From Aureimonas flava (GTDB lineage Bacteria > Pseudomonadota > Alphaproteobacteria > Rhizobiales > Rhizobiaceae), in NCBI RefSeq assembly GCF_003583935.1, contig NZ_QYRN01000006.1, positions 1 to 64,000 on the forward strand: DNA of 64,000 bases, read 5' to 3'. Positions 1 through 64,000 of the stretch are shown here, in pieces. The first letter of the stretch is position 1; each line of letters starts with the position of its first letter. A model generated the notes under the pieces. That model searched no databases. It worked only from the letters and a program-made list of their open reading frames with translations, and was not told where the DNA came from. The translations under genes and the position numbers were made by a program.

Positions 1-109
1 ACCCCTTCCGGCCCGTCCCCTTGTCCACCACACGGCGCTCCAGAAACTGCGTCCGCGGCGACGAGTAGTGAACCTTCGCAACCTCCCCCAAAGGCCACGT
101 CCCAACCAT
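1..109 (-). CDS. Possible truncated CDS running off the left edge
   Basis: An open frame starts at an ATG at 109 and reads leftwards off the window without a stop, giving about 36 residues rich in Arg and Lys. No good ribosome binding site precedes it and I do not recognise the product. Its position, just beyond the 3' end of a tRNA gene and pointing away from it, is where phage or island integrase genes often sit, so a truncated integrase is one possibility. This rests on position only; the frame could be spurious. Confidence 0.2.
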   Translation of the reverse strand, partial: MVGTWPLGEVAKVHYSSPRTQFLERRVVDKGTGRKG

Positions 110-198
110 CGCCAGAACCGTCGCGCGGGGCTTGCCGGATGCGACGTGAAAAGAAGGAAGCGGCGTGTCGTCGAGGGACGGGAGCGGCGTCGAGGCCG

Positions 199-285
199 TG
201 GTGCGGGCGGTCGGACTCGAACCGACATATCCGTGAGGACGGCGGATTTTGAGTCCGCTGCGTCTACCAATTCCGCCACGCCCGC
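199..285 (-). tRNA. tRNA-Leu (anticodon CAA)
   Basis: On the minus strand the 5' acceptor arm GCGGGCG (285-279) pairs with CGCCCGC near the 3' end, followed by a discriminator A and an encoded CCA at 201-199. The anticodon stem GCGGA/TCCGC encloses the loop CTCAAAA, giving anticodon CAA, which reads UUG. The T-arm carries GGTTCGAGTCC. The length of 87 nt including CCA and the long variable arm fit a class II leucine tRNA. Leucine tRNA 3' ends are common integration sites. Confidence 0.97.
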
Positions 286-396
286 GACGGAGGACGCCCC
301 GGAGGCGCCGCGATCCTCTTGCCATGAAAGCGTGAAAGCGTCCATAGCGCGATCCGGGCGCCCGCCGGCCGGGCAACGATCGAAGGCGAGACCACG

Positions 397-927
397 ATGG
401 CGCGACTTGTCACCTTTCGGGAGCGGACCGGCTTTCGGCAGACTCTTGCGGCGGGCCTGCTCGCGGTGGGGATGGCCACGACGGTCGGGGGGGCGCTCCT
501 GTTCCAGCACGTGGGTGGCTACATGCCCTGCGCGCTCTGCCTGGAGCAGCGCACGCCCTACTATATCGGCATACCGATCGCCCTCGTCGCGCTGGCCGTC
601 TCGTGGTTGAAGGCCCCGGCCGTCGCGACACGTGCCCTGCTTCTCGCCGTCGGGCTCCTGATGCTGTGGGCGGCCGGGCTCGGCGTCTTCCATGCCGGGG
701 TCGAATGGGGCTTCTGGCCGGGACCGGCCGACTGCGCGGCGGGCGGTGCGATCGACCTGTCAGGCGATCTCCTGTCGTCGATGGACGCCGTGCGGCCTCC
801 TTCCTGCTCCGAAGCCGCGCTGCGCATTCTCGGCCTGTCGCTGGCCGGCTGGAACACGCTGATCGCCCTTGCGCTGGCCGCGCTTGCCCTACGCAGCGCG
901 CTGGCGCGGGCGGACCGCTTCGCCTGA
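397..927 (+). CDS. dsbB: Disulfide bond formation protein DsbB family
   Basis: Inner-membrane quinone-linked oxidoreductase that would re-oxidise a periplasmic DsbA-type thiol oxidase. The 176-residue protein has four hydrophobic segments. The first periplasmic cysteine pair is the CALC motif (Cys45, Cys48), just after the first transmembrane helix and followed by the typical LEQR. The second pair is Cys113 and Cys137 in the loop between helices 3 and 4. Length and cysteine spacing fit the family. It stands alone, convergent with the HNH gene that follows. No dsbA lies nearby. Confidence 0.93.
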   Translation: MARLVTFRERTGFRQTLAAGLLAVGMATTVGGALLFQHVGGYMPCALCLEQRTPYYIGIPIALVALAVSWLKAPAVATRALLLAVGLLMLWAAGLGVFHAGVEWGFWPGPADCAAGGAIDLSGDLLSSMDAVRPPSCSEAALRILGLSLAGWNTLIALALAALALRSALARADRFA

Positions 928-963
928 ACCGACGCGGCCCGCCGACCGGATGCCGCGCGGGTC

Positions 964-1524
964 TTATTCGGGCTCGAGCTCGGTGTCCCAGTAGAGGTAG
1001 TCGAGCCAGCTCTCGTGCAGGAAGTTCGGCGGGAACTGTCGTCCGTTGTTGTGCAGGTCGTGCACCGTCGGCTGATAGGGCGCCTGATGCGGATGCATCC
1101 CGGCGTCGCGCGGCATCAGGCCGCCCTTCTTCAGGTTGCACGGCGAGCAGGCGGCGACGACGTTCTCCCACGTGGTCAGGCCGCCGCGCGATCGGGGGAT
1201 CACGTGATCGAAGGTGAGTTCGTGCGGCGAGCCGCAATACTGGCACTGGAAGCGATCGCGCAGGAACACGTTGAAGCGCGTGAAGGCCGGATGCCGCGCC
1301 GGCTTCACGTAGGACTTCAGGCACACGACCGAGGGCAGGCGCATGGAGAAGGTCGGGCTGTGCACCGCCCGGTCGTATTCGGCCAGGATGGTCACGCGGT
1401 CGAGGAACACCGCCTTGATCGCGTCCTGCCACGACCATAGGGACAGCGGATAGTAGCTGAGGGGCCGGTAATCGGCGTTCAGGACAAGCGCCGGAGACAA
1501 GGAAGACGGCACTGCGATCGTCAA
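964..1524 (-). CDS. HNH endonuclease
   Basis: The 186-residue protein carries an HNH nuclease domain in its central and C-terminal part: a zinc-binding CQYC pair, the catalytic stretch FDHVIPRSRGG, and a second pair in CSPCN. The protein is of the common alphaproteobacterial single-domain type; its biological role is not established from sequence. The start is TTG at 1524, chosen because AAGGAG lies about 7 nt upstream and the N-terminus (MTIAVPSS) matches the family start. An upstream alkA-type gene on the same strand is 164 bp away, so the two are probably separate units. Confidence 0.9.
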   Translation of the reverse strand: MTIAVPSSLSPALVLNADYRPLSYYPLSLWSWQDAIKAVFLDRVTILAEYDRAVHSPTFSMRLPSVVCLKSYVKPARHPAFTRFNVFLRDRFQCQYCGSPHELTFDHVIPRSRGGLTTWENVVAACSPCNLKKGGLMPRDAGMHPHQAPYQPTVHDLHNNGRQFPPNFLHESWLDYLYWDTELEPE

Positions 1525-1688
1525 GGAGCTTCTCCTTCACGCAAGGCAGCGGCTTCGCAAGAACGGGAGCCGGTTTTGCGAAACCGTATGCTCATGCACG
1601 TTTCATATGCGTCTCCACTATCGTGGCCTATCGTGTCGCCTTTGTGAAGCCGTTGGCACCGCTGGCAAAACGCCATGCACAGGTCCCG

Positions 1689-2360
1689 CTACCGCGCGCT
1701 CGGTCCGGGCAGGACGGGCGGCCCTGCGACGGGGGCGGCGTCGCGGCGCAGGAGCGCGGCGTAGTAGGCCCAGAACAGGCGTGCCGCGACGGAGCGCAGC
1801 GGCGACCACGCAGTGGCCGCCAGCGCCACCGCGCGTTCCGCGGGGCGCGGCCCGAGGCCCACTCCCCGGCCGACCGCTATCCGCAGGGCAAGGTCGCCGG
1901 CGGGGAAGATGTCGGGATGACCGACCCCGAACAGGAGATGGCATTCCGCCGTCCAGCGGCCGATGCCCGGGATCGCGACCAGCGCGCGGATCGCTTCCTC
2001 GGGTGGAGCCTCGGCGACGCGGCGAAGATCGAGCTCGCCCCGGCCGATCGCCGCCGCGAGCGCGCGCACGGTGCGGGCCTTGGCGCCCGACAGGCCCGCC
2101 TGCCGGAGCGTCTCGTCGGATGCGGCGCGCAGCGCGCCGGCATCGGAAAGGTCCACGAGGGCCGCGAGGCGGCCGAGGATCGCCGCGGCACTGGCGCGCG
2201 ACACCTGCTGCGCGACCACGGTGGCGACGAGCCCCGGCAGATCCGCCGAGCCCGGGCGCAGCGGCGTCGGCCCGGCCACCGCCGCCACCGGCGCGAGGCG
2301 CGGATCCAGCGCGACGAGCCGGGCCAAGCCGCGATCGACATCCTCCTGGCTGCGAATCAT
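1689..2360 (-). CDS. alkA: DNA-3-methyladenine glycosylase (AlkA/HhH-GPD family)
   Basis: Base-excision repair glycosylase of 223 residues that would remove alkylated purines. The helix-hairpin-helix followed by the Gly/Pro-rich loop is visible as IPGIGRWTAECHLL at about residues 130-143, and the catalytic aspartate sits in PAGDLAL shortly after. There is no N-terminal Ada-type methyltransferase or extra domain. The start ATG at 2360 has a strong AGGAGG upstream on the minus strand. The gene diverges from gluQ with only 44 bp between the starts, so both promoters must lie in that short gap or overlap the coding regions. Confidence 0.88.
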   Translation of the reverse strand: MIRSQEDVDRGLARLVALDPRLAPVAAVAGPTPLRPGSADLPGLVATVVAQQVSRASAAAILGRLAALVDLSDAGALRAASDETLRQAGLSGAKARTVRALAAAIGRGELDLRRVAEAPPEEAIRALVAIPGIGRWTAECHLLFGVGHPDIFPAGDLALRIAVGRGVGLGPRPAERAVALAATAWSPLRSVAARLFWAYYAALLRRDAAPVAGPPVLPGPSAR

Positions 2361-2404
2361 GCGCGCCTCCTAGGCGCCGCGCGGGGCGCGTGAGATAGGA
2401 GGGA

Positions 2405-3304
2405 ATGGCCGCCGATCCGACCGTCTTCCGCTTCGCGCCCAGCCCCAACGGGCTGCTGCATCTCGGCCACGCCTACTCGGCGCTTCTCAATGCGGACCTC
2501 GCGCGCCAGAGGGGCGGGCGCCTCCTTCTGCGGCTGGAGGACATCGACACGGCGCGCTGCACCCCGGCGCTGGAGGCGATGCTCCGGGAGGACCTCGCCT
2601 GGCTCGGCTTCGCCCACGAGACGCCCGTGCGGCGACAATCGGCGCATTTCGCCGACTACCGCGCGGCGCTGGAGGCGCTCGCCGGGGAGGGGCTGGCCTA
2701 TCCGGCCTTCATGACGCGGGGCGAGATTCGGCGCCACGCCGCCGCCTTCGAGGAGGCGGAGGGCGCACCCTGGCCGGTGGATCCGGACGGCGCGCCGATC
2801 TATCCCGCCCTCGACCGCCTGCTGCCCGAAGGGGAGCGTCGTCGCCGGATGGCGGCGGGCGAGCCCTTCGCCTGGCGGCTCGACATGCGGCGGGCGCGGG
2901 AGCGGCTCGTGGCGCCGCTCCTGTTCGCCGAAACGGGCGGCGGCGAGGCGGTGGACGTGCCGGCCGAGCCGGAGCTTTGGGGCGACGTGGTGCTGGCGCG
3001 ACGCGATACACCGACGAGCTACCATCTTTCGGTGGTGGTGGACGATGCGATCCAGGGCGTCACCCATGTGGTTCGGGGGCTCGACCTCCTGCCGTCCACA
3101 TCCGTCCACCGGCTGCTCCAGGCGCTTCTCGGCCTTCCCGTTCCCGTCTACCACCATCACGACCTGATCCTCGGCTCCGACGGGCAGAAGCTCTCCAAGA
3201 GCCGGGGAGACGTGTCGCTGCGCGCGCTGCGCGAGGCGGGGCTGGGGCCCGAGGACATCCGGCGCATGGTGGGCCTCAGTGGAAAAGGGCGAGCCATGCC
3301 GTGA
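2405..3304 (+). CDS. gluQ: Glutamyl-Q tRNA(Asp) synthetase
   Basis: Attaches glutamate to queuosine in the tRNA(Asp) anticodon loop. It is a 299-residue protein made of the catalytic half of a class I glutamyl-tRNA synthetase without the anticodon-binding domain, which is diagnostic of GluQ-RS. The HIGH-type motif is HLGH near residue 18 (after RFAPSPNGLL) and the KMSKS-type motif is KLSKS at about residue 262. The cysteines of the zinc site found in the E. coli enzyme are not evident. A GGAGGG sequence lies immediately before the ATG. The 3' end overlaps the convergent transporter gene by 29 bp. Confidence 0.93.
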   Translation: MAADPTVFRFAPSPNGLLHLGHAYSALLNADLARQRGGRLLLRLEDIDTARCTPALEAMLREDLAWLGFAHETPVRRQSAHFADYRAALEALAGEGLAYPAFMTRGEIRRHAAAFEEAEGAPWPVDPDGAPIYPALDRLLPEGERRRRMAAGEPFAWRLDMRRARERLVAPLLFAETGGGEAVDVPAEPELWGDVVLARRDTPTSYHLSVVVDDAIQGVTHVVRGLDLLPSTSVHRLLQALLGLPVPVYHHHDLILGSDGQKLSKSRGDVSLRALREAGLGPEDIRRMVGLSGKGRAMP

Positions 3305-4229
3305 GCGTCAGCGCGGCCAGGAGCGTCGACAGGACGATGACGCTGGCGGCCAGCCGCTCGCCGGTGCGGAAATGGGTCGCGAACAGGAAGGCGTTGACGC
3401 CGACCGGGCAGGCGGCGGCCGCCACGGCGACGCTCAGCCAGAGTGGCGGCAGGATCGCCGCGCCCACCACGAACACGACCAGCGGTTGGACCAGGAGGGC
3501 CAGGGCGGTGAGCGCCAAGGGCGCCAGCCGGTCGCCGCCGATCGGGAAGCGGACCATGGACATGCCGAGCGCGAACAGGGCCGTCGGTCCCGCCGTTCCG
3601 GCGACGAGGCGCAGGACCTCGCCGTGCGGCCCTTCCAGCGGCAGCCCGGTCCAGCGCCACAGGGCACCGGACGCGAGGCCCACCACCAGCGCGTTGCGCG
3701 ACAGGTTGCGCACGACCTGGCCGACCACCCGCCGGGGGGAGAAGCTCGCGCTTTCGCCCTTGTCGCGGGCGTCGCCGAGGGCGGCGCGTTCCAGGAGCAG
3801 CGTCGAGACCAGCATCATGGTGGGAAGGTGGATCGCCAGCAGGAGCGCCAGCGCGTCCAGCCCCTCGCGCCCGAAGGCGCGCTCGATCATCGGGACGCCG
3901 ACGAAGATGAGATTGGAGAAGCTGGCCGAAACGCCCGCGATCACCGCGCCGCGGCGGTCGGTGCCGCCGAAGCGCCGGCCGATCCACATGCCGGCGGCGT
4001 AGACGGGCGCGACGCCCGCGAAATACGCGACCCACAGGAACAGCGGATTGGCCTCGCCGAAATGCGCGGTCGCCACGGTGCGGAACATCAGCACCGGGAC
4101 CGCCACCTTGAACACGAAACCCGACAGGGCGTCGCCGGTTGAGGCCGGGAGGTAGCCGGACTTGGCCGACAGGGTTCCCAGCGCGATCAGGAGGAAGATC
4201 GGGGCGACGACGGAGAGAACGAGCGTCAT
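3276..4229 (-). CDS. AEC family transporter (auxin efflux carrier fold)
   Basis: Inner-membrane transporter of 317 residues with about ten hydrophobic helices in two halves, typical of the AEC family. It opens with MTLVLSVVAPIFLLIALG, contains the conserved SNLIFVGVPM stretch near helix 4, and has the second-half pattern AACPVGVNAFLFA. Substrate is not predictable; relatives carry organic acids, malonate or auxin-like compounds. The start at 4229 was chosen because family N-termini begin directly with the first helix. The stop lies inside the 3' end of gluQ, so the two genes overlap tail to tail by 29 bp. It diverges from the EamA gene. Confidence 0.88.
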   Translation of the reverse strand: MTLVLSVVAPIFLLIALGTLSAKSGYLPASTGDALSGFVFKVAVPVLMFRTVATAHFGEANPLFLWVAYFAGVAPVYAAGMWIGRRFGGTDRRGAVIAGVSASFSNLIFVGVPMIERAFGREGLDALALLLAIHLPTMMLVSTLLLERAALGDARDKGESASFSPRRVVGQVVRNLSRNALVVGLASGALWRWTGLPLEGPHGEVLRLVAGTAGPTALFALGMSMVRFPIGGDRLAPLALTALALLVQPLVVFVVGAAILPPLWLSVAVAAAACPVGVNAFLFATHFRTGERLAASVIVLSTLLAALTLTAWLALFH

Positions 4230-4388
4230 GGCATCTCGGAAGGTCGATACATGCCCCCGCTTACCCCGCGCGGGGAACCGAGGCGAGGGACGATCCGGCC
4301 GATGCGGGGGTTGACGGGCGACGCGCGACTGGTATCGCGAACGCACGCCGGGGCTCCGACCCTTCCGCCTGCGGCATTCGAAAGGACC

Positions 4389-5291
4389 GTGGCCTTGCGC
4401 CGGCTCTTGCCCTTCTTTCCGGCCATCTTCGTGTTTCTCTGGTCCACCGGCTTCGTCGGGGCACGCTACGCGATGCCGCATGCCGAGCCCTTCACGTTCC
4501 TGTCGATGCGCTACGCGCTGGCGCTGCTGATCCTCCTTCCGGCGGCCGCGCTGGCGCTGCGCGGCGCGGCGGGCGTGTCCGCTCCCCGCCTGGCGCACGC
4601 CGCCTTCGCTGGAAGCCTGATTCACGGACTCTATCTCGGCGGCGTGTTCTTCGCCGTGCGCCACGGCCTGCCGGCCGGCGTCGCGGCGCTGGTGGCGGGC
4701 CTCCAGCCGCTCCTCACCGCCGTCATGGCGGCGTCGCTCCTCGGCGAGCGGGTCACCGCGCGGCACTGGGCCGGGTTGGCGGTGGGGCTGTTCGGCGTCG
4801 CCCTGGTGGTGGCGCCGAAGCTCGGCCAGGCGAGCGGCTTCGGCCTCGGCCAGCTCGCGCCGGCGCTTTTCGCGGTGGCGGGCATCTCGCTCGGCACGGT
4901 CTGGCAGAAGCGGTTCGTCGGCTCGCTCGACCTTCGCGTCGGCACGGCGGCGCAGTACGTGGGGGCGCTGCTGCCGACCCTCGTGGCGGCCCATGCCTTC
5001 GAGACGATGCGGGTGGACTGGACGGGCGAGCTCGTGTTCGCGCTTCTCTGGCTCACCCTGGCGTTGTCGATCGGGGCGATCTTCCTGCTGCTCTATCTCA
5101 TCCGCGAGGGCGCAGTGTCGCGCGTCGCCTCGCTCATGTATCTCGTGCCGGCGGTGACGGCGCTGCAGACGTTCGTCCTGTTCGACGAGGCGCTGACGCC
5201 GGTGCAACTCCTCGGCATGGCGCTGGCGGCAGGAGGCGTCGCGGCGGCCACGGGCGCGCTTCGCTTCGGGGGGCGCCGGCGCGAGGCATGA
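4389..5291 (+). CDS. EamA-family (DMT) transporter
   Basis: Drug/metabolite transporter of 300 residues with ten transmembrane helices arranged as two EamA repeats. The first helix reads FFPAIFVFLWSTGFVGARYA and the second repeat starts near the middle with an IGAIFLLLYLIREG segment. The substrate cannot be deduced. The frame stays open further upstream, but I chose the GTG at 4389 because AAAGGA sits 5 nt before it and hydrophobic sequence starts right after. It is divergent from the AEC transporter with 159 bp between starts. Confidence 0.88.
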   Translation: MALRRLLPFFPAIFVFLWSTGFVGARYAMPHAEPFTFLSMRYALALLILLPAAALALRGAAGVSAPRLAHAAFAGSLIHGLYLGGVFFAVRHGLPAGVAALVAGLQPLLTAVMAASLLGERVTARHWAGLAVGLFGVALVVAPKLGQASGFGLGQLAPALFAVAGISLGTVWQKRFVGSLDLRVGTAAQYVGALLPTLVAAHAFETMRVDWTGELVFALLWLTLALSIGAIFLLLYLIREGAVSRVASLMYLVPAVTALQTFVLFDEALTPVQLLGMALAAGGVAAATGALRFGGRRREA

Positions 5292-5363
5292 GGTCGCGGC
5301 GCTCGCGTTCGGGGCCGGCCGGGCCTATATCACCCGAGGCGGCGCACGCCGGAAAGAAGTCAG

Positions 5364-5552
5364 ATGTCGACGATCTTCACCATTCTCGCCGTGATCTTCA
5401 TGATCGCGGTCGCCGTGGTCCTCGTGATGGGCCTTGCCAACATGATGCGCGGCGGCCCCGGCAACACATCGCAGAAGCTGATGCGCGCGCGCGTCATGCT
5501 GCAGGCGATCGCGGTCGCCGTGATCGTGGGCGCGCTCTACTTCGCGCGCTGA
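5364..5552 (+). CDS. Twin transmembrane protein (HIG1-like)
   Basis: A 62-residue protein with two hydrophobic helices (about residues 3-24 and 43-60) joined by a short basic loop containing NMMRGGPGNTSQKLMRAR. Small HIG1-like twin-membrane proteins of this kind are common in Rhizobiales immediately before an ATP:cob(I)alamin adenosyltransferase, as here, 75 bp apart. HIG1 relatives assist cytochrome oxidase assembly; whether that applies here is unknown. A GGAAAGAAG sequence provides the ribosome binding site. Confidence 0.85.
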   Translation: MSTIFTILAVIFMIAVAVVLVMGLANMMRGGPGNTSQKLMRARVMLQAIAVAVIVGALYFAR

Positions 5553-5627
5553 ACCCGCGCACGGCCGGTTTCCCCTCCGGCGCCGCGTCCTAGATGGGTT
5601 CGGCACCGGGGACACGGAAGGCTTGCG

Positions 5628-6200
5628 ATGGTTCGGCTCACCAGGATCTACACGCGCACGGGTGACAAGGGCACCACGGCGCTCGGCAACGGCGAGCGGC
5701 GCGTGAAGAGCGATCTGCGCATCGAGGCCTACGGCACCGTGGACGAGACCAACTCGCTGATCGGCGTGGCGCGCCTTCACGCCTCGGCCGATCTCGACGC
5801 CGCCCTGTCGCGCATCCAGAACGACCTGTTCGATCTCGGCGCCGACCTGGCGACGCCCGAGGGCGACGAGCCGCCGCCCTACGAGCGGCTGGCGATCGCG
5901 GAGGCGCAGGTGGAGTGGCTGGAGCGCGAGATCGACCGGCTCAACGCAGACCTCGAGCCGCTGAACTCCTTCGTGCTGCCCGCCGGCACGCCCGCCTCGA
6001 GCCATCTCCACGTCGCGCGCGCCACCGCGCGCCGCGCCGAACGCCTGATGGTGGACCTTTCCCGGCGCGAGGGCGAGCGCGTGTCGGATCCCGCGCTCCG
6101 CTACGTGAACCGGCTTTCCGACTACCTGTTCGTCGCCGCGCGCCACGCCAACGACTCGGGACGCGGCGACGTGCTCTGGGTGCCCGGCGCGAACCGATAG
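5628..6200 (+). CDS. PduO-type ATP:cob(I)alamin adenosyltransferase
   Basis: Makes adenosylcobalamin from cob(I)alamin and ATP. The 190-residue protein has the PduO-type N-terminal ATP-binding motif TRTGDKGTTALGNGERR (about residues 9-25), followed by KSDLRIEAYGTVDETNS, and the C-terminal helix RYVNRLSDYLFVAARHAN with the catalytic Arg/Asp region. It is distinct from the P-loop CobA/CobO family. GGAAGG precedes the ATG. It follows the twin-TM protein and is separated from etfB by a 168-bp regulatory gap. Confidence 0.93.
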   Translation: MVRLTRIYTRTGDKGTTALGNGERRVKSDLRIEAYGTVDETNSLIGVARLHASADLDAALSRIQNDLFDLGADLATPEGDEPPPYERLAIAEAQVEWLEREIDRLNADLEPLNSFVLPAGTPASSHLHVARATARRAERLMVDLSRREGERVSDPALRYVNRLSDYLFVAARHANDSGRGDVLWVPGANR

Positions 6201-6212
6201 ACGCTGAAAACT

Positions 6213-6228
6213 TTGACGTAAACGTCAA
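6213..6228. promoter_or_regulatory. Perfect palindrome TTGACGT-AA-ACGTCAA, likely operator for etfBA
   Basis: Two perfect 7-bp arms separated by AA lie 141 bp before the etfB start. The shape and ACGT cores resemble operators of MerR-family regulators such as LiuR, which control branched-chain amino acid and acyl-CoA breakdown genes including etf genes in proteobacteria. The palindrome is seen; the regulator assignment is inference. Confidence 0.6.
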
Positions 6229-6279
6229 TGACGTGTAGCGTCCGTCGCGAAACGGTCGGAATGCGTCGCACCCGTTTGC

Positions 6280-6308
6280 TTGAACCCTCTCCGGCCCCTC
6301 CGTATGAA
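6280..6308 (+). promoter_or_regulatory. Candidate sigma-70-type promoter for etfBA
   Basis: TTGAAC at 6280-6285 and TATGAA at 6303-6308 are separated by 17 bp, leaving about 55-60 nt of leader to the etfB start. It is a reasonable match to the vegetative consensus in an otherwise GC-rich region. It lies about 50 bp downstream of the palindrome, so if the palindrome works as a MerR-type site a second start closer to it may exist. Confidence 0.4.
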
Positions 6309-6368
6309 AGGGGCGGTTGAAAAGTCCGGCCCGCGGCGCGACCCGTGGGCAAGCCAGGGAAGGCCCCG

Positions 6369-7115
6369 ATGAAGATTCTCGTCTGTGTGAAGCGTGTCGT
6401 CGACTACAACGTTAAGGTCCGCGTGAAGGCGGACGGGACGGGCGTCGAGCTCGCCAACGTGAAGATGTCGATGAACCCGTTCGACGAGATCGCGGTGGAG
6501 GAAGCCCTGCGCCTGAAGGAGCGGGGCGCGGCGACCGAGGTCGTGGCGGTCTCGGTCGGCGTGGCGCAGGCGCAGGAGACGATCCGGACCGCGCTCGCCA
6601 TGGGTGCCGACCGGGGCATCCTCGTGAAGGCCGAGGGGCGGCTGGAGCCGCTCGCCGTGGCCAAGCTCCTGAAGGGCGTGGTCGAGGCCGAGAAGCCCGA
6701 CCTCGTGATCCTCGGCAAGCAGGCGATCGACGACGACTGCAACCAGACCGGCCAGATGCTGGCGGGGCTGCTCGGCTGGGCGCAGGGCACCTTCGCCTCC
6801 AAGGTCGAGGTGGCGGACGGCGGCCTGTCGGTCACGCGCGAGGTGGACGGTGGGCTCCAGACGGTCGGCCTCGCGTTGCCGGCGATCGTCACCACCGACC
6901 TTCGCCTCAACGAGCCGCGCTATGCGTCGCTGCCCAACATCATGAAGGCGAAGAAGAAGCCGCTGGAGGAGCGGGACGCGTCGGAGTTCGGGGTGGACCT
7001 CGCGCCGCGCCTCGAGGTGGTGAAGGTCGCCGAGCCCAAGGGCCGTCAGGCGGGCGTCAAGGTCGGCTCGGTGGACGAGCTGGTCTCCGCGCTCAAGGGC
7101 GCTGGCCTGGTCTGA
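6369..7115 (+). CDS. etfB: Electron transfer flavoprotein beta subunit
   Basis: Beta subunit (248 residues) of the soluble ETF heterodimer that accepts electrons from acyl-CoA dehydrogenases and passes them to ETF-ubiquinone oxidoreductase. It opens with [19 protein letters not shown] and contains the AMP/adenine-binding region [19 protein letters not shown] and the signature [35 protein letters not shown] region (about residues 155-190). The frame extends eight codons upstream, but the ATG at 6369 matches all family members and has GGGAAGG in position. It is followed 82 bp later by etfA. Confidence 0.96.
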
Positions 7116-7197
7116 GCCGCGCGCGTCCGCGCCACCCCCGTTCCGGCCGGCTCTCCGGCCACCGTCCCGTTCCTTTCCCATTCGCGAGATTCCGTCC

Positions 7198-8127
7198 ATG
7201 ACCACGCTACTGATCGCCGAGCACGACAACGCCCATCTGTCGGGCGAGACCGCCAAGGCGCTGACGGCCGCCGCCCAGCTCGGCGCGGAGGTCCATGTGC
7301 TGGTGGCCGGCCAGGGCTCGGGCGCGGTGGCCGAGGCCGCCGCCGGGCTCCAGGGGGTCGCCAAGGTCCTGCACGCCGAGGACGCCGCCTACGGCCACCA
7401 TCTCGCCGAGCCGCTGGCCGCTTTGGTGGTCGGGCTGGCGCCCGGCTACGGCGCCGTGGTGGCGCCGGCCACGGCGGCGCTCAAGAACGCACTGCCGCGC
7501 GCGGCCGCGCTTCTCGACGTGATGCAGGTGTCGGACGTGACGGCGGTCCTGGCCGCCGATACGTTCGAGCGGCCCGTCTATGCCGGCAACGCGGTGGAGA
7601 CGGTGCGCTCCAACGACGCGATCAAGGTGCTGACCGTGCGCACGGCAGCCTTCGCGGCCGCCGAGGCGGGCGGCTCGGCGCCCGTGGAGAGCGTCGGCGC
7701 GGCGGCCGATCCCGGCGTGTCGCGGTTCGTCGGCGAGGAGGTCGCCCATTCGGAGCGGCCCGACCTGTCGGGCGCCAAGGTGGTGGTGTCGGGCGGCCGG
7801 GCGCTCGGCTCGCGCGAGAAGTTCGAGGAGGTCATGCTGCCGCTCGCCGACAAGCTCGGCGCGGCGGTGGGCGCCAGCCGCGCGGCGGTGGACGCGGGCT
7901 ACGCGCCGAACGACTGGCAGGTCGGCCAGACCGGCAAGGTCGTGGCGCCGGACCTCTACGTCGCCTGCGGCATCTCGGGCGCCATCCAGCACCTCGCCGG
8001 CATGAAGGACTCCAAGGTCATCGTCGCCATCAACAAGGACGAGGACGCCCCGATCTTCCAGGTCGCCGACTACGGCCTCGTCGGCGACGTGTTCCAGATC
8101 GTGCCCGATCTCACGAGCAAGCTCTGA
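7198..8127 (+). CDS. etfA: Electron transfer flavoprotein alpha subunit
   Basis: The FAD-carrying ETF subunit, 309 residues, partner of EtfB. The C-terminal half has the FAD-binding signature: [13 protein letters not shown], then the [12 protein letters not shown] segment, [18 protein letters not shown] and [20 protein letters not shown]. The N-terminal domain is the usual alanine-rich nucleotide-binding-like fold. The order etfB-etfA is standard. The 3' neighbour is hbdA 22 bp downstream, which points to a shared role in fatty-acid, polyhydroxybutyrate or branched-chain amino acid oxidation. Confidence 0.96.
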
Positions 8128-8149
8128 CGGCGAAGGCGGGGAACCGATC

Positions 8150-9028
8150 ATGGCCGACATTCGCACGGTGGGCGTCGTGGGCGCCGGGCAGATGGGCGCT
8201 GGCATCGCCCATGTGAGCGCCCTGGCGGGCTACGACGTCGTGCTCTACGACGTCAGCCTGGAGCTCGCGACCCGCGGCGTCGAGAAGATCGCGGCCGGGC
8301 TCGAGCGCCAGGTCGCCGGCGGCAAGATCGAAGCGGGCGCGCGCGACGCGGCGCTGGCGCGCCTCAAGCCCGCCGACGGCGTCAACGATCTGGCGCCCGC
8401 CGACCTCGTGATCGAGGCGGCGACCGAGAAGGAGGAGATCAAGCGGCGCATCTTCGCCCAGGTCTGTCCGGTGCTGCGGCCCGACGCGATCCTCGCCTCC
8501 AACACCTCCTCCATCTCGATCACGCGGCTTGCCTCGGGCACCGACCGGCCCGAGCGGTTCCTCGGCATCCACTTCATGAACCCGGTGCCGGTCATGAAGC
8601 TCGTCGAGCTGGTGCGCGGCATCGCCACCGACGACGCCGTGTTCGAGATGTCCAAGCGCTTCGTCGGCAGCCTCGACAAGACCATGACGATCTCGGAGGA
8701 CTTTCCGGGCTTCATCGTCAACCGCGTGTTGATCCCGATGATCAACGAGGCGATCTACACGCTCCACGAGGGCGTCGGCTCGGTGGAATCGATCGACGCC
8801 TCCATGCGGCTCGGCGCCAACCACCCGATGGGCCCGTTCCAGCTCGCCGACTTCATCGGGCTCGACACCTGCCTGTCGATCATGCAGGTGCTGCACGACG
8901 GGCTGGCCGATTCCAAGTACCGCCCGTGCCCGCTCCTGGTGAAGTATGTCGAGGCCGGCTGGCTCGGCCGCAAGGCCAAGCGCGGCTTCTACGACTATCG
9001 CGGCGAGACCCCGGTGCCGACGCGCTGA
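8150..9028 (+). CDS. hbdA: 3-hydroxybutyryl-CoA dehydrogenase
   Basis: NAD(P)-dependent dehydrogenase interconverting 3-hydroxybutyryl-CoA and acetoacetyl-CoA. The 292 residues begin with the Rossmann motif [16 protein letters not shown] followed by an acidic YD at the end of beta-2. The catalytic histidine is in the [13 protein letters not shown] motif near residue 140. The C-terminal domain has the [13 protein letters not shown] substrate/dimer motif. It is a single-function enzyme without a fused crotonase. Co-location with etfBA is common in Rhizobiales. Confidence 0.94.
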
Positions 9029-9041
9029 AAGGGCCGAGACG

Positions 9042-9260
9042 TTGAGCGACACGACCCGCGACTCCAACGGCACGCCGCTCGCCGACGGCGACAGCGTGAC
9101 CCTCGTCAAGGACCTCAAGGTGAAGGGCACCAGCGTGACCCTGAAGCGCGGCACGCTGGTGAAGAACATCCGCCTCACCGGCGACCCGGACCTCGTGGAG
9201 TGCCGGGCCGAGAAGGTGAAGGACCTCGTGCTGCGCACCGAGTTCCTGAAGAAGGCGTAA
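9042..9260 (+). CDS. Short PhnA/YjdM-like protein without zinc ribbon
   Basis: A 72-residue protein matching only the C-terminal domain of PhnA/YjdM proteins: DSNGTPLADGDSV, then TLVKDLKVKG, KRGTLVKNIRLTGD and a final VLRTEFLKK. The N-terminal zinc ribbon of the full-length family is absent. The frame remains open into hbdA, but family proteins begin with the DSNG segment, so I chose the TTG at 9042, with GGGCCGAGA upstream. It follows hbdA by 13 bp, so it is probably co-transcribed. Despite the family name a role in phosphonate use is not established. Confidence 0.75.
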   Translation: MSDTTRDSNGTPLADGDSVTLVKDLKVKGTSVTLKRGTLVKNIRLTGDPDLVECRAEKVKDLVLRTEFLKKA

Positions 9261-9270
9261 GGGGGGGGCG

Positions 9271-9945
9271 TCAGGCCCCGCCGCCCTTCAGCGCGTCGAT
9301 GAGGCGCTGCCCGTCGGGGCTCGCCCATTCCGCCGGCCCGTTCATCGCGGCCCGGGCGCAGCCGCCCCCGTCCACCAGCAGCGTCACCGGCAGGCCGAGC
9401 GCCACGCCCTGGCGTTTCAGGTCGTTGAACACGCCCATCGTCTCGTCGCGGAAATAGGGCAGAGACCGCAGGCCCGTCTCGGCGTAGAAGCCGCGCGGCT
9501 TGGCGTCGTCGCCCGTGTCCACATTGATCGGCACCACCGCGAAGCTCTCGTCGCCCGCCTCGCGCTCCAGCGCGTCCAGCGCCGGCATCTCCGCCCGGCA
9601 GGGCGCGCACCAGGTCGCCCAGAGGTTCACCAGGAGCGACTGGCCCCGCATGGCGCCGAGCGTCGTGTCGCGACCCTCGCCGTCGCGGAAGGCGAGCGCG
9701 GAGACGTCGAACGGGGTCTCCAGCGGACGCATCGCGGCCACCTCGCCCTGCGCCGCCGCGTCCAGCGCCGAGGCCAGGGCGGGCGCGGCCGGGCAGGACG
9801 CCACCGTTTCGTTGCCAGAGCGCGTTTCCATCACGTATACGCCGAGGGCCCCGGCGAGCAGTCCGCCGGCGAGTGCGAGGCTCAGGATCCGCTTCGTGCC
9901 CCACGGCCGGGGTGCGGGGGACGGGGTCGGCTTCGGGTCGGACAT
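9271..9945 (-). CDS. tlpA: Membrane-anchored thiol:disulfide reductase TlpA
   Basis: Thioredoxin-like periplasmic reductase of 224 residues, held by one N-terminal helix (about residues 18-38) and probably used in cytochrome oxidase maturation. The active site is WCAPC at Cys113/Cys116. Two further cysteines, Cys51 and about Cys196, match the structural disulfide known in Bradyrhizobium TlpA, and the cis-Pro loop is visible as [12 protein letters not shown]. The start at 9945 (MSDPKP) was preferred to an upstream ATG because the membrane anchor follows directly. It is divergent from argH with only 19 bp between the start codons. Confidence 0.88.
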
Positions 9946-9964
9946 CGGCAGGAAAGGCCTTTTC

Positions 9965-11365
9965 GTGGACAAGACGACGAGCAACGAGATGTGGGGCGGA
10001 CGCTTCGCCTCCGGCCCCAGCGCGATCATGGAAGCGATCAACGCCTCGATCGACTTCGACAAGCGCCTTTACCGGGAAGACATCGCCGGGTCGATCGCCC
10101 ATGCCGAGATGCTGGGACGGCAGGGCATCATCTCGACCGCCGACGCGGCGGAAATCAGGCAGGGGCTCGAGACGATCCGCACCGAGATCACGGAGGGACG
10201 CTTCGCCTTCTCGAAGGCGCGCGAGGACATCCACATGAACGTGGAGGCGCGGCTCGCCGAACTCATCGGTCCGGCCGCCGGGCGCCTGCACACCGCGCGC
10301 TCGCGCAACGATCAGGTGGCCGTGGACTTCCGCCTCTTCGTGAAGCGCGCCGCCGAGGACCTCGACCGTGCGCTGCGCGCCCTGCAGGAGGCGCTGCTCG
10401 CGCGCGCCGAGGAGCACGCGGCCACCGTGATGCCGGGCTTCACCCATCTCCAGGCGGCCCAGCCGGTCACCTTCGGCCACCATTGCCTCGCCTATGTCGA
10501 GATGGCGGGCCGCGACCGGGGCCGGGTGCGGGACGCGATCCGGCGCATGGACGAATCGCCGCTCGGCGCCGCCGCGCTCGCCGGCACCGGCTTCCCGATC
10601 GACCGGCACGCGACGGCCGAGGCGCTCGGGTTCCGCGAGCCGACGCGCAACTCGCTGGATTCGGTCTCCGACCGCGACTACGCGCTGGAGTTCCTGTCCG
10701 CGGCGGCGATCTGCGCCACGCACCTGTCGCGGCTCGCCGAGGAGATCGTGATCTGGTCGACGCCGCAGTTCGACTTCGTGCGCCTGTCGGACGCCTTCTC
10801 CACCGGCTCCTCGATCATGCCGCAGAAGAAGAACCCGGACGCCGCCGAGCTGGTGCGCGCCAAGACCGGCCGCATCGCCGGTTCGCTGGTGGCGCTGCTG
10901 ACCATCATGAAGGGCCTGCCGCTCAGCTATTCCAAGGACATGCAGGAGGACAAGGAGCAGGTCTTCGACGCGATCGACAGCCTGGCCCTGGCGCTGGCCG
11001 CCATGACCGGCATGGTGAGCGATCTCCAGGTGAACGCCGCCAAGATGCGGGCGGCGGCGGGCGCCGGCTTCTCCACCGCCACGGACCTCGCCGACTGGCT
11101 GGTGCGCGAGCTCGGCCTGCCCTTCCGCGAGGCCCATCACGTGACGGGCCGCGTCGTGGCGCTGGCCGAGGAACGGCGCGTCGCCCTGGAGGACCTGCCG
11201 CTCGCCGATCTCCGCTCGATCGAGGCGCGGATCGGGCAGGAGATCTACTCGGTGCTGTCGGTGGACGCTTCCGTTGCCTCCCGCACGAGCTTCGGCGGCA
11301 CGGCGCCGGACGGGGTCCGCGCGCAGGCGGCGGCTTGGCGCGAGCGGCTGGCGTCGGAAGGCTAG
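9965..11365 (+). CDS. argH: Argininosuccinate lyase
   Basis: Last step of arginine synthesis, cleaving argininosuccinate to arginine and fumarate. The 466-residue protein begins near [10 protein letters not shown] and carries [33 protein letters not shown] and the superfamily signature [12 protein letters not shown] with the catalytic serine in the flexible loop. The start is GTG at 9965, supported by AGGAAAGG eight nt upstream; the open frame before it overlaps tlpA and is not coding. It leads the argH-lptM-lysA group. Confidence 0.96.
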
Positions 11366-11442
11366 TGATCCCGGCGCGGACGCGGTAAGCACGAGAAGCG
11401 GGCCGCGCGCCCGCGCGGATGGACGACGGGATGCCGGGCGGA

Positions 11443-11700
11443 ATGACGAAACCAGCTTTTGCGATCTGCCTCGGCCTCGTGGCCGCCCTGGCGCTTTCGG
11501 GCTGCGGGCGCAAGACGGTGCCCGTGGCCAAGCTGCCCGACGGGCAGGTCTCGCGCGCCGTGGTGCCGGACGCGACGGGCACGGCCCGCCTGCCTAAGGT
11601 CGCCCCGCTCGCCACCGACCGTTCGGTGCTGCCGACCGAGGTCACCACCAATCCCAACGCCGAGAAGAAGCGTTTCCTTCTCGACGGCCTCCTGAACTAG
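11443..11700 (+). CDS. lptM: LptM-like small lipoprotein
   Basis: A predicted 85-residue outer-membrane lipoprotein. A signal peptide (MTKPAFAICLGLVAALALS) ends in the lipobox LSGC, followed by GRK and a Pro/Asp-rich tail. The position between argH and lysA is conserved for LptM (formerly YifL), a small lipoprotein that helps oxidative maturation of the LPS transporter LptD. An ATG lies eight codons upstream at 11419; the 11443 start gives the cleaner signal peptide. LptM identity rests on lipobox, size and neighbours. Confidence 0.85.
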   Translation: MTKPAFAICLGLVAALALSGCGRKTVPVAKLPDGQVSRAVVPDATGTARLPKVAPLATDRSVLPTEVTTNPNAEKKRFLLDGLLN

Positions 11701-11716
11701 CGTACCGGTACGGCTC

Positions 11717-12982
11717 ATGAACCACTTCGAGTATCGGGACGGCATCCTGCATGCCGAAGACGTGGACCTGCGCGCGATCGCGGCCGAGGTCGGCACGCCG
11801 TTCTACTGCTATTCCACCGCGACGCTGACGCGGCACTACCGCGTCTTCGCGGACGCCTTCGCCGATATCGACGCCACGGTCTGCTACGCCATGAAGGCGA
11901 ACTCCAACCAGGCGGTGCTGCGGACGCTGGCCTCGCTCGGCGCGGGGGCGGACGTCGTGTCCGGGGGCGAGCTGGCGCGCGCCCTTGCGGCCGACGTCCC
12001 GGCCGAGAAGATCATGTTCTCCGGCGTCGGCAAGACGGCGGCCGAGATCGACGCCGGGCTCGATGCCGGCATCTTCTGCTTCAACGTCGAGTCCGAGCCC
12101 GAGCTGCATGCGATCTCGCAGCGCGCCGCCGCGTCCGGACGCACGGCGCACGTCTCGTTCCGGATCAACCCGGACGTCGACGCGCGCACCCACGCCAAGA
12201 TCTCGACCGGCAAGAAGTCCGACAAGTTCGGCATCGCCTTCGAGCGCGCCGAGGCGGTCTACGACCTCGCGGCCCGGCTGCCGGGGATCGCGGTGTCGGG
12301 CATCGACATGCATATCGGCTCGCAGATCGTCGACCTCGAGCCCTTCGACCTCGCCTTCGCCCGGCTCGCCGAGCTGGTGCGGCGCCTGCGCGCGCGCGGC
12401 CACGCGATCAGCCACATCGACCTCGGCGGCGGCCTCGGCGTGCCCTATCGCAACTCCAACGAACTGCCCCCCGGCCCGCCGGCCTATGCCGAGATCGTGA
12501 AGCGCCACGTGCGCGACCTCGGCGCGCGGGTGGTGTTCGAGCCGGGCCGCCTGATCGCGGCCAACGCGGGCATCCTCGTCACTTCGGTCATCTACCGGAA
12601 GGAGGAGGCGGGCCGCACCTTCCTGATCGTGGACGCGGCGATGAACGACCTGATCCGCCCGACGCTCTACGAGGCGTGGCACGAGATCCGCCCCGTGGTG
12701 GAGCCGGCGGGCGATGCCGACTTCGTGACCGCCGACGTGGTCGGTCCGGTCTGCGAGAGCGGAGACTTCCTGGCCAAGGACCGGTCGCTGCCACCGGCCG
12801 AGGCCGGCGATCTCCTAGCCGTCGCCTCGGCGGGAGCCTACGGCGCCGTGCAGTCCGGCACCTACAATTCGCGGCCGTTGGTCCCCGAGGTGCTGGTGCG
12901 CGACGATGCCTATGCGGTGGTGCGCCCGCGCCCGCCGATCGAGGACCTGATCGCGCTCGACCGCCTGCCGCCCTGGCTGTGA
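11717..12982 (+). CDS. lysA: Diaminopimelate decarboxylase
   Basis: PLP-dependent enzyme making lysine from meso-diaminopimelate. The 421-residue alanine-racemase-type protein has the PLP lysine at Lys60 in CYAMKANSN, the HIGSQI motif and GGGLGVPY glycine loop of the barrel, and the C-terminal substrate motif VCESGDFLAKDR with the catalytic cysteine. The closing YNSRPLVPEVLV segment is also typical. It begins 16 bp after the LptM gene. Confidence 0.96.
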   Translation: MNHFEYRDGILHAEDVDLRAIAAEVGTPFYCYSTATLTRHYRVFADAFADIDATVCYAMKANSNQAVLRTLASLGAGADVVSGGELARALAADVPAEKIMFSGVGKTAAEIDAGLDAGIFCFNVESEPELHAISQRAAASGRTAHVSFRINPDVDARTHAKISTGKKSDKFGIAFERAEAVYDLAARLPGIAVSGIDMHIGSQIVDLEPFDLAFARLAELVRRLRARGHAISHIDLGGGLGVPYRNSNELPPGPPAYAEIVKRHVRDLGARVVFEPGRLIAANAGILVTSVIYRKEEAGRTFLIVDAAMNDLIRPTLYEAWHEIRPVVEPAGDADFVTADVVGPVCESGDFLAKDRSLPPAEAGDLLAVASAGAYGAVQSGTYNSRPLVPEVLVRDDAYAVVRPRPPIEDLIALDRLPPWL

Positions 12983-13044
12983 GCGGGTGCCGGCGCGGCA
13001 TCACGCCCGCGTCAGCGCCTCGCCTTCGCCTCAAAAGCTGTTAG

Positions 13045-13060
13045 TCTGTCCCGAGACAGA
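13045..13060. repeat. Inverted repeat TCTGTC-CCGA-GACAGA in the lysA/DUF4175 gap
   Basis: Perfect 6-bp arms around a 4-nt loop lie 62 bp after lysA and about 100 bp before the chosen start of the DUF4175 gene. No T-tract follows, so it is less likely an intrinsic terminator than an operator or part of a leader. The rest of the 177-bp gap shows nothing else I can name. Confidence 0.4.
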
Positions 13061-13159
13061 AGGGCGCCCGGCCATGTCATCGCTTGCCGGCGTCCGCATG
13101 CGATGAGGCGCGGATCCGAGCCGGCGGCGGCCCGGCCCGCCCATTCCGAAAGCGGCTTC

Positions 13160-15766
13160 ATGGGTCCTGAAACCTCCGGCTTCGACATGGCCCGCACCGC
13201 CTCCGTGCGCGGCGCGGCGTCTGCCGCGATCCTCGCCGAGCGCGCCTGGCCGACGCTGGTGCGGCTGGCGGCGCTGGTCGGGGCCTTCCTGATTCTCGCC
13301 TGGTTCGGCGTCTTCGCCGCCGTGCCCGACTGGCTGCGCATCGGTCTTCTCGGCGTGCTCGGTCTCGGCGCGCTGGCCGCCCTGTGGGGCGCGCGCCGCG
13401 TCCGCCTGCCGACGCGGGCGGAGGTCGCCCGTCGCGTCGAGGCCGACAGCGCGCTCGACCACCAGCCGCTCCAGGCGCAGGAGGATCGGGTGCCGGCCGG
13501 CGACGACTTCGCCGCCGCGCTCTGGCACGAGCATCAGCGCCGCATGGCCGAGCGCCTGCGCGCCCTGCGCTCCACGGGCCCGCGCACGCGCACCTATGCG
13601 ATCGATCCCTACGGCCTGCGGGCCATGGTGGCGCTCCTGGTCGTCACCGGCTTCGCCTTCTCCTTCGGTCCGCTCGGCGGGCGCGTCGCCGACGCGCTGG
13701 CGCCGCTCCACACGGAGCTCGCGGCCGGCGTGCGCGTCGACGCCTGGGCGACGCCACCCGGCTATACCGGCCGCGCGCCGATTCTCCTGGCCGCCGACAC
13801 GAGTGCGGAGGGTCCGATCGAGGTGCCGGAGGGCACGGTGCTCTCGCTGCGCGTCTCCGACCGGCGCGGCACCGAGGCGACCTTCCGGCCCGAGGGCGGG
13901 GAGGCGGCGCCGATCGCCCCGGTGGTGCCCGAAGGGCAGGCGCCCGACACGGCCGAGACGGCGGAGGCGCCCGTCGCCGGCGAATACGAGCTGCCCCTGC
14001 GCGAGAGCGGAACGGCCCGCATCGCCGGAACCTTCCGCGACCTCGGCGCCTGGCGCTTCACGGTCACGCCGGACACGCCGCCGACCGTCGCCTTCCGCGG
14101 CGAGCCGAAGCCGGGGCGCAACGGCTCGCTCGACCTCGCCTTCGCGGTGAGCGACGACTACGGCGTGGCGGCCGGCGAGGCCAAGCTCGCCACGCGCGAG
14201 CCCGTGGCTCCGGGCGCGCGTCCGCTGATCGCTCCGCCCGAGCCTTCGCTGTCCCTGCCGCGCCGGCGCGTGGGCGAGGCGGAGGGGCGCACCAGCCTCG
14301 CGCTCACCGACAGTCCCTATGCCGGTACGCGCGCCGCCCTGACGCTGACGGTGCGCGACGACGGGGGGCAGGCCGGCGAGACGCCGCCGCTCGAGGTGAC
14401 GCTTCCCGAGCGGCGCTTCACCGACCCGATGGCGCGCGCCGTAGTGGAGCAGCGCCGCATCCTGGCGCTGGACGCCAACGCCGCGCCGCGCGTCGTCTCC
14501 ATGCTGGACGCGATCACCCTGCGCGGCGACGAGTTCATCGCCAATCCGGCGCACTACCTCGCGCTTCGCGCCGTGCGCGAGCGCATCGCCCACGCGCCCG
14601 ACGACGAGACGCTGGTCTCGGCGGTCGACTTCCTGTGGCAGATCGCGCTCGGCATCGAGGACGGCGACCTCGGCGCTTCCGAGCGCAAGCTGCGCGATCT
14701 TCAGGAGCAGCTGTCCCAGGCGCTCGAGAACGGTGCGAGCGACGAGGAGATCGCCCAGCTCATGCAGGAGCTGCGCCAGGCCATGCAGGAATACATGCAG
14801 GCCATGGCCGAGGCGATGCGCAACATGCCGCCGCAGAGCCTGTCGCAGATGGGCGAGAGCCAGGAGATCCGCCCGCAGGACCTCGACCGCATGCTCGACC
14901 GGATCGAGGATCTGGCGCGGTCCGGCTCCAAGGACGCCGCCCAGCAGCTCCTGTCTGAGCTGCGCGAGATGATGGACAGCCTCCAGGCCATGCGGCCCAA
15001 CCAGGGGCAGCAGCAGTCCGGCCAGCAGAGCCCGATGCAGCAGCAGATGAACCAGCTCGGCGAGATGCTGCAGCGCCAGCAGAAGCTGATGGACGAGACC
15101 TTCGAGCTCGGTCGCCAGCAGATGCGGCGGCAGATGGAGAACGAGCGCGGCGGCGAGCCCGGCCAGCAGGGTCGGCAAGGTCAGGAGGGCCAGCAGGGCC
15201 AGCAGGGCCAGCGCCCGCCGATGACGGAGGAGGAGCTGCGCGCCCTGCAGGAACGCCTCCAGGCCGAGCAGGGCCAGCTCCAGAAGGACCTTCAGGCGCT
15301 GCGCGAAGCGATGGAGGGGCAGGGCCTCCAGCCGAGCGAGGACCTTGGGCAGGCCGGCGAATCGATGGGCCGGGCCGAAGGCGCGATCGGCCAGGGCGAC
15401 GACGGCGAGGCGGTGGGCCAGCAGGGCGACGCGATGAGCGCGCTGCGGCGCGGAGCGCAGGACGCCATGAACCAGATGCAGGCCATGCAGGGGCAGGGCG
15501 AAGGGCAGCAGCCCGGCCAGGGCATGCAGCCCGGCGGTCCAGGCCGCTACGGCGAGGGGCCGGGGCAGCAACGTTCGGGCCGCGACCCCCTGGGCCGCGA
15601 GCGCCAGACGCAAGGGCCCGACTTCGGCCAGGACGTCGGCGTGCCCGACGAGATCGACATCCAGCGCGCGCGCCGCATCCTGGACCAGATCCGCGACCGG
15701 CTTGGACGTCCGCTCTCGCCCGAGCAGGAGCGGCAGTATCTGGAGCGCCTGCTTCGCACGCCCTGA
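13160..15766 (+). CDS. TIGR02302 / DUF4175 family membrane protein
   Basis: Large protein of about 868 residues found across Rhizobiales with unknown function. Two hydrophobic segments near the N-terminus (IRLA..GAFLILAWFGVFAAV and the following helix) and another around residues 160-180 anchor it. A long extracytoplasmic part follows, with an acidic, Pro/Glu-rich stretch near residues 235-280. The last 350 residues are an extreme Gln/Met/Gly-rich region with alpha-helical MQEL-type repeats and QGQ/QQGQ low complexity, then a conserved end (RRILDQIRDRLGRPLSPEQERQYLE segment). The ATG at 13160 with GAAAGCGG before it is preferred; one at 13103 is possible. Confidence 0.85.
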   Translation: MGPETSGFDMARTASVRGAASAAILAERAWPTLVRLAALVGAFLILAWFGVFAAVPDWLRIGLLGVLGLGALAALWGARRVRLPTRAEVARRVEADSALDHQPLQAQEDRVPAGDDFAAALWHEHQRRMAERLRALRSTGPRTRTYAIDPYGLRAMVALLVVTGFAFSFGPLGGRVADALAPLHTELAAGVRVDAWATPPGYTGRAPILLAADTSAEGPIEVPEGTVLSLRVSDRRGTEATFRPEGGEAAPIAPVVPEGQAPDTAETAEAPVAGEYELPLRESGTARIAGTFRDLGAWRFTVTPDTPPTVAFRGEPKPGRNGSLDLAFAVSDDYGVAAGEAKLATREPVAPGARPLIAPPEPSLSLPRRRVGEAEGRTSLALTDSPYAGTRAALTLTVRDDGGQAGETPPLEVTLPERRFTDPMARAVVEQRRILALDANAAPRVVSMLDAITLRGDEFIANPAHYLALRAVRERIAHAPDDETLVSAVDFLWQIALGIEDGDLGASERKLRDLQEQLSQALENGASDEEIAQLMQELRQAMQEYMQAMAEAMRNMPPQSLSQMGESQEIRPQDLDRMLDRIEDLARSGSKDAAQQLLSELREMMDSLQAMRPNQGQQQSGQQSPMQQQMNQLGEMLQRQQKLMDETFELGRQQMRRQMENERGGEPGQQGRQGQEGQQGQQGQRPPMTEEELRALQERLQAEQGQLQKDLQALREAMEGQGLQPSEDLGQAGESMGRAEGAIGQGDDGEAVGQQGDAMSALRRGAQDAMNQMQAMQGQGEGQQPGQGMQPGGPGRYGEGPGQQRSGRDPLGRERQTQGPDFGQDVGVPDEIDIQRARRILDQIRDRLGRPLSPEQERQYLERLLRTP

Positions 15767-15837
15767 GCCGGGCGGGCCGGCTTGGCACGGCGGGCCGGCG
15801 CACGTAGAACGCGGCCATCCCCGTACGGAGCCGCGCC

Positions 15838-16623
15838 ATGGCCGACTGGAACCCCGCCCTCTACACCCGCTTCGAGGACGAGCGCACGCGCCCGGCCCGC
15901 GACCTCCTCGCCCGCTGCCGGATCGGCGAGGGGGCAGGCGCGGGGCTGCGGATCGCCGACCTCGGCTGCGGGCCCGGCAATTCCACGGCGCTGCTGGCGG
16001 AGCGGTTTCCCGAGGCCGAGATCATCGGCTTCGACACGTCCGATGCGATGCTGGAGGCCGCGCGGGCACGCCTGCCGGACGCACGCTTCGAGCGCGCCGA
16101 CATCGCCGCCTTCGCGCCGGACACCCCGTTCGATCTCGTGTTCTCCAACGCGGCCCTGCAATGGGTGCGCGGCCATGCCCGGCTGGTCCCCGCCCTGTTC
16201 GCCCACGTGCGGGCCGGCGGCCTCCTGGCCGTGCAGATCCCGGACAATCTCGCCGACCCGTCGCAGGTCGCCATGCGCGACATCGCCGGCGAGGCGCCCT
16301 TCGCCTCCGCGCTGGGCGGGATGGACGAGGCGCGCGAGGCGATCGCTCCGCGCGAGACGTACTACGACTGGCTGGCGGGGGCGGCGTCCGAGCTGGACGT
16401 CTGGACCACGATCTACAACCATCCGATGGGATCGCCGCAGGCCATCACCGACTGGTTCGCCTCGACCGGCCTGAAGCCGTTCGTGGACCCACTGGACGAG
16501 GCGGGGCGGGCGCGGTTTCGCGCGCGCTACACGCAGGAAATGGACCGGCGCTACCCGGCGCGCGCGGACGGCCGGCGGCTCCTGGCCTTTCCGCGCCTGT
16601 TCTTCGTCGCCCGCCGGGCCTGA
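15838..16623 (+). CDS. tam: Trans-aconitate 2-methyltransferase
   Basis: SAM-dependent methyltransferase of 261 residues. Motif I is IADLGCGPGNST (about residues 40-51), the acidic end of beta-2 is in IIGFDTSDAML, and motif IV reads FDLVFSNAALQWV. The C-terminal part has the Tam-specific YYDWLA, DVWTTIYNHPM and FASTGLKPFVDPL segments that distinguish it from generic methyltransferases. Tam esterifies trans-aconitate, an inhibitor of aconitase. It is convergent with the response regulator gene, four bp apart. Confidence 0.92.
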   Translation: MADWNPALYTRFEDERTRPARDLLARCRIGEGAGAGLRIADLGCGPGNSTALLAERFPEAEIIGFDTSDAMLEAARARLPDARFERADIAAFAPDTPFDLVFSNAALQWVRGHARLVPALFAHVRAGGLLAVQIPDNLADPSQVAMRDIAGEAPFASALGGMDEAREAIAPRETYYDWLAGAASELDVWTTIYNHPMGSPQAITDWFASTGLKPFVDPLDEAGRARFRARYTQEMDRRYPARADGRRLLAFPRLFFVARRA

Positions 16624-16627
16624 CGGC

Positions 16628-17038
16628 TCAGCCGTAGCGGCGCATCGGCGCGGCGGCGTGGCGGCAGGCCGGCAGGCCGGCGAGCGCCTGCGCCACGCGC
16701 TGGCGGATCTCGGCGATGGTGAAGGGCTTCTCCACGACGCCGAGGATGAAGGCCGACAGGTCTTCCGCCGCTTCCCGCTGCTCGGCATAGCCGGTCATCA
16801 GGAGGATCGGCAGGTCGGGAAACGTCGCGTGCGCGGCATGGGCGAGTTCGATCCCCGTCATGCCGGGCATGCGGATGTCGGACAGCAGCAGGTCGAACGC
16901 GCCGTTCTCCTCGGCCAGGACGTCGACCGCCATCTCGCCGTCCTCGGCCACCAGCACCTCATGGCCCTCCAGCCGCAGGGCGCGCGCCACCAGAAGCCGG
17001 ATGCCGGTATCGTCCTCGGCGATCAAGATTCGGGCCAT
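16628..17038 (-). CDS. Single-domain response regulator (CpdR-like)
   Basis: A 136-residue receiver domain without output domain. The acidic pocket is AEDD at residues 7-10, the phospho-acceptor is Asp54 in LLSDIRMPGM, the switch threonine is in LLMTGYA, and Lys104 lies in VEKPF. The C-terminal 20 residues are a non-conserved basic tail. It resembles CpdR-type single-domain regulators, which control ClpXP substrate delivery in alphaproteobacteria, but I cannot separate it from other stand-alone receivers by sequence alone. No histidine kinase is nearby. Confidence 0.85.
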   Translation of the reverse strand: MARILIAEDDTGIRLLVARALRLEGHEVLVAEDGEMAVDVLAEENGAFDLLLSDIRMPGMTGIELAHAAHATFPDLPILLMTGYAEQREAAEDLSAFILGVVEKPFTIAEIRQRVAQALAGLPACRHAAAPMRRYG

Positions 17039-17175
17039 GGCGATCTGCTCCTCGCACGCGCCGGCACGTGCCGGCCGGACGGGGCAAGGCCCGGTCCGTG
17101 GCACGGAGTATGCCCGCCCATCCTTGTCCGAACCCTTACCGAACAGGGCTAACCGTTGGTGAAGGGCCGCCGACC

Positions 17176-18315
17176 TCAGCCCTTGAACTCGACCGTCGTC
17201 CTGGCCGGCTGGACGAGCCGGGCGAGCGCCTCGGCGTCCCAGTTGGTCAGGCGGACGCAGCCGTGGCTGCCGCTCTTGCCGATCTGCGAGGGTTCGGGTG
17301 CGCCGTGGATGCCGTAGGTCGGCTTCGACAGGTCGATCCACATCGAACCGACGGGACCGTTCGGTCCGGCCGGGATCGTCAGCTTCTTCCGGTTCTTGCC
17401 CTGCTGGAAGTTCTTGTCCGGATCGTACTCGTAGGTCGGATCGGGCGCGCTGCCGTTGACCTTCATCGTGCCGCTCGGCGAGGGCGTATCGTCGGAGCCG
17501 ATCGTGGCAGGGGCCGACATGAGGACGCGGTCGTCGGCGTCGAGGGCGAAGAGCTCGCCCTTCGACTTGTCGACCACGATGCGATCGACCTTGCCTTCGG
17601 GCGCCGCACCGGGGTCGGCGACGAGAATCCGGGTATCGGTGGAGTTGAAGTCGGCGCCGGGGTTCAGGGCGAGAAGCAGCTTCTCGTCCATGTGGAACCG
17701 CTCGGCGAGCATTTCCGCGGGACCGCGGTAGCAGAGGCAGTCGAGCTTCGCCATCGCGCCGTAGTCCGACGGGATGTCCGAGACGTAGCGCTGGTCGATG
17801 TCCTCGCGCGTCAGCTGGTAGGTCCTGACCGCCGGTCCGCCGTCCCGCGACAGCGCCTTCCAGAGCGCCTCGTCCACCACGCCGTCGACGCTCATGTCGT
17901 GCGCTTCCTCGTAGGCGCGGATCGCCTTTTCGGTGTTGCCGCCCGAACGGCCGTCGATGACGCCCGGCGAAGCATGGGCGCGATCGAGAAGCACCTGGAC
18001 GCGGATCATGAACGGGTCCGGCGCGTCCTCCGGCTCCTCCTCGCTCGTCGGCTCGGCTGCCGCAGCCGCAGCCTCCGTGTCCGCGGGCGGGGCGGGTTCG
18101 TCGCCGTCCTCGACCGGCGCGGCGGCGTCGTCTCCGGCCGGCTGGTCGCCCGGGTTCTCGGCGGCGGCTTCGGCGGCTCGGTTGCGGGCGGTCCAGTCTT
18201 CGAAGCTCGCCGAATTGATCGCGCCTTCCGAGAGATCGGGCGCCGGAGGCGCTGCCAGCGCGCTCTCGCCCATCGCCAGGACCAGGGCGAGGGTGATCCA
18301 TGACGGCTTGGGCAT
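17176..18315 (-). CDS. L,D-transpeptidase with peptidoglycan-binding domain
   Basis: Predicted periplasmic peptidoglycan cross-linking enzyme of 379 residues. A signal peptide covers about residues 1-21 (cleavage after ALA). It is followed by a very acidic Ala/Glu/Pro-rich linker (roughly 30-115), a peptidoglycan-binding repeat (VLLDRAHASPGVIDG), a LysM-like stretch (AERFHMDEKLLLALNPG) and a YkuD catalytic domain ending in GIHGAPEP and SHGCVRL. Cys353 is the nucleophile and His351 is adjacent. The ATG at 18315 has AGGAGA upstream. L,D-transpeptidases are important in Rhizobiales for cross-links and anchoring outer-membrane proteins. Confidence 0.92.
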   Translation of the reverse strand: MPKPSWITLALVLAMGESALAAPPAPDLSEGAINSASFEDWTARNRAAEAAAENPGDQPAGDDAAAPVEDGDEPAPPADTEAAAAAAEPTSEEEPEDAPDPFMIRVQVLLDRAHASPGVIDGRSGGNTEKAIRAYEEAHDMSVDGVVDEALWKALSRDGGPAVRTYQLTREDIDQRYVSDIPSDYGAMAKLDCLCYRGPAEMLAERFHMDEKLLLALNPGADFNSTDTRILVADPGAAPEGKVDRIVVDKSKGELFALDADDRVLMSAPATIGSDDTPSPSGTMKVNGSAPDPTYEYDPDKNFQQGKNRKKLTIPAGPNGPVGSMWIDLSKPTYGIHGAPEPSQIGKSGSHGCVRLTNWDAEALARLVQPARTTVEFKG

Positions 18316-18415
18316 TGGCGTCGTCTCCTGATCCGATCGGAGGCGACAACGCGTCAGCGACGCTGCGGCTCCACGCGCGAAGGCGCGCAGAACCGTAAAT
18401 GTCGCAGGGCCGCGT

Positions 18416-18952
18416 TCAGTCCACGACCCGTCCCACGAAAGGCAGTTCGCGGAACGCGTGGCCGACATCCATGCCGTAGCCGACCACGAACACGTCCGGG
18501 CACTCGAAGCCGACGTGATCGGCCTCGATGGCGGCCGCGCGCTTCATGCGCTTGTCGAGGAGCACGGCGATCTCGGCGCCGGTGGCGCCGCGCGCCAGCA
18601 TCAGGTCGCGCGCGAAGAGGAGCGTGCGGCCCGATTCGAGGATGTCGTCGACGAGGAGCACCTTGCGGCCCGAGATCGCCCCTTCCACGTCACGCACGAT
18701 GCGCACGTCGCCGCCCACCGTTCCCGCGCCGTAGGACGAGAGCGAGATGAACTCCATTTCGGGCGCGACACCGTGGCGATGCAGGGCGCGGATCAGGTCG
18801 GCCGCGAACACGAAGGACCCCTTGAGGACCGCCACCACGAGGAGGTTCTCCGGCTGCCGGGCGGCGATCTCGGCCGCCATGCGATCCACCTCGCGCGCGA
18901 TGGTCTCCTCCGAGAACAGGACCTCGAGCGCGCGCCCGCGAACCGCGATCAT
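18416..18952 (-). CDS. hpt: Hypoxanthine phosphoribosyltransferase
   Basis: Purine salvage enzyme of 178 residues. It has the type I phosphoribosyltransferase signature VLLVDDILESGRT for PRPP binding and the flexible-loop region around SLSSYGAGT. The LVVAVLKGSFVFAADL strand contains the PPi loop with its KGS, and the C-terminal FVVGYGMDVG ends with the purine-stacking region. The start at 18952 overlaps the stop of the upstream small gene by four bases (ATGA), so the two are translationally coupled. Confidence 0.93.
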   Translation of the reverse strand: MIAVRGRALEVLFSEETIAREVDRMAAEIAARQPENLLVVAVLKGSFVFAADLIRALHRHGVAPEMEFISLSSYGAGTVGGDVRIVRDVEGAISGRKVLLVDDILESGRTLLFARDLMLARGATGAEIAVLLDKRMKRAAAIEADHVGFECPDVFVVGYGMDVGHAFRELPFVGRVVD

Positions 18953-19284
18953 CGGAGCACCGGGGCGGCCGCGACGCGCACCGCCGGCTCGCCGGCGCCA
19001 TGCCTCTCCGCCTCGGCGGGCGACAGGGCGAAGACGGCGAGCGCCGCGAGGGCGAGGCCGGCCGGAACGGCGAGGCGCGCTAGGCGGGGGGCCGTGGGAG
19101 CGAGGGCCGCCGCCGCGTCCAGCGCGGCGCCCCAGCGCGGCGCCGAGGCGGCGGGCGCCGGACGCGGGCCGGCGCCCGCGGTGCGCGAGACGACGCGCGC
19201 CTCGCCCTCGATCACGAGTTCGCGCGCGCCGCGCCAGTCGTGGCGCCGCCGGCTGAGCCGGCCATGAGGGTGGTTCGGCTCCAT
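18949..19284 (-). CDS. Small membrane protein of unknown function, coupled to hpt
   Basis: A 111-residue protein that I do not recognise. It has a basic N-terminus (HGRLSRRRHDWRGARELVIEGEARVVSR) and a single hydrophobic helix at about residues 70-88 (LAVPAGLALAALAVFAL), with an Ala/Pro-rich linker between. An AGGAGG sequence seven bases before the ATG at 19284 and an ATGA overlap with hpt argue that it is a real gene. It heads the hpt transcription unit and diverges from ftsE. Confidence 0.6.
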   Translation of the reverse strand: MEPNHPHGRLSRRRHDWRGARELVIEGEARVVSRTAGAGPRPAPAASAPRWGAALDAAAALAPTAPRLARLAVPAGLALAALAVFALSPAEAERHGAGEPAVRVAAAPVLR

Positions 19285-19464
19285 GCCGGCCTCCTACCGA
19301 TCGATGCATCGCGGCGCTCGGCGCGCGAAGGTCAGGATTCGGTAAGCTCTTATGGTTAACGGAAGCTTGTGAGGCACGACGGCGGCCCGAATGCAGCCGG
19401 ATTGATGGATCAGGGACGGGTGACGACGCCGCCGGGCGTCGCAAGGCAGGGAGGCCGGTGCGGC

Positions 19465-20124
19465 TTGATACGGTTCGAGAACGTGGGCCTGCGTTACGAC
19501 ATGGGGCCGGAAGTCCTGCGCGACCTGACCTTCGAGATCCGGTCGAAGTCCTTCCAGTTCCTCACCGGGCCGTCCGGCGCGGGCAAGACCAGCCTCCTGC
19601 GCATGCTCTTTCTCGCGCTGAAGCCCACGCGCGGCCTCATCACGGTGCTCGGCAAGGACGCCTCGACCCTCAAGCGCACCGACCTTCCGGCGATCCGCCG
19701 GCGCATCGGCGTGGTGTTCCAGGACTTCCGCCTGCTGGACCATCTGACCACCTACGAGAACGTCGCGCTGCCGTTGCGCGTGCGCGGGCGCGAGGAGGCG
19801 AGCTATCGGCGGGACGTGGTGGACCTCATCAAGTGGGTGGGTCTCGGCGAGCGGCTCGACGCCTCGCCCGTCGTCTTGTCGGGCGGCGAGAAGCAGCGCG
19901 CGGCGATCGCGCGCGCGCTGATCGACCGGCCGGACATCCTCCTGGCGGACGAGCCGACCGGCAATGTCGACCCGCCGCTCGCGCGCCGCCTCCTGCGCCT
20001 GTTCATGGAGCTCAACCGCACCGGAACCGCCGTGGTGATCGCCACGCACGACCTCGGCCTGATGGACCAGATCGAGGCGCGCCGCCTGATCCTCGCCGAC
20101 GGGCGGCTCCAGATCTATGACTGA
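19465..20124 (+). CDS. ftsE: Cell division ATP-binding protein FtsE
   Basis: ATPase of the FtsEX complex, which controls septal peptidoglycan hydrolases. The 219 residues have Walker [10 protein letters not shown], the Q-loop in [10 protein letters not shown], signature [15 protein letters not shown], Walker [13 protein letters not shown] and switch ATHD. The frame is open upstream, but FtsE proteins begin with an [10 protein letters not shown] segment, so I chose the TTG at 19465; AGGGAGG lies about 10 nt before it. It overlaps ftsX by eight bases. Confidence 0.94.
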
Positions 20125-21082
20125 TCCCCGCGCCCTCCTGTCACGATGGCGCTCGCGCGGGCAGGCGCGGGCGAACCCGATCGTGCCGCCCGGCAACGTG
20201 GCGGGGCGCGCGCTGCTCACCGTGATCGCCATCATGACCTTCCTGGCCAGCCTGACGCTCGGGGCGGTGACGCTGGTGGCCGACACGGCGGCCGACTGGC
20301 AGAGCGAGATCGCCCGCGAGGTGACGGTGCAGGTGCGCCCCGACGAGGGGCTGGACATGGCCGCCGCGCTGGACACGATCCGCGCCACCGTGCTCGCGGT
20401 GCCCGGCGTGGTCTCGGCCGTGCCGCTGGACGACGCGGCCACCGGGCGGCTCCTGGAGCCCTGGCTCGGCGAGGGGCTCGACCTCGACGAGCTTCCGGTG
20501 CCGCGCCTCGTGATCGTCGGAATCGACGAAGGCCGGCCGCCCGACTTCGCGCGGCTGCGCGATGCCGTGCGCGCCGCCGTGCCGCAGGCGAGCCTCGACG
20601 ACCACCGCGCCTGGGTGTCGCGGCTCGTCTCCATGGCCCACGCGACGGTGCTGATCGGCATCGCGATCCTGGCGCTGGTGATGATCGCCACCGTCCTCAC
20701 CGTGGTGTTCGCCACGCGCGGGGCGATGACGGGCAACCGGCACATCATCGAGGTGCTGCATTTCGTGGGCGCGCGCAGCGGTTTCATCGCGGGCGAGTTC
20801 CAGCGCCACTTCCTGAAGCTCGGGCTGATCGGCGCCTTCGCCGGCGGCGCCTGCGCCTTTCTCGTGTTCCTGCTCGTCGGGCAGTGGACGCGCGCCAACC
20901 AGGCGACGCCGGAGGCCGACCAGATCAGCGCCCTGTTCGGCTCCTTCGCCATCGGCTGGTGGGGCTATGCGGGCACCGCGGCGCTGGTGATCTCTATCGG
21001 CGTCTTGACCGCGCTGACCTCTCGCATCACGGTCACTAGCCAATTGGCCGCGATCGACATGCTGTCGCCGGTGGACGGATGA
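20117..21082 (+). CDS. ftsX: Cell division protein FtsX
   Basis: Membrane partner of FtsE, 321 residues. A cytoplasmic basic N-terminus leads to the first helix (ALLTVIAIMTFLASLTLGAV), followed by an extracytoplasmic domain (about residues 55-170) and three C-terminal helices including IGIAILALVMIATVLTVVF. The EVLHFVGARSGFIAGEFQRH loop is the conserved FtsX cytoplasmic coupling segment. The start lies within the end of ftsE. Confidence 0.93.
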   Translation: MTDPRALLSRWRSRGQARANPIVPPGNVAGRALLTVIAIMTFLASLTLGAVTLVADTAADWQSEIAREVTVQVRPDEGLDMAAALDTIRATVLAVPGVVSAVPLDDAATGRLLEPWLGEGLDLDELPVPRLVIVGIDEGRPPDFARLRDAVRAAVPQASLDDHRAWVSRLVSMAHATVLIGIAILALVMIATVLTVVFATRGAMTGNRHIIEVLHFVGARSGFIAGEFQRHFLKLGLIGAFAGGACAFLVFLLVGQWTRANQATPEADQISALFGSFAIGWWGYAGTAALVISIGVLTALTSRITVTSQLAAIDMLSPVDG

Positions 21083-21122
21083 GAATGACTTGCAGCGGCC
21101 GGCTCGACGGCGGGAGGGCGCG

Positions 21123-21794
21123 GTGACGGCGCGGCAGGGGAGGCGCGGGCACTGGCCGCGTCGGTCGGCCTGGCTGGCGCTGTTCGTGGTGCTGGCGGGC
21201 GGCGCCTATCTGGTGGGCGGCTTCGCGCGCTTCGCCAGCGACGTCGCGGCGCTGTCCGCCCCGCCCGTCACGGCCCATGCCGACGGCATCGTGGTGCTGA
21301 CGGGCGGCGAGCAGCGGCTGCGCAAGGCGATCGGGCTCCTGCGCGAGGGCCAGGGCCGGCGGCTCCTCATCAGCGGCGTGAACCGGGGCACCAGCGCCGC
21401 CGCCATCGCGCGCGCGACGGACACGGAGATGGCGCTGATCGACTGCTGCGTCGACCTCGACTACGAGGCGATGGACACGATCGGCAACGCCGAGGCGACC
21501 GCCCAGTGGGCCAAGGAACACGGGTTCGAACGCCTGCTCCTCGTCACCAGCGACTACCACATCCCCCGCTCGCTCCTGGAGATGGGCGGCGTCGCCGACG
21601 CGCCGGCGATCGTTCCCTATCCCGTCTCGCCCGAGAAGCTCTGGCGGCGCGACGGCTGGCCGACGCGGCTCGGCCTGCGCCTCCTGGTGACGGAATACGC
21701 CAAGGTCCTGGCGGTCAAGGCACGGCTCTCGACCGGGCTGGACCTGGCGGCGCTGGGGGGCGCGCACCACCGCGTCGCGGGCCGGTCGGAATAG
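21123..21794 (+). CDS. YdcF family (DUF218) membrane protein
   Basis: A 223-residue protein with one N-terminal membrane helix and a YdcF/ElyC/SanA-type domain. Conserved features are DGIVVLTGGEQRLRKAIGLL, LLISGVNRGTS, and RLLLVTSDYHIPRSLLEM. The acidic Asp and the TSDYH motif mark the putative active site. Family members influence cell-envelope integrity, but the reaction is not settled. The start is placed at the GTG at 21123, preceded by GGGAGGG; a TTG at 21090 is also open. It follows ftsX by 40 bp in the conserved ftsEX-ydcF-plsC order. Confidence 0.85.
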   Translation: MTARQGRRGHWPRRSAWLALFVVLAGGAYLVGGFARFASDVAALSAPPVTAHADGIVVLTGGEQRLRKAIGLLREGQGRRLLISGVNRGTSAAAIARATDTEMALIDCCVDLDYEAMDTIGNAEATAQWAKEHGFERLLLVTSDYHIPRSLLEMGGVADAPAIVPYPVSPEKLWRRDGWPTRLGLRLLVTEYAKVLAVKARLSTGLDLAALGGAHHRVAGRSE

Positions 21795-21942
21795 GCGCGG
21801 GCGCGTCGCGTCGCCACCGGGGCGGGCGATCGCGCCGCCCGTTCTCGCGCGGCGCCGCGCTTGCGCCTTTCCCTTCCGCGCGCAGGCCCGTATGAGGAAG
21901 CGCCCGCCCGAAGGGCCGCCTTGTGTTCGAGCCGCTCGACCG

Positions 21943-22767
21943 ATGATCCTGTTTCGCTCCGTCCTGTTCCAGATCCTGTTCTACGCCCACCTGATCGGGC
22001 AGCTTCTCGTGCACCTGCCGGTGTTCTTCCTGCTGCCGGAGGCGCGGCGCTGGCGCATCGTCAAGGGCTGGGCGCGCAACAGCCTCTGGCTGCTGCGCAC
22101 GGTGGCGGGGACCGGCTCGCGTGTCGAGGACGCGGCGATGATGCCCGCCGGATCCTGCATCGTGGCCGCCAAGCACCAGTCCTTCTGGGACGTCATCGCG
22201 CTTCTCCTCGTGGTGGAACGGCCGGCCTTCATCCTGAAGAAGGAACTGATGGGCATCCCGGTCTTCGGCTGGTACGCGCGCACCATGGGCATGATCCCGG
22301 TGGATCGCTCGCGGCGCGCCGCGGTGCTGCCCTCGCTCCTGGCCGGCGCGCGCAAGGCGGTGTCGGAGGGGCGGCAGATCGTGATCTACCCGGAGGGCAC
22401 GCGCTCGGCGCCGGGCACCGCGCCGAACTACCGCCCAGGGATCCACTTCCTGTACGCCGAGCTCGGCATTCCGGCCGTGCCGGTGGCGCTGAATTCCGGT
22501 CTGTTCTGGCCGCGCCAGGCGGTGCGCCGCGAGCCCGGCACGATCCGCGCGCAGTTCCTGGAGCCGATCCCGCCCGGCCTGAACCGCGAGACCTTCATCG
22601 CCGCCCTGCGCGACCGGATCGAGGAGCGTTCGCTGGATCTCGTCAGATCCGCCTATGCCGAGCGGCCCGACCTGCCCGTGAGCCCGCTGGTCGCCCGGCT
22701 CCTGGCCGATCCCGACCCGCATCCGGTGGAACAGGAACGCGCGCCCGAGGGCACGCAGGGGCTCTGA
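21943..22767 (+). CDS. plsC: 1-acyl-sn-glycerol-3-phosphate acyltransferase
   Basis: Second acylation of glycerol-3-phosphate in phospholipid synthesis, converting lysophosphatidate to phosphatidate at the inner membrane. The 274-residue protein has an N-terminal hydrophobic helix, the catalytic HX4D motif HQSFWD (His78, Asp83), the FILKKEL segment, and the substrate motif YPEGTRSAPG. The ATG at 21943 was chosen because the helix follows directly; an open frame exists upstream. The 148-bp gap before it may hold its own promoter. Confidence 0.92.
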   Translation: MILFRSVLFQILFYAHLIGQLLVHLPVFFLLPEARRWRIVKGWARNSLWLLRTVAGTGSRVEDAAMMPAGSCIVAAKHQSFWDVIALLLVVERPAFILKKELMGIPVFGWYARTMGMIPVDRSRRAAVLPSLLAGARKAVSEGRQIVIYPEGTRSAPGTAPNYRPGIHFLYAELGIPAVPVALNSGLFWPRQAVRREPGTIRAQFLEPIPPGLNRETFIAALRDRIEERSLDLVRSAYAERPDLPVSPLVARLLADPDPHPVEQERAPEGTQGL

Positions 22768-22771
22768 CGCT

Positions 22772-23296
22772 TCAGAGCCGCGCCGCCACGCTCTCCAGCC
22801 AGCGGTCGTTGAGGCCGAGACGCTGGATTTCCTCCAGGGCCGACAGCACGTAGTCCCGGTTGGCACCCGACTGCCCGTGCGAGCGCGCGACCAGCGCGGC
22901 CGCCATGTCCACCGACAGCCGCCCCGCATACTGCGCGTGCCCCCGGTCCACCACGTAGGCCAGCGCGCGCACCGGGCGCCCGTCCAGGAGACGCACGGGC
23001 AGCCTCGTCTCCAGGTAGACGTTGGTCACCAGCTCGCGCTCCCGCAGGTAGGCGACCGTCGCCTCCGCCCGGTCGGCGCGCACGCGGAACGCCATGCCGA
23101 CGCACGAGCCGCCCCGGTCGAGCCCGAACACGAGCCCCGGCCTCTCGGGCGTGCCCCGATGTACGTGGGAGTAGATGCACAGCGAGCGGTGGAAGCCGGC
23201 GAGGCGGGCGCGGGCGCGCTCCTCGTATTCGAAGCCCGGCCGCCAGATCAGCGAGCCGTAGGCGAAGACCCACAAATCGTCCATCACTCTTGCCAT
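22772..23296 (-). CDS. chaC: Gamma-glutamylcyclotransferase (ChaC family)
   Basis: Predicted glutathione-specific cyclotransferase releasing 5-oxoproline and Cys-Gly. The 174 residues start with WVFAYGSLIWRPGF, containing the GSL glycine-loop motif. The catalytic glutamate lies in RERELVTNVYLE, and AYVVDRGHAQYAG follows. The ATG at 23296 has GGAG at the right distance; an internal ATG at 23284 is weaker. It is convergent with plsC (4 bp) and divergent from the DUF2125 gene. Confidence 0.9.
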   Translation of the reverse strand: MARVMDDLWVFAYGSLIWRPGFEYEERARARLAGFHRSLCIYSHVHRGTPERPGLVFGLDRGGSCVGMAFRVRADRAEATVAYLRERELVTNVYLETRLPVRLLDGRPVRALAYVVDRGHAQYAGRLSVDMAAALVARSHGQSGANRDYVLSALEEIQRLGLNDRWLESVAARL

Positions 23297-23353
23297 TCCC
23301 GTCTCCGGCGCTTCATGAAGGCGCCGGTTCGGCTGCGCAGAAAGGATGCCCGG

Positions 23354-24388
23354 ATGGCAAGGTCAAGGGCGGAAGGGGAAACGGGCCGTCGCTCCGCGGC
23401 GGGTCGCGTCTTCGCGGGCGTCGCGATCGTGGTCCTGGTGCTGGCGGCGGCGCTGACCGGCGTCTGGTACTATCTGGCGGGCGAGCTCGACCGGCGCGTC
23501 GCATCGTTCCTGGACGCGTCGGCGGGCGGAGGCACCACCATCGCCTGCGACGGGCGCGAGGTGTTCGGCTATCCGTTCCGCATCGGCCTGTCCTGCGACA
23601 CCGTGGGCGTCGATGCGCCCGGGAACGGCATCCGGCTTTCGGCGGGCACGCTGCGCACGGCGGCCCAGCTCTACCAGCCGTCCCATATCGTCGCCGAACT
23701 CGGCGGCCCCTTGCGCGCCGACCTGCCGGACCTGCCGCCGCTGGAGATGGGCTGGGATCTCGCCCAGGCCTCCACCAGCCTCTGGAGCGAGGGCATGGAG
23801 CGCGTGTCGATCGCGGTGGACGGACCCGTCCTGTCGCTCGTCGGCGACGACGGCGCGCTCGCCCCGCTCGCGCGCTCCACGCGGCTCGAGACCCATGCGC
23901 GGCAGAACGGGGCGGGGCTCGACTTCGCCTTGTCGGACGCGGGCGTGATCGCCGCCGTGCCGGGCATCGGGACCCTGCCGTCCTTCGACCTGTCGGCAGA
24001 CCTCACGGTGGACGGCGCGGCGGCCTGGCTGCGCGACGGCGTGCCGGGTGGGCAGGTCGGGCCGGCGCTGCGCGGCGAGGCGGGACTGATCCGCACGCTG
24101 CGCCTCGCTTCGGCGGCGGGCGCGAGCGTCGACGTGTCGGGCCCTTTCCGGGTTTCGGAAACGGGAGAGATCTCGGGCGACTTCCGTCTCGGCGTCCAGA
24201 ACCCGCAGGCGATCGCCGCGCTCGTCGCGGCCCTCGTCCCCGGCAGCGCCGGCATCGCCTCGACGATCGCCGGCGGCATCGGCCTCGTGGGGCGCCAGGA
24301 GAACGGCCGGACCGTGCTCGACGTCGCGGTGCGCGACGGCGAGGCCCGGCTCGGCTTCATCCCGCTCGGGCGGCTGCCGCGGATCTGA
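23354..24388 (+). CDS. DUF2125 domain-containing protein
   Basis: A 344-residue protein of unknown function, common in Rhizobiales, with one N-terminal membrane helix (about residues 15-38) and a long periplasmic beta-rich domain. The segment CDGREVFGYPFRIGLSCD, with two cysteines flanking the YPFR motif, is characteristic of the family. Repeated DLTVDG and DFRLGVQNP-like strands suggest a lipid-transfer or AsmA-like fold, which is inference. The ATG at 23354 has AAAGGA in position. It ends three bp from tyrC, which faces it. Confidence 0.85.
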   Translation: MARSRAEGETGRRSAAGRVFAGVAIVVLVLAAALTGVWYYLAGELDRRVASFLDASAGGGTTIACDGREVFGYPFRIGLSCDTVGVDAPGNGIRLSAGTLRTAAQLYQPSHIVAELGGPLRADLPDLPPLEMGWDLAQASTSLWSEGMERVSIAVDGPVLSLVGDDGALAPLARSTRLETHARQNGAGLDFALSDAGVIAAVPGIGTLPSFDLSADLTVDGAAAWLRDGVPGGQVGPALRGEAGLIRTLRLASAAGASVDVSGPFRVSETGEISGDFRLGVQNPQAIAALVAALVPGSAGIASTIAGGIGLVGRQENGRTVLDVAVRDGEARLGFIPLGRLPRI

Positions 24389-24391
24389 CGC

Positions 24392-25345
24392 CTATTCGCC
24401 GGGCGCGCCCTCGTTCCAGGGGTCGCGTCGCGGCTTGAGGCGGCCGAAATTGGCCTCCTCCGTGTCCTGCCCCGCCTGCACGATGGAGCGCCGGATGGCG
24501 CGGGTGCGGGTGAAGAGGTCGAACAGCGCGTCGCCGTCCCCCCAGCGGATGGCGCGCTGGAGCGAGGCGAGGTCCTCCGAGAAGCGGGCCAGCATCTCGA
24601 GGACCGCGTCGCGATTGGTCAGGAAGATGTCGCGCCACATGGTCGGGTCGGAGGCGGCGATGCGCGTGAAGTCGCGAAAGCCCGAGGCCGAGAACTTGAT
24701 GACCTCGGACTGCGTCACCGTCTCCAGATCGGCGGCCGTGCCCACGATGTTGTAGGCGATGAGGTGCGGCACGTGGCTGACGATGGCGAGCACGAGGTCG
24801 TGGTGCTCGGGCGTCATCACCTCCACCATCGCGCCGGTGGCGAGCCACAGGGCGCGTAGGCGCTCGGTCGCCGCCTCGTCCGTGTCGGGCAGCGGGGTGA
24901 GGATCGTCCAACGGTTCTCGAAGAGCTCCAGGAAGCCGGCATCCGGCCCGGACTGCTCCGTGCCGGCGATCGGGTGGCCCGGCACGAAGTGGACGTGGGC
25001 CGGCAGGTGCGGGCGCATCTGGTCCACCACCGCGCCCTTCACCGAGCCGACGTCGGAGACGATGGCGCCGGGCTTCAGGTGGGGGGCGATCGCCGCCGCC
25101 GCCGCGCCGCAGGATCCGACCGGCAGGCACAGGATCACGAGGTCGGCGTCGCGAACGGCCTCGGCCGGGTCGAGGTGGAAGCTCGTGCCGAGCCGCAGTT
25201 CCTCGGCGCGCCGGAGCGTCGCCTCGCGGCGCGTGGCCACGGCCACCTCGCGCGCGAGGCCCCGGTCGCGGATGTTGATCGCGATGGACGAGCCGATCAG
25301 GCCGATGCCGATCAGCGCGACCTTCTCGAAGAGCGGTGCCGTCAT
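24392..25345 (-). CDS. tyrC: Prephenate/arogenate (cyclohexadienyl) dehydrogenase
   Basis: Tyrosine-branch enzyme of 317 residues. The N-terminal Rossmann motif is [19 protein letters not shown]. The catalytic histidine is in [20 protein letters not shown] (about residues 130-149), and the helical C-terminal dimer domain has [13 protein letters not shown]. There is no fused chorismate mutase or ACT domain. Its start overlaps the hisC stop as ATGA, so the two are translationally coupled, matching the usual Rhizobiales hisC-tyrC pairing. Confidence 0.92.
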
Positions 25346-26445
25346 TTCGCGAGGAAATCCTTCAGCACGGCCAGGACGCCCTCGTTGGCCTCCGCCGAAC
25401 CCACCGTCATGCGCAGCGCGTTGGGAAAGCCGTAGCCGGTCACGCGCCGCAGGATGAAGCCGCGCGTCGTGAGGAAGGCGTCGGCATCCGCCGCCGTGTG
25501 TCCGGCCCGGTCGGGGAAGTGGACCAGCACGAAGTTGCCGACCGAGGGCGTGACGCGAAGGCCGAGCGCCGAAAGCTCGCGCGTCAGCCGCTCGAGCCAG
25601 GCGTCGTTGTGCGCGACGCTCTTCTCGACATGCGCGCTGTCGCGGATCGCGGCGGCGCCGGCCGCGATGGCCATGGCGTTGAGGTTGAACGGGCCCCGGA
25701 TGCGGTCCAGCGCGTCCACGATCTCCTCCGGCGCCAGCATCCAGCCGATGCGCAGGCCGGCGAGGCCGTGGATCTTGGAGAAGGTCCGCGTCATCACGAC
25801 GTTGCGGTTGGCGGCCACCATCTCGGTGCCGGCGCGGTAGTCCTCGCGACGCACGTATTCGGCATAGGCCGCGTCCAGCACCAGGAGGACGTTGGCGGGA
25901 AGGGCCGCATGGAGGCGCTCGATCTCGGCGGCCGGCAGGTAGGTGCCGGTGGGGTTGTTCGGATTGGCCAGGAAGACGATCCGGGTGCGCGGCGTCACGC
26001 AGGCGAGGATCGCGTCCACCTCGGCGCGCTCGTCCCGCTCGCGCGCGACCACGGGCGTCGCGCCGGCGGCGCGGATGTAGATGTCGTAGACGAGGAAGCC
26101 GTGCTCGGTGTGGATCGCCTCGTCGCCGGGCGACAGGAACGCCTGCGCCAGGAGGCCGAGCAGCTCGTCGGAGCCGTTGCCGCATAGGATGCGCGAGGCG
26201 GGCAGATCGTGCACCTCGGCGATCGCCGCCTTGAGGGCGCCGGCCTGGCCGTCGGGATAGAGCTCCAGGTGGGCCGCGACGTCGGCGAGCGCCGCCTGGA
26301 CCTCGGGCGAGGCGCCGAAGGGCGTCTCGTTGGAGGACAGCTTGTGCAGCCGGACACCCGCCGGCGCCTTGCTCTTGCCCGGCACGTAGGCCTCGATGTC
26401 GAGGACGCCGGGCTTGGGCTGGGGGCGTGCGGGAAGGCTGGTCAT
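25342..26445 (-). CDS. hisC: Histidinol-phosphate aminotransferase
   Basis: PLP-dependent class I/II aminotransferase of 367 residues. PLP binding is seen in [10 protein letters not shown] and [10 protein letters not shown], with the Schiff-base lysine Lys224 in [17 protein letters not shown] and the phosphate-binding arginine just after. In this pairing with tyrC the enzyme may also transaminate aromatic intermediates. The start at 26445 was chosen over upstream in-frame ATGs because family N-termini begin with a [15 protein letters not shown] segment. It diverges from metX. Confidence 0.93.
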
Positions 26446-26469
26446 CGCGGGTCCTGCTGCTCGGCCGGT

Positions 26470-26496
26470 GGGAGACATGCGCCCGCGCATACTCCC
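26470..26496. repeat. Stem-loop in the hisC-metX divergent region
   Basis: GGGAG at 26470-26474 pairs with CTCCC at 26492-26496, enclosing a perfect ATGCGC-CC-GCGCAT hairpin at 26477-26490. It lies 25 bp before the hisC start and 71 bp before the metX start, so it could act in either leader or as an operator. Confidence 0.5.
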
Positions 26497-26520
26497 CGGC
26501 GTGCCGGCTGTCGAGGGAGG

Positions 26521-26539
26521 GCGCAACAATCCGTTGCGC
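26521..26539 (+). promoter_or_regulatory. Perfect 7-bp hairpin in the metX leader
   Basis: GCGCAAC and GTTGCGC form a perfect stem around the loop AATCC, ending 28 nt before the metX ATG. It could shape metX translation or be a protein-binding site. I could not fit the surrounding 122 bp to a known SAM riboswitch. Confidence 0.5.
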
Positions 26540-26567
26540 TGCGGCACGCGGGGCGATAGCACGAGCC

Positions 26568-27749
26568 ATGTCGATCATCGCCGATCCCGTCACCGAGGAA
26601 ACGTTGAGCGCGCGCGAGGCGCGTCAGCCGTCCTCCAAGGTCGCCTTCTTCGGCGAGGACGAGCCGCTGCGCCTCGACGGCGGCCGCACCCTCTCGCCCT
26701 TCCACATCGCCTACGAGACCTATGGCGAGCTGAACGCCGACAAATCCAACGCGATCTACGTCTGCCACGCCCTGACGGGCGACCAGTACGCCGCGAGCCC
26801 CAACCCTGTGACCGGCAAGCCCGGCTGGTGGTCGAGCCTGATCGGCCCGGGCAAGCCGGTGGACACCGACCGGTTCTTCGTCGTCTCGTCCAACGTCATC
26901 GGCTCGTGCATGGGCTCCACGGGGCCGGCCTCGGTCGACCTGCGCACGGGTCTCCCTTACGCGCTCGACCTGCCGGTGCTCACCATCGGCGACATGGTGC
27001 GCGCGCAGGCCATGCTGATCGACCGGCTCGGCATCGACCAGCTCTTCGCCGTGATCGGCGGCTCGATGGGCGGCATGCAGGTCCTGCAATGGACGGTGGC
27101 GTATCCCGAGCGCGTCTTCGCGGCGCTGCCGATCGCCACGGGCGCGCGCCATTCCTCGCAGAACATCGCCTTCCACGAGGTCGGGCGCCAGGCCGTGATG
27201 GCCGATCCCGACTGGCGCGGCGGACACTATCTCCAGCACGGCACCCGGCCCCACAAAGGCCTGGCGGTGGCGCGCATGGCCGCGCACGTCACCTACCTGT
27301 CGCAGGCGGCCCTGCATCGCAAGTTCGGACGCAACCTCCAGGATCGCGACCGGCTCGGCTTCGGCTTCGAGGCGGATTTCCAGATCGAGAGCTACCTTCG
27401 GCACCAGGGCATGACCTTCGTGGACCGGTTCGACGCCAACGCCTATCTCTACCTGACGCGGGCCATGGACTATTTCGACATCGCCGCCGAGCACGGCGGG
27501 CGCCTCGCCGACGCCTTCCGGGGCGCGCGCACGCGCTTCTGCCTCGTGAGCTTCTCGTCCGACTGGCTGTTCCCGACGCAGGAGAGCCGGGCCGTGGTGC
27601 ATGCGCTCAACGCCAACGCCGCCTCCGTGTCCTTCGTGGAGATCGCGACCGACAAGGGCCACGACGCGTTCCTGCTCGACGAGCCGGAATTCACCGGCGC
27701 GGTGCAGGGCTTCCTGTCCTCGGCCGCCAAGGCGAGGGGGCTCCTGTGA
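26568..27749 (+). CDS. metX: Homoserine O-acetyltransferase
   Basis: First committed step of methionine synthesis: acetyl (or succinyl) transfer to homoserine. The 393-residue alpha/beta-hydrolase protein has the nucleophile elbow GGSMGG (Ser166), the catalytic aspartate in SSDWLFPT and histidine in DKGHDAFL. The [10 protein letters not shown] and SCMGSTGP segments form the oxyanion region. Acyl donor specificity cannot be told from these motifs. It overlaps metW as GTGA, the usual MetX-MetW pair. Confidence 0.95.
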
Positions 27750-28405
27750 GCGCGGCGGAGACGGCGCCCGTGCCGACGTCGCGGATCGTGTCGGTGGAGG
27801 AGGGCGGCGCGCGCGTCGACCTGCGCGCCATCGCCGAACTGGTCGAGCCGGGCAGCCGGGTGCTCGACGTGGGTTGCGGCGACGGATCGCTGATGGAGCT
27901 CCTCCAGGCGCGGCGCGGCGTGGACGCAAGGGGAATCGAGCTCAGCCAGCCCGGCGTCAACGAATGCGTGCGCCGGGGCCTGTCGGTGATCCAGGGCGAC
28001 GCCGACAGCGATCTGGTGCACTATCCCGACGGGGCCTTCGACTACGCCATCCTGTCGCAGACGATCCAGGCGACCGAGAACCCCAAGCTGGTGCTGGCCG
28101 AGCTCCTGCGCATCGGCCGTCGCGCGGTGGTCTCGTTTCCGAACTTCGGCCACTGGTCGGTGCGCTCGTCCCTGTTCTTCAAGGGGCGGATGCCGGTGAC
28201 CCGGAGCCTGTCCTACTCGTGGTACGACACGCCCAACATCCACTTCTGCACCATCCGCGACTTCGTGGAACTGGCGCGCGAGCTGGGGGCGGAGGTGGAG
28301 AGCGCCGTGGCGCTGAACTCGGCCGGCCAACGCGTCGGCATGCGCCTGCCTTGGGCGGTCTGGAACCTGTTCGGCGCGCAGGGCGTCTTCGTGCTCCGCC
28401 GATAG
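27746..28405 (+). CDS. metW: Methionine biosynthesis protein MetW
   Basis: SAM-methyltransferase-fold partner of MetX, 219 residues. Motif I is [15 protein letters not shown] (about residues 38-52), and the MetW-specific segments are [27 protein letters not shown] and [15 protein letters not shown]. The start codon GTG at 27746 overlaps the metX stop, so translation is coupled. MetW is known to stimulate MetX activity; the enzymatic reaction of MetW itself is unclear. Confidence 0.94.
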
Positions 28406-28413
28406 CGGCGGTG

Positions 28414-28439
28414 GCGTCCCGGCGAGGCGGCCGGGACGC
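28414..28439. terminator. Strong hairpin between convergent metW and the PGDYG-like gene
   Basis: GCGTCCCGGC and GCCGGGACGC form a perfect 10-bp stem with loop GAGGCG, in the 41 bp between two convergent genes. There is no T-tract on either strand, so it may be a weak or Rho-assisted bidirectional terminator. Confidence 0.5.
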
Positions 28440-28446
28440 GGCGGCC

Positions 28447-29025
28447 TCACTTGGCGGCCGGGGCCTTCAGCACCTCGTAGGTGCAGTCGAACTCGGCGCG
28501 CGCGATCCGATAGGTGTCGTCGCGATCGCCGGGGATCTGCACGATGGCGTCGCCGGGCTTGGCGACCATCGGCGTGCCCCAGGGCGCGACGAACTGGAAG
28601 GCGCCGGTTTCCGGGGACACGAGGAAGAACCCCATCTCCTGGCCGCTCGGATGGAACTCCCTGAAGCCCTCCGCGTCCGGCTCACCCTGCGGGGCGCCGT
28701 AGCGCTCGGGAAACCGGGCGGCCTTCACCAGGATCGTCGGGTTGGCGGCCTTGTCGGCGGAGCAGCGGTTGCGCACCACCCAGTCGCCCGGCTCGGCCGG
28801 CTTCGACGTGGTCTCGACGCCCTCGCCGGGGATCACGGTGACGACCACCTCGCCCTCGCGCGCCGGGCGCGCGTCCACGGCGCGCGTCTTGCGGGCCGTT
28901 CCGGTGAGCCCCGCGCCCTCGGCCTGGCCGAAGAGCTCGATCTGGTTTCGCTGGGGCAGATCCTCGGCCAGCGCCGGGCCGGCGAGGACGAGGAGGAGGG
29001 CGGGCGCTAGAACGGCTGTTCGCAT
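28447..29025 (-). CDS. Secreted protein with PGDYG-like motif
   Basis: A 192-residue protein with a clear signal peptide (cleavage after LAGPALA, residue 20). The central part contains PGDWVVRNRC at 79-88, followed by ILVKAARFPERYG, which resembles the PGDYG domain of unknown function found in proteobacterial proteins. A second PGD occurs near residue 157 (KPGDAIVQIPGD). Only two cysteines are present in the mature protein. No function can be assigned. It is preceded by an exceptionally strong stem-loop at 29053-29114. Confidence 0.65.
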   Translation of the reverse strand: MRTAVLAPALLLVLAGPALAEDLPQRNQIELFGQAEGAGLTGTARKTRAVDARPAREGEVVVTVIPGEGVETTSKPAEPGDWVVRNRCSADKAANPTILVKAARFPERYGAPQGEPDAEGFREFHPSGQEMGFFLVSPETGAFQFVAPWGTPMVAKPGDAIVQIPGDRDDTYRIARAEFDCTYEVLKAPAAK

Positions 29026-29052
29026 CGGTTCGGCTCGTGTCCGAGGGGGCGG

Positions 29053-29114
29053 GAAGGGCGGGGGACGACATGGGCGGTGCCGGGAGCTGACGCCCGTGCC
29101 GTCCCCCGCCCTTC
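29053..29114 (-). promoter_or_regulatory. Very long stem-loop in the leader of the PGDYG-like gene
   Basis: A perfect 14-bp outer stem (29053-29066 with 29101-29114) encloses an inner 8-bp stem (29069-29076 with 29091-29098, one G-U). It ends 28 nt before the ATG of the downstream gene and about 60 nt after the aldo/keto reductase stop. It could be a terminator of the upstream gene, although no T-tract follows, or a leader structure. Confidence 0.55.
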
Positions 29115-29173
29115 TAGCAGGGCCGCATGACGGTGCGAACACGTTCCGTCATCGCCGCGCGCTCGCCGGCGCG

Positions 29174-30157
29174 CTAGAGGTCGACCGTCTTCATCCCCGC
29201 TTCCGCGTAGCGCTCGCCCGCCGCGATGCCGGCCGGGAAGGCCTCGTCGATCTCGGCGAGGTCGTCCGGCGTCAGCGCGACCTGGACGGCCTCCGCGTTC
29301 TCCTCGAGATAGCGGATGCGCTTGGTGCCGGGGATCGGCACGATGTCGTGCCCCTGCGCCAGCACCCAGGCGAGCGCGAGCTGCGAGGGCGTCGCGTTCT
29401 TGCGCTTGGCGATCGCCCGTACCGTGTCGACGAGCTTGAGGTTCCTTGCGAAGTTCTCGCCGGAGAAGCGCGGGCTGCCTTTGCGGAAGTCGTCGTCCGG
29501 CAGGTCTTCCGGCTTCTGGAACCGCCCGGTCAGGAACCCTCGCCCGAGCGGCGAATAGGGCACGAAGCCGATGCCGAGCTCGCGCAGGAGCGGCAGGATC
29601 GCCGCTTCCGGATCGCGGCTCCAGAGCGAGTACTCGGTCTGGAGCGCGGCGATCGGATGGGTGGCGTGGGCGCGGCGGATCGTGTCGGACCCCGCCTCCG
29701 ACAGGCCGAGGAAGCGCACCTTGCCCTCCTCCACCAGGCGGCCCATCTCGCCCACCGTGTCCTCGATCGGAACGCCCGGATCGACCCGGTGCTGGTAGTA
29801 GAGGTCGATGTGGTCGGTCCCGAGCCGCCGGAGGCTCGCGTCGCAGGCCCGGCGCAGGTAGTCCGGCCGGCCGTTGATGCCGAGTCGCTCGCCGTTCGGC
29901 CCGCGGACGTTGCCGAACTTGGTGGCGAGCACCACGCGCTCGCGGCGACCCTGCAGCGCGCGCCCGACGAGTTCCTCGTTGCGGCCGACGCCGTACATGT
30001 CGGCGGTGTCGAGGAAGGTGACGCCGAGATCGAGCGCCCGGTGGATCACCGAGAGCGATTCGCCGTCGTCGCCCTCGCCGTAGAATTCGGACATACCCAT
30101 GCAGCCGAGGCCGAGGGCGGAGACGGAAAGGTCGGGGCCGAGCTTGCGCTGTTCCAT
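29174..30157 (-). CDS. Aldo/keto reductase
   Basis: NADPH-dependent carbonyl reductase of 327 residues, AKR superfamily (AKR13-like YakC type). The catalytic tetrad is recognisable: Asp in FLDTADMYG with its Tyr, Lys in [11 protein letters not shown], and His in [18 protein letters not shown]. The C-terminal cofactor site has [16 protein letters not shown]. Substrate unknown. The start at 30157 (MEQRKLGPD) has AGGA eight nt upstream; a near ATG at 30166 is possible. Confidence 0.9.
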
Positions 30158-30193
30158 GGGGACCATCCTGCGTTGTCGTGTCGGGACCCCGAT

Positions 30194-30973
30194 CTAAGGC
30201 GTGGGCCGGCGCGTTTCGAGGTGCAGCGCGGGGGAGGGGGTGCCCTGGGGCACGAGAACGGGGCGCATGGCGCGGATGCGGCTGCGCTCGCGGCTGGTGA
30301 CGGGGATGCCGCGATAGACGAGCTTCACCGCCTCGATCACGATGGCGCCCGCGAACATCGGCCAGAAACGCCGGCCCGTGCGGTCCCACGGACCGGCGAA
30401 GTTCAGCAGTCGCTCGCGGCGGAAAGGCGGGAAGAACAGGGCTTCGGAAAAGCCGGCCGGCGTGAACTGGGTGTCCCGCAGGAGGCGCGTCGCCTGCGGG
30501 CGCGACCAGGGTCGGCCGGAGCCGAAGGGCGTGTGCTCGAAGCGCGCCCATACGCCGCGCCGGCTCGGCAGCACCATGACCAGCCGCCCGCCGGGGGCGA
30601 GCACCCGCCAGGCCTCGCCCAGCATCTCCGCCGGATCCTCGGCGAACTCCAGCGCATGCACCATCAGGATACGGTCCACGGAGGCGTCGCCGAGCGGCAG
30701 CTCGGCCGGGTGCACCAGCGCGGCCAGCGAGGGACGCCCGAGCGGCCAGTTCACCGCCCCCTGCGCCGCCGGCATGAAGGCCAGGGTGCGCTCCGATTCG
30801 CCCGTGAGACGGTCGAGATAGGGCGTGACGTAACCGAGCCCGACGAGACGCTCGTCGCGGATCGGCTTCCACACCGCGCCCAGCGCCATGGCGAGCGAGC
30901 GCACGCACGCATCCCCGAGCCGCGAGGCGTAGAAGTCGCGCAGGTCGACGATGTCGGCGTTCACGGCGGTCAT
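30194..30973 (-). CDS. Class I SAM-dependent methyltransferase
   Basis: A 259-residue methyltransferase-like protein conserved beside gloB in Rhizobiales. It has an unusual motif I region (LAFMPAAQGAVNWP) instead of a glycine-rich loop. The later motifs are clear: VDRILMVHALEFAEDPAEML (motif IV/post-IV) and VLAPGGRLVMVLP. The C-terminus has a hydrophobic stretch (RRFWPMFAGAIVIEAVKLVY). The substrate is unknown, and the missing glycine loop leaves catalytic activity open. It diverges from gloB by 65 bp. Confidence 0.82.
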   Translation of the reverse strand: MTAVNADIVDLRDFYASRLGDACVRSLAMALGAVWKPIRDERLVGLGYVTPYLDRLTGESERTLAFMPAAQGAVNWPLGRPSLAALVHPAELPLGDASVDRILMVHALEFAEDPAEMLGEAWRVLAPGGRLVMVLPSRRGVWARFEHTPFGSGRPWSRPQATRLLRDTQFTPAGFSEALFFPPFRRERLLNFAGPWDRTGRRFWPMFAGAIVIEAVKLVYRGIPVTSRERSRIRAMRPVLVPQGTPSPALHLETRRPTP

Positions 30974-31038
30974 CCGCTCTCCCGTCGAGAGGTTCCGGCC
31001 CTAACTAGCGCGGTCGAGGCGAAGGCGCGAGGTTTGCG

Positions 31039-31809
31039 ATGTCCCCGTATCCGATTCGGCAGTTCACCTGCCGCAGCGACAATTTCGGCGTGCTGCTGCA
31101 CGACCCGCAGTCCGGCAGCACCCTGTCGATCGACGCGCCGGAGGAGGCGCCGATCCTGGCGGCGCTGGAGCGCGAGGGCTGGCGCCTGACCCATATCCTG
31201 ACGACGCACCATCACGGCGACCACGTGGCGGCCAACGAGGCGCTCAAGGAGCGTTTCGGCGCGCAGGTCGTCGGACCGGAGGCCGAGCGCGCCCGCATCC
31301 CCGGCCTAGACCGGGGCGTGCGGGGCGGCGACCGATTCGCGGTCGGGAGCCTGCGGATCGAGGTCATCGACACGCCCGGACACACCGCCGGCCACGTGTC
31401 CTACTTCGTGCCGGCGGCCGGGGCCCTGTTCGCGGCCGACACGCTGTTTTCGCTCGGCTGCGGGCGCCTGTTCGAGGGCGACGCCGCCACGATGTGGGAA
31501 AGCGTGAAGCGGCTGCGGGTGCTGCCGGACGAGACCATGCTCTTTTGCGGCCACGAATACACGGCGACCAACGCGCGCTTCGCGCTGGACGTCGACCCCG
31601 GCAATCTCCTGCTGCAGGAGCGTGTGAAGGAAGTGGAGGCGCTGCGGGTGCGGGGCGAGGCGACGCTGCCGGTGGCGCTCGGCCGCGAGAAGCGCACCAA
31701 CCCCTTCCTTCGGGCCGACGACCCGGAACTCCAGGGCGCGCTGGGGATGGCGGGCGAGGATCCGGTGGCGGTCTTCGCGGCGCTTCGCGAGCGGAGGAAC
31801 GGCTATTGA
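31039..31809 (+). CDS. gloB: Hydroxyacylglutathione hydrolase (glyoxalase II)
   Basis: Hydrolyses S-lactoylglutathione in methylglyoxal detoxification. The 256-residue metallo-beta-lactamase protein has the binuclear metal motif THHHGDH (56-62), the metal histidine in IDTPGHTAGHVSY, the aspartate in LFAADTLFSLGCGRLFEG, and the final histidine in FCGHEYT. The glyoxalase II C-terminal helical domain with REKRTNPFLR for glutathione binding is present. Its stop overlaps the next start as TTGA. Confidence 0.94.
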   Translation: MSPYPIRQFTCRSDNFGVLLHDPQSGSTLSIDAPEEAPILAALEREGWRLTHILTTHHHGDHVAANEALKERFGAQVVGPEAERARIPGLDRGVRGGDRFAVGSLRIEVIDTPGHTAGHVSYFVPAAGALFAADTLFSLGCGRLFEGDAATMWESVKRLRVLPDETMLFCGHEYTATNARFALDVDPGNLLLQERVKEVEALRVRGEATLPVALGREKRTNPFLRADDPELQGALGMAGEDPVAVFAALRERRNGY

Positions 31810-32252
31810 GGGCGCGGGACGTCGTCGCGGCGCTGCGGCTGGAGCCGCATCCCGAAGGCGGCTGGTATCGCGAGACCTTCCGCGACACGGCGGTGGACGA
31901 GACGGGACGGGCGCGTTCCACCGCGATCTACTATCTGCTCGACCTCGGCGAGACCTCCGAGTGGCACCGCGTCACGGACGCTGCCGAGACCTGGGCCTGG
32001 CATGCCGGGTCGCCCCTCGTCCTCACCGTCTCGCCGAACGGCCACGACGCCTCCGCCCACCGGCTCGGACCGAACGTGCTGGCGGGCGAGGCGCCGCAGT
32101 TCACCGTGCCGTCCGGCTGGTGGCAGACCGCCACCAGTCTCGGCGAATGGACGCTGGTCACCTGCACGGTGGCTCCGGGGTTCCGTTTCGAGAGCTTCGA
32201 GATGGCCCCGCCCGACTGGCGCCCGCGTCCCCGCCCGCCGCGCTCCGGATAG
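31806..32252 (+). CDS. Cupin domain-containing protein (DUF985 / YML079w-like)
   Basis: A 148-residue small-barrel protein. It begins near ALRLEPHPEGGWYRETF, the hallmark of the DUF985 cupins, and has SEWHRVTDAAETWAWHAG and GWWQTATSLGEWTLVTCTVAPGF, with a FESFEMAPPDW end. The function of the family is unknown. The start is the TTG at 31806, overlapping the gloB stop, which keeps the family N-terminus. It is convergent with the chemoreceptor gene. Confidence 0.85.
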   Translation: MRARDVVAALRLEPHPEGGWYRETFRDTAVDETGRARSTAIYYLLDLGETSEWHRVTDAAETWAWHAGSPLVLTVSPNGHDASAHRLGPNVLAGEAPQFTVPSGWWQTATSLGEWTLVTCTVAPGFRFESFEMAPPDWRPRPRPPRSG

Positions 32253-32266
32253 GGCGCGGCGGGCGG
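32231..32266. terminator. 13-bp GC stem-loop spanning the cupin stop
   Basis: A perfect 13-bp stem (32231-32243 with 32254-32266, 10-nt loop) covers the stop codon of the cupin gene, 9 bp from the end of the convergent chemoreceptor gene. No T-tract is present, so bidirectional transcription termination is only suggested by position and strength. Confidence 0.45.
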
Positions 32267-32274
32267 GGGGACGG

Positions 32275-34242
<1,968 letters not shown>

Positions 34243-34302
34243 CTAGGGATCCGAGTTTAAATATTCGTCTGCATTACTGTATCGGACGGAGGAGTTGCCT
34301 GG

Positions 34303-35199
34303 TCAGAACCGTACCGTGCGCGATCGTCCGGCTCCCCCGGCCAGCCGGCGGAACAGGGGAAGCGCCGCGAGCGAGGCGCCGCCGGCGATCAGCACCGCCG
34401 CCAGCGCGAGCGAAGCCGAGACGGGCGCCTCGCCGGCGGCGACCAGCGCCAGGGTCGAGAGGATCGGCGCCAGGTAGCTCGCGGCGCCGAGGAGCTGGAC
34501 GTCGCCGCGCTTCATGCCGATGTCCCAGCAGAAGAAGGCCGCCCCGACCGGCAGGAGGCCGAGCAGCGCGACCGCGCCCCACTCTGCCCCCGTCGCCGGC
34601 CAGACCGTCTCCTCGAACAGGAGATGGCAGATCAGGGACAGCACGGCCGTTGCCGCGCAGAAGCCGCCCACGACCTCGCTCGGCACCGCCGCCAGGCGCC
34701 GCGACAGGAGCGAGTAGCCCGCCCAGAACACGGCCGCCGAGGCGGCCAGCGCGTAGCCGGGTGCGTGCGCCGGCGAGAAGGAAAGGCCCCCGTCGCGCCC
34801 GGCGATCACCAGCGCGGTGCCGGCGAGCCCGATCGACGCGCCCGCCACGTGGTACCAGCGCAGCCGCTCGCCCGGCACGAGCGCCGAGCCGACCACGATC
34901 AGCAGCGGCCAGAGATAGGCGATCAGGCTCGCCTCCACCGCCGGCGCCGCGCGCACGGCCGCGAAGTAGAGCGCGTGGTAGCCGAACAGGCCGCCGACGC
35001 CGACCAGCCAGACGCGTGGCGGCTGGCGCAGGACGCGAAGGGCCCCGCGCCGGCGAAGCAGCGGCACCACGCAGACCAGGGTGCCCACCGCGAAGGTCAT
35101 GGCGGCGAGCTGGAAGGCGGGAACCGCGCCGCTGCGCGCCGCCAGGAGCGCCAGGAGCGACCACATCAGGATCGCCAGGAAGCCGATAAACGTCGCCAT
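34303..35199 (-). CDS. EamA-family exporter (YddG-like)
   Basis: Ten-helix DMT transporter of 298 residues, two EamA repeats. The opening MATFIGFLAILMWSLLALLAA and the segments GYHALYFAAVRAAPAVEASLI and FFCWDIGMKRGDVQLLGAASY resemble YddG-type aromatic amino acid exporters. Substrate is inferred only from this resemblance. A start at 35214 is also possible. It diverges from the PhzF-like gene, with 144 bp between. Confidence 0.87.
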   Translation of the reverse strand: MATFIGFLAILMWSLLALLAARSGAVPAFQLAAMTFAVGTLVCVVPLLRRRGALRVLRQPPRVWLVGVGGLFGYHALYFAAVRAAPAVEASLIAYLWPLLIVVGSALVPGERLRWYHVAGASIGLAGTALVIAGRDGGLSFSPAHAPGYALAASAAVFWAGYSLLSRRLAAVPSEVVGGFCAATAVLSLICHLLFEETVWPATGAEWGAVALLGLLPVGAAFFCWDIGMKRGDVQLLGAASYLAPILSTLALVAAGEAPVSASLALAAVLIAGGASLAALPLFRRLAGGAGRSRTVRF

Positions 35200-35343
35200 G
35201 CCGACCCCGCCCATGATGCCCTGCCGCACGTCGGCATCGGACGGCGGGTAGCGGATGGGGCGGGGCGGAGCAAGCGCCGGCGGCTGGACGCCCCTTCGCC
35301 GACGGCGCATAAGCGGGAGGAACAGGCGGGAGACGCGGCGACC

Positions 35344-36180
35344 ATGCGCAGACGGTTCATCCAGTGCGACGTGTTCTCGGAAGTGCCGGCGCGCGGCAAT
35401 GGCCTCGCCGTGGTGCTCGACGGCGAGGGGCTCGACACCGAGGCGATGCAGCGGTTCGCCACCTGGACGAACCTCGCCGAGACGACGTTCCTCCTGCCGC
35501 CCACCGACCCGGCGGCCGACTACCGGGTGCGCATCTTCACCACCACGGGCGAACTGCCCTTCGCCGGGCACCCGACGCTGGGGAGCTGCGCCGCCTGGCT
35601 CCATGCCGGCGGCGTGCCGCGCGACGGGACGCTGGTGCGCCAGGAATGCGCCATCGGCCTCGTGGAGATCGACCGGAGCGGCGCGCTCCCGGCCTTCGTG
35701 GCGCCGCCGACCCGCATCGGCCCGATGGAGCCAGAACGGCTCGCCAAGTCGCTCACCGCCCTGCGGATCGATCCGGCCGAGGTCGTGCGCGCCGCCCGCC
35801 TGGACAACGGTCCGACCTGGGACGCGATCGAGCTGCGCAGCGCCGAGGCCGTGCTGGCCGCCGACCCGCGCGGGGCGAGCTTTCCCGCCGAGCGGCGGAT
35901 CGGGCTGATCGGCGCGCATCGCGAGGGCGGCGACGCCGATCGCGAGGTGCGGATGCTGAACATCTGGCACGGGGTCAAGGAAGACCCGATCACCGGCTCG
36001 CTCAACGCCGCCCTCGCCCGCTGGATGGAGAGCGAGGGCCGCCTGCCGGCCGCCTATGTCGCGGCGCAGGGCACGGCCATCGGGCGCCTCGGCCGGGTGC
36101 ATGTCCGCGCCGCCGGGGACGGGCGCGTCCTGATCGGCGGCGCCGTCACCATCCTGATCGAGGGCACGGCGACCCTGTAA
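35344..36180 (+). CDS. PhzF family isomerase
   Basis: A 278-residue protein with the diaminopimelate-epimerase-like double fold of the PhzF family. The catalytic glutamate is in NLAETTFLLPP (about residue 46), and the RIFTTTGELPFAGHPTLG segment is the family signature, with the matching PITGSLNAALARW loop in the second half. Family members include phenazine enzymes but most have unknown substrates, and no phenazine genes are present here. Confidence 0.9.
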   Translation: MRRRFIQCDVFSEVPARGNGLAVVLDGEGLDTEAMQRFATWTNLAETTFLLPPTDPAADYRVRIFTTTGELPFAGHPTLGSCAAWLHAGGVPRDGTLVRQECAIGLVEIDRSGALPAFVAPPTRIGPMEPERLAKSLTALRIDPAEVVRAARLDNGPTWDAIELRSAEAVLAADPRGASFPAERRIGLIGAHREGGDADREVRMLNIWHGVKEDPITGSLNAALARWMESEGRLPAAYVAAQGTAIGRLGRVHVRAAGDGRVLIGGAVTILIEGTATL

Positions 36181-36223
36181 CGCCCGTGCCCCGGCCGGCC
36201 CCGAGGCCTTGGAGGACCCGCGC

Positions 36224-36808
36224 ATGCACCCGCTGCTTCTGGTTCTGGCCGTTCTGTCGGCCCCGGCCGCCCCGCCGACCCCGCCGGCCGAGATCACCGG
36301 CGCGGTGTCGCCGCTCCTGCCGCGCCTGTGCCGCCCGATGGAGCCGCCGGCGGACGGCGGAGACGTCCTGCGCTGCGCCGGCCTCGTGGGGGCGGACGTA
36401 TTCCTGCGGGGCCCCGAGGCGGCGCGCCAGGTGGCGCTGCTACGGCCGGAAGGTTTCCTGCCCGCGCCGCCGGACGGCGCCCGGCTTGGACAGTCGGTGG
36501 CCTGGCGGCTCCTCGGCGACCGCCCGATCGCCGCCGTGCTGCGCTACCGGTTTCCCGAAGCGGCCGAGGCGCCGGCCGATGTGATCGTGGTCCTGAAACC
36601 GGCGCGGGACGGCGCGCCGGGTTGCGTGGTCGGCGCGGTCGAGGAGGGCGCAGGACCGTCCGCCACGGCGCCCGAGCGCGCGGCGGCCCTTGCCGACCGG
36701 CGCGCGCCGCTGTTTCGCTGCGGGCGGGACCGCCCGACCCTGGACGGGCCCTGGTCTCCGGCGGGGCGCGCCCGCATCGGCGTTTGGTTCCGCCTCGTCG
36801 GCGGTTGA
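36224..36808 (+). CDS. Secreted protein of unknown function
   Basis: A 194-residue predicted exported protein I do not recognise. A hydrophobic N-terminus (MHPLLLVLAVLSAPAA) works as a signal peptide. The mature part has four cysteines, in PRLCRPME, VLRCAGLV, APGCVVG and LFRCGRD, that could form two disulfides. The C-terminus ends in GVWFRLVGG. The ATG at 36224 has GGAGG nine nt upstream. A hairpin follows the gene. Confidence 0.6.
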   Translation: MHPLLLVLAVLSAPAAPPTPPAEITGAVSPLLPRLCRPMEPPADGGDVLRCAGLVGADVFLRGPEAARQVALLRPEGFLPAPPDGARLGQSVAWRLLGDRPIAAVLRYRFPEAAEAPADVIVVLKPARDGAPGCVVGAVEEGAGPSATAPERAAALADRRAPLFRCGRDRPTLDGPWSPAGRARIGVWFRLVGG

Positions 36809-36827
36809 ACGGGGGCGCCCGATCGTG

Positions 36828-36855
36828 CCGCCCGCGCAAAACGGGCGGTTGGTTC
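36828..36855 (+). terminator. Probable intrinsic terminator after the secreted protein gene
   Basis: CCGCCCG (36828-36834) and CGGGCGG (36842-36848) form a perfect 7-bp stem with loop CGCAAAA, followed by TTGGTTC, a modest T-rich tail. It lies 20 bp after the stop codon. Confidence 0.55.
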
Positions 36856-36932
36856 AAATTGCGCGGATTTCCGTCGGAGATCCTTAGCCTGCCCCGCCGA
36901 TGATCGCGGCAGATCCGATCGGGGAGCCCGTC

Positions 36933-37088
36933 ATGTCCATCACCACGATCCAGGCCAGCTCCAAGCGTCGTCGCCAGCGCGCCAAGTCGCGCCGGAGCGA
37001 CGCGATGAACCCGGCGCGCGGCATCATGGTCGGCTTCGGCCTGTCCGCGATGATCTGGGCGGCGATCGGGGCGTTGTTGCTCGGCTGA
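36933..37088 (+). CDS. Small single-helix membrane protein (51 aa)
   Basis: A 51-residue protein with a very basic cytoplasmic N-terminus (SSKRRRQRAKSRR) and one C-terminal hydrophobic helix (VGFGLSAMIWAAIGALLL). GGGGAG is placed well before the ATG at 36933, which supports expression. An upstream in-frame ATG at 36900 lacks such a site. No family recognised. It is convergent with the ExoF-like gene, 15 bp apart. Confidence 0.55.
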   Translation: MSITTIQASSKRRRQRAKSRRSDAMNPARGIMVGFGLSAMIWAAIGALLLG

Positions 37089-37103
37089 GCCCGTCCGGCG
37101 CCG

Positions 37104-38480
37104 CTAGTTGGGGCGCACGGCCGGCGTCGGCAGGGGAATTCCCGACCGGCGGCGCGGCGTGGGCGCCTGCGCGGCCTCCGTCTCCGCTTCCGCCGCTGCC
37201 GCCATCGCCGGCGGGGCCGCGGCGACCGTCGTCGGCTTTGCCGCCAAGGCTTGCGCGGCGGGGGCGTCCAGCGCCACCTCCACCAGATCCCCCGGCTGAA
37301 GGACGTCGCCCGCATCCGCCTCGCGGCGGATCGGAGCGGCTCCGTCGCGGCGGGTGACGAAGTAGCGGACGTCCTGCGCAGCGTCGCCGAGACCTGACAC
37401 GACGCGCGCCTTCATTCGAAGCCCTTCGATCTCGGCACGCGACCGGGCGGCTTCCGCCGAGGCGGCCTGGAGCGCGGACAGGTTGTCCAGCCGCTGGGTG
37501 TCGTCCAGCTTCTCCAGCGCGCGCCGCTGGTCGGACAGGTCCCGCTCCACCTGCGTGACCGCCGCGAGCGTGTCCAGCGAACGCGTCGAGACGAGGAGCA
37601 CCCCGCGCTGGGCGGTGCGAAGCCGGTCGATGGGTGTCAGCCCCTTCTGGAGCAGCCCCTCCACCCGCTTCACCTCGTCCTCGTAGTTGCGCGTCTCGGC
37701 CTCGAGATTGGCCTGCGACCGCCTGAGGTATCCGAGGCGCGCCTCGGAACTGGCGATGTTGCCGCGGATGTTCTCGCGCGACTTGCGAAGATCGTCGCGG
37801 CGCGCCGCCATCTGCTCCAGTTCCAGCGCGCGTAGCCTGTCGGCGAGGGCCGGGTCGAGACCGTCCGCCGGCACGCCGGAAAAGTCCGGCTCGCCCCGCC
37901 CCGCCAGCTCCGCCTCGATCCGGGCGACACGCAGCGCCGTCCGGAAGGCGGCGGCGTAGGCGGCGGTCTCTTCCTCGCCGAGCTCGGTCCGGTCGATGGA
38001 ATGGTCCTGCCGGCCGCGATAGGCGCTGACGCCGCCCGCCACCGCCACGGCCTGCGCCACCGTGACGCCCGAGCGGAACGGTTGAGAGCTCGGCGTCAGC
38101 ACATCGCCCGATACGTAGACCGGCCGGTATTCGGCGATCTCGACCAACACGCCCTCGGGATAGATCACGCTCCAGACGGTGACGCCTTGCGTGTCGACGC
38201 CGGCGGGGAAGGACACGGACTTCAGCCGCTCGATCACCGCCGCGCGCAGGTCGTCCACCGTGCGGCCGGCCGCCGGGAACGAGCCGCCGAGCGGGATGCT
38301 GACCGCGCCGTCCTGGTCGATCATGATCCGGCGCGACAGGGGGGCGGTGCCGAGGAGCGCGAAGTCGACCGTGTCGCCGGGCTGCAGGCGGTAGGGCTCG
38401 GCGGGCGCCGGGGCGGACGCCAGCATGGCGGCGAGGAGCGGGACGGACAGACGGGAAAGGCGGCATGCGACGGTGAGCAT
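37104..38480 (-). CDS. exoF: ExoF-like polysaccharide export protein
   Basis: Predicted periplasmic or outer-membrane export protein of 458 residues. A signal peptide (cleavage after APAPA, about residue 27) is followed by a Poly_export/Wza domain starting PYRLQPGDTVDFALLG, an SLBB-like segment VYVSGDVLTPSSQPF, a long coiled coil (about 210-370) and a second soluble repeat RREADAGDVLQPGDLVEV. An Ala/Pro-rich tail ends the protein. This arrangement is that of Sinorhizobium ExoF, which works with the ExoY sugar transferase; exoY is 4 kb away here. AAGGATATC precedes the ATG. Confidence 0.78.
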   Translation of the reverse strand: MLTVACRLSRLSVPLLAAMLASAPAPAEPYRLQPGDTVDFALLGTAPLSRRIMIDQDGAVSIPLGGSFPAAGRTVDDLRAAVIERLKSVSFPAGVDTQGVTVWSVIYPEGVLVEIAEYRPVYVSGDVLTPSSQPFRSGVTVAQAVAVAGGVSAYRGRQDHSIDRTELGEEETAAYAAAFRTALRVARIEAELAGRGEPDFSGVPADGLDPALADRLRALELEQMAARRDDLRKSRENIRGNIASSEARLGYLRRSQANLEAETRNYEDEVKRVEGLLQKGLTPIDRLRTAQRGVLLVSTRSLDTLAAVTQVERDLSDQRRALEKLDDTQRLDNLSALQAASAEAARSRAEIEGLRMKARVVSGLGDAAQDVRYFVTRRDGAAPIRREADAGDVLQPGDLVEVALDAPAAQALAAKPTTVAAAPPAMAAAAEAETEAAQAPTPRRRSGIPLPTPAVRPN

Positions 38481-38573
38481 GTCTGATATCCTTCAGCCGT
38501 TGGCCGACAGAGGCCGAAGTTGTGACGTGTTCGCCCGACGCGCGTCAAGTTTCATGCTGCAATGCGCAACGAG

Positions 38574-38614
38574 GCGGGAAGCCGCCCGCGCCGTTGCGCG
38601 GGCGCGGCTCCCGC
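38574..38614. repeat. Long imperfect stem-loop between exoF and the monooxygenase gene
   Basis: Arms of about 17 bp (GCGGGA, GCCGC and CCGCGC blocks pairing with GCGCGG, GCGGC and TCCCGC) with one bulged A and a bulged GC surround a CGTT loop. It lies in the 193-bp divergent gap, 60 bp before the downstream ATG and 94 bp before exoF. No T-tract follows. Confidence 0.55.
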
Positions 38615-38673
38615 GATAGGCCAGACCGGGCGCGATCCGCAGCGGATCGGCCGGGAACGGGAAGGGCGAGACG

Positions 38674-38976
38674 ATGATCGTCGTTGCGGGAAGCTTGAGA
38701 CTGACGCCCGAAGGGCTTGCCGCCGTGCGCGACGTGGCGCGCGCCACCGTGACGGCCACCAGCGCCGAGACCGGCTGCATCGTCTACACGTTCGCCGAGG
38801 ATCTGCGCGAGCCCGGCCTCATCCGCATCTACGAGGAATGGGAGAGCCGCGAGACGCTCGACGCGCACGGGCGGGCGCCGCACATGACCGTGTGGCGCGA
38901 CGCGCTGAAGACCGTCGAGGTCAAGGGTCTGGAGCTCAAGCTGATCGAGACCGCCTCGGTCGAGCCCTTCGCCTGA
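38674..38976 (+). CDS. Antibiotic biosynthesis monooxygenase (ABM) domain protein
   Basis: A 100-residue ferredoxin-like fold protein. Typical ABM features are [14 protein letters not shown], the [12 protein letters not shown] strand, [19 protein letters not shown] and the final acidic [11 protein letters not shown] strand. Family members are dimeric monooxygenases or quinone-interacting proteins such as YgiN; the substrate is unknown. GGAAGGGCGAG precedes the ATG. trmD begins 16 bp downstream, so both are probably on one transcript. Confidence 0.85.
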
Positions 38977-38992
38977 CGGGACGCTCGCCGCG

Positions 38993-39694
38993 ATGCCGTT
39001 CCGCGCCAGCGTCCTAACGCTCTACCCCGAGATGTTCCCCGGCCCGCTCGGCGCCTCGCTCGCCGGACGGGCGCTGGAGCGCGGCGACTGGAGCCTCGAA
39101 GCGCGCCAGATCCGCGACCACGGGATCGGTCGCCATCGCGCCGTGGACGACACGCCGGCGGGCGGCTCGCCCGGCATGGTGCTGCGGCCCGATGTCCTCG
39201 CCGGGGCGATCGACGCCGCGGTCCGGCCGGACGACGAGCGACCGCGCCTCCTGATGAGCCCGCGCGGGCGGACGCTCGACCAGGGGCGGGTGCGCGAGAT
39301 CGCCGAGGGGCCGGGCGTCCTGATCGTGTGCGGCCGGTTCGAGGGGGTGGACGAGCGGGTGATCGAGGCGCGGGACCTCGAGGAGGTCTCGATCGGCGAC
39401 TACATCCTGTCGGGTGGCGAGATGGCGGCGTTGGTGCTGCTGGACGCCGTCGTGCGTCTCCTGCCGGGGGTGATGGGCAATGCCCGGTCCGGGCATGCGG
39501 AAAGCTTCGAGAACGGGCTCCTGGAGCACCCGCACTACACGCGCCCCGCCGTATGGGAAGGGCGGGAGGTTCCCCCCGTCCTCCTGTCGGGCCACCACGG
39601 GGCTGTGGAGGCCTGGCGCCGCGAGGCCGCCGAGCAGTTCACCGCGCGGCGGCGGCCCGACCTCTGGGCGAAGGCGCGCGGGGACCGATCCTGA
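38993..39694 (+). CDS. trmD: tRNA (guanine-N1)-methyltransferase TrmD
   Basis: Makes m1G37 in tRNAs, an essential frameshift-preventing modification. The 233-residue SPOUT protein has the N-terminal [13 protein letters not shown] and [18 protein letters not shown]. The knot region is [14 protein letters not shown] with [14 protein letters not shown], and the C-terminal [21 protein letters not shown] segment is canonical. Normally trmD lies with rpsP, rimM and rplS; none of these is present here, which is unusual. Confidence 0.93.
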
Positions 39695-39784
39695 CCAAGA
39701 GTTCAGGCGACAGCCCCCGCGGGAGGCGCTAGGGTGGCGGCGGTGGGCCCTTGGTCCGCCGGATCGGCTCCCGTCTCCCGCCCA

Positions 39785-39836
39785 GGGCGCATCGTTCTGC
39801 GCCGAAGCGATTCCGCTTCGCTTGGAATTGCTCTAG
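39785..39836. repeat. Candidate dispersed palindromic intergenic element
   Basis: Two adjacent hairpins, GGCGCA-TCGTTC-TGCGCC (39786-39803) and GAAGCG-ATTC-CGCTTC (39804-39819), are followed by CTTGGAATTGCTCT. This resembles short palindromic intergenic repeats that recur in Rhizobiales genomes, typically ending in an AGAGCAATTCC-like sequence. Only one copy was noticed here, so the call rests on resemblance. The rest of the 178-bp gap has no other obvious feature. Confidence 0.4.
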
Positions 39837-39872
39837 AAGGGGTACGGAACGCATAAGCGAAAGGGTCCTCGG

Positions 39873-40034
39873 ATGACGGGATCGCTCGAAGTCGCCGCTC
39901 TGATACGGCGCGCGGCGGCCAAGGCCTATGTGGAGTGCCCGGACGTGCTGCGCCCGGCGCGCGGCCTGGCCGTGGGGCTGGCGCTCTCGGCCATCCTCTG
40001 GCTCGTCGTCTTCAACCTCGCGATGCTGTTCTGA
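39873..40034 (+). CDS. Small single-helix membrane protein (53 aa)
   Basis: A 53-residue protein with an amphipathic, basic N-terminus (LEVAALIRRAAAKAYVECPD) and a C-terminal membrane helix (LAVGLALSAILWLVVFNLAML). AAAGGG is located 8 nt before the ATG. No family recognised. It ends 7 bp before the end of the convergent cysNC gene. Confidence 0.55.
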   Translation: MTGSLEVAALIRRAAAKAYVECPDVLRPARGLAVGLALSAILWLVVFNLAMLF

Positions 40035-40041
40035 CGACGTC

Positions 40042-41727
40042 TCACGCGTCCGAGGGATCGAGAAACCCCGCTCGGCCGAGATAGTCGACCACGTCGCCGG
40101 CAAGCTCCTCGGCGGACCGGCGGTCGGTCTCCAGATGCAGTTCCGGCGCTTCCGGCGGCTCGTAGGGGCTGTCGATGCCGGTGAAGTTCGGGATGCGGCC
40201 CGCCCGCGCCTGCGCATAGAGTCCCTTCGGGTCTCGCGCCTCGGCGATGCCGAGCGGCGCATCCACGAACACCTCGACGAACTCTCCCTCCGCCAGAAGG
40301 TCCCGCGCCAGTCGCCGCTCGGCCCGGAAGGGCGAGATGAACGAGGCGAGCGTGATGAGGCCGGCATCCACCATGAGCTTGGCGGTCTCCGCCACGCGCC
40401 GGATGTTTTCGACGCGATCCTGCGCGGTGAAGCCGAGGTCGCGGTTGAGCCCGTGGCGGACGTTGTCGCCGTCCAGGAGATAGGTGTGGTGGCCGAGCGC
40501 GAAGAGCCGCTTCTCCACCAGGTTGGCGATCGTGGACTTGCCGGCGCCCGACAGGCCGGTGAACCAGAGAAGCGCCGGGCGCTGCGCCTTGGCGGCGGCG
40601 CGCGCGGCCTTGGTCACGTCCACGGCCTGGCGGTGGATGTTGGCCGCCCGACGAAGCGCGAAGTCGATCCGCCCCGCCGCCACCGTCCGGCCGGACGACG
40701 GATCGCAGAGCACGAAGGTGCCGAGCGCGCGGTTGCGGTCGAACGGCTCGAACGCCACCGGCGCGGCGAGCGACAGGTTGACTCGGCCGCCGTCGCCCGC
40801 CCCGAGCGTGTCGGCCGCGAGCGGCGCGGCGCTGGCAGTGTCGATGCGGTGCTTGATGCGCGTGACGCTGGCCGGGACCTCCCGCGCGCCGACCCGCAGG
40901 CGGTAGGCGCGCCCCGGTAGCAACGGCTCGTCGTCCAGCCAGAGGAGCCGGGCGGCGAACTGGTCGCAGGTTTCCGGGCGGTCGCCGGCCGCCGCCAGGA
41001 TATCGCCGGGGGCCGCGCCGACATCGCCGTCGAGGTGCAGCGCGATCGTCTCGCCAGCCACGGCCTCCATGCGCTCGACCCCTGCGACCGCAAGCGCGGC
41101 GACCCGCGCGCCGCGCCCCGAGCCGGCCGCCACCACGGCGTCGCCCGGCCGCACGAGGCCCGACACAACCGTACCCCGGAGGAGCGGACCGTCCGACGGC
41201 GCATCCACCGTCATGCGGAAGGGCTGGTCGGTGGCGCGAGTGAATGCGGCGGGCAGGCCGCGCAGGTGCTCGAGCAGCAGCGCGGGCACGCTCGCGCCGC
41301 CTTCGCCGCGCTCGGCGGGTAGCGGAACCGCGAGGAAAGACTGGACGTCCAGCGGCGACACGGCGCGGGCGACGTCTGCGGCAAGACCGTCGACGTGCCC
41401 GGCTTCCCCCGCCGCGTCCGCCTCGATCATCAGCACCAGATGGCGCAGGCCCATCAGGCGGGCCAGGGCCAGGTCCTGCACGAGGGGCCGGTCGATCTCC
41501 GCTCGGGAGCCCGCGAAGACTAGGGCGACGTCGCAGCGCGCGGCCGCCCGGACCATCTCGCGGTGGTCCTCGCCCCCGCGCAGGTCGATCGGCACGAAGC
41601 GTCGCGCGCCGTCTGCCGCGTCGGATGCCGCCACCAGCCGCGACAGGAGCGCCGATCCTCGCGCGCTCGCACGACCGCAGGCGAGGAGGCGGAGCGTCTC
41701 GGGTGCGTCGGGTTCGGGGCGGGACAT
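40042..41727 (-). CDS. cysC: CysN-CysC fusion with a degenerate GTPase domain (adenylylsulfate kinase active domain)
   Basis: A 561-residue protein. Residues 383-561 are a complete adenylylsulfate kinase: P-loop GLSGAGKST (391-399), [27 protein letters not shown], and the [12 protein letters not shown] loop, so it should make PAPS from APS. Residues 1-380 align with CysN, the GTPase subunit of sulfate adenylyltransferase, but the GTP motifs are gone: the P-loop is GRASARGSA (18-26), the DTPG switch is DLRGGEDH, and NKMD is replaced by MIEAD. Domains 2 and 3 of CysN are well kept. No cysD is adjacent. AAGGAG precedes the ATG. cysQ lies 31 bp upstream on the same strand. Confidence 0.85.
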
Positions 41728-41758
41728 GGTTCCGGTCTCCTTGGCGGCCGCCACGGGA

Positions 41759-42619
41759 TTACGAAGCGCCCGCCGGCCTGTCCATGGGAACCCGGTGCAG
41801 GAGGTCGGGGTCGCCGAAGGCCAGGAAGTGCGGATTGGCGAAGTCGGCCTCGTCGTCGCGCGCACGCTTGCCGTAGCGGAGCGGCCGGCCGTCGCAGGTC
41901 GTCACCCGCCCGCCGGCCGCGCGCAGCACCGCGTCTCCGGCCGCCGTGTCCCATTCCATCGTGCGCCCGAAGCGGGGGTAGAGGTCGGCTTCGCCCGCCG
42001 CCAGCAGGCAGAACTTCAGCGACGAGCCGCAGGCCGCGAAGCCGCCCACGGGAAGCTCGCGGAGGAAGCGCTCGGTTTCCGGCGAGCCGTGGCTGCGCGA
42101 TCCGACCACCGTCAGGGCGGGGGGCGCGCGGCGCACGGCGATCGCCCGGCGCGGCGCGTCCGCGTCGCGGCGCCAGGCACCCGACGGTCCTCCCGCGAAC
42201 AGCCGCCCGGTTGCCGGCGCCAGGACCACGCCGAGCACCGGCACGCCGTCCTCCACCAGAGCGATGTTGACGGTGAACTCGCCGTTGCCGCCGATGAACT
42301 CGCGCGTCCCGTCCAGCGGATCGACCAGGAAGAAGCGGGCGCAGGCCGCCGGTACGCGCCCCGCCGCAGCCTCTTCCTCCGCCACCACGGGGATCGCGGG
42401 CGCGATGCGGCGCAGCCCCGCCAGGATCACCGCCTCGGCCTCGCAGTCCGCCAGCGTCACCGGCGAGCCGTCCCCTTTCCGCGAGACGGCGACGTCCGGC
42501 CGGTAATGCGCCATCACGCGGGCACCGGCCTCGAGCGCCAGATCGGCGAGGGGATCGACCAGGGCGGCGAGGTCGAGCGGGGGCAACGCGGCGGAAGCGG
42601 GGGCAGGGGCGAGGGTCAT
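41759..42619 (-). CDS. cysQ: 3'(2'),5'-bisphosphate nucleotidase CysQ
   Basis: Inositol-monophosphatase-family enzyme, 286 residues, that hydrolyses PAP (and PAPS) left after sulfotransfer. The metal-binding motifs are [32 protein letters not shown] and the C-terminal [16 protein letters not shown], the last being the family signature. It lies upstream of cysNC in the same direction, with 31 bp between, so both likely form one PAPS-metabolism transcript. Confidence 0.92.
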
Positions 42620-42686
42620 CCGCCTGTCCTGGCACGAAGCGCCGCCCGGCGGAAGCGCGGGCGTGCGCGGAGCGGCCCCCCAAACG

Positions 42687-42712
42687 AAAAGGGAGGGCCC
42701 AAAGACCCTCCC
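42687..42712 (-). terminator. Rho-independent terminator of exoY
   Basis: Read on the minus strand, GGGAGGG (42712-42706) pairs with CCCTCCC (42697-42691), with loop TCTTTGGG, followed directly by TTTTCGTTT. It lies 28 nt after the exoY stop and separates exoY from cysQ. Confidence 0.88.
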
Positions 42713-42740
42713 GCAAACCGTCCACCGGAGCGGCGTGCCC

Positions 42741-43433
42741 TCAGCAGCTTCCCTCCCGGTTCATGACGACCTTGATCGTCTTGAACAGGATCTGGACGTC
42801 GAGCCAGAGCGACCAGTGGCGGACGTAGTAGGTGTCGAATTTGACGCGAGACGCGTAGCTCGTGTTGGAGCGGCCGTTGACCTGCCACATGCCGGTGACG
42901 CCCGGACGGGTGCGCTTGTAGGCCTCGAAGCGGTGCGTGTAGCGATGCACCTCCTCGTCCACGATCGGGCGCGGTCCGATGAGGCTCATCTCGCCGCGAA
43001 GGACGTTGAAGAGCTGCGGCAGCTCGTCGAGGCTGGTCTCGCGCAGGAAGCGGCCGAGGCGGGTCACGCGCGGGTCGTTGCGCAGCTTCTGCGTCGCTTC
43101 CCACTCGGCGCTGGCGGCCGGGTCGCTCTGCAGCAGGCGCTGGAGCAGTTCGGCCGAGTTCGTCGCCATGGAGCGGAACTTGTAGCAGCGGAAGTGGCGC
43201 CCATCGAAGCCGACGCGCTTGTGGCCGAAGAAGACCGGACCCGGGTCGCTGATCTTCATGGCCGCGATGATGAGCAGCATCAGCGGGCTGAGCACGAGCA
43301 GCGCGCCGAGCGTCAGCGTGACGTCGACCGCCCGCTTCAGCGAGCCGCCGACCGGGCGGGAGAGGTCGACCTCGGCGGGTCGGGAGGCGACGTTGCTTTT
43401 GGTGCCGGCCGCCAAACTGGTGATCTTTGCCAT
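42741..43433 (-). CDS. exoY: ExoY-type undecaprenyl-phosphate sugar phosphotransferase
   Basis: Polyprenyl-glycosylphosphotransferase of 230 residues that would start exopolysaccharide repeat units, typically by transferring galactose-1-phosphate to undecaprenyl phosphate. There is one N-terminal membrane helix (about 35-58), then the catalytic core [48 protein letters not shown] and [11 protein letters not shown]. Length matches Sinorhizobium ExoY. The start at 43433 was chosen on family length. A strong terminator follows, and a 336-bp gap precedes it. Confidence 0.88.
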
Positions 43434-43769
43434 GGCAATCCCGTCGAGTTCTTTAAAGAACGGTAAGGATCCTATAGAGGAGTTGATGCATCCGGGCAAC
43501 GATTTGTTTCGCACTTGCACAGAAGGGGCCCGCCGCACCGGCGCATTTTCGCGGGGCGTAACCTCGCCTCGGCGAGATTTCCTTTACCCGCTCAGCGCGT
43601 TGCGATCCGTCGAATTGGCCGCAAATCGGGGCGGTAAATCGTTATGAACGGCTTTTAACGAAGCGTGAGGTGCGGATCGACGCTGACGCGCGGCGTGTGC
43701 CGATCGTCCGCCAGCGGACGGGTCCGATCATATTGCACTGCAAAAATCGGGGGCCGTTTCGCGCCCCGG
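43434..43769. promoter_or_regulatory. 336-bp intergenic region upstream of exoY
   Basis: No gene is visible in either strand. It is more AT-rich than its surroundings, especially near exoY (TTGTTTCGC and TCTTTAAAG-like stretches) and around 43630-43660. A short hairpin CTCGCC-TC-GGCGAG at 43563?-43576 spans 43563-43576 followed by TTTCCTTT on the plus strand. It probably carries the exoY promoter; no specific operator could be identified. Confidence 0.35.
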
Positions 43770-44651
43770 TCAGCCGAACCGGTCGCGTTCCGCTTCCACC
43801 AGTTCGGCTATGAAGCGCGCCACGGCCTGGACGCGCGCTAGGCCGCGGGCGCTCTCGTGATAGACCAGCCAGTATTCGCGGCGGATCTCCCGGTCCGGCA
43901 GGACCCGTTCGAGGTCCGTGCGGCCGGCGGCGGCGAAGGCGTGCAGGATGCCGATGCCGAGGCCCGCCGCCACCGCCTCCGTCTGGCCGAGCGCGGAGGA
44001 GATTTCCAGGCGACTCTGCCAGCCGGGGGCGAACTCGGCGGCATATTGCAGGGAGGGGCTGTAGAGGAGGTCGTCCACGTAGCCGATCAGCGCATGGGCG
44101 GCGAGGTCCTCGACGCCGCGCGGACGGCCGGCCCGGTCGAGATAGGCGGTCGCGGCGTAGGCGCGCAGGCTGTAGGACACGAGACGCCGGGCGACGAGCC
44201 GACCCTGGTCGGGCCGCTCCACGGTGATCGCGATGTCGGCCTCGCGCCGCGACAGCGAGAAGGCGCGCGGGACCGGCACGAGCTGCAGCACCAGCGCGGG
44301 ATGGCGCTCCATCAGGCCCTTGAGGCGCGGCGCCAGGAAGGCGGTGCCGAACCCGTCCGGCGCGCCGATCCGCACCGTGCCCGACAGAGCGAGGTCGGTT
44401 CCCCCGACGAGGGCGCGGGCGCTCTGGGCTTCGGTCTCCATGCGCTCAGCCGCGGGGAGGAAGGCCTCGCCCTCGCCGGTCAGCGCGCAGCCGCCCGGTC
44501 GGCGCTCGAAGAGGCGGGCGCCGAGCGCGGCCTCGAGGGCGTCGAGCCGGCGACCCACGGTCGCGTGGTTGACGCCGAGCCGGCGCGAGGCGGCGAGGAT
44601 CTGCCCCGCCCGCGCCACGGCCAGGAACACCCGCACATCGTCCCAGTTCAT
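43770..44651 (-). CDS. LysR family transcriptional regulator
   Basis: A 293-residue regulator. The winged helix-turn-helix is at about residues 1-60 (NWDDVRVFLAVARAGQILAASRRLGVNHATVGRRLDALEAALG), followed by a LysR substrate-binding domain. The ASRRLGVNHATVGRRL helix-turn-helix is the type seen in GcvA/PtxR-like members. It diverges from mmsA with 109 bp between, which suggests that it controls mmsA. The ATG at 44651 is used; a GTG two codons upstream is possible. Confidence 0.9.
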   Translation of the reverse strand: MNWDDVRVFLAVARAGQILAASRRLGVNHATVGRRLDALEAALGARLFERRPGGCALTGEGEAFLPAAERMETEAQSARALVGGTDLALSGTVRIGAPDGFGTAFLAPRLKGLMERHPALVLQLVPVPRAFSLSRREADIAITVERPDQGRLVARRLVSYSLRAYAATAYLDRAGRPRGVEDLAAHALIGYVDDLLYSPSLQYAAEFAPGWQSRLEISSALGQTEAVAAGLGIGILHAFAAAGRTDLERVLPDREIRREYWLVYHESARGLARVQAVARFIAELVEAERDRFG

Positions 44652-44760
44652 GCCCACCGCTCCGCAAGACTACGATTCACGCACAATGGATGCACGATCG
44701 GGGCTCTTGCGTTCAAGCCGGCCGAGGCGCCACAACGGCGGAAACACAGGGAGAGACGGC

Positions 44761-46257
44761 ATGAACGAGATCGGTCACTTCATCGACGGCGCGCGGGTCG
44801 CAGGCACGAGCGGGCGCTTCGCCGACGTCTTCAACCCGGCGACCGGGCAGGCCACGGCGCGTCTGGCGCTGGCGGGCCGCGACGAGCTGCAGCGCGCCGT
44901 GGACGCCGCCCGCGCCGCCCAGCCGAAATGGGCCGCCACCAATCCGCAGCGCCGCGCCCGCGTCTTCATCCGCTTCGTGGAGCTTCTCAACGCCCACATG
45001 CAGGAACTGGCCGAGCTCCTCTCCTCCGAGCACGGCAAGACGGTGGAGGACTCCAAGGGCGACATCGTGCGCGGGCTCGAGGTCTGCGAGTTCGTGATCG
45101 GCATTCCGCACCTGATGAAGGGCGAGTTCACGGAAGGGGCGGGCCCCGGCATCGACATGTACTCGATCCGCCAGCCGGTCGGCATCGGCGCGGGCATCAC
45201 GCCGTTCAACTTCCCCGCCATGATCCCGATGTGGATGTTCGCGCCGGCCGTGGCCTGCGGCAACGCCTTCATCCTGAAGCCGTCCGAGCGCGACCCCTCC
45301 GTACCGATGCGCCTGGCCGAGCTGATGATGGAGGCGGGGCTGCCCAAGGGCATCCTGCAGGTGGTCAACGGCGACAAGGACGCGGTGGACGCGGTCCTGG
45401 AGCATCCCGAGATCGGCGCGATCTCCTTCGTCGGCTCCACGCCGATCGCGGCGCACGTCTATGCGGAGGCGACCAAGCGCGGCAAGCGCGCCCACACGTT
45501 CGGCGGCGCCAAGAACCACATGATCATCATGCCGGACGCCGACCTCGACATGGCGGCGGACGCGCTGATCGGCGCGGGCTACGGTTCGGCCGGCGAGCGC
45601 TGCATGGCGATCTCGGTCGCCGTGCCGGTGGGCGAGGCGACGGCCGACGCCCTGGTCCAGAAGCTGATCCCCAAGGTCGAGGCGCTCAAGATCGGGCCCT
45701 ACACCGACACGGGCGCCGACTACGGCCCGGTGATCACCAAGGCGTCGCAGGAGAAGATCCTCGGCCTGGTGGAGACCGGCGTGCGCGAGGGCGCCAAGCT
45801 CGTGGTGGACGGGCGCGACTTCCGCATGCAGGGCTACGAGGACGGTTTCTTCGTCGGCTCCTGCCTGTTCGACAACGTCACCCCCGACATGGAGATCTAC
45901 AAGGCCGAGATCTTCGGTCCGGTGCTCTCCGTGGTGCGCGCCAAGGACTACGAGGAGGCGCTGTCGCTGCCGACCCAGCACGAATACGGCAACGGCGTCG
46001 CGATCTACACGCGCGACGGCGACGCCGCCCGCGACTTCGCCTCGCGCGTGCCGATCGGCATGATCGGCATCAACGTCCCGATTCCGACGCCGCTCGCCTA
46101 CCACTCCTTCGGCGGCTGGAAGCGCTCCTCCTTCGGCGACCTCAACCAGCACGGGCCGGACTCGATCAAGTTCTGGACCCGCACCAAGACGGTGACCAGC
46201 CGCTGGCCGTCCGGCATCAAGTCGGGCGCCGAGTTCTCGATGCCGGTGATGCGCTGA
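44761..46257 (+). CDS. mmsA: Methylmalonate-semialdehyde dehydrogenase (CoA-acylating)
   Basis: Aldehyde dehydrogenase of 498 residues oxidising methylmalonate semialdehyde (or malonate semialdehyde) to propionyl- or acetyl-CoA in valine and inositol breakdown. It has the cofactor motif ITPFNFPAMIPMWM, typical of MmsA, the glycine loop FVGSTPIAAHVY, and the catalytic Cys281 in GSAGERCMAIS. The C-terminal FSMPVMR is typical of the family. GGGAGAG precedes the ATG. A terminator follows at 46306-46343. Confidence 0.95.
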   Translation: MNEIGHFIDGARVAGTSGRFADVFNPATGQATARLALAGRDELQRAVDAARAAQPKWAATNPQRRARVFIRFVELLNAHMQELAELLSSEHGKTVEDSKGDIVRGLEVCEFVIGIPHLMKGEFTEGAGPGIDMYSIRQPVGIGAGITPFNFPAMIPMWMFAPAVACGNAFILKPSERDPSVPMRLAELMMEAGLPKGILQVVNGDKDAVDAVLEHPEIGAISFVGSTPIAAHVYAEATKRGKRAHTFGGAKNHMIIMPDADLDMAADALIGAGYGSAGERCMAISVAVPVGEATADALVQKLIPKVEALKIGPYTDTGADYGPVITKASQEKILGLVETGVREGAKLVVDGRDFRMQGYEDGFFVGSCLFDNVTPDMEIYKAEIFGPVLSVVRAKDYEEALSLPTQHEYGNGVAIYTRDGDAARDFASRVPIGMIGINVPIPTPLAYHSFGGWKRSSFGDLNQHGPDSIKFWTRTKTVTSRWPSGIKSGAEFSMPVMR

Positions 46258-46305
46258 GGCGAACGGGCGGCGGGACGCCTCGCCTCCCGCACCGAACAAT
46301 GCCAG

Positions 46306-46343
46306 AAGGGTCGGCGGTCGCTCCGCCGGCCCTTTCCTCGTTT
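46306..46343 (+). terminator. Rho-independent terminator of mmsA
   Basis: AAGGGTCGGCGG (46306-46317) pairs with CCGCCGGCCCTT (46323-46334, one G-U) around the loop TCGCT, followed by TCCTCGTTT. It sits 49 bp after the mmsA stop and 15 bp before the next start. Confidence 0.8.
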
Positions 46344-46357
46344 GGCGACCCGGCCCG

Positions 46358-47284
46358 ATGTTCTCCATCCTCCTGTTCTCGCTCGCCCCGGTGTTCTTCG
46401 TGATCGGCCTGGGATTCGCGGCCGGCCGCCGAGGCTGGGTGGATGCTGGCGCCACCGGCATGCTGGGCGCCTTCGTCGCCCAGTTCGCCTTGCCCATCGC
46501 CCTGTTCCTGGCCATCGTCACCGCGCCGCGCGCGCTGCTGGTCGCCGAGCTGCGGCCCACCACCGCCTATGCGGTGACCTTTCTGGTGCTGCTCGGGCTC
46601 ACCCTCGCCTTCGCGCGGCGCTGGCGCCTGCCGGCGGTCACGACGGCCCTCTACGTGCAGACCGTCGGCATGCCCAATCTGGGCGGCATCGGCCTCGGCC
46701 TGTTCCAGTCGCTCGAGGGGCCAGGGTCGGAGGTGACGCTCGCGGTGGCCAATCTCGTCGGCACGCTCACCGTCACGCTCTACTGCTTCATGCGGTTGGA
46801 GATGCAGGGCGGCGGCCATCCGGCGCGCGCCTTCGGCGCCGCCCTGGTGAAGCCGATGACGATCCTGCCCACGCTCGGCTTCCTGATCGCCTTCGCCGGC
46901 CTGCCGTTTCCCGAGATCGGGCTCGCCGTGCTCAAGCCGCTGGCCCAGGCGACGGGCGGCGCCGGCCTGTTCCTGACGGGCGTGATCCTTTCGACGCAGC
47001 GTCTGCGGCTCACGCGCGCCAGCCTTCTGGCGGTGTTTCTGTCCAACATCCTGCGGCCGGCGCTGGCGCTCGCGCTCTGCCTGCTGCTCGCCCTGCCGCC
47101 GGGCGTCGAGGCGCGCATCGTGGTCGCCATGGCGATCCCGGCGGGCTTCGTCGGCACGATCCTGTCGGCGATCTACCGCGAGGGCACGGCGGAATCGGGC
47201 GGCGCGCTGGTCGCCACCACCTTCGCCTCGATCGTCACGCTGCCGCTGTGGATCGCGGTCGGGGTGTGGCTGGCGGGCGCCTGA
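46358..47284 (+). CDS. AEC family transporter
   Basis: Second AEC-type permease of the window, 308 residues with ten predicted helices. It opens with MFSILLFSLAPVFFVIGLG, has the conserved TVGMPNLGGIGLG segment in the first half, and ends with the AMAIPAGFVGTILSAIYREG crossover region. The substrate is unknown. Its location next to mmsA and a shared direction suggest a carboxylate substrate, but a terminator lies between them, so this is weak. Confidence 0.87.
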   Translation: MFSILLFSLAPVFFVIGLGFAAGRRGWVDAGATGMLGAFVAQFALPIALFLAIVTAPRALLVAELRPTTAYAVTFLVLLGLTLAFARRWRLPAVTTALYVQTVGMPNLGGIGLGLFQSLEGPGSEVTLAVANLVGTLTVTLYCFMRLEMQGGGHPARAFGAALVKPMTILPTLGFLIAFAGLPFPEIGLAVLKPLAQATGGAGLFLTGVILSTQRLRLTRASLLAVFLSNILRPALALALCLLLALPPGVEARIVVAMAIPAGFVGTILSAIYREGTAESGGALVATTFASIVTLPLWIAVGVWLAGA

Positions 47285-47300
47285 GGGTCGGGGCCCGGCG

Positions 47301-47942
47301 TCAGCCGGCGTCCGAGCGCAGCACGAGGTCGGCCGGGCGGCTCTTCGCCAGGACGAGGCGCATGTTGGGCAGGTCGTTGCCCTCCATCTGGCGCAGCATG
47401 GTCTCGGGATCGAGCTGGAAGCCCGTCCAGCGTTCGGTGAGCCGGCCGATCAGCACCTCCTCGCTCGCCTCCACCATTACCGTGAGGTCGAAGAGCGGGG
47501 CGAGGTCGCGCCAGCCCGGCTCGTCCAGCAGCAGGTAGTTGCCCTCGGTCAGGACGATGCGCGTCGCCGGCTCCACGATGCGCCCGCCGGCGCGCGCGAT
47601 CTCGATGGAGCGGTCGAACACCGGCACGGCCACCTCGCGGCCGTCGTCGGCGCGCAGGCGCTCCAGCGTGGCGCGGTAACCGTCGAGGTCGAACGTGTGC
47701 GGCGCGCCCTTGCGCGGGCGATGGCCGCGCGCGTTGAGCACCATGTCGTCGTAGTGGAAGCCGTCCATCGGAAACACGTCCGCCACGCCCGGCCGGCGCG
47801 CGTTGAGCCGCTCCTTGAGCTGCTCGGCCGTGGTGGACTTGCCCGAACCCGGCGCGCCCGCGATCGCCACGATCCGCCGGCCGTCGCCGGCCTCGCTCAG
47901 AAGCGCGTTGGCCAGTCCCGCCAGCGTCACCTGCTCGCCCAT
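47301..47942 (-). CDS. P-loop nucleoside/sugar kinase family (uridine kinase-like)
   Basis: A 213-residue P-loop kinase. Walker A is GAPGSGKST (about residues 27-35), the lid and acidic motif VFPMDGFHYDD follows, and LTEGNYLLLDEPGWRDL is the Walker B region. The family includes uridine kinase, pantothenate kinase and the rhizobial fructose kinase FrcK; the exact substrate is unclear. The start at 47942 has GGGGAGGA upstream. It lies 22 bp after cysG and could be the last gene of the nitrate operon. Confidence 0.85.
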   Translation of the reverse strand: MGEQVTLAGLANALLSEAGDGRRIVAIAGAPGSGKSTTAEQLKERLNARRPGVADVFPMDGFHYDDMVLNARGHRPRKGAPHTFDLDGYRATLERLRADDGREVAVPVFDRSIEIARAGGRIVEPATRIVLTEGNYLLLDEPGWRDLAPLFDLTVMVEASEEVLIGRLTERWTGFQLDPETMLRQMEGNDLPNMRLVLAKSRPADLVLRSDAG

Positions 47943-47964
47943 GTCCCGTCCTCCCCGGATGTGG

Positions 47965-49494
47965 TCAGACGGCCTTTGCCTGAAGGCGCGAGGTTTGGCG
48001 AGAGGGATCGAGGCGTTCGGGCTCGTAGCCGAGGAGGGCGGCCGGCTCGGCATCGGCGAACACGCGCCCGACGCCGATCAGGATCGGCCGGTCGATGCCG
48101 ACGCGCGCGACGATCTCGCCGAGCCGGGCCAGCGTGCCGAGGGCGCGGATCTCGTCGGGCCGCGACAGCGCGGCGGCCACCGCCACCGGCGTCTCGGCCG
48201 GCAGGCCGTGGGCGACGAGCTGTGCGGCGATGCGCGGCGCCATGCGCCCGCCCATGTAGAAGATCGTGGTGGCGTTGTCGTCGGCAAGGGCGCGCCAGTC
48301 CATCTCGTCGGGCAGGTCCCCCCGCTGCGAATGGGCGGTGACGAAGCGAACCTGCTGGGCGCGGTCGCGATGCGTCAGCGACACGCCGAAGGCGCCGGCC
48401 ATGGCGGAGGCCGCCGTGATGCCCGGTACGATGGCGACGGGGATGCCGGCCGCGCGCAGCTCGGCGATCTCCTCGCCCGAGCGCCCGAACACCGAAACGT
48501 CGCCCGACTTCAGCCGCACCACGTGCTTTCCGGCCGTCGCGAACTGCGTCATCATCCGGTTGATGTCCTCCTGGCGGCAGCTCTCGCGCCCGCCCCGCTT
48601 GCCGACCAGCATGCGCTTGGCCTCGCGGCGGGCGAGTTCGAGGATGTCGTCCGACACGAGGTCGTCGAAGAGGATGACGTCGGCGGCCTGGAGCGCGCGC
48701 ACGGCCTTCAGCGTCAGGAGCTCGGCGTCGCCCGGTCCCGCGCCCACCAGCGTCACCCGGCCACCGGCCTGCGGGCGGCCGGCGAGGTCGCGCACGAAGG
48801 CGCGCGCCTCCAGCTCCGCCGCGTCGTCCGGGGCGCGCCGGGTGAAGGCGTCGTCCGAGAATCGCTCCCAGAAGGCGCGCCGGGCGGAGCCGGGGCCGAG
48901 CCGGGCCATGACCTCGCCGCGAACGCGCGCGGCCATGCGGGCCCAGCCGGCGAGCGTCGCGGGCAGCAGCGTCTCGATGCGCCGGCGGATCGCCTGTCCG
49001 AGGATGGGCGCCGCGCCGTCGGTGGAAATTCCGACCACCACGGGCGAGCGGTTGACGATGGTGCCGAAGCGGAACTGGCAGAAGGCGGGCTTGTCGATGA
49101 CGTTGACCGGCACGCCGGCCGCGCGCGCCGCGCAGAAGAAGGCCTGGGCCTCGGCGTCCGATTCGCAGTCCGCCACGGCGAGCGCGGCGCCGGCGAACAC
49201 GTCCGTTCCCCAGGGGCGGTCGTGATGCCGGATCGCGCCGTCCGCGAAGGGAAGGGCGAGAACGGTGCGCATCTCCTCGCCGATCTCGCCGGCCGGGCAG
49301 TAGAGGTCCACCAGGGCGCCGGAGGCAGCCAGGAGCTCGGCCTTCCAGGCCGCGCCGTCCGAGCCGCCGGCCATGGCGGCGCGCCGGTTCTTCAGGTCGA
49401 AGAACACGGGCAGCGTCGCGAGCTCGCCCATGCGCTGCGGGCGCGGGCTGCCCGGGTCGGCGTCACCTATGCTGGAGGACACGTCGTTCCGCAT
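47965..49494 (-). CDS. cysG: Siroheme synthase CysG
   Basis: Trifunctional enzyme of 509 residues: an N-terminal precorrin-2 dehydrogenase/ferrochelatase (residues about 20-235, with the AGGSDGAAWKAELL nucleotide loop and a NRSPVVVGISTDGAAP active-site segment) and a C-terminal uroporphyrinogen-III methyltransferase (about 250-500: VTLVGAGPGDAELLTLKA, VRLKSGDVSVFGR, VVPGITAASAMAGAFG). It makes the siroheme for NirB. The start overlaps the nasA end by 32 bp; a start at 49431 would remove the overlap. Confidence 0.92.
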   Translation of the reverse strand: MRNDVSSSIGDADPGSPRPQRMGELATLPVFFDLKNRRAAMAGGSDGAAWKAELLAASGALVDLYCPAGEIGEEMRTVLALPFADGAIRHHDRPWGTDVFAGAALAVADCESDAEAQAFFCAARAAGVPVNVIDKPAFCQFRFGTIVNRSPVVVGISTDGAAPILGQAIRRRIETLLPATLAGWARMAARVRGEVMARLGPGSARRAFWERFSDDAFTRRAPDDAAELEARAFVRDLAGRPQAGGRVTLVGAGPGDAELLTLKAVRALQAADVILFDDLVSDDILELARREAKRMLVGKRGGRESCRQEDINRMMTQFATAGKHVVRLKSGDVSVFGRSGEEIAELRAAGIPVAIVPGITAASAMAGAFGVSLTHRDRAQQVRFVTAHSQRGDLPDEMDWRALADDNATTIFYMGGRMAPRIAAQLVAHGLPAETPVAVAAALSRPDEIRALGTLARLGEIVARVGIDRPILIGVGRVFADAEPAALLGYEPERLDPSRQTSRLQAKAV

Positions 49495-52126
49495 CGATCA
49501 ATCCCTGGATCTCGGACCTGCAGGAGCCACAATTCGTGCCGGCCCGCAAGCTTTGGCCGACGGCGGCGACGCTGGCGCAGCCGCCCGCGGCAGCCCGCCT
49601 GATGTCGTTCGCGCCGACGCCGAAACAAGAGCAGACCAGCGCGCCGGGGTCGGGCCGGTCGGCGCCGGGCCGCCCGGCGAGGACGCGCGTGCGCGCGTCC
49701 GGCTCGAAGCGCGGGCCGTCGAGGAGCGAGACCGCGAAGGCGCGCGACACGGCGACGGGCTCGGGCGCGAGCCAGAGCGCGCCGACGAGCGCCCCCCTCC
49801 CGTCGAAGGCGGCGAGCCGCCGCTGGCCGCCACGGTCGGTGTAGTCCAGGACGTCGGCTGCCGGGTCGAGCCCGAGCAGGGCGTGCGGCTCGGGCGGGGC
49901 TTCGGTTCCGGCCAGCTCCAGCCGCCAGCCCCCCGGAGCGCGGACCTTCGCCCAGTACAGGCAGCCGCGGCCTTCCGGCTCGGCGCGCGACACGGCGAAG
50001 CCGTACCACGCGGCCTGCACCCGCCGCAGCGACGCCGGCGCGGCTTTCGAGGCGGGCTGGCCGGAGATCGGGTCCGTGTGGGCCGGAACCAGAGCGTTGA
50101 TGCGCGCCGCGCCCGAGAACTGGCCGGTCCAGTGCATCGGCGCGAACAGCGTGCCTTCGCGCACGCGCTCCGTCACCAGCGCGCGCAGGACGGCCCCGCC
50201 ATGGTCGGTGGACAGTTCCACGAGGTCGGCGTCGGCGATCCCCAGGCGTGCCGCGTCGATCGGGTGGATCTCGCAGAAGGGCTCGGCGAGATGGGCCGAG
50301 AGGCGCGCCGAGCGGCCGGTGCGCGTCATCGTGTGCCATTGGTCGCGGATGCGGCCGGTGTTGAGCACGAAGGGCCGCTCGGGCGTGAGGGCGGGCGCGG
50401 CGGCGGCACGCACGGCGTGCAGCCGCGCGCGACCGTCCGGGGTGTAGAAGCGGCCGTCCGCGAAGAAGCGCGTGGTCGGCGCGCCGCCGGCGGGCGCCGG
50501 CCAGCGCGTCGGCGCGAGCGCCGCATATCCCGCGTCGTCGAGGGTGGCGAGCGCCCCGATGTCGAAGTCGCGCGTCCCGTCGTTCTCGAAGGCCGACAGG
50601 GCGGCGTGCTCGCGGAAGATCGCGGCGGCGTCGGGATGGTCGAAAGCCTCCGCGAAGCCCATCCGCCGGGCGACCTCCCGGAGCTGCCACCAATCCGGCC
50701 GCGCCTCGCCGGGCAAGGGCAGGAAGGCACGCTGGCGCGAGATCCGGCGCTCGGAATTCGTCACCGTGCCGTCCTTCTCGCCCCAGGCGGCGGCGGGCAG
50801 CGCGACATGGGCGAAGGGCATCGTGTCGGTGTCGCGCACGATGTCGGACACGACCACGAAGGGGCAGCGGCGCAGCGCCTCGGCCGCCGCGTCCGCCTCG
50901 GGCAGCGAATCCACCGGGTTGGTGCCCATGATCCAGATCGCGCGCACTCGCCCGTCGGCGACGGCCCGGAACAGGTCCACCGCCTTGAGGCCGGGGCGCT
51001 GCGCGAGGGCGGGCGCCCGCCAGAAGCGGCGCACGAGGTCCCGGTGGGCCGGGTCGCCGATCTCCATGTGGGCGGCGAGCTGGTTGGCGAGCCCGCCGAC
51101 CTCGCGCCCGCCCATGGCGTTGGGCTGGCCGGTGACGGAGAACGGGCCGGCACCGGGGCGCCCGATGCGACCCGAGGCGAGGTGGCAGTTCAGGATGGCC
51201 GACACCTTGTCGGTGCCCGCCGCCGACTGGTTCACGCCCTGGCTGAACACGGTGACGGTCTTGCCGGTGCGGGCGTAGAGGTCGAGGAAGCGGGCGAGCG
51301 GTTCGCGCTCGAGCCCGGTGGCGTGGCGGAGCCGCTCGATGTCGGCGAAGGGGCGGGCGGCCAGGAGTGCCTCGTCCAGCCCCTGCGTGTGCGCCTCGGC
51401 ATAGGCGCGGTCGATGGTCCCCGCCGCCTCCATCGCGGCCAGGGCGCCGAGGAACAGCGCGGTGTCCGCGTCGGCGCGGATCGGCAGGTGCAGGTCCGCC
51501 TCGCGCGCGCTCGCCGTTTCGCGCGGGTCGATCACCACGAGGCGCATGGCGGGCCGCCGGGCGCGCGCCGCCTGGACGCGCTGGAACAGCACCGGATGAC
51601 ACCAGGCGAGGTTGGAGCCGACCAGCACCAGGAGGTCGGCCTCCTCCAGGTCCTCGTAGGTTCCGGGCACCGTGTCCGAGCCGAGGCCGCGCTTGTGGCC
51701 CGCCACGGTCGAGGCCATGCACAGGCGCGAGTTGGTGTCGATGTTGGCCGTGCCGAGGAAGCCCTTCACCAGCTTGTTGGCGAGGTAGTAGTCCTCGGTC
51801 AGGAACTGGCCGGAGGCGTACAGCGCCACCGAGTCCGGGCCGTGCGCGGCGACGGTCTCGGCGAGCCGCGCGGCGACGTGGTCGAGCGCCGCGTCCCAGG
51901 TGGCGCGCCGGCCGCCGATCTCGGGATGGAGAAGGCGGCGGTCGGGGATCAGCGTCTCTGCGAGCGCCGATCCCTTGGAGCACAGGCGCCCGAGATTGGC
52001 GGGATGCTCCGGGTCTCCCTCGATCCGCACCGTCCCGTCGCCGCGCGCGGTGGCGAGGACGCCGCAGCCGACGCCGCAATAGGGGCAGGTGGTGCGGGTC
52101 GCGCCCGCCTCGGCCAGCGTGTCCAT
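49463..52126 (-). CDS. nasA: Assimilatory nitrate reductase large subunit NasA
   Basis: Cytoplasmic molybdopterin enzyme of 887 residues reducing nitrate to nitrite. N-terminal [4Fe-4S] ligands are Cys14, Cys17, Cys21 and Cys49. The molybdopterin domains carry VGSNLAWCHPVLF, TNPVDSLPEAD and MTRTGRSARLSAH. The C-terminal BFD-like [2Fe-2S] domain has Cys832, Cys834, Cys866 and Cys869, as in the long NasA of proteobacteria. No separate NasB flavoprotein is present, so the electron donor is open. It starts one base after the cynS stop. Confidence 0.94.
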   Translation of the reverse strand: MDTLAEAGATRTTCPYCGVGCGVLATARGDGTVRIEGDPEHPANLGRLCSKGSALAETLIPDRRLLHPEIGGRRATWDAALDHVAARLAETVAAHGPDSVALYASGQFLTEDYYLANKLVKGFLGTANIDTNSRLCMASTVAGHKRGLGSDTVPGTYEDLEEADLLVLVGSNLAWCHPVLFQRVQAARARRPAMRLVVIDPRETASAREADLHLPIRADADTALFLGALAAMEAAGTIDRAYAEAHTQGLDEALLAARPFADIERLRHATGLEREPLARFLDLYARTGKTVTVFSQGVNQSAAGTDKVSAILNCHLASGRIGRPGAGPFSVTGQPNAMGGREVGGLANQLAAHMEIGDPAHRDLVRRFWRAPALAQRPGLKAVDLFRAVADGRVRAIWIMGTNPVDSLPEADAAAEALRRCPFVVVSDIVRDTDTMPFAHVALPAAAWGEKDGTVTNSERRISRQRAFLPLPGEARPDWWQLREVARRMGFAEAFDHPDAAAIFREHAALSAFENDGTRDFDIGALATLDDAGYAALAPTRWPAPAGGAPTTRFFADGRFYTPDGRARLHAVRAAAAPALTPERPFVLNTGRIRDQWHTMTRTGRSARLSAHLAEPFCEIHPIDAARLGIADADLVELSTDHGGAVLRALVTERVREGTLFAPMHWTGQFSGAARINALVPAHTDPISGQPASKAAPASLRRVQAAWYGFAVSRAEPEGRGCLYWAKVRAPGGWRLELAGTEAPPEPHALLGLDPAADVLDYTDRGGQRRLAAFDGRGALVGALWLAPEPVAVSRAFAVSLLDGPRFEPDARTRVLAGRPGADRPDPGALVCSCFGVGANDIRRAAAGGCASVAAVGQSLRAGTNCGSCRSEIQGLIDAERRVLQHR

Positions 52127-52127
52127 C

Positions 52128-52571
52128 TCACCACGCGTTGTAGGCGAGGTACTTGCCGCTCATGCTCACCTCGATCCGGTCGCCCTTGGGGCTCGCCACC
52201 CGCTCGACCCGCATGTCGAAGTCGATCGCGCTCATGATCCCGTTGCCGCACTTCTCCTGGATCAGCTCCTTGAGCGTGTCGCCGTAGACGCCGACGATCT
52301 CGTGGAAGCGGTAGACGCAGGGATCGGTCGGCACGTCGCGGTTCCAGGTCTTGGTCGGATACTCGGCCAGCACCACGCCCGCCTCCTGCGGCAGGCCGAG
52401 CTGGGTCGCCAGGAGGTCGGCCTTGTCGCGCGGCAGGGCGTTCATGCCGAGGCAGGCCGAGGTCACGAAGACCTCGCTCATGCCGATGCCGTCGGCGATC
52501 GAGGCCCAGGACAGGCCGGCCTGGCGCTTGCGCTCGTAGACGAGCTCGGTGACGTCCTTCTTCGACAGCAT
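52128..52571 (-). CDS. cynS: Cyanate hydratase (cyanase)
   Basis: Converts cyanate and bicarbonate to ammonium and carbon dioxide. The 147-residue protein has the N-terminal helical DNA-binding-like domain and the C-terminal active-site domain YRFHEIVGVYGDTLKELIQE and GNGIMSAIDF. The catalytic residues Arg88, Glu91 and Ser114 match Arg96, Glu99 and Ser122 of the E. coli enzyme with the same spacing. AGGAGA precedes the ATG. It lies between nirD (9 bp) and nasA (1 bp), inside the nitrate operon. Confidence 0.96.
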   Translation of the reverse strand: MLSKKDVTELVYERKRQAGLSWASIADGIGMSEVFVTSACLGMNALPRDKADLLATQLGLPQEAGVVLAEYPTKTWNRDVPTDPCVYRFHEIVGVYGDTLKELIQEKCGNGIMSAIDFDMRVERVASPKGDRIEVSMSGKYLAYNAW

Positions 52572-52580
52572 TCCGTTCTC

Positions 52581-52931
52581 CTATTCCGCCGCCTCGGCGA
52601 AGGCCTCGCGCCCCACCAGAAGCTCCAGCGATCCGTCGGCGCCCACACGCACGGGGAAGGTCCGCACCCGGCCCTCGTCCGGCCCCTGGACGAGGCCGGT
52701 GTCCAGCGCGATCACCTGGTTGTGGAGCGGGCAGGTGACCGAGCCGCCATGGACGATGCCCTGGCTGAGCGGGCCGCCCCGATGCGGGCAGCGGTCCTCG
52801 GTGGCGAAGACCCTGTCGTCCATCGTGCGGAACACGGCGATGCGCCCGAGCGGGGAGACGACGCAGCGCGCGCCGCGGCGGGGGATGTCGGCCAGGCGGC
52901 CGATCGCCGCCCATTCGGGTCCGGTGCTCAT
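52581..52931 (-). CDS. nirD: Nitrite reductase small subunit NirD
   Basis: Rieske-type small subunit of the NADH-dependent assimilatory nitrite reductase, 116 residues. The full [2Fe-2S] ligand set is kept: CPHRGG (Cys48, His50) and CPLHN (Cys67, His70). E. coli NirD lacks these ligands, so the subunit here may carry a cluster. Its start overlaps the nirB stop as ATGA, indicating coupled translation. Confidence 0.93.
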   Translation of the reverse strand: MSTGPEWAAIGRLADIPRRGARCVVSPLGRIAVFRTMDDRVFATEDRCPHRGGPLSQGIVHGGSVTCPLHNQVIALDTGLVQGPDEGRVRTFPVRVGADGSLELLVGREAFAEAAE

Positions 52932-55384
52932 TCTGCGGCCTCGCGGAAGCGGGAGAGATCGGCCAGCGGCTTGAACTCGTGGGCTGCGACGCCCCGCGAG
53001 GCGCGCTCGGCCCATGGGTCGACCTGCGAGAAGCGCTGCGAGAAGACGAAACGCTCGAAATAGGCTTGGCGCTTCTCGGGATCCTCCACGACGGCGGCCC
53101 GGATCGAATCCATGCCGACGCGTTTCAGCCACTTGTAGATGCGCTCCAGATAATGACCCTGCTCGCGGTAGAGCTGGGTCAGGGCGGCGATCGTCACCAC
53201 CGCCTCGTCCTCGGTGTCGACGTGGCAGAGCACCTGCGTGCCGTGGATGTCGAGACCGGCGGCGCCCGCGAAATGGATGTCGTAGCCCGAATCGACGCAG
53301 ATCACGCCGATGTCCTTGCAGGTCGCCTCGGCGCAGTTTCGCGGGCAGCCGGACACGGCCATCTTGAGCTTGGCCGGGGTCCAGGATCCCCACATGAACT
53401 TCTCCAGGCGGATGCCGAGGCCGGTGGAGTCCTGCGTCCCGAAGCGGCACCAGTCGGTGCCGACGCACGTCTTCACCGTGCGCAGGCCCTTGGCATAGGC
53501 CGCGCCCGAGACCATGCCGGCGGCGTTGAGGTCGGCCCACACGGCCGGCAGGTCCTCCTTGCGCACGCCGAGCATGTCGATGCGCTGGCCGCCGGTGCAC
53601 TTCACGGCGGGGATCTGGAACTTGTCCACCACGTCGGCGATGGCGCGCAGCTCGGCCGACGAGGTCATGCCGCCCCACATGCGGGGCACCACCGAATAGG
53701 TGCCGTCCTTCTGGATGTTGGCGTGGACGCGCTCGTTGATGAAGCGGCTCTGCTTGTCGTCCTGGTACTCGCCCGGCCAGTCGGCGAGGAGATAGTAGTT
53801 CAGGGCCGGGCGGCACTTGGCGCAGCCGCAGGAGGTCTTCCACTCCAGCTCCTGCATCACCGCCGGGATGCTCTTGAGCGCCTTGGCGCGGATCAGGCGG
53901 CGGACGTCGCCGTGGCCGAACTCGGTGCAGCCGCACATCGGCTTCACCGCCTTCGGGTTGAAGGCGTCGCCGAGCGTCAGGCCCATGAGCTGCTCCACCA
54001 GCCCGGTGCACGAGCCGCAGGAGGCCGAGGCCTTGGTGTGGGCGCGCACGTCGTCCAGCGTGGAGAGGCCCTTCTCCGCGATGGCGCTCGTGATCTTGCC
54101 CTTGCACACGCCGTTGCAGCCACAGATCTCGGCGTCATCGCCCAAGGCTGCAACGGCCGCCATAGGGTCCAGCGGCGACCCTCCGCCGTAGCTCTGGCCG
54201 AAGATCAGCGTGTCGCGCATCTCGGCGATGTCGGTGCCCTTCTTCATGAGGTCCGCGAACCATCCGCCGTCCGCCGTCTCGCCGTAGAGAACGGCTCCGA
54301 GGATGCGGTTGTCCTGGAGCACCAGGCGCTTGTAGACGCCGGCCGAGGCGTCGCGCAGCACGATCTCCTCGCGGTCCGGCGCGTCGGCGAAGTCGCCGAC
54401 CGAATAGAGGTTGATGCCAGTGACCTTGAGCTTGGTCGGCGTGTCGGCGTGGCGGAAGCCTTCCGCCGGCTGGCCGGCGAGGCGGCGCGCGGCGACCTCG
54501 GCCATCTGGTAGAGCGGGGCGACGAGGCCGTAGACCCGCCCGTCGAGCTCGACGCATTCGCCGAGCGCCGAGACGGCCGGGTCGGAGGTCAGGAGCTGGT
54601 CGTTCACGTGGACGCCGCGCCCGCAGGCGAGGCCCGCCTCCCTCGCGAGGCCGAGCGACGGACGGATGCCGACCGCCATGACCACGAGGCTCGCCGGGAT
54701 GACGCGCCCGTCCTTCAGCCGGACGCCCTCGACCTTGCCGGTGCCGAGCACTTCCTCCGTGTTGGCGTTGCAGATCACCTCGATGCCGCGCCCTTCCAGG
54801 GCACGCTGGAGCAGGAAGCCGGCGGCGGGGTCGAGCTGGCGCTCCATCAGCGTCGGCATGAGATGGAGGACGGTGACCTCCAGACCTTGGGCACGCAGGC
54901 CGGCCGCGGCCTCGAGGCCGAGAAGGCCGCCGCCGATCACCACGGCCTTGGCGCGCGACTGCGCGGCGAGGATCATCGCGTCTACGTCGTCGAGGTCGCG
55001 ATAGGCGAGGACGCCCGGCAGGTCGTGGCCGGGCACCGGCGGCACGAAGGGCGTGGAGCCCGTGGCGATCACCAGATGGTCGTAGGGCGCCGTAACGCCC
55101 CGGTCCGAGGTCACGGTCCGGGCCTCGCGGTCGATCGCGACGACGCGCTGGCCCTTGTGCAGCGTGACGCCGTGCCGTTCGTACCAGGCGTCGCCGTGGA
55201 TCACGATGTCGTCGAAGCTCTTCTCGCCGGAGAGGACGGGCGACAGCATGATGCGGTCGTAGTTCACGCGCGGCTCGGCGTTGAAGATCGTCACCTCGAA
55301 GGCGCCGGGCGCGAGTTCGAAGAGGTGTTCCAGCATCCGGCCGGGGGCCATGCCGTTGCCGACGACGACGAGTTTGGAGGTCAT
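52928..55384 (-). CDS. nirB: Nitrite reductase large subunit NirB
   Basis: NADH-dependent siroheme nitrite reductase of 818 residues producing ammonium in the cytoplasm. The N-terminal FAD/NAD-binding module starts VVVGNGMAPGRML. Next are two cysteine-rich domains, CGCNGVCKG with CGSC, and CGCTEFGH with CGCAKC. The sulfite/nitrite reductase domain ends with CVGTDWCRFG and SGCPRNCAEA, whose cysteines bind the [4Fe-4S]-siroheme. The ATG at 55384 is used; a start three codons upstream is possible. Confidence 0.95.
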   Translation of the reverse strand: MTSKLVVVGNGMAPGRMLEHLFELAPGAFEVTIFNAEPRVNYDRIMLSPVLSGEKSFDDIVIHGDAWYERHGVTLHKGQRVVAIDREARTVTSDRGVTAPYDHLVIATGSTPFVPPVPGHDLPGVLAYRDLDDVDAMILAAQSRAKAVVIGGGLLGLEAAAGLRAQGLEVTVLHLMPTLMERQLDPAAGFLLQRALEGRGIEVICNANTEEVLGTGKVEGVRLKDGRVIPASLVVMAVGIRPSLGLAREAGLACGRGVHVNDQLLTSDPAVSALGECVELDGRVYGLVAPLYQMAEVAARRLAGQPAEGFRHADTPTKLKVTGINLYSVGDFADAPDREEIVLRDASAGVYKRLVLQDNRILGAVLYGETADGGWFADLMKKGTDIAEMRDTLIFGQSYGGGSPLDPMAAVAALGDDAEICGCNGVCKGKITSAIAEKGLSTLDDVRAHTKASASCGSCTGLVEQLMGLTLGDAFNPKAVKPMCGCTEFGHGDVRRLIRAKALKSIPAVMQELEWKTSCGCAKCRPALNYYLLADWPGEYQDDKQSRFINERVHANIQKDGTYSVVPRMWGGMTSSAELRAIADVVDKFQIPAVKCTGGQRIDMLGVRKEDLPAVWADLNAAGMVSGAAYAKGLRTVKTCVGTDWCRFGTQDSTGLGIRLEKFMWGSWTPAKLKMAVSGCPRNCAEATCKDIGVICVDSGYDIHFAGAAGLDIHGTQVLCHVDTEDEAVVTIAALTQLYREQGHYLERIYKWLKRVGMDSIRAAVVEDPEKRQAYFERFVFSQRFSQVDPWAERASRGVAAHEFKPLADLSRFREAAE

Positions 55385-55471
55385 GGGTCTCATCCCGAAA
55401 CGAAGGGTCGAAGGGCGAGGGCGGGCTTCCGGCGCGGCGTCGGTGGCGCGCGGGACGGCCCGACGCCCGTG

Positions 55472-56272
55472 TCAGGCCGCTTCCACGAAGCGGTTGCGTT
55501 CGTAGAGGAACTTCAGCACCGCCTGGCGGCACTTCAGGTAGGTCGGGTCGGCCGCCAGCTTGAGCCGGTCGCGCGGGCGGGCGAGCGGCACGGCGAGGAT
55601 CTCGCCGATCCGGGCCGAGGGGCCGTTGGTCAGCATCACGATCCGGTCCGACAGGAGCACCGCCTCGTCCACGTCGTGGGTGATCATCATCACCGTGGTG
55701 CCGAGGTCGGCCTGGATCTGCATCACCTGGTCCTGGAGATGGGCGCGCGTCAGGGCGTCCAGCGCGCCGAAGGGCTCGTCGAGGAGCAGGATCTTGGGCT
55801 CCATGGCGAGGGCGCGGGCGATGCCGACGCGCTGCTTCATGCCGCCCGAGATCTCGTTCGGGCGCTTGTCCCGGGCATGGCCCATGTGGACGAGCTCGAG
55901 GTTGCGCACCACCCATTCGCGGCGCTCGGCGGCCGACTTCGTCCGTCCGAAGACCTTGTCGACGGCCAGCGCGACGTTCTCGTAGACCGTGAGCCAGGGC
56001 AGGAGCGAATGGTTCTGGAACACCACGCCCCGGTCCGGGCCCGGCTGGTCCACCACCTTGTCCTCCAGGAGAACCACGCCGGCGCTGGCCCGGGTGAGGC
56101 CCGCGACGATGTTGAGGAGGGTGGACTTGCCGCAGCCCGAATGGCCGATGATCGAGATGTACTCGCCCTTGTCTACCGTCAGGTCGATGCCCTTGAGGAC
56201 GTTGGTCGCGGTGGTGCCCCGGCGGAAGGTCATGTCGACGCCTTCGATCGACAGGAACGGCTTGGTGGTCAT
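55472..56272 (-). CDS. nrtD: Nitrate ABC transporter ATP-binding protein NrtD
   Basis: ATPase of the NrtABD uptake system, 266 residues. Walker A GHSGCGKST, signature ISGGMKQRVGIARAL, Walker B ILLLDEPFGALD and the switch ITHDVDEAVLL are all present, with the VFQNHSLLPW Q-loop typical of nitrate/sulfonate/taurine-type ATPases. There is no C-terminal NrtA-like sensor as in cyanobacterial NrtC. It follows nrtB by 29 bp and precedes nirB by 87 bp. Confidence 0.92.
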   Translation of the reverse strand: MTTKPFLSIEGVDMTFRRGTTATNVLKGIDLTVDKGEYISIIGHSGCGKSTLLNIVAGLTRASAGVVLLEDKVVDQPGPDRGVVFQNHSLLPWLTVYENVALAVDKVFGRTKSAAERREWVVRNLELVHMGHARDKRPNEISGGMKQRVGIARALAMEPKILLLDEPFGALDALTRAHLQDQVMQIQADLGTTVMMITHDVDEAVLLSDRIVMLTNGPSARIGEILAVPLARPRDRLKLAADPTYLKCRQAVLKFLYERNRFVEAA

Positions 56273-56301
56273 GGCGGGTTCGCTCCGGTGTCGGGAAGGG
56301 A

Positions 56302-57219
56302 TCAGGCGGCCGCAGTGCCGCGAGTGACGAGGCGGCCGACGAAGGCCACGATCCGGTCGAGCACGAAGCCGACGAGGCCGACATAGGCGAGGGCGAGGAT
56401 GATGTCGGAGATCAGGGACGAGTTCCAAGCGTCCCAGATGAAGAAGCCGATGCCCACGCCGCCGATCAGCATCTCGGCCGCCACGATGGCGAGCCAGGAG
56501 AGGCCGACGCCGATGCGAAGCCCGGTGAAGATGTAGGGGGCGGCGGCCGGCAGCATGATCTTGGTGAAGAATTCCAGGCCGTTCAGGCGCAGCACGCTCG
56601 CCACGTTGCGGTAGTCCGACGGGATGTTGCGGATGCCGACCGCGGTGTTGATGATGATCGGCCAGATCGCGGTGATGAAGATCACGAAGATCGCGGCGGG
56701 CTCGCCGTTCTGGAAGGCGGCGAGCGACAGCGGCAGCCAGGCGAGCGGGGGCACGGTGCGCAGCACCTGGAAGATCGGGTCGAGACCGCGCATGGCGAGC
56801 GTCGACTGGCCGACCAGGACGCCGAGCGAGATGCCGGCGACCACCGCCAGCGCATAGCCGATCGCCACGCGCTGGAGGCTCGCCCAGATCTGCCAGCCGA
56901 GGCCGACGTCGTTGCCGCCGGCGACGTAGAACGGGTGGGCGATCAGCTCCCAGGTGTCGGACACGACCTGGGTCGGCGGCGGCAGCGCCGAGCCGGCATG
57001 CGAGCACAGGACCTCCCACAGCGTCAGCAGCGCCGCCAGCGCGACCAGCGGCGGCACGATGTTGGCCGCGGCTTCGCGGGCCATGGCGGCGCCGCGCGCG
57101 GCGCGCGGCGCGCGCGTCCGGGGCAGGGCCACCACGTTCGCTGCGGCGGCCGTGGTGCCAAGGGCTGCGGTGCCGGAGGTGGGGCCGGAGACGGGAAGTT
57201 TCGCGACGGTCTGGGACAT
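56302..57219 (-). CDS. nrtB: Nitrate ABC transporter permease NrtB
   Basis: Permease of 305 residues with a long basic/Ala-rich N-terminus and about six helices. The EAA-type loop reads ASVLRLNGLEFFTKIMLPAAAPYIFTGLRIG, and the segments LRTVPPLAWLPLSLAAF and IGFFIWDAWNSS are characteristic of the nitrate/cyanate/taurine permease subfamily. It is separated from nrtA by 73 bp that hold a strong hairpin. Confidence 0.93.
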   Translation of the reverse strand: MSQTVAKLPVSGPTSGTAALGTTAAAANVVALPRTRAPRAARGAAMAREAAANIVPPLVALAALLTLWEVLCSHAGSALPPPTQVVSDTWELIAHPFYVAGGNDVGLGWQIWASLQRVAIGYALAVVAGISLGVLVGQSTLAMRGLDPIFQVLRTVPPLAWLPLSLAAFQNGEPAAIFVIFITAIWPIIINTAVGIRNIPSDYRNVASVLRLNGLEFFTKIMLPAAAPYIFTGLRIGVGLSWLAIVAAEMLIGGVGIGFFIWDAWNSSLISDIILALAYVGLVGFVLDRIVAFVGRLVTRGTAAA

Positions 57220-57261
57220 CGGGACGGGACCTTGCCGGAGGAGGCGGAAGGGAGGGGCGGC

Positions 57262-57287
57262 ACGGGGCCGGCGCGTGCCGGCCCCGT
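57262..57287 (-). terminator. Strong hairpin between nrtA and nrtB
   Basis: ACGGGGCCGGC and GCCGGCCCCGT form a perfect 11-bp stem with a 4-nt loop just 5 nt after the nrtA stop. No T-tract follows, so it is better explained as a 3'-end stabiliser or partial attenuator giving more NrtA than NrtB/D. Confidence 0.6.
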
Positions 57288-57292
57288 TCGCG

Positions 57293-58603
57293 TCAGCTCA
57301 CGGTCTTGATCGACTGGCTTTCGAGATAGGCGTCGGGATTGGCGGGATCGAAGGTCTTGCCGTCGAAGAAGGTCTCGATGCCGCGCGAGGTGGAGGCGGG
57401 GATGTCGGCCGCCGCCACGCCGAGATCCTTGGCGGCCTCGCGCCATAGGTCCTCGCGGTTGACCTTGTCGACCAGCGCGGTCCGGTCGAGGTCCATCGGC
57501 AGGTAGCCCCAGCGCTGGTCCTCGGTCAGGAACCACAGGTCGTGGCTCTTGTAGGGATAGGAGGCGTTGTCGGCCCAGTAGCGCATTTGGAAGGGGGAGT
57601 TTTCGACCACCTTGCCGTTGCCGTAGTCGAAGCGGCCCTTCATGCGGTCCACGACGTCCTTGAAGGGGGCGTTGATCCACTGGCGCTTGGCGCAGATCTC
57701 GGCCATCTCCTCCTTGTTGGCCGTGTCCTCGCACCACATCTGGGCCTCCTGCACCGCCATCAGCAGCGCCTTGGCGGCGCGCGGATTGGCGTCGACATAG
57801 TCGGCGCGCAGCGCGAAAGCCTTTTCCGGGTGGTTCATCCAGAGCTCGCTGGTGGTGATCGCCGTGTAGCCGATCTCCTGGTTCTTGAGTTGCTCGTTCC
57901 AGGGCTCGCAGACGCAGAAGCAGTCCATCGTGCCGACCTTCATGTTGGCCACCATCTGGGCGGGCGGCACGACGATGGTCGAGATGTCCTGGTTGGGGTG
58001 GATGCCGCCGGCGGCCAGCCAGTAGCGGATCCAGAGGTCGTGCGTGCCGCCGGGGAAGGTCATGGCGGCCTTCACCTCCTTGCCGCTCGCCTTCTTGGCC
58101 GCCAGCGCCGTCTTGAAGGGCGCGGTGTCGAGCGAAAGCTTGAGGTCGGCATATTCGGAGCCGACCGAGATGCACTGGCCGCCGAGGTTGAGGCGCGCCA
58201 GGATGTACATCGGCGTCGGCTGGTTGTTCTGCGTCATCGCGCCCGACGAGATCAGGTAGGGCATGGGCGTCAGGATATGGCCGCCGTCGATGCCCGAGCC
58301 CGCCGAGCCGAGCACGATGTTGTCGCGCGTCGTGCCCCAGGACGACTGCTTGGTGACCTCGACGTCGGTCATGCCGTACTTGTCGAAGAGGCCCTTCTCC
58401 TTGGCGACGAAGAGCGGCGCGGCGTCGGTCAGGGCGATGAAGCCGAGGACGGCCTTGGTCGTCTCCGGTCCCGCCCCTTGCGCGAAGGCGCCGCCGGGAA
58501 AGCTCGCGCCGATCGCCGAGAACAGCGCGGCGGTGCCGGCGGACGCGGCCGTGCCGGCCAGGAAGCGGCGACGGTTCAGGGCGGGGACGTCGAAAACGGT
58601 CAT
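57293..58603 (-). CDS. nrtA: Nitrate-binding ABC transporter substrate-binding protein NrtA
   Basis: Periplasmic nitrate-binding protein of 436 residues. A twin-arginine type signal (NRRRFLAGTAASAGTAALF) opens it, consistent with Tat export as in other NrtA proteins. The domain has the SSWGTTRDNIVLGSAGSGIDGGHIL segment, DCFCVCEPWNEQL and the SPFQMRYWADN stretch, which are characteristic of the CmpA/NrtA family. The ATG at 58603 has GAGGACC upstream. It heads the structural part of the operon after a roughly 395-nt leader. Confidence 0.93.
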   Translation of the reverse strand: MTVFDVPALNRRRFLAGTAASAGTAALFSAIGASFPGGAFAQGAGPETTKAVLGFIALTDAAPLFVAKEKGLFDKYGMTDVEVTKQSSWGTTRDNIVLGSAGSGIDGGHILTPMPYLISSGAMTQNNQPTPMYILARLNLGGQCISVGSEYADLKLSLDTAPFKTALAAKKASGKEVKAAMTFPGGTHDLWIRYWLAAGGIHPNQDISTIVVPPAQMVANMKVGTMDCFCVCEPWNEQLKNQEIGYTAITTSELWMNHPEKAFALRADYVDANPRAAKALLMAVQEAQMWCEDTANKEEMAEICAKRQWINAPFKDVVDRMKGRFDYGNGKVVENSPFQMRYWADNASYPYKSHDLWFLTEDQRWGYLPMDLDRTALVDKVNREDLWREAAKDLGVAAADIPASTSRGIETFFDGKTFDPANPDAYLESQSIKTVS

Positions 58604-58998
58604 GGCGGTCCTCGGATGGGGTGGATGCGGGCCAAACGAAGACGACGCCGCGAGGCCGATGCGTCCACGTCGGGCCTGGCGGCCGGCGCGGAGGGCAGGG
58701 GCGACGCGACGTCGATGTCGTCGAGGCTTGTGGGAAGCTCGGGGCCCAGTCGTCCTTGACGGGCCGTTGATCTATCCAATCGCAGAACGGGCGTTTTGCA
58801 AAGCACAAATGTTTATCAGAGCGGCATGCTCAAAACTTCGGCAGAACCGTTCCAAAGTGGCGGGCGGCCGAGGCTTCGCGCTGCCCGGAGCCGGAGATTA
58901 ATCCGTGATCGCGACGCGCAAATATCGGGCATCGGCTCGCCGCAGCGCAACGTGCCGGGTCGACCCGCACGAAGCGGCGGTGCCGCTCGACCCGCCGC
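58604..58998 (-). promoter_or_regulatory. nrtA leader, likely target of NasT antitermination
   Basis: This gap separates nasS from nrtA and contains no gene. NasT-type ANTAR proteins bind paired hairpins in leaders of nitrate operons, and a leader of this length after nasTS is expected to hold one. Inverted repeats seen on it: 58952-58970 (GTGC arms round GGGTCGACCC), 58819-58831 (GAGC/GCTC, 5-nt loop), 58764-58790 (CCGTT/AACGG) and 58707-58723 (CGACG/CGTCG, 7-nt loop). The stretch 58770-58840 is AT-rich. I could not identify a clear terminator with a T-tract, so the exact element is undefined. Confidence 0.5.
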
Positions 58999-60210
58999 TC
59001 AGTCCCCTGCGGGCGAACCGCCGCCACCCATCGGGGCGGCGGAGAGATAGGCCTCGATCCGTTCGGGATCGAAGTCGGGTCCGCCGCCGGGCGGCGCCCG
59101 CTCGATCCGGGCGTCGGGCAGCGCGTCGGCGCGCCCCGGCAGGGCGGCGCGATATACGTCGGGGCGGAACGCCTCGGCGGCGCGCTCCGCCGCGTCCGCG
59201 TCGAACGGCGTCTGGCCCCAACGCACCATCTGCGCGTAGATCCAGAGTGCCTGCGAGCGGCGCGGCAGGTTGGCGCCGTCCGGTCGAAAGTCGAGATAGG
59301 TCGGGATCGCGCGGCGCGTGCCGTCCGGGTCCACCAGGAGGTCGCCGTTCAGGATCGGCTCGAACAGGCCGGCCTGCCCGCCGACATGGGCGGGCTCGGC
59401 CAGGATCGCGGCGAGCTCGCGCCGGTTTTCGGGCGCGGCGCACCAGCGGGCGCCCGCGTCCAGCACGGCCAGGAGCCGCTCGGCGGTGTCGCGGTTCTCG
59501 CGCCACCAGTCAGGGCGCAGGCCGAGGACCTTCTCGGGCGAGCCGGGCCAGACGTCGAGCTTCACCGCCACGATGCGTCCGATGCCCTCCTCCACCGCCA
59601 GGACGTTCCACGGCGCGTTGACGCAGAACCCGTCGATCAGGCGCGCGCGCAGCGCGTCGGCGGTCATCGGCGGCGGCACCACCGTGAGCGTGACGTCGCG
59701 GTCGGGATCGATGCCGGCCTGTGCCATCCAGAGCCGGAATTCGTAGTTGTGCGAGGAGAACGGGTAGGTCACGCCGAACACCGGCGGCGGCTCGTTCGCA
59801 GCGCGCCGCCGCGCCACCTCGCGTGCCAGCGCCGTGGCGTGCGCGGCGGCGGTGTCGGGATAGGGCGCGTCGCCCATCGCCTCGCGCATGCGCGCCACCA
59901 GTTCCACCGAGAGCGTGATGGCGTTGCCGCCCTCGGCCAGCGCGAAGGGCGCGATCACCGGGTGCGGGTTGGAGCCGAGGCCGAGCTCGCCCGCCACCGC
60001 CATCGGCCCCAGCATGTGCGCCACGTCGAACTGGCGGAAGGCGAGGCGATCGCGGATGTTGGACCAGGAGACGTCTCGCGTCAGCTCCAGGCGGATGCCC
60101 TCGCGCCGGTCGAGCCCGAGTGCGGCGGCCGCGATCAGCACCGCGGCGTCCAGAAGCGGGATGAAGCCGGCCCGGACCACCCGTGCGTCCGCCGCGCCCC
60201 GCGCGCTCAT
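58999..60210 (-). CDS. nasS: Nitrate/nitrite sensor NasS (NrtA-like)
   Basis: A 403-residue NrtA/CmpA-like protein without a signal peptide, therefore cytoplasmic, as expected for NasS, which binds NasT when nitrate is absent. It contains FIPLLDAAVLIAAAALGLD, SWSNIRDRLAFRQFDVAHML, GVTYPFSSHNYEFRLWM, FCVNAPWNVLAVEEG and the YAQMVRWGQTPF region common to the family. The start overlaps the nasT stop as ATGA. The C-terminus is Gly/Pro-rich. Confidence 0.88.
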   Translation of the reverse strand: MSARGAADARVVRAGFIPLLDAAVLIAAAALGLDRREGIRLELTRDVSWSNIRDRLAFRQFDVAHMLGPMAVAGELGLGSNPHPVIAPFALAEGGNAITLSVELVARMREAMGDAPYPDTAAAHATALAREVARRRAANEPPPVFGVTYPFSSHNYEFRLWMAQAGIDPDRDVTLTVVPPPMTADALRARLIDGFCVNAPWNVLAVEEGIGRIVAVKLDVWPGSPEKVLGLRPDWWRENRDTAERLLAVLDAGARWCAAPENRRELAAILAEPAHVGGQAGLFEPILNGDLLVDPDGTRRAIPTYLDFRPDGANLPRRSQALWIYAQMVRWGQTPFDADAAERAAEAFRPDVYRAALPGRADALPDARIERAPPGGGPDFDPERIEAYLSAAPMGGGGSPAGD

Positions 60211-60812
60211 GGCGGCGTCTCCCCGCCCAGGAGACTTGCGGCGGTGACCAGCGATCGGGCGATGTCCACGAGCTTCTTCTTCTCGTTCATGGCGGTCTGG
60301 CGCATCAGCCGGTAGGCCTCCTCTTCCGAAAGGCCCCGCATCCGCATCAGCAGACCCTTGGCGCGCTCCACCACCTTGCGGTCGGCAAGCTCCGAACGCG
60401 CTTCCTGCAACTCGCGCTCCAGCCGCGAATAGGCTTCGAAGCGCAGCACGGCGGTGTCGAGGATCGACCGGACCCGCTCCTTCTTCAATCCGTCCACGAC
60501 GTAGGCCGAAACCCCCGCGGCGATCGCCGCCTCCATCGAATCGGCGTCCGACCGGTCCACGAACATGGCGATCGGCCGGCGCACCGAGCGCGAGACCTGG
60601 AAGAAGGCCTCCAGCCGGTCGCGGTTGGGATTCTCGAGATCCACCACCACGACATCTGGCCGGAAGGCCTCGATCTCGCGCACCAGCCCCAGCGCGTCGG
60701 CCACGACGTGGACGCGCGCGTGCCCGGCCTCGCGCAGGCCCTCCTCGATGATCGCGGCCCGCGCCCGGTTCTCGTCGACGATCAGGACGGCAAGGGCGGG
60801 ACGGGGTTCCAT
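60207..60812 (-). CDS. nasT: ANTAR transcription antiterminator NasT
   Basis: Response-regulator-like RNA-binding protein of 201 residues. A receiver-like domain occupies about residues 1-125 (LAVLIVDENRARAAIIEEGL; VVVVDLENPNRDRLEAF), and the ANTAR domain lies at about 140-195 with ERAKGLLMRMRGLSEEEAYRLMR. NasT should bind the nas leader RNA and prevent termination when NasS releases it in the presence of nitrate. It is the first gene of the unit and is translationally coupled to nasS. Confidence 0.92.
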   Translation of the reverse strand: MEPRPALAVLIVDENRARAAIIEEGLREAGHARVHVVADALGLVREIEAFRPDVVVVDLENPNRDRLEAFFQVSRSVRRPIAMFVDRSDADSMEAAIAAGVSAYVVDGLKKERVRSILDTAVLRFEAYSRLERELQEARSELADRKVVERAKGLLMRMRGLSEEEAYRLMRQTAMNEKKKLVDIARSLVTAASLLGGETPP

Positions 60813-60887
60813 GGGCGCAGAGTGGCAAAGGAGCGAGGGCGGCGCAATATGTCGGGCACCGCCCTTGTTGCGGTGCGAAGGGGGCGA

Positions 60888-61322
60888 TCAGCCGCCGTCG
60901 GCGGCGAGGCCCACGGCCGCGATGCCGGCGACGGCCGCCGCCTCGTCGTTGTCCGACGTATCGCCGGTGATGCCCACGGCCCCGACCACGCGGCCGCCGT
61001 CGCGGATCAGCACGCCGCCGGGCACCGGCACCAGCGAGCCGCCGGCCAGCGTGTTCATGGCGTTGATGAAGTAGGGCTGCTCCTCCGCCCGCTTCCAGAG
61101 CGCGCGCGAGCCGACGCCCATCTGCACGGCGCCGTTGGCCTTGCCGATGGCCACGGCCGGGCGCATCGGCGAGCCTCCGTCCTCGCGCTCCAGCACCAGG
61201 AGGTCGCCGCCCGCGTCGAGCACCGCGACGGTCAGCGGCTTCAGGCCGAGCTCGCGGGCCTTGGCGCGGGCGGCCGCGACGATGCGGCGGGCGGTTTCGA
61301 GCGAAAGGGCGGTCATGGGCAT
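60888..61322 (-). CDS. GlcG/HbpS heme-binding-like family protein
   Basis: A 144-residue protein of the GlcG/HbpS fold. It begins LSLETARRIVAAARAKA, contains LTVAVLDAGGDLLVLEREDG and SMNTLAGGSLVPVPGG-like substrate pocket sequence, and ends with the VVGAVGITGDTSDNDEAAA motif. The family includes heme-degrading sensors and GlcG of glycolate loci; no heme or glycolate genes adjoin it, so the function is unknown. GGAGGAAC directly precedes the ATG at 61322. Confidence 0.88.
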   Translation of the reverse strand: MPMTALSLETARRIVAAARAKARELGLKPLTVAVLDAGGDLLVLEREDGGSPMRPAVAIGKANGAVQMGVGSRALWKRAEEQPYFINAMNTLAGGSLVPVPGGVLIRDGGRVVGAVGITGDTSDNDEAAAVAGIAAVGLAADGG

Positions 61323-61390
61323 GTTCCTCCGGTTCGGGGCCCCTCCCTAGCGCGCCGGCCCGACCCTTAGCAAACCGACGGGCGAGCGCC

Positions 61391-62650
61391 TCAGGCGAAG
61401 CGGCGCGCGGCGTCCAGCCCGAGCCCGAGGCCGACCGAGCCGAACGCGTCGGACAGCGCGACGCGGGCGCCGGGGAAACGGGCCGTCGCGGCCTGCGCGA
61501 CGGCCGGGACCTGCGCGCCGCCACCGGTGAGGATCACGGTCTGCACCGCTTCGGCCTCGAGACCGGCCAGCCGCAGCGCCGCCTCGATCGCGCCGCCGAT
61601 GCGCTCCACCAGTTCGGCCGTGGCCGCCTCGAACTCGCCCCGCGTCACCGGCGCCTCCAGGGCGAGGCCCGGCTCGCGCAGCACGATCGCGGCGGCGTCC
61701 TCTCGCGTCAGCGCGATCTTGGCCTTCTCCACCGCGCCGGCCAGCCGGTGGCCGGAGCGGTGGGACAGGACGTGCTCCATGCGCTTCAGCTTCTCGGGCT
61801 CGGCGGCCTCCTTGCCCAGCGCGCGGATGTCGGCCAGCACCTTGGGCGTGTAGAGGGTGTTGATCCGGTGCCAGGTCGCCAGGTCGTTGAAGTACCAGAC
61901 CGGCATGGAGCGCTTGCCGTCGGCCGTGGCCGAGCCGAGGCCGAGCAGCGGCTGCATGCGGGCGATGTTGAGGAGGCGGTCGAAGTCGGTGCCGCCGACA
62001 TGGACGCCCGTGGTGCCGAGGATGTCGCCGCTCCGGTCGGGCAACCGGGCGCGGTCGGGGCCGAGCCGGAGGATGGAGAAGTCCGACGTGCCGCCGCCGA
62101 TGTCGACCACCAGCGCGACTTGCTCGGCGTTCATGCCGCTCTCGAAGTAGAGCGCGGCGGCCACCGGCTCGAACTGGAACTCCACGTGCCGGAAGCCCTG
62201 CGCCCGCGCCGCCGAGGCCAACTGCTCGGCCGCTTCCCTGTCGGCGGCCTCGCTTTCGTCCACGAAGCGCACGGGGCGGCCGAGCACGATCCGGTCCACC
62301 GGCTCGTCGGTCTCGCGTTCCAGGGTTTCGCGAAGGTGGGCGAGGAAGCGCCCGATCAGCGCCTCGAAGCTCATGCGCTGGCGCCCGACCTGCGTCGTCT
62401 CCCGCATCAGCGATGAGCCGAGGATGCTCTTCAGCGCGCGCATGAAGCGCCCCTCGGCACCGTCCACATACTCGAACACGGCGCGCCGGCCGAAATAGGT
62501 CTGCCCGTCCTCGAGCGAGAAGAACAGCGCGGACGGGATCGTCAGGTGCTCCGCCTCCACGGCCAGGAGCCGCGGCGCACCGCCCGGCGCGCAGAGCGCG
62601 AGCGTGGAGTTGGTGGTGCCGAAATCGAGGCCGGCGTAGCTGCGGGGCAT
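61391..62650 (-). CDS. Hsp70 family protein (YegD-like)
   Basis: An Hsp70-superfamily ATPase of 419 residues. It has the nucleotide-binding motifs LDFGTTNSTLAL (N-terminus), VALVVDIGGGTSDFSIL and VILTGGGAQVPAVAQ, but no peptide-binding C-terminal domain, as in YegD-type proteins. It lacks an adjacent DnaJ or GrpE gene. The start at 62650 was chosen at the family N-terminus; there is no clear ribosome site, and the frame stays open upstream. Confidence 0.87.
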   Translation of the reverse strand: MPRSYAGLDFGTTNSTLALCAPGGAPRLLAVEAEHLTIPSALFFSLEDGQTYFGRRAVFEYVDGAEGRFMRALKSILGSSLMRETTQVGRQRMSFEALIGRFLAHLRETLERETDEPVDRIVLGRPVRFVDESEAADREAAEQLASAARAQGFRHVEFQFEPVAAALYFESGMNAEQVALVVDIGGGTSDFSILRLGPDRARLPDRSGDILGTTGVHVGGTDFDRLLNIARMQPLLGLGSATADGKRSMPVWYFNDLATWHRINTLYTPKVLADIRALGKEAAEPEKLKRMEHVLSHRSGHRLAGAVEKAKIALTREDAAAIVLREPGLALEAPVTRGEFEAATAELVERIGGAIEAALRLAGLEAEAVQTVILTGGGAQVPAVAQAATARFPGARVALSDAFGSVGLGLGLDAARRFA

Positions 62651-62804
62651 GGAAAGGCTCGCGGGAGGAACGGCGTCGCCGCCACCGCTTGGGCGGGGCG
62701 TCGGGACGGAAGGAGGGGGCGGGGCGGTCCCTCTAGCCCATCGATCCGCGCGAGGAAAGGGGCGCCGCGCCCCATTCCCCATACCCTCACCCTCGCGCCG
62801 CCGG

Positions 62805-63788
62805 TCAGTTGGCTTCCGGCTCGCGATACTGCTCGCCGATCCGGCCGAACTCGCCCTGGAGGCGGCCGAGGGCGACCTGGATCGGATAGAGGCCGATCAG
62901 CACGGATCGCTGGAGCACGGCCTGCAGCACGGCACGGGGCGGGGCGGCCGCGAGCAGCGCCGCGGTCTTCAGCCCCGAGCGCCAGCGGCCCTGGCGCCGA
63001 CGCTGGATCGCGCTCGACAGCGCGCCATTGCGCAGCGCGCGCGCATGGATCCAGGACCACTGCGTGCGACGCGCCGGCACGCTCTCGCTGACCGGCGCCT
63101 CGGCGCACCAGCCGAAGCGCGCGCCCCGAAGCGCCGCCCGCGAGAAGAAGTCCGAGTCCCCCCCGCCGGTGAAGTTGAAGGCCGTGTCGAACAGCGGATC
63201 TCCCATGCGTTCCAGAAGCGCGCGGCTCGCGCACAGGTTGCCCGACGAGTAGAGCATCGGAACCCGGCCGGTCCGGCGGAAGGGCGGGCGGAACACCGGA
63301 TGCCGGGCGAGCGCGGCCGGCGCCCCGCCCTCGAACACGGGAACCTGCGGCCCGCCGACGACGTCGACCTCCAGCCGTTCCAGCGTGCCCGCCATGCGCT
63401 CGGCCCAGTCCGGCGCGGCCGCCTCGTCGTCATCGATCACCAGGCAATGGCGCATGGCCGGGAACTCGCGCAGCGCCGTCCGGACGCCGGCATTGTAGGC
63501 CGAGCAGTTGCCCCGATCGTGCGCGACGAGCACGAGACCCGCCAGCGCGCCCGTCTCGAACAGGGCGCGCGCCGCCGACAGGCCCTCGCGCCCCGCCGCG
63601 TCGTTCTCCATCACGATCACGGCGAGCGGCCGCGACGTCTCCTGCGCCGCCAGGGAGGCGAGCGTGCGCAGGAGGCCCTCCGGCCGGCGGAAGGTCGGAA
63701 CGATGGCCACGCGGTCGAAGCCGTCCGCCGGGTGGGACGAGCGGGCCTCGATGGTGACGGAAGGGGAGGCGGGGCGCTGTTCGATCAT
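62805..63788 (-). CDS. Glycosyltransferase family 2 protein
   Basis: A 327-residue GT-A-fold glycosyltransferase, probably in polysaccharide or glycolipid synthesis. It opens with IVPTFRRPEGLLRTLASL, has the acidic motif CLVIDDDEAAAPDWAERM for metal and sugar-nucleotide binding, and shows the acceptor region TGGGDSDFFSRAALRGARFGW. A C-terminal hydrophobic segment may attach it to the membrane. The start at 63788 precedes the catalytic domain; the frame is open to 63923. It diverges from the gene at the right edge by 129 bp. Confidence 0.85.
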   Translation of the reverse strand: MIEQRPASPSVTIEARSSHPADGFDRVAIVPTFRRPEGLLRTLASLAAQETSRPLAVIVMENDAAGREGLSAARALFETGALAGLVLVAHDRGNCSAYNAGVRTALREFPAMRHCLVIDDDEAAAPDWAERMAGTLERLEVDVVGGPQVPVFEGGAPAALARHPVFRPPFRRTGRVPMLYSSGNLCASRALLERMGDPLFDTAFNFTGGGDSDFFSRAALRGARFGWCAEAPVSESVPARRTQWSWIHARALRNGALSSAIQRRRQGRWRSGLKTAALLAAAPPRAVLQAVLQRSVLIGLYPIQVALGRLQGEFGRIGEQYREPEAN

Positions 63789-63917
63789 GGGAGCGACGAT
63801 AACCGCCCAGTGCTGAATATCCCGCGAACGTGACGCACGGAAAAAGCGGGACTTTGACGAAATCGCAACGGCCGGTGGTGCAGGCTGCCTTCCGAACAGG
63901 ACGGAACCGGACCGCCG

Positions 63918-64000
63918 ATGCATATCCTCTTCACCACGTCTCTCCTGCCGGAGCCGGAGCCGACGACGGGCTTCGAGATCGCCAACAGGGCGATCGCGGA
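63918..64000 (+). CDS. Partial glycosyltransferase, probably GT4 family
   Basis: The first 27 codons of a gene that continues past the right edge. The N-terminus MHILFTTSLLPEPEPTTGFE resembles GT4 enzymes, which begin with a MxILFVTSLLPExxPTTGFEIANRAI-like segment that precedes the GT-B fold. Together with the divergent GT2 gene it suggests the start of a polysaccharide biosynthesis cluster. The assignment uses only the N-terminus. Confidence 0.6.
   Translation, partial: MHILFTTSLLPEPEPTTGFEIANRAIA

Follow-up and report, generated by a model that had tools for sequence, protein, structure and literature searches.

The closest described relatives of the protein considered here are the CysNC/NodQ proteins, in which the GTPase CysN, the partner of CysD in a sulfate-activating complex, is fused to an APS kinase (CysC), and the stand-alone CysC kinases. 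The EF-Tu/CysN-specific residues that surround switch I and switch II of intact CysN are reported to lie next to the region that contacts CysD (PMC5770160). The isolated CysC domain of Mycobacterium tuberculosis has been described as an active dimer (PMC4373884), so the kinase need not depend on a CysN half. Rhodobacterales, unlike other alphaproteobacteria, are reported to lack CysN and CysD and to possess another ATP sulfurylase (PMC2275785). In rhizobia, CysH has been described as preferring APS, and PAPS as being used for sulfated lipopolysaccharide (PMC6192434). Domains that outlive their activity have been reported in two other systems: fungal ATP sulfurylase keeps an APS kinase domain after the loss of catalysis (PMC2275785), and the septin pseudoGTPases lost GTPase function repeatedly and independently within one family (PMC10731463). 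The CysN-CysC fusion presented here recalls both and differs from both: the fungal kinase domain turned regulatory, whereas in the fusion it is the GTPase that decayed, with the kinase retained; septins are reported to keep a role in assembly (PMC10731463), whereas in eroded CysNC proteins the domain itself goes stepwise. We consider it probable, on the strength of sequence comparisons, that the fusion is an active APS kinase carrying a dead-weight GTPase that eroded after the loss of CysD, and that it provides PAPS for accessory sulfation. A prior description of an eroded CysN-CysC protein was not found in the literature searched, a scope outside which subscription papers mostly lay.

The window, i.e. 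the whole stretch of 64,000 nucleotides of Aureimonas flava that was analysed, carries the fusion on the minus strand from 41727 to 40042, stop codon included (561 aa; AGGAG 9 nt before the ATG). The genus Aureimonas belongs to the Hyphomicrobiales. The APS kinase domain (40066..40578, minus strand) aligns throughout with solved APS kinases, reaches 219.6 bits with the Pfam model and 246.9 with TIGR00455 (cut-off 138.7), and keeps all five tested motifs: the P-loop GLSGAGKST (40531-40557), LDGDN, FISPF, RDPKGLY and FTG (here FTGIDS). The CysC half is thus intact, as the preliminary description had read it, and the protein is apparently an APS kinase, predicted to phosphorylate APS at the 3' position like the stand-alone CysC enzymes, from which it differs by about 380 residues of CysN remnant. 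The remnant comprises, all on the minus strand, a pseudo-G domain (residues 1-168, 41224..41727), domain 2 or D2 (40981..41223), domain 3 or D3 (40657..40980) and a D3-CysC linker (40579..40656) that hardly varies between the eroded copies of Aureimonas. Both CysN barrel domains had been called retained. This holds for D3, which spans positions 1-108 of 108 of a purpose-built profile and scores 82.6 bits with the Pfam model GTP-eEF1A_C (cut-off 27); D2 is only partly kept, being recognisable and weakly conserved (GTP_EFTU_D2, 18.8 bits, under the cut-off of 30.3). The fusion shares with CysNC/NodQ its domain order, D3, linker and CysC, the last three of which passed a test for common descent. 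It differs by the absence of the P-loop, switch I, G3 and G4 motifs and of a cysD partner gene, and NF004035, the CysNC model and top NCBIfam match, gives 493.1 bits, below its curated cut-off of 715. Because this model failed and the APS kinase models passed, routine annotation would probably label the protein simply as an APS kinase, and the remnant would go unnoticed.

The loss of the GTPase motifs, which had been claimed from the letters alone, was borne out by profile-profile alignment (hhalign) of the pseudo-G domain with intact CysN G domains, the check that had been proposed (probability 98%, E about 1e-14). In alignments with queries L001 and L015, other letters occupy the places of the motifs: GRASARGSA (41650..41676, minus strand) stands on GSVDDGKST, the DLRGGED stretch (DLRGGEDH, 41563..41586, minus strand) on DTPGHEQ and MIEAD (IEAD, 41416..41427, minus strand) on VNKxD. 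The P-loop place lacks the Lys and the second Gly. From the G1 to the G3 place the fusion counts 30 residues vs 80 in the intact copy L055; the switch I region is absent, since the protein is 50 residues short between these places, which agrees with the shortening previously estimated. None of the four motifs (P-loop, switch I, DxPGH and NKxD) was found in the fusion; the names are those in general use for GTPase motifs. The GTP_EFTU model PF00009 had no match in the fusion at E<=1, and its genome-wide search was also blank at the locus. We infer that the CysN half neither binds nor hydrolyses GTP. Six other species align across the pseudo-G region and likewise have no motifs, which argues against a sequencing frameshift whose correction would restore them. 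That the gene is a pseudogene or an assembly error is very improbable. The motif loss would fit such a reading, as would one related locus that resembles a frameshifted intact CysNC (L188) and another that is interrupted by an N gap and adjoined by cysD and cysN (L190), but all seven aligned copies from Aureimonas have an uninterrupted reading frame, their CysC parts evolve with omega values of 0.08-0.15, and exoY and cysQ stand beside the gene in nine species.

These two neighbours are as previously named. In the window, cysQ (41759..42619, minus strand), encoding a 3'(2'),5'-bisphosphate nucleotidase (TIGR01331, 280.5 bits, cut-off 228.8), lies 31 nt upstream of the fusion, and the gene of an exoY-like undecaprenyl-phosphate sugar transferase occupies 42741..43538 on the same strand (PF02397, 230 bits; TIGR03025 just above its cut-off). 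A terminator-like hairpin in the gap between exoY and cysQ (42691..42712, minus strand), possibly there by chance as the shuffled region yields a mean of 1.9 such sites, suggests that cysQ and the fusion may form a unit of their own. Downstream of the fusion, past trmD, the window contains a gene for a polysaccharide export protein (PF02563; 37104-38480, minus strand); from 47965 to 58603 the genes, judging by their reading frames only, resemble a nitrate assimilation cluster that includes a siroheme synthase.

The reported lack of an adjacent cysD extends to the entire 64-kb window, PF01507 matches being confined to contigs 19 and 11. The genome search that had been suggested for cysD and a second, intact CysN located both on contig 19, where they adjoin cysH. 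The fusion is the sole APS kinase match of the genome. CysH contains two cysteine pairs and passes the APS reductase model (244.5, cut-off 235.3), but stays below the cut-off of the PAPS reductase equivalog (146.9 vs 254.2); its score also exceeds that of PRK02090, a general model for phosphoadenylyl-sulfate reductases (258.1, cut-off 154). A third PAPS_reduct protein (L005, G000:C11:349261-349812, 43 bits) is encoded away from the cysteine cluster. Since the only APS kinase found coexists with a CysH that looks like an APS reductase, its PAPS is probably destined for sulfation. The proposal that PAPS serves sulfation and not cysteine synthesis is further favoured by the adjacent cysQ and by the nine Aureimonas genomes without a CysC match described below. 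The search for sulfotransferases, also suggested beforehand, came back empty: the genome has no match to PF13469, PF00685 or PF03567, the last of which says little because it matched in no control. A kinase whose substrate is not APS, or whose role lies outside sulfation, would account for these blanks; we regard it as quite improbable in view of the five APS kinase motifs, the full alignment with solved APS kinases, the cysQ next door and, in genome G052, a PF13469 sulfotransferase (L178 10425-11303) at a distance of some 2.6 kb from the eroded copy.

Within Aureimonas, 11 of the 21 genomes possess an eroded copy (G000, G001, G002, G004, G007, G008, G009, G010, G015, G018 and G020). It is adjoined by exoY and cysQ in nine of the 11, in two different surroundings: in G001 and G010 it lies near UDP-glucose dehydrogenase and epimerase genes, the other surroundings being those of the window. 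In G008 and G020 the neighbours of the eroded copy are pdxJ, a nucleotidyl transferase gene and ABC transporter genes. The G010 copy begins at D2 and has no G domain. Four genomes (G001, G004, G009 and G015) also carry an intact CysNC with adjacent cysD and with sulfotransferase genes within 10 kb; that the eroded copies derive directly from this intact Aureimonas CysNC is unsupported, as the two groups do not join, albeit in a tree with an unresolved backbone. PAPS is apparently not required genus-wide: with the fusion as query, the CysC part was unmatched in 9/21 genomes, and G012 (L170/L045) uses an APS kinase of a different lineage without any CysN remnant. Sulfotransferase matches were obtained in five of the 21 genomes for PF13469, in four for PF00685 and in none for PF03567; one genome (G008) of the seven possessing the eroded copy only has a PF13469 match.

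The same kind of protein was sought across the order in a survey of 397 genomes, in which counts refer to the matches listed. Among 95 genomes without a strong intact match, chosen by eye, 80 were searched and 67 of these gave an APS kinase match; 40 regions were taken from the searched genomes, followed by 8 more with short APS kinases, and domains were scored with profiles built from 91 intact proteins. Together with copies from another search, at least 22 genomes outside Aureimonas contain an eroded copy, bringing the set to 33; as the survey covers the matches listed, eroded copies in genomes also holding an intact CysNC were probably missed outside Aureimonas. No cysD stands beside any of the 31 testable eroded copies, the upstream sequence of L036 and L189 being too short for this test. 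Among intact copies, cysD is found upstream on the same strand in 67/67 testable named loci (seven more start at a contig end), 21/21 further loci and 13/13 in L201-L219, i.e. in 101 loci, some genomes of which may sit in two sets.

Another ATP sulfurylase is present in 31 of the 33 eroded genomes, Sat in 20 and a separate CysN in the 11 Aureimonas. Sat (PF01747) occurs in 20/22 eroded genomes outside Aureimonas (G042 having been shifted to this group from the Sat controls), in 0/11 eroded Aureimonas and in 1/17 controls with an intact CysNC, 13 of which were motif-checked and 4 judged intact from the order survey. Genome G038 combines Sat with an intact CysNC and cysD. The separate CysN of the eroded Aureimonas retains its motifs in the five examined of the 11, and no other CysN was detected in the six eroded non-Aureimonas genomes searched for it. 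The two eroded genomes devoid of Sat, G126 and G160, would possess a separate CysDN, judging from survey E-values. Corrected for phylogeny, the link with Sat is not significant, with too few pairs: three independent pairs on strong branches, about two for and none against (median p 0.5). ATP sulfurylase-APS kinase fusions preceded by a PUA domain were seen in G072 (L216, 5074-6765) and G083 (L215, 2158-4035); in G083 this fusion is the sole Sat match and coexists with an eroded CysNC (L203).

The 33 eroded copies are unequally decayed. A P-loop pattern persists in three, an NKxD-type G4 in four and a switch I pattern in one; a G remnant, never beginning before profile position 53, is recognized by profile in 20 and D2 in 19. 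D3 is full length or almost so in all 33, a count that is not independent because D3 was a selection criterion. Three copies are intermediates that keep the P-loop and NKMD and have no switch I (L029, L183 and L185); in others, just the later portion of the G domain survives. The order of decay is not uniform, since L209, which has no cysD, holds its switch I motif while the first Gly of the P-loop is lost and G3 and G4 read DTPDH and EKID. Nor does pure N-to-C trimming provide a full explanation: D2 has no room between the G remnant and D3 in six copies (L181, L193, L194, L196, L197 and L198). L184 amounts to D3-CysC and little else. A quick tree, with long branches elsewhere, places a lone CysC without D3 (L248, from G072) together with L184 and L200, at an SH-aLRT support of 98 for all three and of 86 for L248 with L184; this lone CysC is likely an end point of erosion.

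A tree of D3 and CysC with 77 rows requires nine changes between the intact and eroded states (bootstrap range 7-10), at least six of them forced on strong branches, and the AU test rejects a single eroded clade (p 0.000482). Because regain of a G domain is implausible, the changes are read as separate erosions, and related bacteria seem to have undergone the same erosion on several occasions. Membership was adjusted on sequence grounds after the first tree: L209 passed from ungrouped to eroded, and L188 and L190 were removed as eroded candidates for the frameshift and the N gap mentioned above. Three copies cut by contig ends (L182, L187 and L207) were left out of the counts, and L217 was kept as intact despite SKMD for NKMD. 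The Azospirillum plasmid cysC genes H1, H2 and H7 were rejected as eroded since cysD adjoins all three; H1 and H2 reach full G-domain scores, H7 standing outside that scoring.

Selective constraint differs along the protein. In seven pairs of eroded Aureimonas copies, omega (Nei-Gojobori, with synonymous sites partly saturated) amounts to 0.46-0.85 in the pseudo-G domain, 0.21-0.65 in D2, 0.21-0.45 in D3, 0-0.12 in the linker and 0.08-0.15 in CysC. Four intact pairs give 0.11-0.30 in G, 0.05-0.21 in D2, 0.03-0.31 in D3 and 0.10-0.18 in CysC (0.03-0.14 over these domains in three pairs and 0.18-0.31 in the most distant one), with 0.11-0.58 in the linker. Constraint is therefore normal on CysC and weakest on the pseudo-G domain, and both pseudo-G and D2 are relaxed. 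A pseudo-G omega below 1 may reflect some remaining constraint, or may be explained by a frame that must stay open upstream of CysC. It would also be expected if the pseudo-domain had turned regulatory, for instance as a nucleotide or PAPS sensor comparable to the APS-kinase domain that is fused to the fungal ATP sulfurylase; this we find improbable, as pseudo-G is the least constrained part in 7/7 pairs, varies in length and is absent from G010.

D3 behaves differently, its omega being lower than that of pseudo-G in 7/7 pairs and than that of D2 in 6/7, with one pair above. Together with its persistence in the eroded set, subject to the selection noted above, this lends something to the earlier suggestion that the retained barrel docks onto a separate sulfate adenylyltransferase: the CysN remnant, chiefly D3, would dock the kinase on CysDN here and on Sat elsewhere, allowing a direct transfer of scarce APS. 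Several results speak against this idea, which appears unlikely. The lost regions include the switch I/II residues reported to adjoin the CysD contact (PMC5770160); D2 is relaxed together with pseudo-G, and has no room at all in six relatives; most eroded genomes outside Aureimonas hold Sat, described as not homologous to CysDN (PMC6286981); and the lone CysC L248, devoid of D3, sits inside an eroded clade. D3 alone might still act as a docking module. There is an outside chance that D3 and the linker form an adaptor taking APS from any ATP sulfurylase, in which case repeated partner swaps would have made a general docking or gating domain out of a GTPase subunit.

If the CysN half is a dead-weight remnant, as we favour, its ancestor would be a GTPase that functioned in a sulfate-activating complex of CysD and CysNC. 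The gene would have lost its cysD partner, with APS coming from another ATP sulfurylase, namely the separate intact CysDN of contig 19 in this genome and Sat in most relatives, and selection on the GTPase would have ceased from then on. Switch I was probably deleted early in most lines, which fits the loss of CysD given that switch I/II residues are reported to adjoin the CysD contact in intact CysN (PMC5770160). The P-loop, G3 and G4 would then have decayed and D2 been weakened or deleted, while D3 and the linker, owing to their position next to the kinase, would have persisted longest. Selection would still maintain the kinase as a source of PAPS for accessory sulfation, with CysQ clearing PAP. 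The likely target is a polysaccharide of the cell surface, as suggested by the sulfated lipopolysaccharide reported for rhizobia (PMC6192434) and by the sulfotransferase of G052.

Intact proteins, copies with switch I deleted, copies with motifs lost, copies deprived of D2 or G and a lone kinase together form a natural dismantling series of an energy-coupled multidomain enzyme. The series suggests that loss of the CysD partner triggers the decay, and it makes the role of CysN for CysC testable. Among the loci inspected, L249 (G379:C22, 7808 bp) presents the same truncated cysC at both contig ends, the two facing opposite ways, probably because the assembly broke at a repeat.
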